A stretch of 64,000 bases of DNA, taken from positions 48,759,288 through 48,823,287 of the forward strand of contig OX104125.1 in NCBI GenBank assembly GCA_944474755.1. Direction: 5' to 3'. The DNA is from Limnoperna fortunei. Taxonomy: Eukaryota > Mollusca > Bivalvia > Mytilida > Modiolidae. The translations under genes were made by a program, and so were the position numbers. Positions 1-64,000 of this stretch are shown one piece after another. Position 1 is the stretch's first letter; the number at the start of each line of letters is the position of its first letter. The notes beneath the pieces are model-generated. The model did no database searches. It was not told the DNA's origin and saw only the letters and a program-made list of their open reading frames with translations.

Positions 1-126
1 CATTGACACAGTGGTTGGTAATATAATTTCATCAAAGATACAAGTGATACTCTACACTTTAAACCTATATCAATATATATTTTCTGATAAAAAATGCCAC
101 TGAAGCTACCAGTAGGCTAGTGCAAC

Positions 127-299
127 AATAACAAGAACAAAGGGGTGGATAACAAGAACAAAGGGGTGGACTAACAAGAACAAAGGGGTGGATACCAAGA
201 ACAAAGGGGTGGATAACAAGAACAAAGGGGTGGATAACAAGAAAAAACGGGTGGATAACAAGAACAAGGGATGATAACAAGAACAAAGGGGTGGATAAC
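127..299. repeat. 21/22-bp minisatellite, left fragment
   Basis: About eight units of AACAAGAACAAAGGGGTGGAT, some with an extra base (CTAACAAG...). The same array resumes at 7419-9545. The two parts are separated by an interspersed repeat starting TAGAGGCTCT at 300, so this is the left stump of one array. The open reading frames on the - strand (FVLVIHP or PPLCSCY repeats) are a by-product of the period and not evidence of a protein. Confidence 0.9.
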
Positions 300-535
300 T
301 AGAGGCTCTTAACAGCCTGTATCGCTCACCTGACTTACAAAAAAAAACTTTTTAAAACAAGACTTTTCTTGCAAATTTTGATATTAAATGCTAAATAGTT
401 TATGTGAAGATGCTATTTCTATGAATGTTGCCATGTTGAATTTACAATCAGCAGTAGGAGAGTTTCTGAGAAAAAGCAGTTTTTATGTTTTTTCATAGGT
501 TAGTTTGTTAAGTGATGTTCCATGGTGGCAGCAAT
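300..535. repeat. Left part of 1.2-kb interspersed repeat
   Basis: It begins TAGAGGCTCTTAACAGCCTG...CTCACCTGAC and continues after the CACTA-type element at 6473-7418, where it ends GGGTCAGGTGAGCTA. The inner part is made of degenerate monomers of about 150 bp sharing GCAGCCATCTTGGATTTTGGATC-like and AAAAACTCAAA-like motifs. It sits inside the minisatellite, so it either inserted there or is the seed next to which the array expanded. No coding potential. Confidence 0.6.
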
Positions 536-1523
536 CACTACAAACACCAAAACCTTAATTCCCGCAGAAAACCTAAATCTCAGGGGGAAAACCTTAATTT
601 TTTAAGGAATCCCGTTGAAATTAAGTGTTGGTTTTTTAAATTAAGGTTGTCACCGTGAAATTAAAGTTTTCCATCGGAGATTAAGGTTTTCCCACGGAGA
701 TTACGGTTTTTTGTTGATTGGACCCCTGGGTCGGTTTTAAGCCCTCTGGCATTGTTGTTGATAACGATCATCAGTTACTCTGCAGATTTATGACAATGGT
801 TATAAAGCTATATATTTATGTATAAAATTTATTCTTGTCCAAAATAAATATGTATACGAATATCCCAAAATAAAAATGCATGAACGTGAATGCATTTTCT
901 ATCAACTTTATTTCAGAAAAGGCGTATATTTTAAAATATTATTATACAAATTATTAAAATATAATTTTTAAGTAACGGTTAAGTTATTATTTTTTCCATT
1001 TGAAGATCGGTAGGTAAGAAATATAGAACAAATCAATACACGGACCGAACTTGTAATACACATCCGCCATACTGTTTGTTTACCTGTACAAAATGAAAGG
1101 AATAAAGGACGGATATTAAATTATTTTTAATTATTTGTTTTTTATTCGCAGGTTTCTGGTAAGACGTTGGTATTCATATTGTTGTTAAACAAAATCTAAC
1201 ATGTTGTTTATTTTGCATTTTTAACCTTTCTTCGTTTTAGCTTTATATTTTTATTTTGACTTGTTATTATTACGTTCGGTTTCTAATGATTTGATTTTTT
1301 TGTATTGTCGATTTTATTTGTTTAATTCAAATTATGTTAATTGTTAATAAAATTAAATGTGTTATGTGTTTTGCATTCATAACAAATTCTTAGTTTTTAC
1401 TTTATAAACATTTATTTTTTGTTATTTTTAATTTGCTCAGAAATTTATTTTCAATACAAAGCACATTTTCGCTGTTTTCTGTTATTTTCTATTCAGCTTT
1501 AAATTGTTTCAATTTATAAGTTT
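536..1523 (+). repeat. Left ~1-kb terminal inverted repeat
   Basis: Matches the reverse complement of 5474-6472 over its length with scattered substitutions and small indels. The first 180 bp carry short motifs AAAACCTTAAT and ATTAAGGTTTT separated by GC-richer CTCCGNGGG segments, giving nested small palindromes inside the large one. The rest is AT-rich and apparently non-coding. Confidence 0.85.
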
Positions 1524-2265
1524 AATTGGTATTACAGCTGTGTAAATTTATTAATTTTTTTGTTTTTCTTGAACTGAAATTAGCGGTGTTTTTTAATCAA
1601 TACTAGTTTATTTATAATTATTTCAACGCTTGAGACAAAAATGAATACATGCGTCCATTAACTTAAACGAAATCCTCTAGTCAGGTGCAGCTCTTATGCC
1701 CTTCCGTCGAATATCATCGGAAAATCAAAGAATAATCGACTAATTAGAATATTCTTTACATTAATTTGACAAAAATTTCCAAATTGTTAATGTTAACATT
1801 TCTTCGTTTTTTTTTCAATTTTTTTAAATTTATTTTTTATTTCTTATATATAATTATGTTCGTGTTTTTAAGTATTTTTATTGCTTTATTATGGCCTTTA
1901 GTTGAAGACCTTAGTACATTGTATCCAAGAGAAATTGTGCAAAGTTAGATCCACCATCCTATAACAGGAGAGGACGATATGTGTTTTTTAGTTTAAAATG
2001 TAATCTTTGTAATGTTCGTTAAGTTCACGAAACAATTACTGTTGTTACATTTTGTTGGTTTTTTTTAAATCTATATTTTTATAGTTTTATATGTTCATAA
2101 TTTGAAATGTTTACTCTAAGATTATGCAATAAACTTACTGAGATGGTCTCTTCTTTACTTCTATACAATTGCTACAACGAAGGGTTAGTTTCTGCCTTAC
2201 AGCCATCTTTAATCATCTGTTACGCATGTTGCATCAAAGTGCGCTTAGTAACAGATTTTCCATTG

Positions 2266-2328
2266 TTCACGTCCTGAATATAGCTGAAATATTGCTTGCT
2301 GGACGTTAAACAACAATCAATCAATTGT
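2266..2328 (+). repeat. 3' end of a molluscan SINE
   Basis: CGTCCTGAATATAGCTGAAA followed by TATTGCTTGCTGGACGTTAAAC and an (ATCA)n tail. It matches the 3' end of the longer copy at 58793-59312 and the copy at 31475-31870. Confidence 0.6.
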
Positions 2329-2491
2329 AACGAATACAGGAGGAACAATAACCCATGAACCGACCCATAGTTAAATTCTGACAAAGCTTTTTTATATACT
2401 GTCGGTAGTATTTTCTCAATATTGTTCGTTTTTACAAGTTAACTCAATAAAAATCGAAGAATGTGTCCATAGGACACAGATGCCCACGCTA

Positions 2492-2808
2492 AATGAAGTC
2501 CCAAACAGGAAGTAGTTTTCCGACAGATCTGAAAGTTGTTTAGGACGTACAACTTGTGATACTGAACCACCCTGCCAAATTTCAAACTGTTCTAATGTAC
2601 AGTTTCTGAGAGAAGCTTGACGGAAATTCGTACATACGGACGGACGTATTTACGTACAAATGAAGTCCCAAACAGGAAGTAGTTGTCCGACAGGTCTGAA
2701 AGTCGCTTAGGAAGTACAACTTGTGATACTGAACCACCCTGCCAAATTTCAAATTGTTCTCATGTACAGTTTCTGAGAAAAGCTTGACGGAAATTTGTGC
2801 GGATGGAT
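2492..2808. repeat. Tandem duplication, ~168-bp unit
   Basis: Two head-to-tail copies starting ATGAAGTCCCAAACAGGAAG (2492 and 2660) with about ten differences between them. No reading frame stays open across both. It lies inside the CACTA-type element and may be a captured repeat. Confidence 0.8.
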
Positions 2809-3049
2809 AGACATGAGTAAAACTTAATTCCCCCCGACATGTCGTCGCTGGTTCATAAAAAATGTTTATTTGAAAATTGGTCTAGTGCTTAATTTTAAAA
2901 ATCACACTACAGATATTTATAGTCATAATTAGTTATGATATTTAATTTTTAGTCCCACCCTCAAATTAGTGGTCAGCATTTCCTAATTAGAGAACATAAC
3001 TACATATACAATAGAGCAAAGAACATAATCAACTAGTCAGAAAGAAGCT

Positions 3050-4366
3050 TATTACATGTCCAATGTAGATGGATAGTTCTATCTTTATTCTCCAAATTCA
3101 ATGAATACAATTGTTACAGAGCGAGAGATTGAATGTCATACAAATACAATAAACAAATACAATATACAATAAACAAGTGCATTATACAATAAACTAATAG
3201 GTATTGCAACACCATCTACTTTCTTATACAATCAATACCATATATATCTCGCAAATAATTATTGTTACAAATGATAGCGATAAAAAGAAAAAAACAGAAT
3301 AGACAAAATTCAATACCTTATCGGTATCAGATTTGTCAAGTAGAGTTTTACCTTTTTGTTGTTAATATCTACAAATCTGCTGAGTTTTCGTAATGTGGTC
3401 GGGTTTTTACTGTTAAATAATTGACGAAATTTTATTGTGTTCGGTGTATAAATATACATTTTAGAAATAAATTTCAGAAAATACCGGGCATTGTAAGATA
3501 TAATGATATTCATCACCGATTTCGTTTTTATTACACAACGGACAAAGTCTATTTTCTCTTTCTATATTTTTTTCCAACGACAGAGTTCTATTGGCAGTTT
3601 ATGATTACTTAATCTAAATCTACAGAGAATATTTTTTACAAATTGAATCCAAGAAAATACGTTTACTTCATTCGTTATATATCATGCTGGATAATTTTGA
3701 CTGTTTACCACATATTAGTTTACACCAATAAGAAATAGCTCGTAGTTTAATTTGTATATGAAGTGGGTATCTACCTAACTCTCCATATATTCTTGCACTA
3801 GGAGTGCTAGACTCGAGATTCAATAGCAGCATGTGAGCAGCTTACAATATTTCAAGTGCAACATTTCTAAGATATCACAGTTTTGGAATCCCCAAACTTC
3901 TGCTCCATATCTTGTCGAAAAGATCTAATTGACAACTAATAGATACCGGTTCATTATGCAGACGGCCTTTATTTAGAATTTCATACATTGCTTCAAAGGC
4001 TTTCTCTACGAGTATTTTTTTATGTTTATTAAAAGAGCCCGTTTTTTGGAAAAGAACCCCGAGTTATATAAATTCACTTACAATTTCTAATTCTCTTTCC
4101 TGGAACGTGAATTTAAAATTTCGTGAGATTGCACCTTTACTGAATATCATAACTTTAGTCTTATCTATGTTTAATTTTAGCGTCAACTTTTCGCAGTATT
4201 TTTGAAAGAAATTTAGAGCCAATTGTAAATCGTCGGCAGACTCTTCCAAAAGTACAGTGTTGTCTGCAAATAAGATCGTAAATAATTTTACGTATACACC
4301 GAGTTCACTCTCTAAATCGTTTGTAATGGTTGTCAACCCATAGATAGATTGTAATATGATCGACAT
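3050..4366 (-). pseudogene. 5'-truncated LINE relic (RT C-terminal half)
   Basis: Reading the - strand from 4366, a 100-residue stretch contains ILFADNTVLLEES, the reverse-transcriptase YxDD box with its second Asp replaced by Asn, followed by the ADDLQLALNFFQKYCEKLTLKLN segment typical of LINE palm domains. Further on, 3900-3780 reads fragments such as YGAEVWGFQN and YGELGRYPLH. At 3516-3310 a segment with KFRQLFNSKNPTTLRK matches LINE C-termini. It ends near 3090 with AATAAAGATAGAACTATCC, like the 3' tail of the LINE at 24839-27425. Stops and frameshifts are frequent, so it is dead. It lies inside the CACTA-type element. Confidence 0.7.
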
Positions 4367-5473
4367 GTGTTAATTTGTTTTTCCAGTTGCAAGAATTCGC
4401 ACAGTTAAAAAGAAATATTATACATCTTCTTAATTTTACGATTCAAAGAACAACATTGAGAATCGCTCTTGAATACGTAAAACCAGAGATATATGCACGG
4501 AAACTGATGGCGTAATACATAATGTATTTGTTGTAAAACGTACAATATAAATTATCTTTCAACATATAGCTACTCCAAATTTGAAGAAATGGCCCCGTGG
4601 ATCAAATTTACGGTAAAGCTGTTCAAACTGCATATTGTAAAGCTAGCTGCGTTCTTTGTAAGCGATATAGCTGATTTTGTAGAAACCCTTTTGTATATAT
4701 ATACGCGGTTAACGGAGACAAATCCGAATTGAATGATAGATCAATCGGTACAAAAATCTAATAACCTCATAAGGTGAGGTGATGCATTCTAGACCCATTT
4801 TTTTTATCACGGGGCCTTGTGGATGCTGATTCATAATCGCACCCCCCCCCCCTTTCCAGCCCCCATCCACCAATGATGTGCTACAATACATAATATATGT
4901 AATGGAAAATAACTACAAAATAAATAATTTATACACAATCTAACAAGAAATATAGTCCAATATGGTATTATTGACTAAGTACACAATATTTCTTCCCCAG
5001 AACAATACTGCACAAAAAAATGATCTGCTCTGTTGGAGTCCTAGGCTTGCATTTTTCTGAAAAAAAACCATGATAATAATTTGTATAATTTCATACTGGC
5101 GGGCAGGGGTACAAATGATACAGAATATGAATTCATAATTCCCATTCTCGCCTTCAGGATTTATTGAGAATAAGGCCCAAATTAGTTACTTTTCTATGAG
5201 GACATTTTTTATTAAATATAAATTACTTTGCCTTGTTATTTCTTAATACCTGCAGCCATAAAAATGTCTAAATCACTAACAGATAATACAATAGAAAATA
5301 TAAATATATATACATCTCTTTATACTTTATAAAGATATAACAATATTATATTACGATCGATACTTACAGCATTAGCTATCTAATTATACCAAACCGGAGC
5401 TTCTTAACTAACGATGTAAAATAAAACAGCATACATGTGTTTTTTAAGATGATTTATATTTTGTGTATTACTG

Positions 5474-6472
5474 CTTATAAATTGTAAATTGAAACAATTT
5501 GAAGCTGAATAGAAAATAACAGAAAACAGCGAAAACGTGCTTTGTATTGAAAATAAATTTCTGAGCAAATTTAAATATAACAAAAAATAAATGTTTATAA
5601 AGTGAAAACTAAGAATTTGTTATGAATGCAAAACAAATAACACGTTTAATTTTATTAACAATTAACATAATTTGAATTAAACAAATAAAATCGACAATAA
5701 AAAAAATCAAATCATTAGAAACCCAACGTAATAATAAAAAGTCAAAATAAAAATATAAAGCTAAAACGAAGAAAGGTTAAAAAAGCAAAATAAACAACAT
5801 GTTAGATTTTGTTCAACAACAATATGAATACCAAAAACTTACCAGAAACCTGCGAATAAAAAACAAATAATTAAAAATAATTTAAGATCCGTCCTTTATT
5901 CCTTTCATTTTGTACAGGTAAACAAACAGTATGGCGGATGTGTATTACAAGTTCGGTCCGTGTATTGATTGTTCTATATTTCTTACCTACCGATCTTCAA
6001 ATGGAAAAATAATAACTTAACGGTTACTTAAAAATTATATTTTAATAATTTGTATAATAATAATTTTTAAATATATGCCTTTTCTGAAATAAAGTTGATA
6101 GAAAATGCATTCACGTTCATGCATTTTTATTTTGGGATATTCGTATACATATTTATTTTGGACAATTGGACAAGAATAAATTTTATACATAAATATATAG
6201 CTTTATAACCATTGTCATAAATCTGCAGAGTAAATGATGATCGTTATCAACAACAATGCCAGAGGGCTTAAAACCTACCCAGGGGTCCAATCAACAAAAA
6301 ACCTTAATCTCCGCAGGAAAACCTTAATCTCAGAGGGAAAACCTTAATTTCCCGGTGACAACCTTAATTTAAAAAACCAACACTTAATTTTAACGGGATT
6401 CCTTAAAAAATTAAGGTTTTCCCTCGGAGATTAAGGTTTTCTGCGGGAATTAAGGTTTTGGTGTTTGTAGTG
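5474..6472 (-). repeat. Right ~1-kb terminal inverted repeat
   Basis: Reverse complement of 536-1523. The terminal 6298-6465 segment holds five or more AAAACCTTAAT(CTC) units and their inverses. Similarity to the left arm fades near 5474, marking the inner edge. Confidence 0.85.
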
Positions 6473-7418
6473 AATCTTGTCTTTCGGGACAAAACAAAAA
6501 ATCAAAATTAGTAGAATGCAATATCACATATCCTAAAATCTGCCTAGCGCTTTGAGAGAAAAAGAATTTTGAATCTCAACCAGTCAGAACGCATTTGCAG
6601 CTCTGGCAGCCATGTTGAATTTCCTATCGGGTCGAAACATACTTAAAATAATAAGATTACTATCTAATATTCACTTCTGCATTATTTGGTTAAATTGTGT
6701 GGAACTGAGTTTCAGAGAAAAAGCTGTTTGTATGGTTTTCCCAAAGGGACCTATGTTAAGATGTGTTCTACTGTGGCCACCATCTTGGAATTTGGATCAC
6801 CACAAAAAACTCAAATTTTGTAGAAGACCATCTAAGGTACATTTGTGCAATATTTCAAATCAATCTGCTATGCAGTTTGTAAAAAGAAGATTTCTGAAAT
6901 TTCAGCCAATCAGAACCCATTAGTTGCCCTGGAAGCCATGTTCAATTTGCAATTGGCACAAAAAACTCAAAATAATAAGATAAATATCCATTAATCATTT
7001 CTTCATAATTTGGCTTCATTGTGTGGAACAGTTTCAGAGAATAAGTTGTTTGTATGTTTTTCCCGTAGGGTCATATGTTAAACTAAGTCCTGCAATGGCA
7101 GCCATCTTGGATTTTGGATCAGCACAAAAAACTCAAACTTTGTAAAGGACCACCTGAGGTAAATTTCAGCAATATTTCAAATCAATCTGCCAAGCAGTTT
7201 ATGAGAAGATTTCTGGCAGCCATGTTTTATATTTGATCAGCACCAAAAACTCAAACTTTGTAAAGAACCACCCAATAAACATTTCTGTCATGTTTGGCTC
7301 CAATTGGCCAAGGGGTTTTGGAGAAGAAGATTGAAATGTGAAAAGTTTACGGCCGACGACGACGACAGACGCAAAGTGATGAGAATAGCTCACACTGTCC
7401 CTTTGGGTCAGGTGAGCT
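6473..7418. repeat. Right part of 1.2-kb interspersed repeat
   Basis: Continuation of 300-535. Degenerate tandem monomers (at roughly 6600, 6770, 6930, 7090 and 7220) share CAGCCAT, TTGGATC, AAAAACTCAAA and AATCTGCYAWGCAGTTT. The last 90 bp read GACGACGACGACAGACGC, then GATGAGAATAGCTCAC, then GGGTCAGGTGAGC. No gene recognised. Confidence 0.6.
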
Positions 7419-9545
7419 AACAAGAACAAAGGGGTGGATAACAAGAACAAAGGGGTGGACTAGCAAGAACAAAGGGGTGGATTACAAGAACAAAAGGGGT
7501 GGACTAACAAGAACAAACAGGTGGATAACAAGAACAAAGGGGTGGATAACAAGAACAAAGGGGTGGATAACAAGAACAAACAGGTGGATAACAAGAACAA
7601 AGGGGTGGACTAACAAGAACAAAGGGGTGGACTAACAAGAACAAAGGGGTTGATAACAAGAACAAAGGGATGGACTAACAAGAACAAACAGGTGGATAAC
7701 AAGAACAAAGGGGTGGACTAACAAGAACAAACAGGTGGATAACAAGAACAAAGGGGTGGACTAGCAAGAACAAAGGGGTGGATAACAAGAACAAAGGGGT
7801 GGATAACAAGAACAAAGGGGTGGACTAACTAGAACCAAGGGGTTGATAACAAGAACAAACAGGTGGATAACAAGAACAAAGGGGTGGGTAACAAGAACAA
7901 AGGGGTGGACTAACAAGAACAAAGGGGTGGACTAACAAGAACAAAGGCGTGGATAACAAGAACAAAGGGGTGGATAACAAGAACAAAGGGGTGGATAACA
8001 AGAACAAAAGGGTGGATAACAAGAACAAAGGGGTGGACTAGCAAGAACAAAGGGGTGGATAACAAGAACAAAGGGGTGGACTAACAAGAACAAACAGGTG
8101 GATAACAAGAACAAAGGGGTGGATAACAAGAACAAAGGGGTGGATAACAAGAACAAACAGGTGGATAACAAGAACAAAGGGGTGGATAACAAGAACAAAC
8201 AGGTGGATAACAAGAACAAACAGGTGGATAACAAGAACAAAGGGGTGGACTAACAAGAACAAACAGGTGGATAACAAGAACAAACAGGTGGATAACAAGA
8301 ACAAAGGGGTGGACTAACAAGAACAAACAGGTGGATAACAAGAACAAAGGGGTGGACTAACAAGAACAAAGGGGTGGATAACAAGAACAAAGGGGTGGAC
8401 TAACAAGAACAAATAGGTGGATAACAAGAACAAACAGGTGGATAACAAGAACAAAGGGGTGGATAACAAGAACAAAGGGGTGGATAACAAGAACAAACAG
8501 GTGGATAACAAGAACAAACAGGTGGATAACAAGAACAAAGGGGTGGACTAACAAGAACAAACAGGTGGATAACAAGAACAAAGGGGTGGACTAACAAGAA
8601 CAAAGGGGTGGATAAAAAGAACAAAGGGGTGGGCTAACAAGAACAAATAGGTGGATAACAAGAACAAACAGGTGGATAACAAGAACAAAGGGGTGGATAA
8701 CAAGAACAAAGGGATGGACTAACAAGAACAAACAGGTGGACTAACAAGAACAAAGGGGTGGATAACAAGAACAAAGGGGTGGATAACAAGAACAAAGGGG
8801 TGGATAACAAGAACAAAAGGGTGGATAACAAGAACAAAGGGGTGGATAACAAGAACAAAGGGGTGGATTACAAGAACAAACGGGTGGATAACAAGAACAA
8901 ACAGGTGGATAACAAGAACAAAGGGGTGGACTAACAAGAACAAACAGGTGGATAACAAGAACAAACAGGTGGATAACAAGAACAAAGGGGTGGACTAACA
9001 AGAACAAACAGGTGGATAACAAGAACAAAGGGGTGGACTAACAAGAACAAACAGGTGGATAACAAGAACAAAGGGGTGGATAACAAGAACAAACAGGTAG
9101 ATAACAAGAACAAAGGGGTGGACTAACAAGAACAAAGGGGTGGACTAACAAGAACAAAGGGGTGGATAACAAGAACAAAGGGGTGGATAACAAGAACAAA
9201 AGGGTGGATAACAAGAACAAAGGGGTGGACTAGCAAGAACAAAGGGGTGGATTACAAGAACAAACAGGTGGATAACAAGAACAAAAGGGTGGACTAACAA
9301 GAACAAAGGGGTGGACTAACAAGAACAAACAGGTGGATAACAAGAACAAACAGGTGGATAACAAGAACAAAGGGGTGGATAACAAGAACAAAGGGGTGGA
9401 CTAACAAGAACAAACAGGTGGATAACAAGAACAAAGGGGTGGACTAACAAGAACAAAGGGGTGGATAACAAGAACAAAAGGGTGGATAACAAGAACAAAG
9501 GGGGTGGACTAGCAAGAACAAAGGGGTGGATTACAAGAACAAAAT
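7419..9545. repeat. 21/22-bp minisatellite array, ~100 units
   Basis: Units of AACAAGAACAAAGGGGTGGAT (21 bp) and CTAACAAGAACAAAGGGGTGGA (22 bp). Two sequence types interdigitate, one with AAAGGGGTGG and one with AAACAGGTGG. Because 21 bp keeps frame and 22 bp shifts it, long - strand open frames appear in all phases. The array ends about 110 bp from the donor site of the HEPN exon, so it probably lies in an intron or beyond the 3' end of that gene. Confidence 0.95.
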
Positions 9546-9656
9546 GTTGACCACAAAGTTTTTGGCACGAAAAGAGAATGTTACTTTTAATCTAAGTTCA
9601 GTGCAAACATATACATGTACATGTAATGATGTTGACCAACATACACAATAGCATAC

Positions 9657-10360
9657 CTGCATCATTTCAACATTTTCCATCAACTTTGTTTGATACATTC
9701 TGAGGATTGTTTCATCTAAAGGACGTACTGCAGCATCACTCAACTTTTGTTTAAATTCAGATTCTCTCCCCTGTGCCTTTGCTAGTACCATAATAGACTT
9801 TTCTATCTGTGCCTTGATTATCTGGTAATCATGATCTGAAATCTTTCCATTAGTAGCATGTCCATAGGACTCGTTCCTGAACTTTATCAACTCATCAACT
9901 GCTAGGCGTTCTGGCGATCTGTCAGGAATGACAGTTGTAAAATTCAACAAGAGACATCTTGTTAGTGTCAGGTCCAACTGGTCATAATTTATATTGGGGT
10001 TGGCAGGACAACAACAGTGCTTTGTCTGACTGTTTGGGTTATGTCCTGGTAACTTGGCTGATGTATCTAGCAGGATGTCCAGTTGAGCAGGATTGAGGAT
10101 TCTATTAATATGTCGGAAGACTGGTGCCCTGCTTCCTGGTGGACACATACAACATGGCTTGTTGTTATAGCATAAATGATATATCTCATGTTGTTTTGCT
10201 TGTACAAGTTGTAACAGGGTGTGTCCTTGTTTTGTCAAATCATGGTGCAGTAACCCTGTAAAGGCTTCGTTAGTGTGATCCACTATCAAAGTAGAGTTGC
10301 GATAAAAATTCTCCCTTTCTCTACACATATGTGTCATACTGCTGCAGGCTTTTGCATACA
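9657..10360 (-). CDS. Internal exon of a DZIP3-like HEPN protein
   Basis: One 704-bp open exon bounded by a TTTCAG acceptor (at 10361-10362) and a CAG|GTATGC donor (9656-9655). The protein begins VYAKACSSMTHMCRERENFY and contains CCMCPPGSRAPVFRHINRIL, then LNFTTVIPDRSPERLAVDEL. The motif RNESYGH fits the R-x4-6-H signature of HEPN domains, and the layout resembles the DZIP3-like HEPN family, which is expanded in molluscs and often joined to ring, death or NACHT-type modules. HEPN domains commonly bind or cleave RNA. Which partner domains this gene carries is not visible: no other exon was recognised on either side. Any start codon inside the exon would be artificial. Confidence 0.6.
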
Positions 10361-12954
10361 CTGAAACATAATAATATTACAATTATACTGAAACATTGAC
10401 TTTCTTATAATAGGAATCAAACTCAAATGTTATTAATATACATACTAGTAGAGATTCTTATTAAAATCTTCAATCGATATCTATTATTAAAATGCTGTGA
10501 TTTAAAAATAAATTTATTACCTATAACACAAAGACTTTATAACTGTATTGTTCATACATTTTGTATTGCTTTATTGAAAATTTCAGGCAGAATTGTTCAG
10601 GCACATTATTTACAACTTATGTGAAGACTGCATGACTATTATAAGTGCTACTAGTACTACAGGTTAACTATCACAGATTCAGTCCTTGACATGGGCGAGT
10701 TTTAATGTCCAACACTGAAGTACCTAATGCCCTTGGTCAGAGAGATATTCAGACCTCAATTTTAAACTAAACAGTTGCCAGGGCAACCTAACATGTGTAC
10801 TGGCAACTAAAAATCAATAACCAGAGGCTCTCAGGAGCCTGTAACCACTCACCTCAGGGATGAAACTTAACAGTCGCCCAGTCGCCAATGCGAGTAGAAT
10901 TTTTGTTGGGCGACCAAATGCCTGTGTCTAGATCGCCCAGTTGGCGAACGTAACAAGTGTAGTACCATGCACCGACCAACGAACGCTTAGACGCAATTTG
11001 CGTTTACATTTCAAGTTTTGTCCCTTTAAAATGTTATTGGCAATAATACGCGCGTGTAGGATATTTGGTGAAGTGGCGTAATTATAATCCAGATCGGGAA
11101 TAGATAGAACAATTTAATTGACATTTGCATCAGGAATCGTCTTGAAATATTTTACGTGACATTTTTTGTCAAAGGGGAATAATCAATACCGCCTAAGCTG
11201 GTTCCCGCCTGACTTATCTTTGTCAAGGCAATACCACCATGGAGTTATACTGGCGGAAACCAGTACAAAGCAAATAAATTACCAAAATCACCGGGAGTAA
11301 ATATGATTTCGATTCCAGAGGTTTTAAATACGATGTTTCCTATTAACTGTCAAGATTAAAGCACAATAATAATAATTAGTATTTTGGAAGTAATTTTTAG
11401 CATATTAATTAAATTATTATAATAACATATCATTTACAATCTTTTAAAGAATTTATAATAGCGCATTTTCAATTGAATATACATATTTTTGCAATGATGT
11501 CATTTTCTACTTCTTGTTCAACACAAATAAAGATTAAATTTATTGTACATTTTAAATATAAAAAACATTCATTGTTTTGTTTAATGCAAAACAAGACAGA
11601 CAACACATAAACTTAAATCCTACTCATTATCTTAACAAGTTTATAGTTTAAATATCAATTATTTATGAAAAAAACATAAAACAAATACAATAGCACTCTA
11701 TAGATTGTACATAGCTATTTCAATCATACATTTGTCATGTTTGTGTGTGCATTGTTGGCATCTGTGGCAGTCTTTTCTGTCTTACAAATCTTATATCTAG
11801 AATGAAAATGGGTGGACATTTTCCTGCATACTTAAAATGGAAATAAGTTAATTTGTTTTATAAGTTCCTAATATTGAAGAATAAAGGTAGCTAAAAGTGC
11901 CAGAAATGTAGGATCTTGAGTCAAATAGCCGGTAGCTTTGGGGGGAGGTTCCTACATTCTGAGAGATAATCTTAACTTCTGGAAACAAAATACAAGCGTC
12001 CAACAGACTCAAATATCTAATTATGTATGTAGTGATCCAAGGTAGGTAGTAACAATATCAAAACAAGACAATAACTTAGGTTTCTTGTTGTACATATTTT
12101 TATGAAACAAACAGTACAAAACCCCCATACATCTCAAAATATAATGTACACATATTTGTACATAACAAATTTTCATCCTTGTCGATTTTTGTACAAGTCA
12201 ATGTAATAAAAAAAATTAAAATATAATATTATTTAATTCATTACCAAATTTACACACAAAAAAAAAAAAACAAAAAACAACAGAAAATTGTTTCCCAAAA
12301 ATAACCGGATGTTGCAGGTTTTACCGGTTTTGATTCGTTACTTACTGCATTCATACTTGATCTCAAAAATGTTTTGCAGCAGTGGTGAAAACTCAAATTA
12401 CAAGCACCTGTATAACATTGATGAAATAAAAACGAAAACAAATATCCACACTTGATTTTTTTATCTTGATTTAAAAAAATTAAACTTTTTAACAAAATTA
12501 ATGTATTTTTGTATCCTGACAGGGCAAGTATGAACATTTTTTCAAGAATCCCGACTTTTAATGTGTACTTGCCCATGGGTGACCAGGACAACAAACTTGG
12601 CTTTCCGTGCTGAGAAATCACTTTCCACGGGTGACGGGAAATGGGAATCCTAGAACACTGCCTACATATATTTCCTTTCTTGCACGATGCATATACATGT
12701 ATCATGGGAACCCATCACAAAACAACTAATATCAACCACCGTCTTGAAAATAATTAAAAAGACCTTAATTCTGAACTTTAAGGAAAAGCACATAAACATC
12801 CCAGCTTAAGCAAACACAATAAAAAGTAAGTATTAATGCTAAACCTTACTTAGCCTGCCTTTTTTAAAAGTACTTTGTACTTTTATATGATGACCGGTAA
12901 AATGTCTGGCATGACTCTGGAAAATTTCCAGGGCCTTGGGCAAAAACTAAACAT
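10361..12954. other. No gene recognised; old repeats
   Basis: 10820-10860 repeats the CCAGAGGCTCTCAGGAGCCTG motif seen at 300. Around 10855-11350 the sequence (TCGCCCAGTCGCC, GGAAACCAGTACAAAG, CACCGGGAGTAAATATGATT) parallels the order of motifs in the hAT-like element at 18754-19657, suggesting a diverged relative whose far end I could not place. A 151-codon open frame on the - strand at 12705-12250 resembles nothing I know and has a low-complexity end. Confidence 0.4.
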
Positions 12955-13925
12955 TTCTTCAAATTTTGATGAGGTACAATAACTCCTATAAGCTGTCATC
13001 AGACAATTTCTGAAAATTAATATGATTTGCAGACCTTCTTGTTTTAGGATAATTTATTAATTTTTAGTTTTACTCTAGGTGTTACAGACTTTAATTTATA
13101 ACATAAAAACTTTTTATTTTGTCCCAATGGTTATTAAAGGACAATAACTCCTGTAAAGAGTCATCTGAACAATTTTAGACTAAGCAATGATTTGTAGGAA
13201 GGCCTTGCTTTGATAATCATTTTTTCAATTAGTTTCACTCTAGCTGTTATGGTATTTAAGTTACAGGTCAAAAACTACAAATTTCACCAAAAAATTTAAG
13301 GGCAACAACTCCTATAAGGAGTAATCTGCCAATTTCAGACAATACATTGATTTGTTGGCCTTGTCCTTCTGATTATTTTTAGAAGTTACAGTTTTAATCT
13401 ATAATTAGGTTTTAATTTCTAAGGCAAAAATTGGTAATATTGTTTTTAATTATCATCAAAGGGCAATAACTCCTATAAGGATTCATCTGATAATTTCAGA
13501 CCATCTCAGTGAATTGTAAAAAATGTATACAATTTACAGTTCACTCTAGCTGTTTTAGACTTAAGGATGGTAAGTAAACGGCAATAACTCATACATGTAT
13601 AAGGAGTCATCTGACAATTTCAGACCAATTATGTGAATTGTAGAAATTGCATTTATCATCATTTTTTAAAATTTACAGTTCACTCTTGATGTAACATTTT
13701 TTAGGTTAATGGAGAAAAATGGAAAATTAAAGTTTGTTTTTGCATACAAAAATGATGTCTTCCCCCGTTCCCCAGATTTGACCCAGAAGATAAAAATTTC
13801 CTTTAATATGCACACCTAAATATGGACATAATTTCATTAAAAATCATTATTAAAGGGCAATAACTCCTATAAGGAGTGATCCAACAATTTTGAACCAAAA
13901 ATGTGTTTATTGTAGGCATTGTCTT
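12955..13925. repeat. Degenerate tandem array with AACTCCTATAAGGAGT hairpin
   Basis: At least six monomers of roughly 100-270 bp. Each carries AAGGGCAATAACTCCTATAA followed by GGAGTCATCTGACAATTTCAGACC, then a CAGTTTCACTCTAGCTGTTA segment. Motif starts lie near 12972, 13139, 13301, 13460, 13578 and 13855; a solo copy is at 53055-53215. The core ACTCCT-ATA-AGGAGT can fold into a short hairpin. Copies are strongly diverged, so the array is old. Confidence 0.75.
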
Positions 13926-14399
13926 TCTGATTATTTAAGCGTTCTCATTAAGACGCGTATACGCATCCTAGACGCGCGTCAAAGTTGTGTGGGACGCGCC
14001 ATTACTAGATTCTGTGCATCCTCGGGACACATCGCAGTACATCATTTACCTAAACCATATACCGAATGACACTTTTACAACCGGATGTAATTCTATTTTT
14101 AGCTGTGATGCACAGCGGGTGAAATATATTTTGATATCTGACAGTGACCGATGACCGATAATAAATGGCTGAATTAACAAAATTCTAAACAATCTTAACA
14201 TGATTTAAATAATTTTTTTAAGAAATTTATGATGTGTTTAAAAAAACAAGTTTTTATAAACCATAATAATATTATCTTTCTAGTACATCGCGACCCAAGT
14301 AAACAAACATGTTTTCGGTGTTCATGGTTTTTAAACGGTAATTAAGTGAAACACATGGCTTGCAACTTGATTTTAAAAGTTTTCTATTTGAATATTAAA

Positions 14400-14926
14400 G
14401 TAATTGACCCATTTCCAGTTTTACATGATTTATCTCCCTTTTTACTTCCATTTAAAAAACTATGGCTATCATCACTAAAAGACTATGATATTGAAATAAA
14501 GATTTTGCATTGTTTTTTTGTATTGTTTGGCTATGCCAATTAAATTATCTAATTAACCTCATTAGTAGATGTTACTATAGCCATAGGCAACAGTTGAGCT
14601 TGAATATTGGAACATGTATGTCACTGGTAAGCTTGTTTAATTAAGCTATAAAACAGCTGGGGTTCTACCTTTGATTAGCATCAGGTAAATCGGGTAATAA
14701 ACATTATGGTTAATTAATTAACAATCATGTTTACACAGCATGGGGTTTTAATAACATCTTCAATTAGATTTTGAAACCTGTAATTAACGTAAGGCGTTAA
14801 AATTTATCAATATCAAAGGTAATTGTCCATTTCATAAGTTTTCAACAGAACAAACTGCTGCATCAGTTTTTAGTACCGGAAGTGGACACTAGGTGGCGTT
14901 GTTTAAATTGGAAAGTTGTCAATTAC
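14400..14926. mobile_element. 527-bp MITE, copy 1
   Basis: Ends GTAATTGAC...GTCAATTAC. A second copy with the same ends lies at 58190-58715. It is absent from the matching position in the right arm of the palindrome (near 17765), so it inserted after the two hAT-like copies arose. No reading frame is shared between copies. Confidence 0.75.
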
Positions 14927-15235
14927 TTCCATTAACTATCAGTGACTAGATAGAGCTTGGAATCTTTGCTGGTTTACATAACCAATAATGTAATACAAAG
15001 TCAAAGGTTACAAAGAAAATATTTGCAGCAGAAAGATGTTTTCTATGTTTTTAAAATGTGATTAAGTCAAGAGAAACACTTGGCTTGTGACCTGATTGCA
15101 ATGATTAAAAAATATTATTTGTAATGATTAAATGTCAAGTGAACTTTTGTTATTTCAGATGAGGTTAAGCAGAAATATTGTCAAGTTTTGGATTGGGAAA
15201 TTTAAACAAAATTTGTAAAATTTATTGAATAACTT

Positions 15236-15891
15236 AAAGGCATATTGTCTACGAAAAGCGTAATTTTTGTGTCAAGTATTTTGTACCAGAATTATATAAC
15301 ATTATATGAAAAATGATGATAGAAAATTTGTTTTCCGTAAACAAATTAGTTTATCAGTGAATTTTGAAGTAAAACATTGACTGACCTCCAGTGAATCTCA
15401 TTAATTATGCACTGACCTCGATTCGTAAGGATGAAGTTTAAGTTATTTTTAGAACATAAACATAAACAATCATGTACATCGTAATTGCATTCCTTTTGCG
15501 CAATCGTGGGATTCTTATCAAAAAACACAAATGTTGATTGTTTGAAGTGAAATATTGCTTGTCTCATTACAAAAAATATATAAAACATGCAAAATGATAA
15601 CATATTATAGAGGAAATTTTAGCCATTTCCGCGTGTGAAAAGCATTCTTTAGATGCGCAAGCTCAGTGTGAGTTCAAACTGCAGGTCATATGAATAAGAG
15701 CGGGTTTACATCGAATTATTGTACTCCTTGACAAAAATTCATAAGACATATTTTATTGCTTATAATTGCTATAAAACACGATAAAACTGACTTTTTTCAC
15801 ATAAATCTGAATAAAAATAATCATTTATTTATTCAAACATGTTTCACAAGTTGTTTAAAAATTATGTGAAAATCGTAGACAATATGCCTTT
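15236..15891. mobile_element. 656-bp TIR element inserted in palindrome arm
   Basis: Starts AAAGGCATATTGTCTACGA and ends TCGTAGACAATATGCCTTT, inverted repeats of at least 18 bp. The right arm of the palindrome lacks it (near 17430), which confirms it is a discrete insertion. Flanks read AATAACTT on the left and AATAACTG on the right, but the empty arm also has a similar motif on one side, so the duplication length stays open. No protein recognised. Confidence 0.7.
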
Positions 15892-16634
15892 AATAACTGC
15901 TTTTAATATACAATGATAGTGCTTTGAAATTTATGTATTATACAATTAGTCAAATTATTTAAACTGAGGTGTTGGCTATTATCCCACTGTACACATGCTG
16001 AACCCATACATTTTCTCCCAGATGAAGCCATGCAGACTTCAAATAACCAACAGAAATAAATGGTGTTACTTCACAATTCCCTTTCATAAAATTATACTAC
16101 AATCTTGGGATATATAAAAATGGTCACAATAAAATTATGTGTATCTTTCCATGCTCATTCAGACTATATTTTTATCTCAGTAGAAGATTACAACACTACA
16201 TTTTTAAGTTTGAAAAGTTTAAATAAATTTCACAGCAAACTTCATTATTAAATTGAAAATGCCTCAACCTTGACCAACTTCTTACTTCAAAGTACACCCA
16301 GACAGTGAACGGAAATATATCATACATTATTAGGTCGACACAAAGCAAAACTACCAAAACAAATATTTTTAATATCTTTTCATTCTGGAATCATGTAGAT
16401 GAAGCTGTCATGTAGTAATGCATGGGTTTCAACAAGGATTTTAGAATCAAATAAACATGAAGATGTTCATAATGTTACAAAACAAAACTTCATGTATTAC
16501 TCATGGTAACGTCATGCAGTACCGGTAGTTTGGTTCGAGTTAACTTTATGGACTCACCAAGACAGATTGGGACTCATCATTCCAAAAAGTGATGAGTCCC
16601 AGGATTCACCATAAGAAAATCCTAGTGAGAACCC

Positions 16635-16977
16635 TAGCTCTGAGCAATTTACAAATTAGAAAACAAAGTTATTGAATAAGTGCACAGAAACAGAAAATTT
16701 AATAAGCTAATTAAATTAACTAGAAATAACCTACATGTATTATACTTTTACTGCAAAGTGTAAAGGGGTGTTGCACTGAAGAGAATGTTTATATTAGTAT
16801 TTCACAAAATTGACAGAATTCATTTGTTTGGAATTTTACATTCCTCTTTCTCTAAAAAGTTGAAATTTTGGTTCAAAAAAGGGTAATTTGAAACTTGCAA
16901 AAATATATATGTCATAACAAGCCTAGAATGCAGGATTTTGTTTCATTTACCCCAAAGCTTCTGGACCCAGACTTCTG
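16635..16977. other. Spacer between the inverted hAT-like copies
   Basis: About 340 bp of AT-rich sequence with no reading frame or repeat that I recognise. It forms the loop of the 4.3-kb palindrome. Confidence 0.6.
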
Positions 16978-18238
16978 ACTCAGGGTTCTCACTAGGATTT
17001 TTTTATGGTGAGTCCTGGGACTCATCACTTTTTGGAATGATGAGTCCCAATCTGTCTTGGTGAGTCCATAAAGTTGACTCGAATCAAACTACCGGTACTG
17101 CTTGACGTTACCATGAGTAATACATTAAGTTTTGTTTTGTAACATTATGAACATCTTCATGTTTTATTTGATACTAAAATCCCTGTTGAAACCCATGCAT
17201 TACTACATGACAGCTTAATCTACATGTTTCCCAAGATTTTAGTATCATTTTATCATGTTTATGGAAGGGAATTATGAATTAACACCATTTATTTCTGTTG
17301 GTTATTTGAAGTCTGCATGGCTTCATCTGGGAGAAAATATGGGTTCAGTGTGATAAGAGGCAACACCTCAGTTTAAAAAATTTGACTAATTGTATAATAC
17401 ATAAATTTCAAAGCACTAAGTAGTTATCAAGTTTTTCAATAAATTTTATAAATTTTGTTTAAATTTACCAATCCAAAACTTGACAATATTTCTGCTTAAC
17501 CTCATCTGAAATAACAAAAGTTCATTCGACATTTAATCATTACAATAATATTTTTTAATCATTGCAATCAGGTTACAAGCCAAGTGTTTCACTTAGTCAC
17601 ATTTTAAAAACATCGAAAACGATCTTTCTGCTGCAAATAGTCACATTTTAAAAACATCGACAACGATCTTTCTGCTGCAAATATTTTGTATTAAATTATA
17701 GGTTAGGTAAACCCGCAATGATTCCAAGCTCTAGCTAGTCACTAATAGTTAATGGAAATAATTAATTTATTATTCAAATAGAAAACTTTTTAAATCAAGT
17801 TGCAAGCCAGGTGTGTCACTTAATTACGAACATCGAAAACGTGTTTGTTTACTTTCGACGCGATGTACAAGAAAGATATTATCATTATGGTTAATAAAAA
17901 CTTGTTTGTTTTTTTTAAATACATAATAAATTTCTTAAAAAATTATTTAAATCATGTTAAGATTGTTTAGATTTTGTTAATTCAGCCACTTATTATCGGT
18001 CATCGGTCACTGTCAGAGATCAAATATATTTCACCTGCTGTGCATCACAGCTAAAAATAGAATTACATCCGGTTGTAAAAGTGTCATTGGTATGCTTTAG
18101 GTAAATGACGTGCTGTTGATTTTAGGGACGCAAATGATTTGACTGCGATGCGTCCCGAGGATGCACGGAATCTAGAAATGGCGCGTCCTACACAACTTTG
18201 ACGCGTCCAGGACGCGTATACGCGTCTTAACGAGAACC
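16978..18238 (-). mobile_element. hAT-like non-autonomous element, right inverted copy
   Basis: Starts CAGGGTTCTCACTAGGATTT and ends CTTAACGAGAACCCT. It is the compact version (1,261 bp) of the left copy and shows the insertions there as empty sites. Its outer end contains GGACGCGTATACGCGTC, a small palindrome. A 46-bp tandem duplication (TAGTCACATTTTAAAAACAT unit) lies at about 17590-17682. Confidence 0.6.
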
Positions 18239-18562
18239 CTTTTACTGTATAAGCACCGTGCATAAGTTTGGTGCGTTGGGCAGGAGCTGTTTCGAGTGTA
18301 GTGCTAGTAAAAAAAAGGAAGGGCAACCAAATATTGGAATTGACTCAGGCAAGTTACTAGTATAATGTAGCTGACTGTACTTGTTTCTACCCCTGGCTTA
18401 CTGACACGATTTGAGTGGAATTAATTGGTTAAGAGGTTAATAAGCACTTTATTAAAAAACTGTCTGAATATTCCCAGGTATCCAAATGTACCCCGTTTTC
18501 CCCTACTTTATAATATTGAATCAACTTATGAACTTATAACATACAAACATTTATTTTATTGA
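18239..18562. other. Nothing recognised
   Basis: AT-rich flank of the palindrome with no open frame, repeat or splice-like structure that I could support. Confidence 0.5.
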
Positions 18563-18680
18563 ACTGGAGTCGATTTCACAAAAAGTTGTAAGTGTAAAAT
18601 CTATCGTAAGTGCTGATGTCACAATAGATTTACCTTTGATCTTCCAACACTTACGACTTTTTGTGAAATTGACTCCAGTT
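18563..18680. mobile_element. ~118-bp palindromic MITE, copy 1
   Basis: Starts ACTGGAGTCGATTTCACAAA and ends TTTGTGAAATTGACTCCAGT, nearly a full palindrome with inner GTAAGTGTAAAATCTATCGT. A related copy lies at 61490-61612. Confidence 0.7.
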
Positions 18681-18753
18681 TTGTGGCAGAATCTCTTTCA
18701 TTGTAATGTTGAATATTTTTATGGAACTGTGACATTCAAATGTAAACTTAAAC

Positions 18754-19657
18754 CAGGGCTCGCGTTGGAGGGCGACTCGGGCGAAGAAGTCGCCTTATCG
18801 TTGTCCCACATCGCCGTCGATCATCTTCAAAAGCGAAGTGAAGTCGCCCTTTCATTTTGTAGAATCGCCTAATGTCGCCTTTCAAATTTTATTCCCATTT
18901 GGTAAGAAATGTTCATATTTTTGAAACCGCGTCATGTTTATTTTGTTTACGCGCCAAAATTGAACTGGTACCCTTTTAACTTTTATTTGGTATATAAAGC
19001 GTAGGTTTAAAATATGACCGGAAACCAGTTCAGTGCACAATACCTTGTGAAAATTTCCGGAGTGGATATGAATATGGTGCCGGAGATTGCAGATAGTGGT
19101 GAAACGAGTTTTGCAATGATAGAAACGTAGTAAAAAAAGTATTTTGGCAGTTACTTAAAACAAATTTAAGTTAAATATGCTTAAATCCTTTTAATAGTGA
19201 ATTTTACAATTTTACATGATATATTATTATGTGTAACAATGATGTAATTTTCTTCTTCTAGTTCTAAAAGTACTTCATTATAAATCAATCAAATTGTGTA
19301 TTAATGACAAAGAAACATTTATTTTAATGAACATTTTTGTGACAGTTTATTCTTTTTTTATTGTTATGTTTAATGCATGTGTTTTTAAAAATGTGTGAAA
19401 TAAGTATACTGAATAGTTAATCAAACTTTGATACTTATCCTCAATAAATTAAACTGCTAAAAAAACATATAACAATGAAAATGCAAATGCCAACACTTGT
19501 TTAAAAAAACCAAAGTAAACAGGACGCATTCGCGACATATAATGCCACTTCTCCCTGTTGTCCACCCACTTCTCCCTGTTCTATCCTCACTTCTCCCTGT
19601 CAGCCACCCAAAAGAGAAGTGACTTCTCCCTATAATTTTGACCCAGCGTGAGCCCTG
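18754..19657. mobile_element. ~0.9-kb hAT-like non-autonomous element
   Basis: Ends CAGGGCTCGCGTTGG and CCCAGCGTGAGCCCTG are inverted repeats with the CAGGG start common in animal hAT elements. The direct repeat TTAAAC flanks it on both sides (18748-18753 and 19658-19663). The left subterminal part is rich in GTCGCC and the right in CACTTCTCCCTG, each repeated several times, which is usual for transposase-binding subterminal repeats. There is no long reading frame. Confidence 0.65.
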
Positions 19658-19663
19658 TTAAAC

Positions 19664-20318
19664 ATGGCATTTTAAGCAATAAAAATAAGTAGGAAACTTG
19701 TGGTGATGTCATATTTACTGGAGTAAATGAAAAATATAATTTGCTCCAGCCTCCAGTCCAGGGGAGTGTCATTTTGCTGATTGATTTAATAGTTATTTCA
19801 CGAGGTATGTCAAACTGGTTACCAAGTGAATGTATACTATAAAATCATTTATTGACATTTTATTCAATAAAAAAATATCATGACCACAAATCACACAAAT
19901 TTGAAATGGCCAAGGCAAAGTGAAAGGGCCTGTATTAGCGAGCATCGCAGATGCGAGCTATACGGTTAAATGCATGTATGTAAAAAAATTCACATGATCC
20001 ATATGAACAAATCCATTTCAAATGGTAGCTGAGCTATCAGAAGAAAATATTGTACTGTAGACAAACAAAAAAAATAAATAATATAAAAGTAGCCAAACAT
20101 AATTTTGACATCGATAAAATTAAATTGTTTATTTTTTGAATTACTACAAAAATGCCAGACAAATTTTTTTTCAATCCAAAACGCTGTATTTGAAATTGAG
20201 TTTTGTGATGTCACCAACACGTTACAGTAAGACGTCACGTCATCAATGGAATGTAGAGGCACTGTTAGGGGGCTCTGAAGTTAACGACATGAACAATGTG
20301 CGATGCGCGTATTAAGGC
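19664..20318. other. Nothing recognised
   Basis: No supported gene or repeat. A short open frame on the - strand (19772-19587) overlaps the hAT-like end and is chance. Confidence 0.4.
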
Positions 20319-20385
20319 CACAGGGGCTTGTAAAAATCTATTTCTTGCGCTTTCGAATGATACTGGGTCGGTTTTGTTATAGTGT
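20319..20385 (+). mobile_element. Half copy of a hAT-like palindromic MITE
   Basis: CACAGGGGCTTGTAAAAATC, then CTTTCGAATGATACTGGGTC and GTTATAGTGTGGGA match the left half of the complete element at 54515-54693. The right half is not found nearby, so this is a truncated copy or one end of a larger relative. Confidence 0.55.
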
Positions 20386-21114
20386 GGGAGAAGGGAAGAA
20401 TGAAAATTCAGCCGCATTTCACAACGCCGTTTAGCTGTGGAAAATAATTGTTGATTTCAAAAGTGTAATAAAAGATTTACAAAAGGACCATAAACTCGAA
20501 CAAACGCGGTAGCAGTTTTTAATTTTGACAGGCAAAATCCCGTCGGAATGACACGGTAAAATTTAGTATAGGCTGCGCCTACATTCATATTAGTTTCGTT
20601 TTTTAAATTTTGAGCAAACTCGTCGGGTCGTGATTACTATTTAAAAGTATTTCACTTACTCTGACATTATCCAATGTTTTTCAATGTTATCAAATCAAAA
20701 GTTTCAACTTACAGGACAAAACTTCGTGCGGTTTTTCCTTTTTCATAAACTGGTGTCCATTTTGTTAGATTTGGTCATGTGATCAAGATTTCAGGGGAAG
20801 CAAGTCCTTAGCATTTGTTATTGCATAGCTCGACTATAAGGGTATTAAACAAGTTTAGCTTTTCTAAAAAGCTAACCGTCTCTTAGCTGCATTACAAATT
20901 TTATGGATTTATTAAAGTATCTGGTTTTTTTTTATTTATATGTAAGATAGTAACCTTGTAAGGACATTGTTTACGCTAACCTATTATCCAATGGTGCTTG
21001 AGAGATTTAAATGCCTGTCGTCACTTCACACGTGCTTTTAAAAAAATAATTAAACAAAAGTTGACTCGCTAAACAACAATGTTCAAAATTAGAGGTAAAA
21101 TTTTTGTAATTTGC
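20386..21114. other. Nothing recognised
   Basis: AT-rich non-coding sequence. No frame over 60 codons and no repeat structure that I can name. Confidence 0.4.
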
Positions 21115-21525
21115 ATCAATATCAGAACGAAAATAAAGATACAGAACATATAATTTTTTTTCCTAACCCAAACAGCTTTAAAAAGTAGGGAGATTTTGGT
21201 ACAATGTTTACCTTTTAATTGTTGCATTGAATGAAATAGAAGTCAATATGTGGAACGTAACATTTACTACACTATACTGATTAACGAAAATAAAGATATA
21301 GAACATACAATTTTTCATCCTCACAAGTCAGGGTTTCTATGTCCAGATGTGGACACATGTGGACACAGAAACCCTGACTTGTGAGGATGACAATTTTTTT
21401 CCAAAACAGCTTTATAAAGTAGGGAGATTTTGGTACAATGTTTACCTTTAGTTATAATTGTTCACTGACCAATGCATTGAATGAAATAGAAGTCAATATG
21501 TGGAACGTTACATTACTACACTAAA
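21115..21525. repeat. Tandem duplication (~165-bp unit), second copy hit by a MITE
   Basis: The first unit, about 21125-21283, contains GAACATATAATTTTTTTTCC and GTAGGGAGATTTTGGTACAA. The second, about 21284-21525, contains the same landmarks but is interrupted at 21316-21389 by a 74-bp palindrome. The first unit therefore serves as the empty site. Confidence 0.85.
21316..21389. mobile_element. 74-bp ultra-short MITE with 9-bp target duplication
   Basis: CATCCTCACAAGTCAGGGTT and its inverse form nearly the whole element. Perfect 9-bp repeats ACAATTTTT flank it (21307-21315 and 21390-21398). The neighbouring unit of the duplication lacks it. A second copy with its own 9-bp duplication is at 61839-61899. 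Confidence 0.85.
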
Positions 21526-21874
21526 ATACTGATTACAACCCCAATTCAACCTAAGAATATATCGAAATTTCAGTAAATATACTAGTGCGATCCTGACGTA
21601 AACCAATGAAATGAGAAAAATATTTATAGATTTAGTTAACCACCCAATCAAGTAACAGAGAGTCATTTACTCCGAAGACTGATCGTCATTTGACTATGTA
21701 TACCGTCTACCGTCTCCCATGGCATGGGAGACGATAATAACTTAAGAACCGCAGTATAATTGGTTCCTATTAAACATGTTAACATATAAAGAAATATTTA
21801 AAATTAAAGTCAGAGACATTTAGCGTTTTCTTTCAATTTAATTTATACATATTGTAACGGTAGAGCATGAAATA
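21526..21874. other. Nothing recognised
   Basis: Includes a short inverted repeat, CCGTCTCCCATGGCATGGGAGACG (21712-21735 region), and otherwise AT-rich sequence. Confidence 0.4.
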
Positions 21875-21960
21875 ACGAGATGTCACCACCGGGTATCGAA
21901 CCCGGGATCTCAGTATTGCCAACCAGCCCTCTAACCAAGTGAGCTAAAGAAGTACTCCGT
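21875..21960 (-). repeat. tRNA-like SINE head
   Basis: The - strand reads TAGCTCACTTGGTTAGAG (box A-like), then CCCGGGTTCGATACCCGG (box B and T-arm-like). The anticodon arm and acceptor ends do not pair, so this is a tRNA-derived element and not a functional tRNA. Confidence 0.55.
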
Positions 21961-22059
21961 TAGCTCAGTCGATTTTGACTGGCTATATACCTACTACCTG
22001 CTACAACGCAGATAGGCCTCCTGCTACAATATTAACTGTAACAATTGACATACCAGTAC

Positions 22060-22073
22060 GGGGGGGGGGGGGG
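22060..22073. repeat. Poly-G run
   Basis: A run of about 13 G following CAGTAC. Comparable runs end the TIR element at 24020/29878. Confidence 0.8.
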
Positions 22074-22259
22074 TCATAAATCAAGCACTTTAGAAATCTC
22101 CTAAATGAGCAGAATTGCACCATTGCAACAATTTAGCATATAAATTATTGATACAGAAATGTAAAAATTGGCACACTCCTTGTTCATGAGTTTTTTTACC
22201 ATGATATAAAAGTTTTGTAGAATATTGTCAATAAATCACGCAAAAATGTCAGTATCTGT

Positions 22260-23215
22260 TGTGCCCACCATTTGCTTGTAACACAGCCCTTACCCTTCTT
22301 GGCATGGATTCAATTAAACGTTGAGTACGAACATGCGGTATCCTTTGCCACTCATACTGAAGTGCGTGCTCTAATTGTTGCAGATTATGCGGCGGTGGTT
22401 GTCGCCGATCCAGTTCATCACACAGAAGAAGTTCAAACTGGGTTAAGATCCGGAGATCGTGATGGCCAACGTATCACATTGACATTCTGTTGCTCTAAAA
22501 AAAAATCTACTGGTACACGTGTTGTATGTGGTCGGGCATTGGCCTGTTAAAAAATTTCTCTTTGAATGTCAATTACGAGCAATAGATGCGGTCGTATAAC
22601 TTAAGATTGCCTTGGATATGTATCAGCTGTGTGTTCCTGGCGCAACAGATAGCGACCCACATCATAACACTGCCTCCGTCAAAATTGTCTTTTTCTACAA
22701 CACAGTTTTGCGCAAAACGTTCATTTCGGCGCCTGTACACTCGTGTTGGACCATCTCGCTTTTTAAGCTGAAAGCGTGACTCATCGCTGAACTACACTCT
22801 TCTCCAGTTCTGTAAATTCCATACACGAACGGTATTACACCATCTAACCCTTGCTCGGCGTTATTGTCGTCTCAGTGTTGCTCCGACGTAAGGTCTTTTT
22901 GCCCGCAATCCATGAGAGCGTAACCGATTGCGTACTGTCTGTGGTGATATACGACGCAACCCAGGAACGTTTACAGCTGTGTAATCAAATGTAATGATTC
23001 TGCGCCCGAGTTGTAACACGCGGACGCCCTGAACGTAGTCGGTGTGTCGTAGTACCAAGCTACTGGTAGCGTCTCCAAAGGCGTGAAATTGTGTTACGAT
23101 AAACATTGTACGTTCTGGCAACAGCATTTTGTGATTCCCCGGTCTCGATTCGACCGATAGCGATATTCCTGGTAGCAGCATCTAACCTTGGTATAGGGTC
23201 ACCTCATCAGAATTT
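22260..23215 (-). pseudogene. Tc1-like transposase pseudogene
   Basis: Reading the - strand from about 23215: ISPQTVRNRLRSHGLRAKRP is the second helix-turn-helix of Tc1/mariner transposases (23010-22870). It is followed by FSDESRFQLKKRDGPTRVYR with the first catalytic Asp (about 22790-22730), then GGSVMMWVAICC. Near the other end LLCDELDRRQPPPHNLQQLE and ALQYEWQRIPHVRTQRLIES-MPRR match the C-terminal region. A stop codon precedes FSDESRF, and the segment with the second Asp and the Glu is largely deleted or frameshifted, so it cannot be active. The terminal inverted repeats were not identified. Open frames on the + strand over this interval are shadows. Confidence 0.8.
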
Positions 23216-24011
23216 TATTTTACTAATGCAGTCAAGAAAAGAAATAGCGGGCTTTTGTACCGATTGTCTGAGATAAAAATACCCCTGATTTGCACGTGAA
23301 AGTCGACCCTGTTTTTAGCAATGAGAAATTCATATTGTGTTCCAGATTTCGACCACAGTTATGACAGTCGTTCACGTGTGTTTGAACTTAAATGCTTTCA
23401 CCTGGAAACCTTTGATATTGTTTCTTATATTATTGTTCCTATCATTGTAACTTTTATATACATGTTCATTTATGAGCTTTCTTCCAATAAATATTTCTTT
23501 CTTTCTTTCTTTCTTTCTTTCCTTTGACTAAGGTGTAATTATGCTGTTGTTTATATATATTTGAATATTTATAGGTAATTTGTCTGCAAAGAAATGACAT
23601 GAAAAAAATTATCCGGTGATGCGTTTCTTTTTTGAGTGAGTATACGTTTCAGGCTTTTTTTAACGAGGTAAAAACTTTCGATAAAAACATTTGCTTTAAT
23701 TTAATTTGGTTATAAAAAACTGTTTTACTTGGGGTAAACATGACCTGCTGAGCGTTAAAAAAAATAGTTAGACAGGAGCGTATCTGCCTATACACGCAAG
23801 AACGTGGTTTAATTAACATGATTTTAAAAAAAACAATCTATCCCTGCATTTACTAAACTGTCAATTTTCAGTTCTGAATAAAGCACATTAAAAAATCTCC
23901 AAAATGCACCTGAATCGGTGAACCATTGTTTTCAAAATGTTTCCGCCCATTACAGTTATTTTATGAATCTACAGTGTTACAAGTCCAGCTGCGCCACTGT
24001 TACGTACTTGA
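23216..24011. other. Nothing recognised apart from a CTTT microsatellite
   Basis: A (CTTT)n tract at 23490-23522. The remainder is AT-rich with no supported gene. Confidence 0.5.
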
Positions 24012-24214
24012 CTCGAATTCACGGGGGGGGGGGGGTAACTTGGTATATATGTATTGGGTAATACGGATGTGCGGCCCGAATAGGTCACTTTTTTACCTCT
24101 CCAAAATATATGAATAGGTAGCACAGTGATTTTACAAACAAAGTGTTCCATTAACATCACTTGATCATTTTGGTAGTGAATGGACTGTTTTGCTAATGGT
24201 TATGTGCTGTAATA

Positions 24215-24838
24215 AAATATAACATAATATAACATAACATATCTTTTATTTCCAAATCAGGAGCCCACTGGGAGCAATGAGAGTTTTATAAAAAAGAGGA
24301 AAAGAATAATTGATAGATACACATAATTATACATAAGACAACATGATGAGACAATTTACTGGATTATTAATGTTCATATCAATATCATTTTGAAAATCTA
24401 AATATCACTGTAAATTTTTAGTTAACAATTCTTTATCTAATATAAATCTGGCAGTGGCTGCTAGAATGTCAGTGTCCTCATTACTAAGTAAAAAAATCAA
24501 TTTGGATTCATTCGACAAACTAGAAAACCTGGGATACTTTTTGGCAACAAGATTAAATAAAATATTTCTTTTTGTACTGAAATTTGTACACACACATAAA
24601 AAATGGGTTTCATCTTCAATTTCCTCAGAAAAACAGTTTTTACAAGTTCTCTCAGACCTAGGTGTATTAGAGAAACGCCCTATTTCAATTTGTAATCTAT
24701 GGGCTGATATGCGAAATCTGCAAAGAGCTTTTCTTTGATCCGAATTGTTTATTTTCTATAAAAAATTTTCGAAGCCAAAATGATCCTTGATTTTGAAATA
24801 GGTACATAGTTTTCCGTCAAGTTTAGAATGTCTGTAAT
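24215..24838 (-). pseudogene. - strand LINE, 3' segment (C-terminus and tail)
   Basis: This is the downstream part of the LINE whose upstream part is 27426-29740. Read on the - strand it starts HSKLDGKLCTYFKIKDHFGF, equivalent to GKLDTYFRFKEKFSFEEYFN of the + strand LINE, and ends FLLSNEDTDILAATARFILD before a tail of GGAAATAAAAGATATGTTAT repeats. Several stops interrupt it. The split is explained by the + strand LINE at 24839-27425. Confidence 0.8.
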
Positions 24839-27425
24839 GTATGAACAAATATCCTAAAGAATGTATGAACAAATATCCTAAAGATCCTCTGGTAAGAGGC
24901 TCATTCTTTAAACTTAACAAGAAATATGAAAAATTAAGGAAAACCAAAAAAAGGGAGTTCAAAGCACAAATAATGCAACGTCTTGAAACAATGAATTCAA
25001 ATAATCCAAAAGAATACTGGAAGCTTGTGAATCATCTTCGAAATAATACAAGGGAAACGCCAGAGAATAATATAGAAGGAAAAGATTGGTTTCAATATTT
25101 TTCCAATTTGGCTAGTGTTAAACCAAACTTTGATACTAAACTTAAAGAGATAGAAGAAAAAATAAAATCTCTTCAAAATAAAGAGATTGTTAATTCACTT
25201 CTTGATAGGAAAATTTCTAACCAAGAAATAGATAAAGCTTTCAAAAAGCTGAAATATGGCAAGAGTACAGGATTAGACAGCATCAGTAATGAAATGCTAA
25301 TAACCTCTAAATCAGTTTTACAGGCATCAATTCTAAAACTCTTTAATGTTGTATTTATGTCAGGTTTATATCCCGATCTTTGGTCTTGTAGTTACATAAG
25401 ACCAATTTTTAAATCAGGAGATAAATTGAAACCAGAAAATTATCGAGGAATTGCCATAAACAACAGCCTAGGTAAACTTTTCAATATAATGCTAAATAAT
25501 AGATTTAATGAATATCTAGAAACAAATAATCTTATTCATGAGACTCAAATTGGCTTTAGTAAAAAGGCAAGCACAGCAGATCATATATTTGTTCTTAAAT
25601 GTATCATAGAAAAATATTTAAAGCTTGGTAATAAGAAACTCTTTACATGCTTTGTAGACTTTTGCAAAGCATTCGATACAGTTATTCATTCAGGGATTTT
25701 TTATAAACTTTTACTGAATAAGATAAATAGCAATTTTTATAATATCATAAAATCTATGTATTCCAAAGATATGCTATGTGTAAAGGTAGGAGATAAAATA
25801 ACAAGATCTTTCTCTTCAAAAATAGGGGTGAAACAAGGTGACGTTCTCAGTCCCAACCTGTTTAAATTTTTTCTCAATGATTTACCTATTGAGTTAGAAA
25901 AAAGACAGACTGTATATTAATAGACAATAAAAAGATTCCCTGTTTGCTATATGCAGATGATTTGGTGCTTTTTTCTGATACAAAAAATGGTCTAAAAAGT
26001 AAATTAGATTTATTGAACGAGTATTGTAGAGAATGGTGCCTAGAAATAAACTTTACTAAATCTAAAGTCATAATATTCAATAATAATGGTAAAGTTTTAA
26101 AAGACAGTTTCCACATTGGAGACAACTCTATTGAATGTATTAAAGAGTATAAATACCTTGGTTTAATAATTGAAAACACAGGAAAATTTAATGAAGCTAA
26201 AAAACAACTTTATCATAAAAGTATGAAGGCATGTTTTAAAATGTATAGTGATTTAAAATCTGCTAGCTCTAATGTTAGACTTTATCTTCATTTATTTGAT
26301 CATTGTATTAAGCCTATTTTGTTGTACGGTTGTGAAAACTGGGGTGTTGTAAATGTAACTGAAAAAAGACAATCTTTATCATTGTATGACATCTTTAAAG
26401 ATTGGGAAGCTGAAAAACTTCATATAAAGTTCTGCAAATATGTTTTAGGAGTTTCAAAACAATGTACAAATATTGGCGTATTAGGTGATTTAGGCAAATA
26501 CCCCTTATATATAGACATTATTAAACATTTTTTCATATATTGGTATAAGCTAGAACATAATCCCAGTGAGTTATTACAATCAGCATATAATGAGTATAAA
26601 AACAACCTAAGTCTGGTAGTATTTGGTACTCCACATTATTATTATATTGTAATAAACTCAACCTAGATTTAAATGTATGTAGAGGAATGAGTAAAGGTAA
26701 ATTTAAATCATCATTAATACAATGTTTGAGGGATAATTTTTTGAATAGTTGGGACAATATAAGAAACAATAATATTAATGATACAGGAAAATTAGATACT
26801 TATTTCAGATTCAAAGAAAAATTTTCCTTTGAAGAATACTTTAATATTAAAAATTTTGATAAAAGAAAAATCATTACTAGATTTAGATTAAGCAATCATA
26901 GATTGCGCATTGAGGTTGGCAGACATGAAAGAAGTCCAAACATTATTTCTGGAAAATTAGAAAAATTAGCAAGAACAGCTAGAATTTGTTTGTATTGTAA
27001 CACAGGAAATATTGAAGACGAAATTCACTTTTTATTAGCATGTCCTTTAAACTCTAGTTTAAGATTTGATTTTTTAAACTTTTTACAAAGTAAATTCCCT
27101 TCATTGATATCCCTTAATAATAATAGCTTGTTCTACTGGTTAATGACAAACGAAAACTATGATTTCAACTGTAAATTAGCAGATTTTTTACAAGTACTAT
27201 ATGATAAAAGAGATAACCATAACAAAATAATGTGCTGTTTTCATACCATTTTTTCTTGTTTTTATTCTTTGTAATGTTTGTAATCAACAATCTAGTGTAA
27301 CAGTTCTGCATTGTAATGTTATGTAATTCAGTGATTGTCATTAATGCTCTGTATAGGGCCCTATGATTGTCATTAATGCTCTGTATAGGGCCCTATTATT
27401 GGAAATAAAGAATTATCTTATCTTA
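24839..27425 (+). mobile_element. 5'-truncated non-LTR retrotransposon (LINE), inserted in another LINE
   Basis: Flanked by a perfect 8-bp duplication TCTGTAAT (24831-24838 and 27426-27433). Removing the insert and one duplication fuses the - strand LINE in frame (NWYNYR then HSKLDGK), which proves the nesting. The insert lacks the endonuclease and begins within the linker before the reverse transcriptase. A 24-bp microduplication lies at the 5' junction (24837-24884). The 3'UTR holds a 30-bp repeat (GATTGTCATTAATGCTCTGT unit) twice, and the tail is ATTATCTTATCTTATC. Confidence 0.9.
24841..27274 (+). pseudogene. LINE ORF2: reverse transcriptase and C-terminal domain
   Basis: Read in three frames joined by two frameshifts (near 25910 and 26620). 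Frame 1 (24841-25920) has KLKYGKSTGLDSISNEML (fingers), CFVDFCKAFDTV (motif A) and GVKQGDVLSPNLFKFFLNDL (motif B). Frame 2 (25944-26666) begins LLYADDLVLFSD, an intact YADD catalytic box, then the thumb with YKYLGLIIENTGKF, FDHCIKPILLYGCENWG and GVLGDLGKYPLYIDI. Frame 3 (26687-27274) holds GKLDTYFRFKEKFSFEEYF and a Cys/His segment CLYCNTGNIEDEIHFLLACP like the CCHC-type motif at LINE C-termini. The organisation fits the Jockey/CR1/L2 assemblage; clade not assigned. No endonuclease, so it is a truncated, dead copy. Confidence 0.85.
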
Positions 27426-29740
27426 TCTGTAATTATACCAATTGTCTAAAAGCTTTTCCCTTAGTAATTTTTCAAGCATCTTTTTAAATTTATATCTGCT
27501 GTAATTACTTGAATCTCTATTTATACCAAGTAATTTCATAGTTTTATCACAAAAGTATACCAGGTAAATATATTAATATTGTCAAAATTTCTACTACAGA
27601 GATATGCATCTTTTAATAATGAAAAATCAGATGAGAGATTTTCTAGTCTAAACCAATAATTAATGATTGATTTTATGATGTCATAATATAAAGGAAACCT
27701 TCCAAGTTCAGATAAGACAGCAAAATTTACACTTTTCTTATGAACTCCCAAAATATATTTACAAAATTTAAGATGTAATTTTTCACATGGTATGTTATTA
27801 AATATTTTATCTAAATCAATTTTGAGTTAGATGCACAATAACTTCCCCAAATTTTTGAGTTATACAACAAGATATGTTTTAAGGTATGGTCAAAAATATG
27901 TACACAGGTACGAAGAGTTGGGTTTAAACTTAAAAAGTCACTTCTTAATTTATGATAAGCCTTTAAGGATTTATTATAAAGTTCAGTCCTCATTTGATGA
28001 AATGCTGTGAAATAGGACACTCCTAAATATCTATAACAGGAGACACATTCTAAGAGATTATTTTGTAAAGTAAATTGTTCAGAAATTTTTCTGCCAGCTT
28101 TATTAAAAATTAATACTTTAGTCTTTTAAATGTTGACTTTATACACCAATCATTACAAAATTTTTCTGACATATTTAGCCTATCTTGTAATCCCTGTGAG
28201 GATTCAGAGAATATTACAATATCATCTGCATACATTAAGCAGTTTAGTTTTTCACTGTGTAAACTGACTGTATCTGAACAGGCCTGAAGGTAGCATGGAA
28301 AGTCATTAATAAATATTTTAAACAAGGCAGGGCTTAAATTGTCACCTTGTCGAACCCACAGTTTGATAAAAAAGGTCTTCAGTTAAAGAGTTACCAATTT
28401 TAACACAAGCTTTACTGTTTTTATACATAGCACATATTATATTGTAGAATTTTGTTCCTACATTCATGTCGATAAGCTTTAATTTTAAGCCAGTGTGAAC
28501 TACACTGTCGAAAGCCTTATTAAAGTCTACAGACTTGCAGATGATCTAATTCATTAAGAAGTGCTACTTTATATTGTTTTCTTTTAAATTTTCTATCTCT
28601 ATTGTAACTTCTATAGAGTTTGAAATATCTTCCCCTTATAAAAGGATCCTTTGGAAATTTTGAGAACAATTGACAAGCTGCTAAAAGCTCTTGTCTCATT
28701 TTAAAGAGGTCCTAATCAAACCATTTCTTTTTTACTCTTTTTGTAGCAATTTTAACTTTAGGTTTACATAATGAAGTTTTTACAGCTGAAAGAAAAATCT
28801 CATTGACATCATCTGCTAATTTGTTTTCATCTATGGATGAAAAGTCATTTTTTTGTTCAACAACTCTTTTAGGGTTGCTTGAAATTTTATATTAGATTCT
28901 TCATTCCATATAAAATTTAGAGGAGCTGTATGGATTTTAATGTTCAGTTTTGAGTCAACCACAAATTTAGCTAAGATTGACCATGAGATTTTACAATGAC
29001 AGTCTGAAAATGTAGATTTAAAGTCAGACACTTCAAAATACAGCATATAGTCTAATAAGTCTTCAGTAACAATTAAGTAATCAACAGTACTTTGACCATG
29101 TGTGTTGAAACAGGTAAATTTCCCAAAAAAATCACCTATGCATCTACCATTTACAATTCTTAATTTATTCCCAATACATAGATCTATGATCTCTTTTCCT
29201 CTCTCATCTAATGTTTCATCCATTGCTCTTCTACCTCCTATATTAAGCCAGGCATATAAGATTCAGACAATGGAAGATACATGGGCCATGGCATCGTCTC
29301 CTTCTACAAAATCTGCTTCATTAGCAGTTCTTGCGTTTAAATCAGCACATAATAAAATATCCCCTATTTTTTGAAATTCAGTAATGTGTGTTTCAATTTG
29401 TTTTAAAATATCATATTTAAGTTTCAAAGAGTAAGATGAATTTGGTGGTGGTATATAAGCAGCCCATACATAAAGGTCCTTATCGAGATTAAAGTAGTTT
29501 TTGTCAACTTTGATCCATTGATAATCTTTAGAGTTGGTTGGGAGTATTTTAATGTAATTTTTGAGAGCTGACCTTCTGAAAATACCTAATCCACCATAGT
29601 ATCTTCCATTTGATGAAACAGGTCTACACACAGGGAAGTACATGAAATCTTTCAAATATAAATTTTCATTGCTACCCACATGTGTCTCACCTAGCATGAC
29701 AAGATCATATTGTAAAATTTCCTTTAAGAATAAATATGAA
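27426..29740 (-). pseudogene. - strand LINE, 5' segment (endonuclease and RT)
   Basis: On the - strand, 29697-29263 encodes an endonuclease of the exonuclease/phosphatase fold with KIGDILLCADLNARTANEAD. Then 29223-28831 carries GQSTVDYLIVTEDLL and FSDCHCKISWSI, the SDH-like end of that domain. A junction near 28540 jumps from the linker straight to VDFNKAFDSVVHTG (RT motif A), so the fingers are deleted. 28325-28110 holds LMYADDIVIFSESSQ (YADD box) and 28020-27536 the thumb. Many stops. It continues at 24838-24215 beyond the inserted LINE. Confidence 0.85.
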
Positions 29741-29886
29741 TAGGTCTGAATTTATCATTCAATATATGATTAGGTCCCGTTTTATATAACGTCCGAAATA
29801 TATGAATAGGGTGGGTTTTCAAATCTCCGTCCGCAGAACTGTATCTAAAAGTATCCTTAGTTACCCCCCCCCCCCGTGCTCGAATT

Positions 29887-31474
29887 AGAATGAAAGATTA
29901 ATTGTTTATTATTCATTAATATTATCAAACTTTTATTGTTATCCTATCACATGACATTCTTTTATTGTTATCCTATCACATGACATTTTTCGGGAGAAAA
30001 GAAGACAAAGAAAATATAGATCAGAGAGCGAGAGAGTGAGAGCAATATATACCTATTTTTTTCACACGATTCAATCCTGACCATAAGATGTGGTTATGAC
30101 GTCATCAGAGGAATCTTACTTACTGAGATAAACAGAGGTTTTAATAACTTTTATATTGTACTTTTTGTTATTTCTTTTTACTGATCATTCTTTTTTATCA
30201 ACAAATTGTATGTTCGTGCCCTTCATATAAACCCGTCATGCCCGTTATCTACGGAGCATTATACAGTGATTATAATTAACAGTTACATGAGAAAAACCAA
30301 TGTTACCAACCCTAAAAGTCAGCTGATTAAGATCATCGCTATAGAAGCCTTTAAGAGTTTACAATAAAGTCTTGTAATTTACCAGATTTTTATTAATTAA
30401 AAAATATGCAAGCGTATTCTTTCGTACAAATGCCATTGGTAAAAACAACAAGACATGAAAAACGTTCAGATGTTATGATGCGATACTATGGAATGAGTTT
30501 CCAAATGCTTTCACACAAGAAACAAATTATGACCAAAATTAACATGTATACGTGCAATATCAACTTATACCAGACTCTGCTAATACAAATACAATGTGTG
30601 CTCTTAACTTTTAGGTCTAAGCTATTTATAGTAAATTAGCCACATTTATTGCTGTATAAAATACTGACTGAAATCTTTTTAATTTTTTTTTTGCTTATTG
30701 CTTTTCTTATATCCAGCATTTAACATAAAACTACTTTTATGTCCCGCCAATGAAAGTTGGGGGCATAGATTTTCGGTCTGTTCGTTCGTCCGTCCGACGT
30801 CCTACCTTAGGAGCTGGGTAGTTGGCCTCAGGTTTACCTTTGCGTTGAAGCTGTCTTTTTATGAAGATGACTTTAAAACATGATAAGATCTTTTCACTAG
30901 CAAAGTTTTGTAGGGCTATGCCATATATTTCACGCGTGTGAACTTAGAAAAGGGGGGTTGCATGTTTACCAATATATGCCAAGCGAGACAACCGGGTCGT
31001 CGAGACACTTACATTTTCTTGTTGCAAAATGTTTTATAAAAAAATAAGAGATGGATTTAATTTTAAAATAGAATATGATTAGCTAAGTGAGAGAAGCAGA
31101 AGATCCAGAATTTAAATATATTATGTTTTAATTAAATGTGAATGTGTCCGATAATATTAGACAACTGTTTAAATTGACAGACCTTGGTATTTTTACTGGG
31201 ATCAAAACAGTGTTCCTGTTGTTTTATCAGGCAGCACATGCGATATATGCAAGAAAAATTAAATTTCCTAATTTTTAAGTGGTTTTATAAATTAGGCGCT
31301 ACTACAGAAGACTCATGCGGGACTCACATACACCACTCGCGGCTAGGGACCAACCATGCATACACCACTCGTGACCCGGATCAACGATTTTACTATAAGC
31401 ATATGGTTATATTTCGTTGAAGAATGGAAAACATGATAGTGTAAATGCCGTATACGCTGGAACATTACAGTGAG
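29887..31474. other. No gene recognised
   Basis: A 30-bp tandem duplication (TATTGTTATCCTATCACATG unit) at 29934-29990 and a (GAGA)-rich stretch at 30022-30042. A fragment at 30738-30815 (TGTCCCGCCAATGAAAGTTG, then TTCGTTCGTCCGTCCGACG) is of a kind that recurs in bivalve genomes. Otherwise nothing I can support. Confidence 0.4.
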
Positions 31475-31870
31475 GGTTTTAATAGTGCTCGACCCACGGA
31501 GCTGCTCAGCGCGTCCCCAAGTGACGGATAGTTTTTTATACTCTCTTGGTGGGGCCGGGTTGTCATGTCATAAAACCTGACTGCGAACAAGAGTGGGTAA
31601 CGTGTCAGGAGAGTGCCACGCTGCTTGCACGAAAAACACCCTTTTGTAGATGTCGATAAGAGTAAGCTGCTACAATATAGTTTAAATTTTATGCCCCAAC
31701 CCATACCCCGTTTACAGTGGCATTCAAAATTTTATCTTTGGTCGATATCTCCCAAATTGATTTATTTGTTTCTCGTCATTGAATATAGCTGAAATACTGC
31801 TCGATGGGCGTAAAGCTAAAATATCAACCAATCATTCAATTAATTAATTAAATAATTAATTAATCAATCA
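31475..31870 (+). repeat. Degenerate SINE-like repeat, copy 2
   Basis: Shares the order of motifs with 58793-59312: GGGTTGTCATGTCATAAAAC-CTGACTGCGAAC, a middle GAGTAAGC segment, and the 3' GAATATAGCTGAAATACTGC then GGGCGTAAA with an (AATT/AATC)n tail. Strongly diverged. Confidence 0.6.
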
Positions 31871-31950
31871 ATCAATCCTATACGATTGATACAGAAATTA
31901 TCTTTTTCGGCCATAAACTCGACGAAATAAAAATAACGTTTTTAGAAGTA

Positions 31951-31980
31951 AGTTATGATAAAGCCACAACAAGATGATAC
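31951..31980. repeat. Left edge of the 34-bp minisatellite
   Basis: TTATGATAAAGCCACAACAAGATGATAC is one unit of the array that resumes at 35767. The YR retrotransposon sits between them. Confidence 0.85.
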
Positions 31981-32157
31981 ATATATTTTCCCGCGTTTCG
32001 TAGTAATAGCGGGAAAATATTGTCTTAAGGTTATGATATGTCATAAGCCAATCAAAGTAGCTACGTATAATCACGTGGTAGAAGCTTATGTAGGTTTTGG
32101 CGGTTTTAAGTTGTTTTCACGGGCTTCATTCTAGCCGTAGACTTCGTTTAGTCAAAA
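31981..32157 (+). repeat. YR element A1 repeat
   Basis: 177 bp, identical to A2 at 35149-35325. Contains the perfect inverted repeat ATATTTTCCCGC...GCGGGAAAATAT near its outer end. It ends exactly before the ATG codon of the first ORF, so it serves as leader and possibly promoter. Confidence 0.9.
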
Positions 32158-32852
32158 TGTCCGAGCCGGCACAAATAACTGCTTTAATAGACCAACGCAT
32201 TTCAGATGCAGTTAATAATATGCAAAACGATATGCTACAACGAATGGACCAGCTCATTACTAATAGTTTTAGTTCTTTTCAAAAAACTATCAATGAGAAT
32301 CAGAGACAGTTATCCGAAACCCAGCTGGCAAAAATAGAGGAAATGAATTCCGATAACTACGTGTTTAAAAGGAAAGGGAACGAAGAGCAGTTCAAAATCA
32401 ACACACAAATCGGCAATAAAATGAAGGAAGCTAAATGTTACTTAAGCGAGGAACCCGACAGGGACAGGCGGGAGTCAACGGTGAAGGCCATGAGAAGCAT
32501 AAGCGAAGGTTTGGATATTCTTAACCATAGGCAAAAACTAGTTAAATTAGCCGATCAATCCGAGAACGGTTGGCGCACAGTGTCCGAGTACGAGACCCAT
32601 AGTCTCGCCGACGATTCAGAGGACGAAAAACGAATCATTCGGGCAAAGAACAAAGCCGCAAGAAAAATGAAGGTCGTTAAAAGAAAATTCACAAGACCAA
32701 CCCCTTACAGCCCTCCTAGAACAGTGACACGTTACAGTCAGCCAATTATCCCTAATATACCTAAAGTTCCAGTTCAACGACCAGGAAAATGTTACGAGTG
32801 CGGGATTATTTTTTTTAAGCTGTTTAAGTCAAGTTATATCAAAGCTTGGTAA
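32157..32852 (+). CDS. YR element gag-like ORF1, truncated at its zinc knuckle
   Basis: 231 codons starting MSEPAQITALIDQRI. I chose this start because the upstream in-frame codons belong to the A repeat, which recurs without an ORF at A2. The N-terminal half is predicted helical (QNDMLQRMDQLITNSFSSFQ), followed by a charged region (SEEPDRDRRES, DDSEDEKR) and a basic Pro-rich stretch. It ends in GKCYECG, the first half of a CCHC zinc knuckle, and then runs into unrelated IIFFKLFKSS and a stop. The knuckle is cut by the deletion that also removed the reverse transcriptase. In complete relatives a gag protein packages the RNA. Confidence 0.7.
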   Translation: MSEPAQITALIDQRISDAVNNMQNDMLQRMDQLITNSFSSFQKTINENQRQLSETQLAKIEEMNSDNYVFKRKGNEEQFKINTQIGNKMKEAKCYLSEEPDRDRRESTVKAMRSISEGLDILNHRQKLVKLADQSENGWRTVSEYETHSLADDSEDEKRIIRAKNKAARKMKVVKRKFTRPTPYSPPRTVTRYSQPIIPNIPKVPVQRPGKCYECGIIFFKLFKSSYIKAW

Positions 32853-32865
32853 AGGGGAGATAAAA

Positions 32866-33906
32866 TTGACAGCAAGATTCTTGGCATCTATTATCGGTCA
32901 AGTTATATCAATGCAAGGGGCGATAGGCCCGGTTGTTAGATTACGTACTAGAGGTATGTACAGTCGCTTATTGACAAGAGCTAGTTGGGACGCTCCCATT
33001 TTGTTAAACAGTGAAGCTGTTGATGAAATCGTTTTCTGGAAGGAAAACGTAGCCAATCTGAATGGCAGAGATCTAAGTATGATCGAGCAATACTCTTGCA
33101 TAGTATATAGCGATGCTTCAGGCATCGGTTATGGTGGTTACGCAGTAGACATTGCTGACACTGAGGTCAGCGGTAACTGGGACGTTACAGAAAGTTTGAA
33201 AAGCTCCACTTGGAGAGAGCTAGAAGCCGTTTTTCGGGTTTTAATTTCATTACTGGATCATTTAAAGGGTCAAACAATTAAATGGTATACTGATAATCAA
33301 AACATAGTACATGTTATCACAAAAGGCAGCAAAAAGAGTGAGTTACAACTAGTCGCAATGAAAATAGCTAATATTTGTCATATCAATCACATATGCTTAC
33401 TGCCTCAATGGGTACCGAGACATAATAACACTATAGCTGACCAACTGAGCAAAAACGTCGATTGCGACGATTGGGAGATTGACAACGACGTTTTTCGTTA
33501 TGTAGATTCAGTCTGGGGTCCACACACGGTAGATCGGTTTGCTTCCGATTTCAATGCAACGTGCGTAGTTTTTAATTCCCGTTATTATTGTAAAGGTACC
33601 AACGGCATAAATGCTTTTGAACAACACTGGGAGTGCGAGAACAATTGGATCGTTCCACCGCCATCCTTGGTGTGCCAATGTATACAAAAATTAAAAACAG
33701 AAAAAGCTTGCGGCACATTAATTGTACCATATTGGAAATCCGCTCCTTTTTGGCCACTTTTACATTGCAGTACTCAGTTTGAATGTTTTGTTCACGATCA
33801 CATTGTTATGTCTTCTCAGATCGTTGTTAAAGGTCGGGGTAGAAACGGTATGTTCGGTAATCCTAATCACAAGTTTAATATGTTACTTTTAAAAATAAGA
33901 TTTTAA
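32866..33906 (+). CDS. YR element RNase H region (RT deleted)
   Basis: An open frame of 346 codons, in fact open from further upstream (LCLSQVISKLGKGEIKL precedes it), so the TTG at 32866 is not a real start. LTARFLASIIGQVISMQGAIGP is the segment that follows the palm in DIRS-like polymerases. RNase H follows: CIVYSDASGIGYGGYAVD (first Asp), STWRELEAVFRVL (Glu), WYTDNQNIVHVI (second Asp) and WVPRHNNTIADQLSK (last acidic position). Downstream GPHTVDRFASDFNATCVVFN and NNWIVPPPSLV match the post-RNase H region, which in DIRS-like elements includes a methyltransferase-like module. Reverse-transcriptase motifs, including the catalytic Asp pair, are absent. Confidence 0.75.
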   Translation: MTARFLASIIGQVISMQGAIGPVVRLRTRGMYSRLLTRASWDAPILLNSEAVDEIVFWKENVANLNGRDLSMIEQYSCIVYSDASGIGYGGYAVDIADTEVSGNWDVTESLKSSTWRELEAVFRVLISLLDHLKGQTIKWYTDNQNIVHVITKGSKKSELQLVAMKIANICHINHICLLPQWVPRHNNTIADQLSKNVDCDDWEIDNDVFRYVDSVWGPHTVDRFASDFNATCVVFNSRYYCKGTNGINAFEQHWECENNWIVPPPSLVCQCIQKLKTEKACGTLIVPYWKSAPFWPLLHCSTQFECFVHDHIVMSSQIVVKGRGRNGMFGNPNHKFNMLLLKIRF

Positions 33907-33924
33907 TTTCGTCCTACTTCTGTT

Positions 33925-34940
33925 GTAACAGGTATAGGCCTCAAGCGTAGCTTAGAGGAACAACTCAACGATGCAGAAATCACGAGCGACAGTCTTACAT
34001 ATCTTGGTGAAAAAATGGAAGTTTATTTATTACAATCCCGTAGCGATAAAACTAATAGTAAATATTTTTATGCATTCAAAAGGTGGGAACAGTTCATTGC
34101 CAAAGAAGGAGGTAAATCCGTACCAGCTTTACCTAACACGTAGCGTTGTACATAACTCATTTGTTAGAAAATGGTTCGTCATATAGTGTCGTACAAACCA
34201 CCGTTTACGGAATCAAATGGGCGCATAGTATTCAAGGATTACAGGACCCTACAGATAACTCTTTTGTTCAAAATTTGTTAGAATCTTCGAAAAGGCAGCC
34301 AGGAAATCCGAAAGTGAAGAAGGATCATATTTCATCGGAAACACTTATAGATTTATGTGCTAAATATAAAGATTGTAACGATTTGGCTATAATAAGAGAT
34401 TTAACGATGATTGTTGTATCTTTTTCAGGTTTTTTACGTTACGATGAGGTCAGCTCAATTCGTTGTAAAGATATTATATTTAAAGATGACCATTTTTGTA
34501 TACATATTCAAAAGAGTAAAACCGATCAGTATAGGTTAGGGAACGAAATTGTTGTATCTAAGGGCTCAACTTTTGCCTGTCCTTATTCTTTATTGAAAAA
34601 ATATATAACTTTGGCCGACGAAGATACCTCTTCACATGATTTTCTTTTTAAGCCAATTTACAGGTCTAAAAAACGGTGTGCACTTATACATAAGAATAGA
34701 CCTCTTAGTTATACTAGGGCTAGAGAATGTATTGTTTCAAGATTAAAAGAAATTCGCCCTGACATGAATATAGGTTTACATTCATTAAGAGCGGGGGGCG
34801 CTACTATAGCCGCTAATTCTGATGTAAACGAACGCTGTTTGAAAAGGCACGGTCGCTGGAAAAGCGATTCAGCAAAAGATGGCTACGTCGCTGACTCTCT
34901 AGAACACAGGTTAGAGGTGACAAAGAAACTTGGTTTATAA
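33925..34940 (+). pseudogene. YR element tyrosine recombinase, one frameshift
   Basis: The N-terminal core-binding part reads SRSDKTNSKYFYAFKRWEQF (33950-34140) and meets a stop at 34141. The rest is in another frame from VALYITHLLENG (34140 on), so one frameshift splits the gene. The catalytic domain (34300-34940) has FSGFLRYDEVSSI (first Arg), a Lys-bearing KSKTDQYRLGNE strand, IGLHSLRAGGATIAAN (His-x-x-Arg) and GRWKSDSAKDGYV (nucleophile Tyr). The R-H-R-Y set is intact. It resembles recombinases of DIRS/PAT/Ngaro elements, which integrate circular cDNA. The 34941-35141 open frame is only the B1 region. Confidence 0.8.
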
Positions 34941-35005
34941 TTGTCTTATTTATACTTTTTTGGAGATTTGACTTTATCACAACCCGCCCTTTCTTTGTAT
35001 TTTCT

Positions 35006-35148
35006 AGTCAGTCTGTACGGCTTTATGCTTTATTACATTGTTTGTTTTTATGTATGCCTTATACAGTTGAGCGAGAAGTTATCCGTTTTTCTTGTTTGCA
35101 TATCAAGCGTAATATATCGAAGTAAATGGACAGAAGTATAATTGAGAC
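35006..35148 (+). repeat. YR element B1 repeat
   Basis: 143 bp from AGTCAGTCTGTACGGC to ATTGAGAC, repeated as B2 at 35625-35766 (142 bp) with three changes. It abuts A2 directly. Confidence 0.9.
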
Positions 35149-35325
35149 ATATATTTTCCCGCGTTTCGTAGTAATAGCGGGAAAATATTGTCTTAAGGTT
35201 ATGATATGTCATAAGCCAATCAAAGTAGCTACGTATAATCACGTGGTAGAAGCTTATGTAGGTTTTGGCGGTTTTAAGTTGTTTTCACGGGCTTCATTCT
35301 AGCCGTAGACTTCGTTTAGTCAAAA
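35149..35325 (+). repeat. YR element A2 repeat
   Basis: Exact copy of A1. The open frame that starts here (35265) is the same leader sequence and not a gene. Confidence 0.9.
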
Positions 35326-35624
35326 CTTCTCAAATTATTTTAATATTGTATATTTTCATTTGTATATATGATGGAGTTGGGCATCATAAGCTAGAGACGG
35401 GTCTTGCATTGCTCCGAACACAGGTTTCCGTTTACGGTTTTTCCTGGGCGGCAAGTCTCTGTCAATGACAGGTTGTTTTTTTTCCAGACGTTTATTACTG
35501 TACAAGTTATCGTGACATTGTGATTTTTTTTTTAATTTCTTCTCGATATGCTTATATATCTTTTCTGCATGATGTGTATGATTGTTATTTAAAAAAAATA
35601 ATAAATAAATAAATACGCCGGCTC

Positions 35625-35766
35625 AGTCAGTCTGTACGGCTTTATGCTTTATTACAGTGTTTGTTTTTATGTATGCCTTATACGTTGAGCGAGAAGTTAT
35701 CCGTTTTTCTTGTTTGCATATCAAGAGTAATATATCGAAGTAAATGGACAGAAGTATAATTGAGAC
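35625..35766 (+). repeat. YR element B2 repeat, right end
   Basis: Ends in GAGAC and passes straight into the 34-bp minisatellite (TTGTTTTTATGATAAAGCC). Confidence 0.9.
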
Positions 35767-38605
35767 TTGTTTTTATGATAAAGCCACAACACGATGATAC
35801 TTGTTTTTATGATAAAGCCACAACATGGTGATACTTGTCGTTATGATAAAACCACAGCATGATGATACTTGTCTTGATGATAAAGCCACAGCATGGTGAT
35901 ACTTGTCTTTATGATAAAGCCACAACATGATGATACTTGTCTTGATGATAAAGCCACAGCATGATGATACTTGTCTTTATGATAAAGCCACAACATGATG
36001 ATACTTGTCTTTATGATAAAGCCACAACATGATGATACTTGTCTTGATGATAAAGCCACAGCATGATGATACTTGTCTTTATGATAAAGCCACAACATGA
36101 TGATACTTGTCTTTATGATAAAGCCACAACATAATGATACTTGTCTTTATAATAAAGCCACAACATGATGATACTTGCCTTTATGATAAAGCCACAACAC
36201 GATGATACTTGTCTTTATGATAAAACCACAACATGATTATACTTGTCTTTATGATAAAGCCACAGCATGGTGGTACTTGTCTTTATGATAAAGCCATAAC
36301 ATGATGATACTTGTCTTTATGATAAAGCCACAGCATGGTGATACTTGTCTTTATGATAAAGCCACAACACGATGATACTTGTCTTTATGATAAGCCACAA
36401 CAAGATGACACTTACCTTTATGATAAAGCCACAACACGATGATACTTGTCTTTATGATAAGCCACAACAAGATGACACTTACCTTTATGATAAAGCCACA
36501 ACACGATGATACTTGTCTTTATGATAAGCCACAACAAGATGACACTTACCCTTATGATAAAACCACAACACGATGATACTTGTCTTTATGATAAAACCAC
36601 AACATGGTGATACTTGTCTTTATGATAAAGCAACAACACGATGATACTTGTCTTTATGATAAAACCACAACACGATGATACTTGTCTTTATGATAAAGCG
36701 ACAACGACATGATACTTGTCTTTATGATAAAGCCACAACACGATGATACTTGTCTTTATGATAAAGCCACAACATGGTGATACTTGTGTTTATGATAAAG
36801 CCACAACACGATGATACTTGTCTTTATGATAAAACCACAACATGATGATACTTGTCTTTATGATAAAGCCACAACACGATGATACTTGTCTTTATGATAA
36901 AGCGACAACGACATGATACTTGTCTTTATGATAAAGCCACAACACGATGATACTTGTCTTTATGATAAAACCACAACATGATGATACTTGTCTTTATGAT
37001 AAAGCCACAGCATGATGATACTTGTCTTTATGATAACCACAACACTGTGATACTTTTCTTTATGATAAAGCGACAACGACATGATACTTGTCTTTATGAT
37101 CAAGCCACAACACGATGATACTTGCCTTTATGATAAAACCACAACACTGTGATACTTTTCTTTATGATAAAGCGACAACGACATGATACTTGTCTTTATG
37201 ATAAAACCACAACACTGTGATACTTTTCTTTATGATAAAGCGACAACGACATGATACTTGTCTTTATGATAAAGCCATAACATGATGATACTTGTCTTTA
37301 TGATAAAGCGACAGCATGATGATACTTGTCTTTATGATAAAGCGACAACATGTTGATACTTGTCTTTATGATAAAGCCACAACACGATGATACTTATCTT
37401 TATGATAAAGCCACAACATAATGATTCTTGTCTTGATGATAAAGCCACAACACGATGGCACTTGTCTTTATGATAAAGCCACAGCATGATACTTGTCTTT
37501 ATGATAAAACCACAACACTATGATACTTATCTTTATGATAAAGCGACAGCATGATGATACTTGTGATTATGATAAAGCCACAACATGATGATACTTGTCT
37601 TTATGATAAAGCCACAACACGATGATACTTATCTTTATGATAAAGCCACAGCATGGTGGTACTTGTCTTTATGATAAAGCCACAACACGATGATACTTAT
37701 CTTTATGATAAAGCGACAGCATGATGATACTTGTGTTTATGATAAAGCCACAACATAATGATTCTTGTCTTGATGATAAAGCCACAACACGATGACACTT
37801 GTCTTTATGATAAAGCCACAACATGATGATACTTGCCTTTATGATAAAGCCACAACATGATGATACTTGTCTTTATGATAAAGCCACGACACGATGATAC
37901 TTATCTTTATGATAAAGCGACAGCATGATGATACTTGTGTTTATTATAAAGCCACAACATAATAATTCTTGTCTTGATGATAAAGCCACAACAAGATGAT
38001 ACTTGTCTTTATGATAAAGCCACAACATGATGATACTTGTCTTTATGATAAAGCCACGACACGATGATACTTATCTTTATGATAAAGCGACAGCATGATG
38101 ATACTTGTGTTTATGATAAAGCCACAACATAATAATTCTTGTCTTGATGATAAAGCCACAACACGATGACATTTGTCTTTATGATAAAGCCACAACACGA
38201 TGATACTTGTCTTTATAATAAAGCCACAACACGACGATACTTGTCTTTATTATAAAGCCACAACATGATGACACTTGTCTTTATGATAAAGCCACAACAC
38301 GATGATACTTGTCTTTATAATAAAGCCACAACACGACGATACTTGTCTTTATTATAAAGCCACAACATGATGACACTTGTCTTTATGATAAAGCCACAAC
38401 ACGATGATACTTGTCTTTATAATAAAGCCACAACACGATGATACTTGTCTTTATTATAAAGCCACAACATGATGATACTTGTCTTTATGATAAAGCCACA
38501 ACACGATGATACTTGTCTTTATGATAAAACTACAACATGACGAAACTTGTCATTATGATAAAGCCACAACATGTTGGTACTTCTCTTTATAATAAAGCCA
38601 CAAGA
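35767..38605. repeat. 34-bp minisatellite, ~84 units
   Basis: Consensus ACTTGTCTTTATGATAAAGC plus CACAACAYGATGAT. Variants (GCGACAACGACATG with a changed spacing, GATTCTTGTCTTGATGAT, AATAAAGCCACAACACGACG) recur in blocks. From about 37400 to 38480 runs of three to five units repeat together, that is, higher-order units. - strand frames such as SSCCGFIIKTS are periodic artefacts. Confidence 0.95.
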
Positions 38606-39195
38606 ACGATGTTTTTTTTTGGTAGTTACACAATAAACTACACTGTGACGAAAATAATGTATGAAAATTAAAATATTGTCCATATATAGAAAATATATTA
38701 AATACATCACTCAGAAAACTTTACGGTCGGAATCATGACTATACGTTTCGGAATATTTCTGTCAAAAAGACCATTGATTTGTTGTTTTTGTAACCATTTT
38801 CCCGGTTCTTACGATATTGTGACTTCCCCCAGATATGGCTAATTACCGGATTTTAACTTGTGTAACACGGTGGATACCGCAAGGAACAGAAATTGCTTAC
38901 CCTTCAGGACAAAATTAGTGGAGTTAGTGTAAGTATTTTGGTTTTTATGTCTTTTTGTTTGTTTGTGTCTTTTTGTTTTGTTGTTGGTCAGTTTTGTAAC
39001 CATGGTTTTGGCCGACCTTATCATATCGTTTTATGACCACTTTTAGGTATCTATAAGTCTTTTGTCAACGAAAAATAATTTTTATTTATATCATAATTTT
39101 TCTATATGCCATATATTTTGATTTAAATCATAATTGTTCATGAACAGCTTTAAAATCAATGAAAAACAGCTAATCATTTACATCTTTCAATAAGA
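38606..39195. other. Nothing recognised; likely 3' flank/UTR of the metalloprotease gene
   Basis: AT-rich, lying downstream of the stop codon of the - strand gene. No clear AATAAA position can be singled out. Confidence 0.4.
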
Positions 39196-39411
39196 TTAAT
39201 AAAATCCTCCATTATGGTATGTCTTATACTGTGGATACCATGCCGAATGATAACTATAACTTTCATCATCGTACTCTCTCCAGTAGAAATTAAATGCTGG
39301 ATACATATATAACTGTGGCCCGTTTAAATAAATCCAGTGATCACGTGATGATGTCTCGTCATAGGTCAAACCTTGATTTACCATATCATTTCTCGAATAT
39401 GAGTTGCTAAG
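39196..39411 (-). CDS. Metalloprotease exon 8: Tyr-rich cytoplasmic tail
   Basis: 71 residues after a TTTTTCAG acceptor, from LSNSYSRNDMVNQ to the TAA at 39198-39196. Fourteen Tyr, with aromatic-rich stretches LYMYPAFNFYWREY and YSYHSAWYPQYKTYH. It could be a tyrosine-kinase substrate or an adhesion tail; no named motif is certain. Confidence 0.75.
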   Translation of the reverse strand, partial: LSNSYSRNDMVNQGLTYDETSSRDHWIYLNGPQLYMYPAFNFYWREYDDESYSYHSAWYPQYKTYHNGGFY

Positions 39412-42400
39412 CTGAAAAATATATTTTCACAAACAAATACATAAATAATAATTAAAATGTACTTTACATTAATGTGATACGCATCAAATATTTCTACAAT
39501 TTCAGTCGTCAATCATTTTTTTTATGATCGAAAATTAAGGTATCTGGACCACAATTGACCACTTGATCATATTTGGTGTCCCGGATGTCCATTGTTTTTA
39601 CTAGAGCAGTCATTGGTAATGTTCGGCAAACATCGGAAATACTATTTAAGTAACTATCTGTTTTGCGCAAAACCGTTAACATTGACTCTATTTGTATTTT
39701 TAATACGCAATACATTAATTTAATAAAGTTGTATTTTTTGTAAAACTAGACGGTAACTTCAATTTTGGGTCGGATACCTTGAATTTTTTACACTGCAACT
39801 GAAATAATATCCCAAAAAGATTGTTATATAACCCGCAAAGACGTCTATGATGCTACCAATAAATTGTTTGGTTTAGTTTGAAAGGTGTTTAACACCACTG
39901 TCACCAATTTTTCAGCTATATTATGGTGTCCCCCAAATTCAGTAGAAAAACTCTTCTCAATTAAGATTGGAGTCATGTAAACCCTGCCCGCAGTGAGACT
40001 CGAACCCGCATTTTTTATGATTTTATGTTGCAATCAACAGATTATATTCCTGCATTAAAAGCATTAATCCTGACAAATATGAACGTGGTTAAATTATTCT
40101 GTTATCCAAACGAACAAAATGTTTCTCTTACCTTTTTATGGCTGGACTTGGGTAATTTTTTTAATCTTCGACAATACATTATTAGAGAACACATTCCTAT
40201 GCTAAATATGACTAACACTCCAACAAAGGTACCAACACCAATAAGTATGTACTCTGAAATATAAAACATACAATATGGATTTAGCGTTATATATATTACA
40301 CATAAACATGACAATATGGAGACCAACTCATTTATTTTTAATACATATACAAGGACAATATAGAGGCCACATATTAAGCATATCAAAATATGGAGACCAT
40401 TATCATATTTAATACATATAACTGGGAGAAAATGTATACACTGTTAGTTACTATAAAAGGAATGTATATATGTACACTATGTGTTTGCATCGTTATGTTT
40501 GTTTGGTTTGTATGATGGTGTTTAACGCCACTTTCAGCAATTTTTCAGCTATATCATGGCGTCCAGTTTTTATTGGGGGAGGAAGCCGGAGTACCCGGAG
40601 AAAACCCCCGACCTGCGGTAGGAAAACTGGCAATCCTTGTCAATTAAGATTGGAGTCGTGTACACCCTGCCTGCAGTGAGAATCGAACCCGCAATCTCAG
40701 TGTTGACAGACCACGTGATCAATAGTAGACGAACTACCATGACCACTTGGCCACCGAGGCCCCTACATCGTTATGTAAGGTATGTATATACGTATACCAA
40801 GAAGAGAAGGTATATGTTAACTGTATACAAACTGTGTCTCTCATGGTTAATTGTCTTTATCCTATGTGTGCTTTTCTTTGGTACTTTTCAAATCTTACTT
40901 TATGTCTAAGCGGTTACTTTATAAAGGGACTCAAATTTCGATAATGTCACTTGGTTAAAATATCCTCTTGCAGATCGGGTTCCCCGGTCACCGGGTGGTT
41001 AAGGTCTAGTCATGTAATATTGATCACGTGGTCTCTCACCGCTGTTGTTACGGATTCGCCGATGGTCCTGGTTTTACCGGGTACTTCGGCTTCTTCACAA
41101 TTAAAACCGGACCACATTTATACAAAACAACTTGCTAACAGTGTTTTCTGTTTAAAGAGGAACGTCACGTGTGCTAATCTATATACAAATATTTACATTT
41201 ATGACATACGCTCACGCTTGAATTATGTTAATTCATGACACGAACATTTTTTGTCAACCAAAGGAATTTAAGTTGCAAACCTTCCTTTTCTCACTGAGGT
41301 CAAAGTGAATGTAGTATGGCGCTTTTAAGGCCGGGAGAGATTTAAAATAAGTTCTATCTATGGCAATTTTAATGTCAGGAAAGATTTATGTTGAACCTGC
41401 ATTACGCACAACGAAAGCCGTATTTGATTGAGTAAATCTGTAATGTTCAATGACAAAATGGTACTAAAATTTATTCAACAATAAAATAAAAGTGTCATTG
41501 AATAAATTTTCAAACTTGATATGTATAATGCTTCATGAAATTAGGCCTCGGGTAACGTTTTTAACATTGGGTCTTGCCTGGAATGAATGCAGTTGTCCAA
41601 TAGCTCTTCCCTTGAACATAACACAAGTCCAATTTTAAACACGTATTTCATTTTACTATATAAGGAGTTTGTTAAAGATTTTGGGTAAACATATTGAAGG
41701 AGTGTGTTAAAGATTTTGGGAAAACATACTTAAGGAGTGTGTTAAAGATTTGGGTTAACATACAGAATTGTAGACTAAAATGCATTGATTGTTTTAAGAT
41801 ACTTTCTCTGTAAAACCAGTTATTATAATTTTTAATTATATTTTATATAATTATAATTTATTTTGTTGCACTGCGGCTTCCTACACCAATAAAAATTGGA
41901 TGCCACGATTCAGCTGATAAATGCTGAAAGTGGCGTTAAGTACCATACAACCAAACAAACAATCTTTAAAGCGTTAACCATATAACGTATTTTTGCTTCT
42001 GTCGACGCGTTGATTTATCAATGATGACGACAATCACAGTCTCTATTAACGTCAGTATGGTGTATACGAGCATTGGTTTGAATTGGCATATGTTTCTTAA
42101 GAGATCATTTGTTGACGAGATTATTAATCGCGAGAGCTTTTAGTACGGTTAGGTGAAAAAAACAGTAATTTGAAGGTTAAAAAACAATTACTTCTAGTTG
42201 TAGTTATGCTTCAAATAGAAATATAAATCGAACATATTTTTTTACATCAATGAGTTAGTTGCTATTCCATAAATATGTACATACGATGGAGGCAAGGGGG
42301 CATTACGTTTACATAAATGTCGTAAATGACGACATTTAGTATTGACTTACCTTGTTCAGTAGCAGAATTATCTGAAATAGATATCTCAGTTGTTTCTAAG

Positions 42401-45400
42401 TGCAATAGGGTTGTTTTTGATAAAGTATTTGGTTCTGGTTGTGTTTTAGTCGAAATTGCAGTTTCATGAACAGTTGTTTTGATTTCTTGACTTCTAGTTA
42501 CTGGCTGTGGAACGTCTTGAGTCGTTGTCCGTTGCTGTGAGGTAGTGGCTGTTTGGGTTGTTGTATTTATCTGTGTAGTTGTGACTGCAGGAGTTGTTTG
42601 AGGCTGTAAGGTTGTGGTTGTTAAAGTTGTTGTTTGCTGCTCTAATGTAGAGGTTGCTTGGGTTGTTGTTTGTGTCAGCGTCCTATTGACCCCTTGTGTT
42701 GTCTGCGGCTCCGCGGTAGTGATTACTTCAATTGTTGATGGTTGTGTGGTTGTGACAACTTTAGTCACTGTTTGTGGCTGTGAGGTAGTGACTGCTTGGT
42801 TTGTTGTTTCTGTCAACGTCCTATTGATCCCTTGTGTTGTCTGCGGCTCCGCGGTAGTGATTACTTCAATTGTTGATGGTTGTGTGGTTGTGACAACTTT
42901 AGTCACTGTTTGTGGCTGTGAGGTAGTGACTGCTTGGTTTGTTGTTTCTGTCAACGTCCTATTGATCCCTTGTGTTGTCTGCGGCTCCGCTGTAGTGATT
43001 ACTTCAATTGTTGATGGTTGTGTAGTTGTGACAACTTTAGTCACTGTTTGTGGCTGTGAGGTAGTGACTGCTTGGTTTGTTGTTTCTGTCAGCGTCCTAT
43101 TGACCCCTTGTGTTGTCTGCGGCTCCGCTGTAGTGATTACTTCAATTGTTGATGGTTGTGTGGTTGTGACAACTTTAGTCACTGTTTGTGGCTGTGAGGT
43201 AGTGACTGCTTGGGTTGTTGTTTGTGTCAGCGTCCTATTGATCCCTTGTGTTGACTGCGGCTCCGCTGTAGTGATTACTTCAATTGTTGATGGTTGTGTA
43301 GTTGTGACAACTTTAGTCACTGTTTGTGGCTGTGAGGTAGTGACTGCTTGGGTTGTTGTTTGTGGCAGTGTAGTTATTGCGTGAGTTGTTTCTGGTTGTG
43401 TAGTCATGACTTGTGTAGATGTTTGTGACTGTAAGGTGGTGCTTTCAGTTGTCATTTGTCTCTGTGTGGTAGACATTATCTGCTGTGTTGTTAATTTTGT
43501 CGTAGCGCCTTCTCCAGTTGACGTTAAAGCAACTGTTGTAGAAGTTTGAGAAGTTGTTTTTGGAGCACAGGAACTACAGCACTGCTGAGAAACTGGTTGA
43601 TTGAGGCTGCACTGTATAGGTGAATTGACAATAATGTCAACACATGTCCATCCATAGTTGCTGATGATTACTCCTTTTCTATCTCCATAGAGACAATTAT
43701 CTATTAAATTGAACATTTTATGATTTACAATTATTTTATTTTATAATATATTATAAAATACCAACATTTAAAACAGAGTTATATTGGAATGTGCTCAGAC
43801 CAATCCACAATGTCCACGCAAAGGATTCTGGGTATCCTACGTCAACCACAATCACCTCTGCCATACCATTAGTTGACATTGTGAGAGATATCTCTCATGG
43901 ATGATAAGTTTCGCGTACAAACGCAGTAATTTCAGTATAAAACTGTATCAAAAGTGTATAAAAAGACTATATAAAAATAAATAAGATCTTGTGTATTATT
44001 TTACAAACATCGTTCTTGGTTTACAAACGTCACGAGCAGACGACAAATGTAGTCCCGCGGTAAATGGAGGATGACGTGTGGCAGAGGTTATATCTGGGAA
44101 CCAGTTATGTTCTCTGTGCCGGAGAGTGACCAATCCAAATAACTTTTTCTCAACATTTTTTAACCAAATTACCTGTTTGTGTTTACATTCTAGTGTTTCT
44201 GTAAAATAATGTACATTTATTGATAAACAGTTCTAGATAAGATTGATTGATTTCTGTAGTGGTGTATTTAATCTGAATTATCATATGTCATTTTAAAATA
44301 AAAAATAATAATACAAAAAATAATAAACTTAAATGATAATTATGACTTTCTGTAAAGTAATGTGTGTTTAATGATAAACATTACTATATTAAGATTTCAA
44401 AACCTCAGTCGTGAATTTTCTGCTTGAAACGGGTTTGCTGTCCTTATTGGTTAAAACAGTTTCCTGCAAAATTTAAGTGCTGTAATATGGTCATTGATAC
44501 TAGGAATGATTTTATGTAGACTGATGATAATTATTTTCGAATGATGTTTCATAATGTTTCAATTTGAAATTGAAAAAATCGACAATCTAAGTGCACAACA
44601 GTAAAGAATAAATAATTGTAATTCAAAACAGTTTAATCCTTTATTTCAATGTTTAAAAGAATAATGCATCCTTGTTTTGTTAACTGCATATACTATGTAT
44701 GAAAATACAACCGTACGTACCATCACCATCTGGGGCGTTGATGTTTGAGGTACAGACACCAGACTCACACCACTTGTAATAAAAAAAAATATATATACAA
44801 GTAAAACGTTTTAGTTTTAGGTTGAATAAGGCTCCATGCGCATCAATGTATGTCTAATGGATGACTTGTATCTTAAATTAAACTTAAACTAAAACGTTTC
44901 TTGTTTGTTGTAGGTACATTGAATGTCTGTCACAAATGTTCTAACAATCCTTTTATGTAAAACGGTTTACTAACAGATTCCTTATTTATAAAACGACTAA
45001 CCTTTTTTGAGCCACACAGAGTTCCTTCCCCTGCTATATGAGATATACATATACTCGAAGCAGTATTAGGATCATAGCACCACAGAACAGAACAAATAGA
45101 TGCATAATTGTTGTTGTATTGTTCCTGAAATTAAAATGAAAACTAGGTAACAAAATTTGTTTAATTTAAACATTTAACAAATCACATAGCATTTACTTAT
45201 AAAACACTTAAAAAGTACAGACACAACAAAGAATTATTTAAAAGTTGCTAACTCCCACAAAGGTTAATGGATCGTGAATGTTTTGTTCCTTCAAACTGGG
45301 AATGAAGTCAAAAAAGCGGGGTCTGTATTTTTCTTTATGCTCCGTTTTATATGAAGGTTTCCACAGAAAAAACAGAACATCAAGAAAACTGCCATAATAA

Positions 45401-48349
45401 GACAAGCCACAAATCGGTCCAAGAAACTGGCAAACTTGATGTTTGTTTGTTTGTTTGATGGTGTTTAACGCCACTTTCAGCAATTTTCAGCTATATCATG
45501 GCGTCCAGTTTTTATTGGGGGAGGAAGCCGGAGTACCCGGAGAAAACCCCCGACCTGCGGTATAGGAACTGGCAATCCTTGTCAATTAAGATTGGAGTCG
45601 AGTACACCCTGCCTGCAGTGAGAATCGAGAATCTCAGTGTTGACAGACCACGTGATCAATAGTAGACGAACTACCTTGACCACTCGGCCACCGAGGCAAA
45701 CTTGAGAACCAACAACTAACAATATAGTAACTACAGCAATAAGGAACGGGATATCCACCCAAAATATGTTCGTTTGTTCTATGTAAATTGGTAGACTTGC
45801 AATTCCTTACATGTTCAGTTGTTTCTTTGTCCATTGTTGATTCTTCAAATATTTATTTTGAGAAATACATGTTCAAGCTTGGTAGCCTGTATTTACCACA
45901 CGTTTTTATTTGTTTCATGTCCTTTCGTTCATGGATATTATAGTGTTTCAGTAGTGTTTAATTCGTTCTTTGTATATTTCTCAGATATTTTACTTTCATA
46001 GCTAGTTTACAATTTGTACCTCTTTACTAATTTTTAAAAATCGCCACGACTACAAAGTACGCATTAACATTGTACAAATTAAGAATGTAAGAATTTACAT
46101 TTTACAAATTAAGAATGAACACGTTACTCATGAGTGATATTTTACTGGAAGAGAATGAAATTTAAGGGTTGATCTCGAAACCGACGGAGAAAAACAGGAC
46201 AATCATATTGTGAAGCGAGACAGAAAAATGACAAGACACGATACTTACTCTACACATATATGAATTGCTTCCGTATAGGTGTCGACACTGGGCATCTGCG
46301 TCATATATTTGTCCTGCCAATGATTTGTCATATGGAAATAAAGCAGTTGGATCAAACTTTAAACTAACAGTTTTCATACAGTTTTCTCCTGCTCTAAAAT
46401 GAAGAAAAATCTGAATAAGTCATAGTAACATTTTTAATTTTGTGCGAATGTTTAATTGGTTTCTTTGATCTTAAGTACTATATTTCAGAACGATCTTACA
46501 ACAAAAATCTAAAATGTAATCGTATCCAATAAATTGTTCAAACGAATACGACGTGTAATTCAGAAAAAGACAATCAGTTACGAATATACGTAGGTTGGTT
46601 CGTTGGTTGGTTGAATGGGAATTTAATGCCACTTTTAGCAATTTTTCAGCTATATCATGACGTTCAGTTTTTATTTGAGAAGGAAACGGGAGTACTCGGT
46701 GAAAACCTTCGACCTGCCGCAGGAAAAATGTGGCTAATTGAGATTGAATTCGAGCAAACCAAGCCTGCAGTGAGATTCAAACCAACAACCTCAGTGTTCA
46801 CGGCCCGTAATCAATGGTAGATTACTAACAACGTTTAACACTTATAAAAATCACGTGTTCCGGAAAAGTTTAGCTTTTTCTACTCGTTTAAGATCTTACA
46901 TTTCCCTAGTCTCGATCACCTAGACGCATTATAAAAGCGTCTGGGATCACCTTGTTAGTTTTTCGCTACCAATAGGTGGAGACAAAACAGTGATTCTATT
47001 TTTAGAGCCCTATTTTTAGATCAGGAAAACCATGCAAAAATGTCTATACTTATAAAATGACGTCACAGTAAGGTTCTCTCTTGATTGTGCATAACAATAA
47101 TATTTGTTTAATTAATTGATAAAGTAATATTTTATAAAAATATTCAAATGTAAACTTTGGTACATTATTTTATACATTACTTATATAAACGGAAGTAAAT
47201 TTTAGACAATAAAAATATCATCCAATCAAAAATTACGCCCAGTTTTGGGCGTAATGATAACGAGTTCAATATAGAGGTGAATCCAGACGCACAAATGCAA
47301 TTAAGCGTCTGGATGATCGAGACTAACATTTCCCACATAAAATCTACTTACGCATCCAGAGAATTAATATAACTGGTAAAATATGACGTCGAGCATGATG
47401 AAAATATCCACGGATGTGAAGCTGTACCACTTGAGACTTGTGGAAAACTGGATGCCGCCATAATAAACGCATCTGAAGGACTGCATCCATTTCTATCTCC
47501 ATCGTGTGCTGCACTTAAACTAAATTTAAGTACTTTCCGAGTCCATTTTAAAAATATACTACAAATTGTATGTACAGTCTGTACTGTTTCTTTACAACAT
47601 TTATCATTTGTTTAAATGGATAAAAGTTTAAAATTCATAGCACTAAGTAAAAATTAAATAAAAATAAAAAATATTTTATTTCAAATACTTTTAAAACTCA
47701 AACTTCTGTTTCTTCACCACGCTAAATATTTGTACAGTGTCGGTATGGGAATCACAAACGGGTTCAACACCGTCACTGTAAAGTGACTGTTCAAAACATT
47801 TTGTTAACCTTGGTGTTAATTCACTTAGAAATGTGTTCGTTAAAGGGCTAAAATACAGTGAGCCCAGATGCTTAAACGGGAACAAATTTTATAAATCCTA
47901 ATGTATGCAGACTAGGATTATGCCACATGAAAGCAAAATGTGAAGAAGAGAACATGGAATCTCTTTCCGAATGGTTGAAAGAGGTAAGGTTGGTCCTACA
48001 AAGACGAATCGGAGCACATTTGCTCACCTCTGGTTTCCATCTTTGACTTATCGTTTCCTTATTACACCTCGATACTTAGAAGATATTTGGCAGCATAGTT
48101 TGGAAGAAATGGTATATCAGAGAAGTAAGACAAACATTATAGACTTTTTAAATGAAACTATGCATTTTAAGTCAATTTTACATTTTCAACTTAATACTTG
48201 TTTAGAAAAAAATGTTGCTACTAACCTATGACCCAGTTCATGAGATGCCACTGTTATCATTATGAAGTCAAATCCATCTTCTACTATTGACTGGCTAGTA
48301 GGCTTGCAAGTTTTTCCCAAATATGCCAGACCTTCATAAACAATTCTTT
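39196..48349 (-). CDS. Membrane-anchored M12B (ADAM/ADAMTS-like) metalloprotease, 5' end missing
   Basis: Eight - strand exons with GT-AG sites and matching phases: 48349-48226, 47519-47352, 46393-46249, 45124-45002, 44772-44721, 43700-42351, 40253-40132, 39411-39196 (stop). Exons 1-2 join to give the zinc site HELGHSLSAAHD followed by FIMAASSF, a Met-turn. Exons 3-5 give a Cys-rich segment (LAGQIYDADAQCRHLYGSNS, CSVLWC, EGTLCGSKKWCESGVC) like that of ADAMTS proteins. Exon 6 starts CLYGDR...GWTC...QCCSSC, then a long Thr-rich stalk. Exon 7 is a transmembrane helix, exon 8 a Tyr-rich tail. About 766 codons are seen. The protein should be a type I cell-surface protease. Prodomain, signal peptide and the N-terminal half of the catalytic domain were not found, and thrombospondin repeats are absent. 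Introns hold five SINE copies. Confidence 0.85.
39870..40012 (-). repeat. tRNA-headed SINE, internally deleted
   Basis: Contains GTGTTTAACACCACTGTCAC-like and TTTTTCAGCTATATTATGGT motifs plus CAGTGAGACTCGAACCCGC (box B side). Lies in the last intron of the metalloprotease gene. Confidence 0.7.
40132..40253 (-). CDS. Metalloprotease exon 7: transmembrane segment
   Basis: 41 residues. EYILIGVGTFVGVLVIFSIG then MCSLIMYCRRLKKLPKSSHKK: about 24 hydrophobic residues followed by a basic stop-transfer cluster. The acceptor is ATTTCAG and the donor AAG|GTAAGA. Its phase matches exon 6 (a Glu codon is completed across the junction). Confidence 0.8.
40496..40768 (-). repeat. tRNA-derived SINE, full-length copy
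   Basis: Read on the - strand: GGCCTCGGTGGCCAAGTGGT (box A), CACGTGGTCTGTCAACACTG, GGGTTCGATTCTCACTGCAG (box B), then GGGGGTTTTCTCCGGGTACT, ATAGCTGAAAAATTGCTGAA, GTGGCGTTAAACACC and a (CAAA)n tail. The head is Ser/Leu-tRNA-like. Confidence 0.9.
40972..41117 (+). repeat. Degenerate copy of the tRNA-derived SINE
   Basis: ATTGATCACGTGGTCTCTCA, TTACGGATTCGCCGATGG and TTTTACCGGGTACTTCGGCT follow the SINE order but with many changes. Confidence 0.5.
41640..41765. repeat. Three-copy 38-bp tandem repeat
   Basis: AAGGAGTGTGTTAAAGATTT then TGGGAAAACATACTT, three units with small differences. Intronic. Confidence 0.75.
41868..41975 (+). repeat. 3' half of the tRNA-derived SINE
   Basis: CGGCTTCCTACACCAATAAA, GATGCCACGATTCAGCTGAT, GCTGAAAGTGGCGTTAAGTA and an (ACAA)n tail. 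Confidence 0.7.
42351..43700 (-). CDS. Metalloprotease exon 6: Cys end and Thr-rich stalk
   Basis: 450 codons. The first 50 residues finish the Cys-rich module (NCLYGDRKGVI, GWTCVDI, QCCSSC). The rest is mucin-like: Thr, Gln, Pro, Ser and Val with five near-identical 46-residue repeats and dense Thr suited to O-glycosylation. The exon ends SATEQ-G at a GTAAGT donor. The 256-codon frame on the + strand (42614-43384) is its shadow. Confidence 0.8.
42673..43362 (-). repeat. Five 138-bp (46-aa) coding tandem repeats
   Basis: Unit begins QAVTTSQPQTVTKVVTTTQP and continues STIEVITTAEPQTTQGINRT. Copies differ by only a few bases, and each keeps an NRT N-glycosylation sequon, so the repeats are recently homogenised and probably length-variable between individuals. 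Confidence 0.9.
44721..46393 (-). CDS. Metalloprotease exons 3-5: Cys-rich region
   Basis: Exon 46393-46249 (AGENCMKTVSLKFDPTALFP, ending SNSYMCR), exon 45124-45002 (EQYNNNYASICSVLWCYDPN, ending TLCGSKK) and exon 44772-44721 (WCESGVCTSNINAPDGD). Cys spacing matches the disintegrin-like/Cys-rich segment that follows the protease in ADAMTS-type proteins. Phases 1, 0, 0 and 1 are consistent. Confidence 0.8.
45440..45703 (-). repeat. tRNA-derived SINE, near full length
   Basis: Nearly identical to the copy at 40496-40768, with a small deletion at box B (GAATCGAGAATCTCAG), so it may no longer be transcribed. Intronic in the metalloprotease gene. Confidence 0.9.
46598..46822 (-). repeat. tRNA-derived SINE, diverged copy
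   Basis: Same order of motifs (ATTTAATGCCACTTTTAGCA, AGCTATATCATGACGTTCAG, GTGAGATTCAAACCAACAAC) with many substitutions and a shortened head. Confidence 0.8.
47352..48349 (-). CDS. Metalloprotease exons 1-2: zinc-binding catalytic core
   Basis: Exon 48349-48226 encodes YEGLAYLGKTCKP...DFIMITVASHELGH and ends within a Ser codon. Exon 47519-47352 completes it (S-LSAAHDGDRNGC) and continues SDAFIMAASSFPQVSSG and WIFSSCSTSYFTSYINSLDA. All three zinc-ligand His and the catalytic Glu are present, and FIM is the Met-turn, so the enzyme should be active. The intron (47520-48225) has short open frames on both strands that I could not tie to any family. Confidence 0.85.
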
Positions 48350-49380
48350 CTTAGAAATATATGTGTTATACCATTTGATCCTTAACAAATTCAAAGAAAT
48401 TATAAGGTTATTGCATAATTATTGGGAAATATTGTCCCAAGCAAAAGTTATATTGCACGAGCTTTTGAGTGCAATAAAGCGTCTTGATAGGAGAATATTC
48501 ATTCAATAGACATTTTATTATAGTGATTGTTCATTATCTTTGCTATTTTGTAATATTTTACTAGGTCCAATATTATCAATATTACAGATATATATTTTGA
48601 ATTCTATAAATTCTTTAACTTTACTTTTTATTGACAATTGAATTAACTTCAATTTGTTCAGTTTCAAGCTGCTCCAATAGGCCATGTTTGTTTACCAAGC
48701 GACAGTAAAAACATAAAAGCCGATGTTGGGAACACATTCTGTACTTTTCCCGGAAATTACATAAACGATCGAGAAGAAGTGTAAAATTAAAAAAATAATT
48801 CTCGGAGACTGTGGTATATCATTGGTTAACAACTTAGTGAACATTTATCTAGTATTATTTTAACCCAAGCGATACCCAAGGATAAAATAATGACATAAAT
48901 GGTCCTCCCGTTGTAAAACAATGATAAATCACATCCTCAGTGAATTATTTCTATTCTGATAAGATAAATACGGTACATTTATGATATTTACGTTACAATA
49001 GAATAAATCATTTTTGCCATAAATTGGCATAAATTCCGTCAATATAACGCACAATATATTCCAACAGATAATTATAGCGCGTGATTATAAGATTAATATG
49101 TCATTACCCAATAGCTTTTCGGTGGGAGTTGCACTTTTGTAATAGGAACATCCCTTCAAAACACTCCCTCGTCGTCGCGTGTTGCTCATACATTAATCTT
49201 TTTTTTTGCCAAGCACGTTATATTAGAATATGAAAATATATTACACTGTATTCCTATATGAAATAAAATGGGGGAAATTATTACTATAAGATATTTTTTA
49301 TATATCAGTCTAATAATTGAAGATGAGGTATATAGTGACAAGCCAAACCAATCAATTTCTTTTGAGTCTTATACGCATAT
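48350..49380. other. No exon recognised
   Basis: Upstream of the first metalloprotease exon seen. The gene must continue 5' from here, but I could not find prodomain or N-terminal catalytic exons. The interval is AT-rich. Confidence 0.4.
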
Positions 49381-50740
49381 AAGGGTGTCTATTTTAAAAA
49401 GGGAAAATGCATTTTATTCCCTTTTTCCATGTAAACCTAAATTGTTAGCATTAACCTAATCAGACTGCATAAAACTACTAATGTAATCAAATTTTATTCA
49501 AAATATAGAATATTTTCATACATTTCATTCTTTTGTACAACATTATTTCGGGAAAGTTCACGAAAAGTTATCTTGAAAATTCTTTCATACAAAATAGTTC
49601 CTAAAGAAAAACTTTGGTCTTACAAATTTTTGGGAAAGTTCCCGAATGAAATCGAACATATCACTACAAACAAAATAGTTTCTGTAAAGTTCCGGAAAAA
49701 AAAACTTTGGTCTTACAAATTTTCGGGACAGTTCCCAAATGGAATCAAACATTTCACTACATACAAAATAGTTTTAGTAAAGTTCCCAAAAAAAAATTTG
49801 GTCTTGCAAATTTTCAAATTTTCGGGAAAGTTCCCGAATGGAATCGAACATATCACTACATACAAAATAGTTTCGGTAAAGTTCCCGAAAAGTGGTTTTC
49901 TTGAAAAAATTTTGTCATGCAAAACTTCGGGCAATTTCCCGAAAGGAACATATCAATACATTACACTAACAAGTCAACATTCAAAATAGTTTCGGTAAAG
50001 TTCCCGAAAAGTGGTTTTCTTGAAAATATTTTGTCATACAAAACTTCGGGCAATTTCCCGAACAGAACATATCAATACATTACACTAACATGTTAACATT
50101 CCTGTATTTCGGTCAAGTTCCCGAAAAGACGCTTTCTTGAAAAAAAATTGTCATACAAAACTTCTGGCAATTTCCAGAAAGGAACATATCAATACATTAC
50201 ACATTAACAAGTCAACATTCAAAAGTTTCAGTAAAGTGACATATCAATACATTACACATTAACAAGTCAACATTCAAAAGTTTCAGTAAAGTTCCCGAAA
50301 AGAGATTTCTTGAGAAAAATTTTGTCATACAAAACTTCTGGCAGTTTTCTAAATGGAACATCTTAATACAGTATGTAAACACATAAGTTCCAGAATATAG
50401 AGATTTTCTTGAAGAAATTTTCATTTAAAATTTTGGGAAAAAATCACAAAAGAAATTACACTACATTACTTGAACATGACAACACACATAAATATTTCTG
50501 TAAAGTTCCTGAAAATCATTTTTTTAATTAACTTTGACTTTGGGCTTCTTAAAAATCCCTCTTTGATAATTTTTGTAAAAATCCTTAAAATATTAACATA
50601 TCATGTGTCAACCTACCAGATAATAAAGGAAAAGTTTCAGAAAAGAAATTTCCTTGTACATTTTAAAATACAAACTGATTTCTATAAAGTTCTTAACAAT
50701 TGTGCATTTACATTCTACATGTTTTTTTAAACAAATATTT
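49381..50740. repeat. Interspersed repeat with HSE-like palindromes, copy 1
   Basis: Starts AGGGTGTCTATTTTAAAAAG, has the hairpin AAAAAGGGAAAATGCATTTT...CCCTTTTT, then repeated TTCGGGAAAGTTCCCGAA blocks. Each such block is four alternating TTC/GAA units with 2-bp gaps, the heat-shock-element pattern. From about 49860 to 50400 the blocks belong to units of about 120 bp (ATACATTACACTAACAAGTC landmark). Blocks decay toward 50700. The open frames here (for example 49573-49989) read the periodic sequence and I do not regard them as genes. The same repeat starts again at 63345. Confidence 0.8.
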
Positions 50741-51888
50741 TGGAAATGACTGCATATAAGTCCCCAAACACATTTTAAAAAAGTATGGTATGCAACTTAA
50801 ATCTCACATGTATGATATTTTTCTGGAAATGTTATTACTTTCAATTTAATGTGCTGTGTTATATTTTAGATATACAATGGTAGTTGGCCATGGGATACAC
50901 CTGGTCACCTGCTTTAAAAATAAACCGAGATAAAATTTACAACTGACAACAGAACGCAGCAGATGGATCAAATTGTCGGTACAGAAAACCACTGACAAAA
51001 AACCCCAACAATTTCAAATACAGACTTTACAAAGTCAAAGGGTTTTCAAAACTTAGTTCTAATGAATTTGCAGAAAAAAATGGTAATTGATAGGAATCAT
51101 GGTCAGGAAAATGAAAAAAAAATATAAATGCACCTTTTCAATACATGTAGTCTGATAAAAAAATGTAATATGCAGTACAACGTTTTTTTTCACCTGCATG
51201 TTCAAGCCAGTTGTCTTAATATTGTAGTGAATGCACATCAACATGTGTAAAGCGTACATACACAAGGTATTTGTAATATATATACAGTAGTCAGTAATAA
51301 CATATAAATCAAAAATCTACAAACTAGACACAAAACTTCCTGGCTATACAATGGGGTACTTTTGTTTCCATGTAAATGGTTTTCATTCTGTTGGTCTACA
51401 CTACAGCATGCATCAGTCATTTAACATACTTCTTTCTACCTCTCATATTACAGTTTCTATTTTACATCTGAAATAATAAATATTATAATATATAACTGCT
51501 TCCGAATTAATAAGGCCTGGAATTCAAGTCTCGGACTTTAGTACGAGTTTTTTCTCAATTACCACATGGCAACTTCAAAATTCTAAAGTTTTTATTGGCT
51601 AAAACAAGGATTTAAACTCAACGCAGCCATGAGTTTTGCAGAAATTGTGGTTTGCATATTACCATAGCACTGTTGTTAATGTTATACCATTAGACAATTC
51701 AAATGTTGTTAACCTTGGTATCTTTGACGACATTTTATTCACTTCCTTTATTTGCTTTGTAAACTTACTAGAATCTAACCACTGATACATTTTAACTGAT
51801 ACTAGCTACAGTAATGTAGCTCCTATTTGTTTCTTTTTTTTATGGACAGATAAAATAATGGAGCTCACTTTTTTCTAATGATGGAAGG
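50741..51888. other. Nothing recognised
   Basis: AT-rich; no supported exon, repeat or RNA gene. Confidence 0.4.
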
Positions 51889-52152
51889 GGCCTCGTTGGC
51901 CGAGTGGTCAAGGTAGTTCGTCTACTATTGATCACGTGGTCTGTCAACACTGAGATTGTGGGTTCGATTCTAACTGCAGGCAGAGTGTACTCGACTCCAA
52001 TCTTAATTGACAAGGATTGCCAGTTTTCCTACAGCAGGTCGGGGGTTTTCTCCGGGTACTCCGGCTTCCTCCCCCAATAAAACTGGACGCCATGATATAG
52101 CTGAAAAATTGCCGAAAGTGGCGTTAAAACACCATTCAAACAAACAAACAAT
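51889..52152 (+). repeat. tRNA-derived SINE, full-length + strand copy
   Basis: GGCCTCGTTGGCCGAGTGGT (box A), GTGGGTTCGATTCTAACTGC (box B), CTCCGGGTACTCCGGCTTCC, ATGATATAGCTGAAAAATTG, GTGGCGTTAAAACACC and (CAAA)n. The best-preserved head in the window. Confidence 0.9.
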
Positions 52153-52645
52153 CTAATTATGGACTGAGATAAAAAGAGATATAAATCAGAATGTCAAGTG
52201 TTAATGCTACCGTTTCTTGAAACCATATATGTCTTGCATTTAGTGACATTTGTCGCAGGCAGGTCAAAAACTGTTTTATCAAATTATTCTGATTCAAGCT
52301 TAAAATGACTCAATTTTTCATAAAATACTAGTTTTACATTAAGCACTCAAAACTGTTTAAAATAAACTTATAAGACATCTGAAGTCTGATATATATAAGT
52401 GAGCAAGTATTGAGTGTCTTCTTTCACTTGCACAGGTTCTTTGCCATGGCAATTAAATCAAATGATGCAGAACAAAACTATGTTTCATTAACACTGTAAA
52501 AAAAAGCCACATTTTCCTGTTGGAATCCAAATAAAATATGATGTGTACAGTGTGTTCTACATGTTCATATGTTGTTTAAAGATAGGTATTATCAATGAAT
52601 TATTGCATGACATGTACATGTTGAAGTAATGAAAGAACCACACAA

Positions 52646-52728
52646 TAACCTACTTGAGAAACTCTGTGTTGGTTTATCAGCTGTGTTGAACATGTTATTA
52701 GAAGTCTCTTGTAATTCCATAATTGCCC
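52646..52728 (-). CDS. Possible exon, unidentified - strand gene
   Basis: After a GTTTACAG acceptor one frame reads AIMELQETSNNMFNTADKPT then QSFSSR before a GT. It looks protein-like but is short and not recognised. It could be the downstream exon of the same gene as 59300-59530 and 60298-60522. Confidence 0.2.
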
Positions 52729-53054
52729 TGTAAACAACAATAACAACAATGCATTATTTTTTGCTTTGTTCCCTCATCTCTTAATTTAAAACATACAACA
52801 ACTGTTTACAATTACCAATAACCATGAACATTTATTTATACACAGACCATTTGTGAACCAAACTGTACAAAAAATACATAAATTTTATCATGGCAAATTC
52901 ATTTCCTGTTTATTAGCTTATTTATGAGCTGTTGGTGTTACTAGTGTTTCGTACTAGCATAACATATAGGCTAGAAAAAAAACAATTATCTTTCACTATA
53001 TGAATAAAAAAAAAGAAAATTAAACATATATGTTCTGCTATCAGGTTTGCAATT

Positions 53055-53215
53055 AACAGTTTCACTCAAGCTGTTATAGTTTTTAGGTTAGACGACAAAA
53101 ACAGAAAATTCCTAAAAAAAATTATCATTTAAGGGCAATAACTCCTCTAAGGAGTGGTCCGACAACCATGTGTTTTGTAAGCAACCATTTAAGCAATTTA
53201 CAATGTCAATCTAGT
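53055..53215. repeat. Solo monomer of the AACTCC..GGAGT repeat
   Basis: TTTAAGGGCAATAACTCCTC then TAAGGAGTGGTCCGACAACC, preceded by AGTTTCACTCAAGCTGTTAT, as in the array at 12955-13925. A (GA)n microsatellite follows at 53441-53462. Confidence 0.65.
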
Positions 53216-53462
53216 TCTTATAGTTTTCATTAAATAACTTCTGACAAATAGGAAATTTGTTAGAGCTTAGTGCACTGATCAATTTGTGTTAACATGGTAA
53301 ATGCAAAGGGTTTTCTCTGTAGCAATTATTTTTTCTGATGTATTGACCAAAAACTTGTGTTGACACATTTGGAATCTTTGAAAATATGGTATCAATATTG
53401 TGAGAGGAGTCTAAGATTAGAAAAAGAGAGAAGATTGTTACAGAGAGAGAGAGAGAGAGAGT

Positions 53463-54400
53463 GATTTTAACACATCATTGTACATGTATTTTGCTATAAC
53501 ATTTGGAATAATAAAGTTTGGAATTATACCTCTCACATCTTAATTAATATAAATTTAAGAACAGTCTTTTGTATCAGTTGATATAAGTTTTAATTGGCTG
53601 AAAAAGTAATATTCATCTCTGCCTTAGGTGTTGGGCAATATTAATATTTGAGTCTATTAAAACTTATAACAACCTCTAAAAAGACAATAATTGAATAATA
53701 TGTTAAACTTTATTTTTCTATACAAAATCAGTTTGGATAAGAATAAACAGATTTTCTTTTTCCTAATTTATTACAGAAGTTAAATTAATGTACACAATTT
53801 TTATGTTAACCATAAACATTTGTTGTTAAAGATTTGACCTTATATTAGAAAGACTAACTTCTAGTTTATAACTAAACTTGTTAACATAAATCATTGACAC
53901 TATTGTATCCCATGAGACTGATCTTTATAGCAACAGACAGGAACAGTGGTAAGAACATTGAAGAAATAATTAATGTATCTTAAATCTGAATACTTCTTTT
54001 TCTGGGGAAAATGGTAATGCATACAAGAAAAGGAAATTCTAATATAACGTACTTCAAACGCTTCAGAAACAAACCTCTATTGAAGTATTCAATAAAATAT
54101 GGCTGTTCCAGCCATTTCAAAAATCACACGCCCCATCTGCTGATGTTTTTGCTGACCTTTTTTATTATTCCATATTTACCTTTGTATTCAAAAATCCAAT
54201 AGAAAAAATGTTCCCACATTGTCATATTCTATACAGTGCTTTTATTGTTTACATGTCGCATAATCTTCCTTCTTGCTAGGTTGTGTTTTCAGTTTTCTGT
54301 TTAACTAACCTTAAAAAATATATATATAACTACTTTTGTGGTAATAAAGAAATAAATATATAATAATGATAACCAAAAAAATTAAAAATGGTAAACATAA
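53463..54400. other. Nothing recognised
   Basis: AT-rich; short open frames only, none with a recognisable motif. Confidence 0.4.
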
Positions 54401-54509
54401 TTACAATATTGCATATTTGTTTAACTTTAGCACTGTCTACATTTATTGACATAGGGAAATGTAATAAAACGCAAAAATTAACTATTACTTCGTCTTCATT
54501 GACTTCAAT
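54400..54509 (-). CDS. Possible exon, unidentified - strand gene
   Basis: A - strand stretch IEVNEDEVIVNFCVLLHFPM then SINVDSAKVKQICNI, ending at a possible GTAATT donor. It begins exactly at the target duplication of the MITE at 54515-54693, whose TTAAG would supply the acceptor AG. Composition is protein-like; family unknown. Confidence 0.2.
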
Positions 54510-54514
54510 CTTAA

Positions 54515-54693
54515 CACAGGGGCTTGTAAAAATCGATTTAATTGAGCTTTCGAATGATACTGGGTCGATTTTGTTATAGTGTGTCATTTAGTTATAGTGT
54601 GGGATTTTGTAATAGTGTGGGACACACTATAACAAAATCGACCCAGTATCATTTGAAAGAGCTCAAGTAAATCGATTTTTACAAGCCCCTGTG
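54515..54693. mobile_element. 179-bp palindromic MITE, hAT-like ends
   Basis: Starts CACAGGGGCTTGTAAAAATC and ends with its inverse; the two halves pair over about 68 bp around a centre with repeated GTTATAGTGTGGGA. The 7-bp direct repeat ATCTTAA flanks it (54508-54514, 54694-54700). A half copy lies at 20319. Confidence 0.8.
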
Positions 54694-54977
54694 ATCTTAA
54701 AGTACAGTTGATTCAATCTTGATTTATTTGACTTACTTATATTATATTTCTTAACTAAAATAGACCTAACAGTAATTATAAATAACTGGCACTTGTCGCA
54801 CACAGAATTTACACTACCGCCTGTGGCCTGTTGCCTTATTGGTGTATATACATGTATCCCAGTTGTCATACTGGGTTCCAATTACATAATTCTGCATATG
54901 GACAGGTACCAGTTAAAATCATGAGACTTGGCGAATAGTCTGGGCTCCTGACTAAATATTCTCAATACCGTAAGCGG

Positions 54978-55430
54978 GGTACCACGAATAACAGAAAACA
55001 ACCGAAAACAAGAGGAATAACCGAAAACAATAAAAAAATGACCGAAAAACGCATTAAAATTAATGTGTTTTGTTCAAAACTGTATGTTTAACGTAATAGA
55101 AACGCTATGCAAAAAGTTTTATGCAAAAATATTAATGTATGACAAAGTTATAGCACTTTTTCCTTCATGCCATACAAATACGATAATATACGTTTATTCA
55201 ATATGGCGACTGAATATCACGTGATTCGATCAAAGTACTGCAAATGCTGTAATTAGGCGAGAAATATTGGCTGCATGATAATTATGACTTTAAATTTTAC
55301 ATTATGACTATTGACTTGATTGCAGATATCAGTATTTTCTCTGTACCAATGTAACTTTGGCTTTATGAGAATAAAGATATAAAAATAAAAGAATAAATTA
55401 TGTATCAAACATATATTTTGTTTTATTTTG
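54978..55430 (+). repeat. Left inverted repeat of the SGNH-NADAR cassette
   Basis: Aligns with the reverse complement of 57350-57781 with roughly one difference in eight bases plus a few indels. It contains an AATAAA on the - strand (near 55424) in position to end the SGNH transcript. Confidence 0.8.
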
Positions 55431-55558
55431 TCCATTTACTTTTGTTCCTTAATTAAACATACATGTTAAGGTACATTCATACAACGTATATAAATCAGGA
55501 TGGCATTACAGATGGACAGCATAACAATACATGCATTTTAGAGAAGAAGTGTCATTAT

Positions 55559-56140
55559 TTAAAGTCTGTTCAAATAGTTGACAAACCAACTGAGACCTTT
55601 CCGGATCGCTCGCAACATAGCGATGTAGCCGGCATCACTGAAGTGGACTTTGTTGTCGCCTGCGCATCCGCCGTGGTAAATTTTGACAGGCCTGAAGTAA
55701 CCGACTGCTGGGTGTTGTCTCGAAAGGTCTCTAAATACGTCATTTGCAGCAGCTCTTCTTTCATTGTATTGGTCTTCTGTGCAATGCCTTGGTTTTGATC
55801 GTCTTAGTACAGCCATAAATAGTACTGCTGCCCCACGGGTATGGCATGCAGCAACAAGTTCTTCAACATCTTTTTTAAACTGTTCTTTTCTGAATATTTT
55901 GTCGCTACAGTCGTTGCCTCCGATCTGCATGATGATGATTCTCGGTTTGTAATAGATAAGGAGTCCAGATTCGATGTTATGAGTAAGAGTAGGAACATGT
56001 GCCCCGCTGAACCCATGAAAAAAGACGTTGACTTTGCCCCGACAGTTAGTTGGATCTTCCCATTTGTGTGGTTGTTCTGGATCTTGCAGTAGTTTACGAA
56101 GATGTTCGATGAAGCTGTCACCGAGCACTAAAACGTTCAT
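55559..56140 (-). CDS. SGNH/GDSL-type hydrolase in TIR cassette
   Basis: 193 codons without introns, a usual size for a minimal SGNH esterase. Block I is VLGDSFIEHL with the nucleophile Ser9; a Gly follows in FHGFSGAHV (about 41-49); block III is IGGNDC with Asn76; block V is GDNKVHFSDAGY with His166. The acidic residue usually three positions before that His is Asn here, with Asp162 four before, so the triad is either shifted or reduced to a Ser-His pair. No signal peptide or membrane segment: a cytosolic protein. SGNH domains recur in transposable elements (CR1 ORF1 esterase, extra ORF of some Ngaro elements). Substrate unknown. The start at 56140 is the first ATG and lies about 50 bp from a TATTTATAGC sequence. 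Confidence 0.8.
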   Translation of the reverse strand: MNVLVLGDSFIEHLRKLLQDPEQPHKWEDPTNCRGKVNVFFHGFSGAHVPTLTHNIESGLLIYYKPRIIIMQIGGNDCSDKIFRKEQFKKDVEELVAACHTRGAAVLFMAVLRRSKPRHCTEDQYNERRAAANDVFRDLSRQHPAVGYFRPVKIYHGGCAGDNKVHFSDAGYIAMLRAIRKGLSWFVNYLNRL

Positions 56141-56666
56141 ATTTGTTGATATTCAACGAATGAATGCTCCAATAAATTTCCACTCGCTATAAATATTATT
56201 TCTTCCGCTGTGAACAGTACTCATATCAAAATTGGTAAAAAGCTCTAAAAATTAACAACAATTGACTGTATCATTATTTAAAGATTGATGTTTTAATCTT
56301 CTCTTTATGTACAAGCTGAACACTGTTCATGCAGGATTTGATCATACTTAATTATGTAATTAGAGATTTAATCAAGGTGATTAAAGTGGCGCGTGCCCTT
56401 GGATCATTAATTGAAAAGGTGTGGAAGGTGCGATATCAACGCTTGTCATACCAATTATAATTAATTAAAACGTTTTAATTCCATGCAATAATTAGGTAAT
56501 AATTAATAAAAGAAAACAAGAATGTTGATTAGTTTAACGAGGTTTGATTTAATGAGCATCCTGTGTTCACCTATTTGTATATAAGTAGAGAAATATTAAA
56601 TAAAAGTCTAATAAACACATTAGCTATACCTACAGAATTTTATCACTTCTCAAATACGATACCAAC
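56141..56666. promoter_or_regulatory. Shared divergent promoter region
   Basis: About 525 bp between the two start codons. Toward NADAR, TATATAAG at 56578-56585 is a good TATA box, 82 bp before the ATG. Toward SGNH, a TATTTATAG on the - strand lies near 56190. The middle has an AATTAAT-rich tract. This arrangement allows co-expression, which is inference. Confidence 0.45.
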
Positions 56667-57089
56667 ATGATAACTTACGTACAAGGAGAACACGATGTCC
56701 TTTCTAACTTTTACCCATGCCAGTTAGAATATGAAGGACAAAACTACCACAGCGCAGAACACCTCTACCAGTGTAAAAAGGCAATTCACCATGGATTTTA
56801 TGCGCTAGAACGTCATATTAGGAGAGCCCATAATGCAAAAAGAGCTAAACAGCTTTCCAACAGTATAAGAAGAACATCTAGCCAATGGGACGAGAATAAA
56901 GCCCGTCTTATGTCTGAGATCCTTAAGATTAAATTCCAGCAATGCAAATTATTGCGAGACACTCTAATGCAGACCACTGGATACATCGCCCATGATGTTC
57001 CCGATTTTTTTTGGGGAACCGGAGTACGTGGAAAAGGACAGAATGTGTTTGGACTTTTATTAGCCACCCTTAGACTTTCTGTGTCATAA
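56667..57089 (+). CDS. NADAR-domain protein in TIR cassette
   Basis: 140 codons, the full length of a stand-alone NADAR domain (YbiA/COG3236 type). Landmarks in order: LSNFYPC (13-18), YHSAEHLYQCKKA (27-39), the helix with AKRAKQL, the W74-D-x-x-K motif QWDENKARLM, MSEILKIKFQQ, and FFWGTGVRGKGQNVFGLLLA (114-133). All the conserved acidic, Trp and Gly-Asn positions I know for the family are present. NADAR proteins act on N-glycosidic bonds of ribosyl compounds, including riboflavin intermediates and, in some members, ADP-ribose on guanine in nucleic acid. No intron, signal peptide or frameshift. It faces away from the SGNH gene. AATAAA signals follow at 57160 and in the right inverted repeat. 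Confidence 0.88.
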   Translation: MITYVQGEHDVLSNFYPCQLEYEGQNYHSAEHLYQCKKAIHHGFYALERHIRRAHNAKRAKQLSNSIRRTSSQWDENKARLMSEILKIKFQQCKLLRDTLMQTTGYIAHDVPDFFWGTGVRGKGQNVFGLLLATLRLSVS

Positions 57090-57111
57090 TTTGTTACAAT
57101 ACATTTTTACA

Positions 57112-57136
57112 ATAGACAATAGACAATAGACAATAT
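57112..57136. repeat. Short AATAGAC tandem repeat
   Basis: Three to four 7-bp units (ACAATAG) just after the NADAR stop codon, likely in its 3'UTR. Confidence 0.7.
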
Positions 57137-57349
57137 TTATTTGCGCAAACACATTTACAATAAATGGTTAAGGCATGAAACAAGACTGTCACTTTTACAA
57201 TAAACATATAGTTATATATACAAGTTATAATCCATACATCGCAATGTAATGTTGTAACTACTAGTATTCTATAAATAAAATTATATACTGCTTTGATTTT
57301 TTATTATTTGTTCTACTCGAATATGGTAATCAAGTTTTCTTGTGCAAAC

Positions 57350-57781
57350 AAAATGAGCACAAAATAAAACACAATATATGCATGATACATAATTTGTTTT
57401 ATTCTTTTATTATTATGTCGTTATTCTCACCAAGCCAAAGGTACATTCGTACAGAGAACATAATTATCAATTATCACCATGCGGCCTAATCATAAAGTGG
57501 ATCACAGCATTTCCAGTACTTTGATCGAATCACGTGATATTCAGTCGCCATATTGATTATATGTATATATTATCGGACATTGTATGGCATACAGAAAAAC
57601 TGATATAATTTTGTCATACATTAATATTTTTTCATAAAACTTTTTGAATAGCGTCTCTATTACGTTAAACATACAGTTTTGAACAAAAAACATTAACTTT
57701 AATGCGTTTTTCGGTCATTTTTTTATTGTTTTCGGTTATTCCTCTTGTTTTCGGTTGTTTTCTGTTATTCGAGCTACCGCA
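57350..57781 (-). repeat. Right inverted repeat of the SGNH-NADAR cassette
   Basis: Inverse of the left arm. It begins with AAAATAAAACACAATATATG, supplying a + strand AATAAA for the NADAR transcript, and ends CTGTTATTCGAGCTACCGCA. - strand open frames here (57665-58072) are chance. Confidence 0.8.
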
Positions 57782-58009
57782 GTAAGCGGACTTCCGGTTC
57801 GAATATACAAATATGGCCGTACAAATATTATATTTGAAAGTGAAGCTTGCGTAAATGAAAAATATTGCACCAGGGGACCAGGTAAACTTGGCGAAAAGCA
57901 GACGAAGTGATTTTGACCAAGTGAAATGAAAAACGTGAGTAGATTTTTTATCAATATTTGTGTTATTTTCCCATATTCTCGTTATTTGACAGGATTCTTT
58001 TGTAGGAAT

Positions 58010-58189
58010 ACAAGTCAAATCGCCCCCGTCAAAAACGCCCACCCCCCCCCCTTTTTGCAAAAACGCCCACAATGTAAAATCGCCCCTTGTTAAAACGCTC
58101 CCACCTTTTACAAAATCGCCCCACTTAGCAAAATCACCCCATCAAAAACGCCCCCACATTGAGCAAAATCGCCCCATTTACAAAAATCG
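58010..58189. repeat. Degenerate AAAATCGCCCC minisatellite
   Basis: About ten imperfect 12- to 20-bp units of the form CAAAATCGCCCC or AAAAACGCCCCC, with a 12-C run. It directly abuts the MITE at 58190. Confidence 0.75.
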
Positions 58190-58715
58190 GTAATTGACCC
58201 ATTTCCAGTTTTACATGATTTATCTCCCCTTTTACTTCCTGTTAAAAAAACTAAGTAGGCTATCATCACTAAAAGACTCATATTGAAATAAACATTTTGC
58301 ATTGTTTTTGTATTGTTTGTCTGCGCCAATTAAATTTTCATCTAATAAACCTCATAAGTAGATGTTACTATAGCCATAGGCAACAGGCGAGTTTGAATAT
58401 AACACGGATGTCACTGGAAAGTTTGTTTATTCAAGCTATAAAACAGCTGGGGTTCTACCTCCAATTAGCATCAGGTAAATAGGGTAATGAACATTGGTTA
58501 ATTAATTAACAATCATGTTTACACAGCAGGCGGTTTTAATAACCTTCCTCACTCAGATATTCACATCTGTCATTCAACAGAAGCATGAAAATTTATTAAA
58601 GACAATTGTCTATTTTAAAAGGTTTCAATAGGACAAACTGTGGCTATAGCCGCAGTTTTTAGTATCGGAAGTGGAGACTAGGTGGCATTTTTTAAATAGG
58701 AAAGTTGTCAATTAC
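58190..58715. mobile_element. 526-bp MITE, copy 2
   Basis: Ends GTAATTGAC...GTCAATTAC, homologous to 14400-14926 over the full length (landmarks AGCTATAAAACAGCTGGGGT and AACAATCATGTTTACACAGC). No clear target duplication in either copy. Confidence 0.75.
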
Positions 58716-58792
58716 AGTAGTACACAATTATTTATTTTTTTCCTTTGATTATATATATGCCTTAATGGCTTGAACAAAGATAATAAGGTGGC

Positions 58793-59312
58793 TACACCCA
58801 CCACCATGAGCCCCGTGCAGGATCCGGGTGGCCAAAAGAATAGACCGCAGTCGCTCTAACTTGTCGTAAAAGGCGACTAAATAGCGCCCAGTACCCTGAC
58901 CGCTATGTCAGGTCGGTTTGCCTAATGTGTGCCCCAGGTGGTTGAATGGGGTACCCCTGGAAAGCTGGGGTTGTCAGGCCATAATACGTAAAACCTGACC
59001 GCAAACCATATTAGTGCACCGTGTTGGGAAAAATGCCAAGTTCCTCGCACGTTAAAGAACGCTGCTGTAGTATTCGCTATGAGTAGGGATTTCGATCCCG
59101 CTACAGGAGGCTGAATTGCCCGACCCTATCCATCCTCCCATTTGCCAGTGGCAATCTAAAATCCGTTGCCCCTATTTTTCCTTGTGTCCAATCCCATTTT
59201 CAGTCATCATCATTTCATGTTCATTTTATCATCCAGTTCATGTTCATCGCCTGAATATAGCTGAAATAATGCTGCTCGGGCGTTAAACACCATTAATCAA
59301 TCAATCAATCCC
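58793..59312 (+). repeat. Long molluscan SINE-like repeat
   Basis: Landmarks GAGCCCCGTGCAGGATCCGG, CGTAAAAGGCGACTAAATAG, CCCCTGGAAAGCTGGGGTTG, AAACCTGACCGCAAACC and GATTTCGATCCCGCTACAGG, then the 3' GAATATAGCTGAAATAATGC with GGGCGTTAAACACC and (ATCA)n. Similar repeats with this tail are widespread in mollusc genomes. A box B-like TTTCGATCCC is visible; the head is not a clear tRNA. Confidence 0.75.
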
Positions 59313-59530
59313 ACCACCATGAAATGATCCAATACTATACCACATACATTTACAAATACAGACAAAGCATTCAAACAATAACTACTCCTTGGCATTATGA
59401 CAGAATTTCCATACCCAGCATAATTTTCTGATAAGTTGCAGAATAGATTTTCAAAGTTGATTAATAGATTTGGATTATTACCTACATGCATAGTTTCTAT
59501 ATTGTACACAACAGTGTTAGCATAATTTGA
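59313..59530 (-). CDS. Possible exon, unidentified - strand gene
   Basis: A - strand frame of about 58 codons: TSNYANTVVYNIETMHVGNN then PNLLINFENLFCNLSENYAG and MPRSSYCLNALSVF, ending at TTT|GTAAAT. An ACCCAG sequence would serve as acceptor, but it lies against a SINE fragment. The residues look like a folded helical protein; I do not recognise it. Confidence 0.3.
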
Positions 59531-59531
59531 G

Positions 59532-59642
59532 GTCTGGGTTTCCTCCATGTACTCGGACTTGCTCGCCCAATATAAATTGGATGTGGCGATATAGCTGCAG
59601 AAAAACTGCTGAAAGTGGTGTTAAACACCATTCAAACAAACA
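59532..59642 (+). repeat. 3' half of the tRNA-derived SINE
   Basis: GGGTTTCCTCCATGTACTCG, CCCAATATAAATTGGATGTG, CTGCTGAAAGTGGTGTTAAA and (CAAA)n. 5' truncated. Confidence 0.75.
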
Positions 59643-59911
59643 AGTCATTTTGAATAGCTTAATTGCAAACATAATCAATTTACACATAGCTGGATTAAAT
59701 TAATCAAGTAATAATCAGTGCTAAAAACTTAAATGATTGCATCAACTTGACCGTAATGTTGTTTGCAAGACAATGATGATCTGTTTTTATCAGGAATAAC
59801 TGATCATGAATATGTTTGATCTTCATTAAGGAAGGACTTATCATCTTCTTACATGCCTGTAGATTAATAAACAATGGAATATTATTTTTTTCAGGAAATA
59901 AAAGAAAATAA

Positions 59912-59974
59912 ATGTAAGGCCAAAAATATATAAAATTAAGTTTAAAAAAACTCAATTTTATTTTTGGCCTTACA
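59912..59974. repeat. Small palindrome
   Basis: ATGTAAGGCCAAAAATATAT pairs with its inverse ending TTGGCCTTACAT around a short A/T loop. Probably a tiny MITE. Confidence 0.65.
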
Positions 59975-60297
59975 TATATTTTCACTGACCTGGTAAGATA
60001 AATGTTTCCAGGTCAAAAAATTTTCACTCCTATGATTGTTTTTTAATTATTTTTAATAATGATTTTGCGTCAGATATTTGTTTTCAATCCTGATTCATTT
60101 AACACTGGAAGTGTCAGAACACTTAAAGATTAAAGATGTTTCTATTGAGGGGTTTTCAAACATGAAAATATTAAAAGACCCCACATACACTTAGTTATAG
60201 TGACCAAGAAATGCATTATTGCTTAATTTGTTTATTTTTAAGTTGAAGATATTTAAAAGTGCAGACAACAATATTTGTACCATTTTGCAACAAATAA

Positions 60298-60522
60298 ATA
60301 TATTTACCCAACTTTAGTGCATAGTGTACATCCATCTTCTATAATCTGTATAACAGGACTGATGAGTAATAAACTGCATGAACTTGATTTGAACTTTATC
60401 ATATGTTTAATGGGGACTTGGAATAAGATAATAGTTCTGTTGCTGTCAATCAAATTTTTGAAAGTTACAACTTTTAGAAATGTGGTCATTATATTCAGTA
60501 GGAATCCAACATACCACTTGAT
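60298..60522 (-). CDS. Possible exon, unidentified - strand gene
   Basis: On the - strand from WYVGFLLNIMTTFLKVVTFK through NLIDSNRTIILFQVPIKHMI to IIEDGCTLCTKVG, closing at a good GG|GTAAAT donor; a possible acceptor is ATCAAG. It may belong with 59313-59530, in which case the SGNH-NADAR cassette would lie in an intron of this gene. Function unknown. Confidence 0.3.
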
Positions 60523-60732
60523 TACATGTGAACAAATTTTAGATTTAAGATTCTCTGTAACAAGCTTTTTATAGAAGGTGAGTTAATAATAATTGATCTG
60601 TACACAATTGCATAAATAATTTTAATAATAATAATTTTAATAAGGAAACATGCAAATTTATATTTTGTGTGTGTGATTTATGCACATTTTTGAGTTGAAG
60701 TTATATTGTAAAAAATATTACTTCTAATGATT

Positions 60733-60837
60733 TTTTTTTCAGATACTAGTATCAACCCAACATGTATGGGTAAACATGGTAAAAGAGTATGCAAGTATAG
60801 GCACATTCATACCATGGAAGCATAGCTATGACTGAGG
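60733..60837 (+). other. Exon-like interval, + strand
   Basis: A strong TTTTTTTTTCAG acceptor is followed by an open frame ILVSTQHVWVNMVKEYASIG then TFIPWKHSYD and a stop, with a GAG|GTAATA donor just after. No upstream partner could be found. Confidence 0.2.
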
Positions 60838-61380
60838 TAATAACTGTTATTTATTATATGTCTCCCATCAGGCACACAACTTGTATGCTTGCTTATGCAC
60901 AGTACCTATTTTTCACAGACTGATTTAAATAAATGCATTTCTGAAGGAGTTTTGAAACTTGCTTTCTTATCTTGCAGTTGCAGACATTTTTTGTTTTACT
61001 GTTTGACTTTTCTGATATCCAAAGTGTGATATGTTAAAACACCCCTGCCATGAATATATGAACCATTCATGAACTGTTAATATGGCTAAATCAGTTCATA
61101 CAATTATGAACTGTATTCATGTATTACCTTTTTAATCCCTTAAGATTCATTGCAAGAGGCAGTCTGTGCCATAAACATTTTTGACTACTTCTTCAGACTT
61201 AGACCTGCTAGGTATCAGTCCAAACTTTATTTGACTAGTTTGAAAAAAAAACTACAAGTTAAAAAGTCAAGATTTTGTGTAATTTTTTCATTTTACTGAA
61301 TTTACATGATTTTATGACAATATTACACCAGTGAAAAGATTCTATTTTAAACCCAACAAATTTTTAAATTAAAGTAATGG

Positions 61381-61486
61381 GTGCCGTTTCATAAAGCTAT
61401 CGTTAGCTTAACGTGAACGTTATCCCATTTAAATTGCATGGGATAACGAGCACGTTAATTAGCGATCGCTTTATGAAACGGCACCC
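61381..61486. mobile_element. 106-bp palindromic MITE
   Basis: GTGCCGTTTCATAAAGC...GCTTTATGAAACGGCAC with inner GTTATCCCATTTAAATTGCA and GGGATAAC. Perfect outer inverted repeats; target duplication unclear. Confidence 0.75.
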
Positions 61487-61489
61487 AGT

Positions 61490-61612
61490 AGTCGATTTCA
61501 CAAAAAGTTGTTAGTGTAAAATCTATTGTAAGTTCTGACATCACAATGGATTTCCTTTTGATCTTGCAACACTTACGATAGATTTTACACTTACGACTTT
61601 TTGTGAAAACCT
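61490..61612. mobile_element. Palindromic MITE, copy 2 of the 18563 family
   Basis: AGTCGATTTCACAAAAAGTT ... GACTTTTTGTGAAAACCTC. Shares inner ACATCACAATGGATTT with the copy at 18563-18680. It begins 3 bp after the previous MITE. Confidence 0.7.
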
Positions 61613-61838
61613 CTGCAGATTTAAAATTAAATTAGGACAGATCCTAGATGTAAGCACATTTGTTAAGCTTACTTAATACCTGAGCAATTTAGTAAAGGCC
61701 TAAAGTGAGCATCTCGAATAAAAATTTAATAGTTATATGTACGCATTGTTGTTATAAACTTTTAACATTTTCATCTTCTTTTTTAGAACCTATGGGCTCA
61801 TTTCCATCAAACTTAATATGTAGTTTCCCGAGTCGAAA

Positions 61839-61899
61839 CATCCTCACAAGTCAGGGTTTCTGTGCCCACATGTGTCAGAAACCGTGACTTGTGAGGATG
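61839..61899. mobile_element. 61-bp ultra-short MITE with 9-bp target duplication, copy 2
   Basis: CATCCTCACAAGTCAGGGTT...CTTGTGAGGATG with perfect 9-bp repeats GAGTCGAAA on both sides (61830-61838, 61900-61908). Same family as 21316-21389 with a shorter centre. Confidence 0.85.
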
Positions 61900-61908
61900 G
61901 AGTCGAAA

Positions 61909-63344
61909 GGGAATAAAGTTTCTTAAAATGGAGAGCCATACACTTTACAAATGGAAAATTATTAAGAAATTGTTAAATACTATATGTTAAAATAAAAATA
62001 AACCCCATATTTTTAGGTACTTTTGTGCTAATTTCAATTACTGTGCATTTCAACAAAAGCCATGGTTAAAAATGGCTGTTCCTTCTTCATTGAGGAGATA
62101 ATAAGAAAATTCAAAGATTGATTTGATGAAGTAAGCTTCTCTGATTTAGTGTCTGAGATATTAAACACCTTTATATTCTTTTATAATGGCTTCAAAGGGT
62201 GAAAAAAAATATCTGTAAAAAGATCATGTTTGAGAATATTAAAACATTTCAAAGATCTTTGTATATAAGCTAAACATAAGTTTTGCCATTGAATTCAATG
62301 AAATTTGTCAGTAGTTAGCAGATTTTAGTTTTGAAATATCTGGGTTGAAGCTGTGCTTAATATTTGATTTACACTTGTTGACTTCGTTAAATTGCAATAA
62401 AGTTTTCTTATTTCACTTGTGGGTTTACATATTTATATAAATTTACAACTTCTCAAATTAATGAGAATCTGTGAAATCTTTCAACTCAGTTTCAAAATAT
62501 ATAATAAATTGTACAGTAACCATGGCAACAGTTTTTAATTTAACTTAATTTTTAAGTGATTTTGTTTGATTGTATAAGCATACATAAATTTGGTCCTATT
62601 TCTATTCTTCAAAGTACAACCATAGACATAATACCATGTACAGTATGTGTTAGATTCAGGTAGGTTATTAATGGTTAAAAAAATCTCAATACCTGTAATC
62701 ATTTTGTATTAACTTGAAAATATTGTAATATTTTTGTCAGATTGAATGTAAAAAGGCAAAGAAATAATAATGGGAAGATGTATGCCAAAGGCATTATTGT
62801 GGAAAAAAATATATAAAGACTTGAAGTTGATTTGACACAGGCAGAGGAACATTGGTACATGTTTTTGATTGTATTATTCAAAACAGATCGTTGAAACAAG
62901 GTACATGCACTTGTATATGTATATAGAATAAATATAGCAGACGAACTGAAACCTTTCCTGTATAAGAGGTTATATCTTGCATCAAATCTCTTGATCTTAC
63001 TCGACTTCTATTATGCATTATAGGCATAAGTATTTTCATAAGTAAAAAGTAAAATCTTTTGGTAGGAAATCAAACAATAAGTGATTGACTTTTCTCAGTC
63101 CAATTTAAAGTTCCCATAGAATTAACTAAAGAGAGAACAATAGCTATTGAGTATTGTATTTAAACAAATTGGGACAGTTCATTTAAAAAAAAATGAAATA
63201 CCAAGACCAACACCAACTCACGCACAGAAAAGGTTTTGTTTGTTTTTCTCTAATTGTTGCCATCAATTATAATAGATTGTAGTTCATCTTGGGAAACTTG
63301 GCTGTTCCAATTCCAATCATTATACATCAGGGTACATCAATTAA
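61909..63344. other. Nothing recognised
   Basis: AT-rich DNA without supported exon, repeat or RNA gene. Confidence 0.4.
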
Positions 63345-64000
63345 GGGTGTCTATTTTAAAAAGGGAAAATGCATTTTATTCCCTTTTTCCATGTAAACCT
63401 AAATTGTTAGCATTAATCTTATAAGACTGCATAAAACAACTAATGTTATCAAATTTTATTCAAAATATAGAATATTTTCATACATTTCATTCTTTTGTAC
63501 AACATTATTTCGGGAAAGTTCCCGAAAAGTTATCTTGAAAATTCTTTCATACAAAATAGCTCCCGAAGAAAAACTTTGGTCTTACAAATTTTCGGGAAAG
63601 TTCCCGAATGGAATCGAACATATCACTACAAACAAAATAGTTTCTGTAAAGTTCCAGAAAAAAAACTTTGGTCTTATAAATTTTCGGGACAGTTCCCGAA
63701 TGGAATCGAACATTTCACTACATACAAAATAGTTTCGGTAAAGTTCCCGAAAGTGGTTTTCTTGAAAAAATTTTGTCATGCAAAACTTCGGGCAATTTCC
63801 CGAAAGGAACACATCAATACATTACAGTAACAAGTCAACATTCAAAATAGTTGCGGTAAAGTTCCCGAAAAGTGGTTTTCTTGAAAATATTTTGTCATAC
63901 AAACCTTCGGGCAATTTCCCGAACAGAACATATTAATACATTACACTAACATGTTAACATTCCTGTTTTTCGGTCAAGTTCCCGAAAAGAAGCTTTCTTG
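63345..64000. repeat. Interspersed repeat with HSE-like palindromes, copy 2 (runs off the window)
   Basis: Begins AGGGTGTCTATTTTAAAAAG as at 49381 and stays closely similar through to the window edge. Perfect TTCGGGAAAGTTCCCGAA blocks occur at 63510 and 63590, with near-perfect ones at 63684, 63734, 63787, 63853, 63907 and 63969. Open frames here match the repeat period. Confidence 0.85.

Follow-up and report, generated by a model that had tools for sequence, protein, structure and literature searches.

SGNH hydrolase and NADAR as probable accessory genes of a Rehavkus-like Mutator transposon in Limnoperna fortunei

In the 64,000-nucleotide stretch of Limnoperna fortunei DNA analysed here (the window), an SGNH hydrolase gene and a NADAR gene lie as two divergent, intronless open frames between inverted arms. 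The question raised by this locus is what kind of element carries such a pair, and whether the two genes serve the element or are accidental cargo. With a probability of about 0.65, we read it as a Mutator (MULE) transposon of Rehavkus-like type, present here as a non-autonomous copy, in which SGNH and NADAR would be accessory genes of the lineage with a role in countering ADP-ribosylation. The features of the locus are as follows.

54968..54976, no strand: left target-site duplication CCGTAAGCG, matching the right copy at 8 of 9 positions
54977..55431, no strand: left terminal inverted repeat (TIR), tip GGGTACCACGAATAACAG (arm alignment, genome tip counts, boundary rule)
55422..55427, minus strand: AATAAA downstream of the SGNH gene, within the arm (signal scan)
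55559..56140, minus strand: SGNH (GDSL-like) hydrolase gene, 193 aa, with a private D-to-N change in DxxH (frame, Pfam, copy comparison)
56141..56666, no strand: 526-bp divergent intergenic region, a putative bidirectional promoter (position between the two frames)
56667..57089, plus strand: NADAR gene, 140 aa (open frame, Pfam, NCBIfam, structure-database matches)
57159..57164, plus strand: first AATAAA downstream of the NADAR gene (signal scan)
57359..57779, no strand: right terminal inverted repeat, tip (minus strand) CGGTAGCTCGAATAACAG (arm alignment, genome tip counts, boundary rule)
57780..57788, no strand: right target-site duplication CAGTAAGCG (boundary rule from anchored copies)

A boundary rule read from 21 anchored copies places the TIR-bounded insertion at 54977-57779. 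Its arms, 54978-55431 against 57359-57778, align in gapless pieces of 185 nt (95%), 68 nt (93%), 70 nt (86%) and 55 nt (84%). The inverted repeats of about 450 bp in the original prediction are therefore right in length (about 420-455 bp), but near-identical only over the outer 185 bp. The direct repeat of 8 bp proposed for the edges is present on both sides as the octamer GTAAGCGG (54970-54977 and 57782-57789), unequally spaced from the two tips, but its size is corrected by the family rule to a 9-bp duplication, CCGTAAGCG and CAGTAAGCG, with 8 of 9 positions matching. Among the 21 anchored copies (8 more A-type loci, not anchored, were left out) this duplication is perfect in 13, matches at 8 of 9 positions in five, the window copy included, and is lower in three; none of 420 mismatched left/right pairs reaches 8 matches. 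Since 18 of the 21 copies reach 8 or 9 matches in the 9-bp frame, classes that duplicate 8 bp (hAT or P, for example) were rejected. MULEs are marked by target-site duplications of 8-11 bp, typically 9 bp, by TIRs that are often long, and by a MULE-type DDE transposase (PF10551). The family of the window element has all three, the transposase being found in a relative with the same ends, L035, and not in the window copy, where tblastn with the L044 transposase protein gave no match at E 1e-3.

L035 has the tips of the window element and a perfect duplication, CTTTTCGGG, and it is the transposase-encoding relative that the original prediction had called for, although its frames are broken. It contains a PHD-like exon (19.3 bits, under the cut-off of 24) and a MULE domain whose 27.6 bits equal the cut-off, followed by an 85-bp minisatellite, and it lacks both SGNH and NADAR. 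A second copy of the PHD-like exon, with short transposase pieces, occurs in L037; the remaining examined loci, family B included, gave no PHD match. L034 (7.2 kb) and L037 share the same tips but were rejected, as neither holds an intact transposase frame. Minisatellite units of 84-85 bp follow the transposase in L035, L038 and L039, and inspection of the letters by eye found none in the window copy. The likeness to Rehavkus is one of features: 9-bp duplications, long TIRs, a MULE-type transposase and a minisatellite before the 3' TIR recur here, and the PHD-like exon may correspond to the PHD finger that Rehavkus has with its transposase, whereas the passages on Rehavkus in PMC6446971 limit it to arthropods and annelids, describe a single ORF and note no NADAR, SGNH or OTU.

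The element is clearly repeated in the genome. A 33-mer of the TIR, with up to 3 mismatches, has 197 sites (104 + 93) against 0 + 0 for the control, and SGNH-A lies within 3 kb of 27 of 45 NADAR-A loci compared. Many copies share the arms, the target duplications and both genes, which bears out the predicted mobile two-gene module; arms confined to this locus, or single-copy host genes without arms, are ruled out by these multiple armed copies. Among 29 listed tip pairs, 15 hold neither gene and none holds both genes together with a transposase, and L029, L030 and L037 show perfect duplications without SGNH and NADAR genes. The tip pairs taken together indicate that an element does not require the genes in cis. 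We suggest that the SGNH/NADAR element is moved in trans by a transposase of the L035 type acting on the shared ends.

Many examined copies are decaying. The comparison among copies that had been proposed gave purifying selection on both genes, with pN/pS below 0.5 (0.43, 0.25-0.77, and 0.48, 0.31-0.81) and bootstrap intervals that exclude 1; the off-frame controls gave 0.99 and 1.42, and 0.77 and 0.96. The window SGNH matches PF13472 (E 8.5e-15) and has the blocks GDS, G, GGND and H, but the Asp of DxxH, which all 13 of the other readable copies keep, is Asn here, so that of two genes described as complete, intronless, facing apart and intact, only the last word needs limiting. Poly(A) signals had been placed inside the repeats, which is true of SGNH (55422 and 55193, minus strand, both within the arm), but NADAR is first followed by three signals (57159, 57199 and 57274) that stop short of the arm, and a further one (57363) sits at the arm's inner edge. 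Searches of public proteins with the two window proteins found 9 and 2 relatives, none of them named, and PHROGs matched one unnamed family.

The window NADAR matches PF08719 (E 3.1e-22, 80 bits, cut-off 35.1) and the structures 2b3w and 8bau. When the key residues of characterised NADARs are taken from the relevant part of PMC11543638, E31, K38, D113 and W116 are invariant across 12 aligned sequences, E31 and K38 standing for the catalytic Glu/Lys pair. The position of the catalytic Glu125 of the Phytophthora NADAR is A, N, K, C or I in all 12 by profile alignment (another alignment puts D110 there), and the following residue, H109, is again invariant in 12 of 12. Judged from these alignments, this clade appears to have other residues in place of the Glu/Asp that is catalytic on the last strand of characterised NADARs. 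The element's NADAR shares the PF08719 family and the four kept residues with YbiA and the DarT1-associated NADARs, but differs from them at the last-strand Glu/Asp, where it appears to have a replacement next to the invariant H109.

NADAR also accompanies MULE transposases outside the window's family. In a second family (B), whose transposase is 48-72% identical by piece to that of the first, NADAR is divergent from an OTU-MULE transposase: L038 and L039 show a TIR, NADAR (minus) and transposase (plus), and L044 has OTU and MULE in a single 847-aa frame. The MULE domain scores 29.2 bits in L044, 27.5 in L038, just below the cut-off of 27.6, and 27.9 in L041 of a distant third family (C). A listed transposase lies within 7 kb of 3 of the 7 full-length B-type NADAR loci, two of the three resembling one duplicated segment, and the B-type deletion copies L033 and L042 lack a TIR at the far end. 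OTU and MULE transposase are likewise joined in the cnidarian MuDR-6_HM, for which the entry in PMC6446971 lists no NADAR or SGNH. In family C the transposase lies within 4 kb of 7 of 9 NADAR loci, and in L045 an open frame runs from NADAR into the transposase. SGNH-type matches lie in the transposase frame at three loci, as judged from coordinates and frame length. The SGNH of the family C relative P0012 shows no detectable pairwise similarity to that of the window, and a shared origin of A-type and C-type SGNH is unsupported by pairwise comparison.

These joined frames bear on an explanation that we consider unlikely, in which NADAR, and perhaps SGNH, would work within the transposition reaction and not in counter-defence, binding DNA or processing ends as a component of the transpososome, for instance. 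The NADAR-transposase frame of family C and the three SGNH-type matches are what such a role would lead one to expect, but NADAR is a separate gene in families A and B, copies free of both genes (L029, L030, L037) carry perfect duplications, and at the one locus of the three that was read, on C13, SGNH is frame-shifted with an in-frame part of only 17.5 bits against a cut-off of 32.9.

Pack-MULEs and accessory-gene MULEs, like the window element, carry genes other than the transposase; KI-MULE carries a Ulp1 protease and VANDAL an anti-silencing factor. Pack-MULE cargo usually consists of host gene fragments, whereas the window genes are complete frames of families that recur in other elements. 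It is improbable, in our view, that a MULE once took two neighbouring host genes that have since hitchhiked with no function for the element. Gene capture by MULEs is described in part of PMC6446971, the transposase-bearing L035 lacks both genes, and host-like NADAR arrays exist on C13 and C1, but their matches are split into exon-like pieces. The NADARs of families A, B and C share 40-55% identity over 134-136 residues, while one host exon piece shares 26-45% with them over 21-127 residues (32% over 44 with the window's) and a second hardly matches them. Descent of NADAR from these arrays was provisionally rejected on this greater pairwise distance of the two exon pieces. The pN/pS values and the fact that families B and C again pair NADAR with a MULE transposase also speak against passive capture, and because of these two results we regard the divergent SGNH and NADAR as probable accessory genes of the lineage, not accidental cargo. 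That the element instead spreads a metabolic NADAR/SGNH of benefit to the host, akin to the riboflavin-intermediate N-glycosidase (TIGR02464, 84.4 against a cut-off of 73.7), is very improbable given the decaying copies, the apparently replaced catalytic Glu and the host-like arrays already present.

What the accessory genes would do is the weakest step of our reading. NADAR may strip ribose or ADP-ribose adducts placed by the host on element DNA, RNA or transposase, SGNH may take off an acyl or acetyl group in the same conflict, and family members would profit from both enzymes in trans. This counter-ADP-ribosylation role, like the editing of host nucleotides that the original prediction offered beside it, is made more likely by the repeated pairing of NADAR with MULE transposase. 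It is made less likely by the apparent replacement of the last-strand Glu/Asp, and the private Asn in the DxxH motif of the window SGNH adds to the caution. A bolder version, possible but doubtful, is that in a lineage of animal MULEs NADAR, often together with SGNH, has become integral to the transposition system, in the extreme fused to the transposase, and serves to clear ADP-ribose from the transposase or from the DNA of the element.

A cut-and-paste DNA transposon has no RNA intermediate. NADAR in retrotransposons is already published: the account in PMC12477816 covers an Ectocarpus Gypsy and an oyster Tx1 LINE, both retrotransposons unlike the DNA transposon described here, and proposes RNA-intermediate processing. 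The literature that we searched held no NADAR in any DNA transposon. SGNH likewise occurs in mobile elements of other classes, such as LINEs, bdelloid LTR elements and the texim-bearing Helitrons of fish, for which the relevant parts of PMC3905857, PMC4021074 and PMC5408684 note no NADAR partner. The role of NADAR in animals is called unclear in a passage of PMC11125620, and its domain is reported from viruses in part of PMC9503650. Our findings add cut-and-paste elements to the retroelements and viruses that carry the domain. A NADAR that DNA transposons keep by purifying selection, and that in one family shares an open frame with the transposase, offers a concrete test system for animal NADAR. 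It also points to ADP-ribosylation as a possible means of acting against mobile DNA in these animals. If the bolder version above is true, this would be the first known DNA transposon to fight an ADP-ribosylation-based host defence, a counterpart to the retrotransposons and viruses that took up NADAR separately.

We consider it nearly certain that the window element is a non-autonomous MULE copy. The inverted-arm insertion with two divergent open genes described in the original prediction is present as a 2.8-kb element in the window (C15:48759288-48823287 of a 1.335-Gb genome), with the following features:

54977-57779: the element, with a gene in each direction between its terminal inverted repeats (TIRs)
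left gene, minus strand: SGNH hydrolase (Pfam GDSL/SGNH hydrolase, 56.1 bits, cut-off 32.9)
right gene, plus strand: NADAR (Pfam, 80 bits, cut-off 35.1)
54515-54693, about 280 bp beyond the left end: near-perfect MITE-like fold-back, arms of 34 nt (97%) and 39 nt (97%)
58038-58188, right beside the right end: AAAATCGCCCC-type repeat, three times at a spacing of 53-54 bp
24841-27274 and 32157-34940: long frames resembling, by eye, a LINE reverse transcriptase and a tyrosine-recombinase retroelement

The window NADAR also exceeds the NCBIfam cut-off for riboflavin-intermediate N-glycosidase and matches YbiA (2b3w) and 8bau.

The window arm has at least 51 matching stretches in the genome, with the best 40 of 537 candidates scored. 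A degenerate 33-base pattern of the outermost TIR sequence, the tip, with up to three mismatches allowed, finds 104 forward and 93 reverse sites, whereas its reversed control finds 0 and 0. Among the first 100 sites listed there are 29 inward-facing pairs less than 12 kb apart and one neighbour pair otherwise oriented. Both ends could be anchored in 21 of 29 fetched loci of the window element's own family (family A), the window copy among them. A 9-bp target-site duplication is perfect in 13 of the 21, matches at 8 of 9 positions in five, including the window copy, and was not found in three (L014, L019 and L027), while none of 420 mismatched left-right flank pairs used as a control reaches 8 matches. 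The proposal that this is a mobile element is borne out by many copies with the same tips and by duplications matching at 8 or 9 positions in 18 of 21. One tip has G and the other C as the base adjoining GGTA, and in some copies the two tips have exchanged sides relative to both genes, which suggests inversion inside the element between its long arms. Three elements with family A tips and perfect 9-bp duplications (L029, L030 and L037) are without NADAR and SGNH; the arms within each of L029 and L030 are 98% alike, so that their movement looks recent. Internal repeats of about 85 bp are visible by eye in L029.

A relative with a transposase, which the original prediction proposed to look for at full length, exists in L035 (C2:86489202-86494194), which has both family A tips, a perfect duplication and a MULE transposase domain scoring exactly at the cut-off (27.6 bits), although its frames are broken. 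It also has a PHD-like exon in broken frame (19.3 bits, below the cut-off of 24); NADAR and SGNH are both absent from it. A second tip pair, C6:57503192-57505203, encloses transposase matches at 75-87% identity. An 84-85-bp minisatellite follows the transposase in L035 and in two loci of a second family, L038 and L039. Rehavkus elements, in the available part of their description, have 9-bp duplications, long TIRs, a PHD finger and a minisatellite (PMC6446971), and by that description the elements here are alike in the duplication, the long TIRs, the PHD-like exon and the minisatellite.

The two genes frequently occur together. We counted at least 45 NADAR loci (at least about 75% identity) and at least 48 SGNH loci, with second fragments per locus, distant families and a 78% SGNH fragment at C5:13749133 set aside; among the matches listed, the partner gene lies less than 3 kb away at 27 of 45 and 27 of 48, respectively. 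Among the same matches, the 29 tip pairs enclose both genes in 9 cases, NADAR only in 3, SGNH only in 2 and neither in 15. Of 23 fetched loci, 18, not counting the window, have NADAR aligned over at least 60% of its length and 14 have SGNH aligned to that extent, after removal of shorter matches (one NADAR locus, seven SGNH loci) and second pieces. The NADAR coding frame is free of stops and indels in five copies (L009, L012, L020, L024 and L025) and carries only multiple-of-three deletions in four more (L011, L023, L026 and L028), and SGNH has a start codon and neither stop nor indel in 7 of 14; both frames are open in L009, L024 and the window copy. The pN/pS ratio is 0.43 for NADAR (bootstrap 0.25-0.77; 19 rows) and 0.48 for SGNH (0.31-0.81; 15 rows), from alignments that took in copies with indels and skipped gapped codons, against 0.99 and 1.42 (NADAR) and 0.77 and 0.96 (SGNH) off frame in the same alignments. 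The 'intact' NADAR subset, which contains L019 with its 37-base insertion, gives 0.38. These ratios support purifying selection on both genes, as support rather than proof, since they come from counting sequence pairs without a tree.

With the residues named in the available part of PMC11543638 as reference, E31, K38, D113 and W116 are invariant in all 12 aligned NADARs, an alignment without P0009, a relative with a fragmentary match. The last-strand Glu position holds A, N, K, C or I in the 12, followed by an invariant H109; this mapping comes from a profile alignment, and a single-sequence alignment instead sets D110 against that Glu, at a position where members of the clade have D, N, I or T. 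A Glu is inserted near this position in the NADAR of L041, a member of a distant third family. In the SGNH DxxH motif, Asn replaces Asp in the window copy, while all 13 other readable copies have Asp; the window SGNH may thus be impaired despite its open frame.

NADAR also accompanies transposases outside family A. In family B the NADAR is 52-55% identical to that of the window and has seven full-length loci, one with a stop. L038 and L039 are laid out as a TIR with tip CGGTACATCGAAAGTG, then NADAR (-), then MULE transposase (+). The MULE domain of L038 scores 27.5 bits, just below the cut-off of 27.6; the transposase of L039, a locus whose right arm is partly covered by the fetched stretch, consists of two pieces without a Pfam match, yet these are 98-100% identical to L044. 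At positions 1160-3700 of L044, a locus on C5, a frame that stays open for at least 847 aa combines OTU protease (25.8 bits, cut-off 23.3) and MULE (29.2, cut-off 27.6) domains; the NADAR of L040 lies 2.6 kb away in divergent orientation, and four transposase pieces of L035 match the L044 protein at 48, 61-66, 63 and 70-72% identity. Among the matches listed, a transposase lies less than 7 kb from 3 of the 7 full-length NADARs, two of the three resembling copies of one duplicated segment; L039 was scored as a miss, since what remains of it does not include the part used as query, and three partial loci were not counted because they had been chosen for a nearby transposase match. The NADAR is a single open frame in L038, L039 and L040, and in pieces as if intron-split in L042, L033 and L043; in L033 and L042 the second of these pieces borders directly on an SGNH. 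By eye, a NADAR exon adjoins an SGNH about 35-53% identical to that of the window at no fewer than 24 other loci, many with stops or frame breaks.

In family C, whose transposase is about 25% identical to that of family B, a C transposase lies less than 4 kb from the NADAR at 7 of 9 loci, with none near the ninth, C7:18043950, among the matches listed; with 23 transposase loci of 123 matches, the chance expectation is 0.001 against 7 of 8 loci entered. In L041 (C5:21531504) the MULE transposase (27.9 bits, cut-off 27.6) is downstream of NADAR and separated from it by a frame break, and in the C8 copy L045 the frame (801 bases read) stays open across NADAR and a Ser-rich linker and on into the transposase. 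In a named relative, the predicted Mytilus californianus protein P0012 (LOC127738033), GDSL (33.3 bits against a cut-off of 32.9) occurs together with a stretch rich in Ser, Thr and Pro and the opening part of a NADAR (25.8, below the cut-off of 35.1); its SGNH has no detectable pairwise similarity to that of the window. Searching the genome with P0012 places an SGNH-type match and C transposase in one open frame at C13, C15 and C9, as judged by coordinates and frame length; as read at C13 alone, SGNH is in frame for its C-terminal half only, with a weak 17.5 bits against 32.9.

Between families A, B and C, NADAR identity is 40-55% over 134-136 residues. Host-like exon-split NADAR arrays occur on C13 (24.86-25.26 Mb) and on C1 (95.40-95.59 Mb); one exon piece from each was compared, and the C13 piece is 26-45% identical to transposon-type NADARs over stretches of 21-127 residues, the C1 piece hardly matching them at all. 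The available parts of earlier reports place NADAR in Ectocarpus Gypsy elements and Pacific oyster Tx1 LINEs (PMC12477816), and SGNH hydrolases in Helitrons, LTR elements and LINEs (PMC4021074, PMC5408684, PMC3905857). In the text of two MULE surveys (PMC6446971 and PMC13359780) NADAR and SGNH are mentioned 0 times, and among the literature matches listed, mostly titles and abstract beginnings, we found no NADAR in a DNA transposon, a limited negative. Our results make it likely that this MULE lineage has long retained NADAR as an accessory. More tentatively, a role against host ADP-ribosylation is a reasonable hypothesis.
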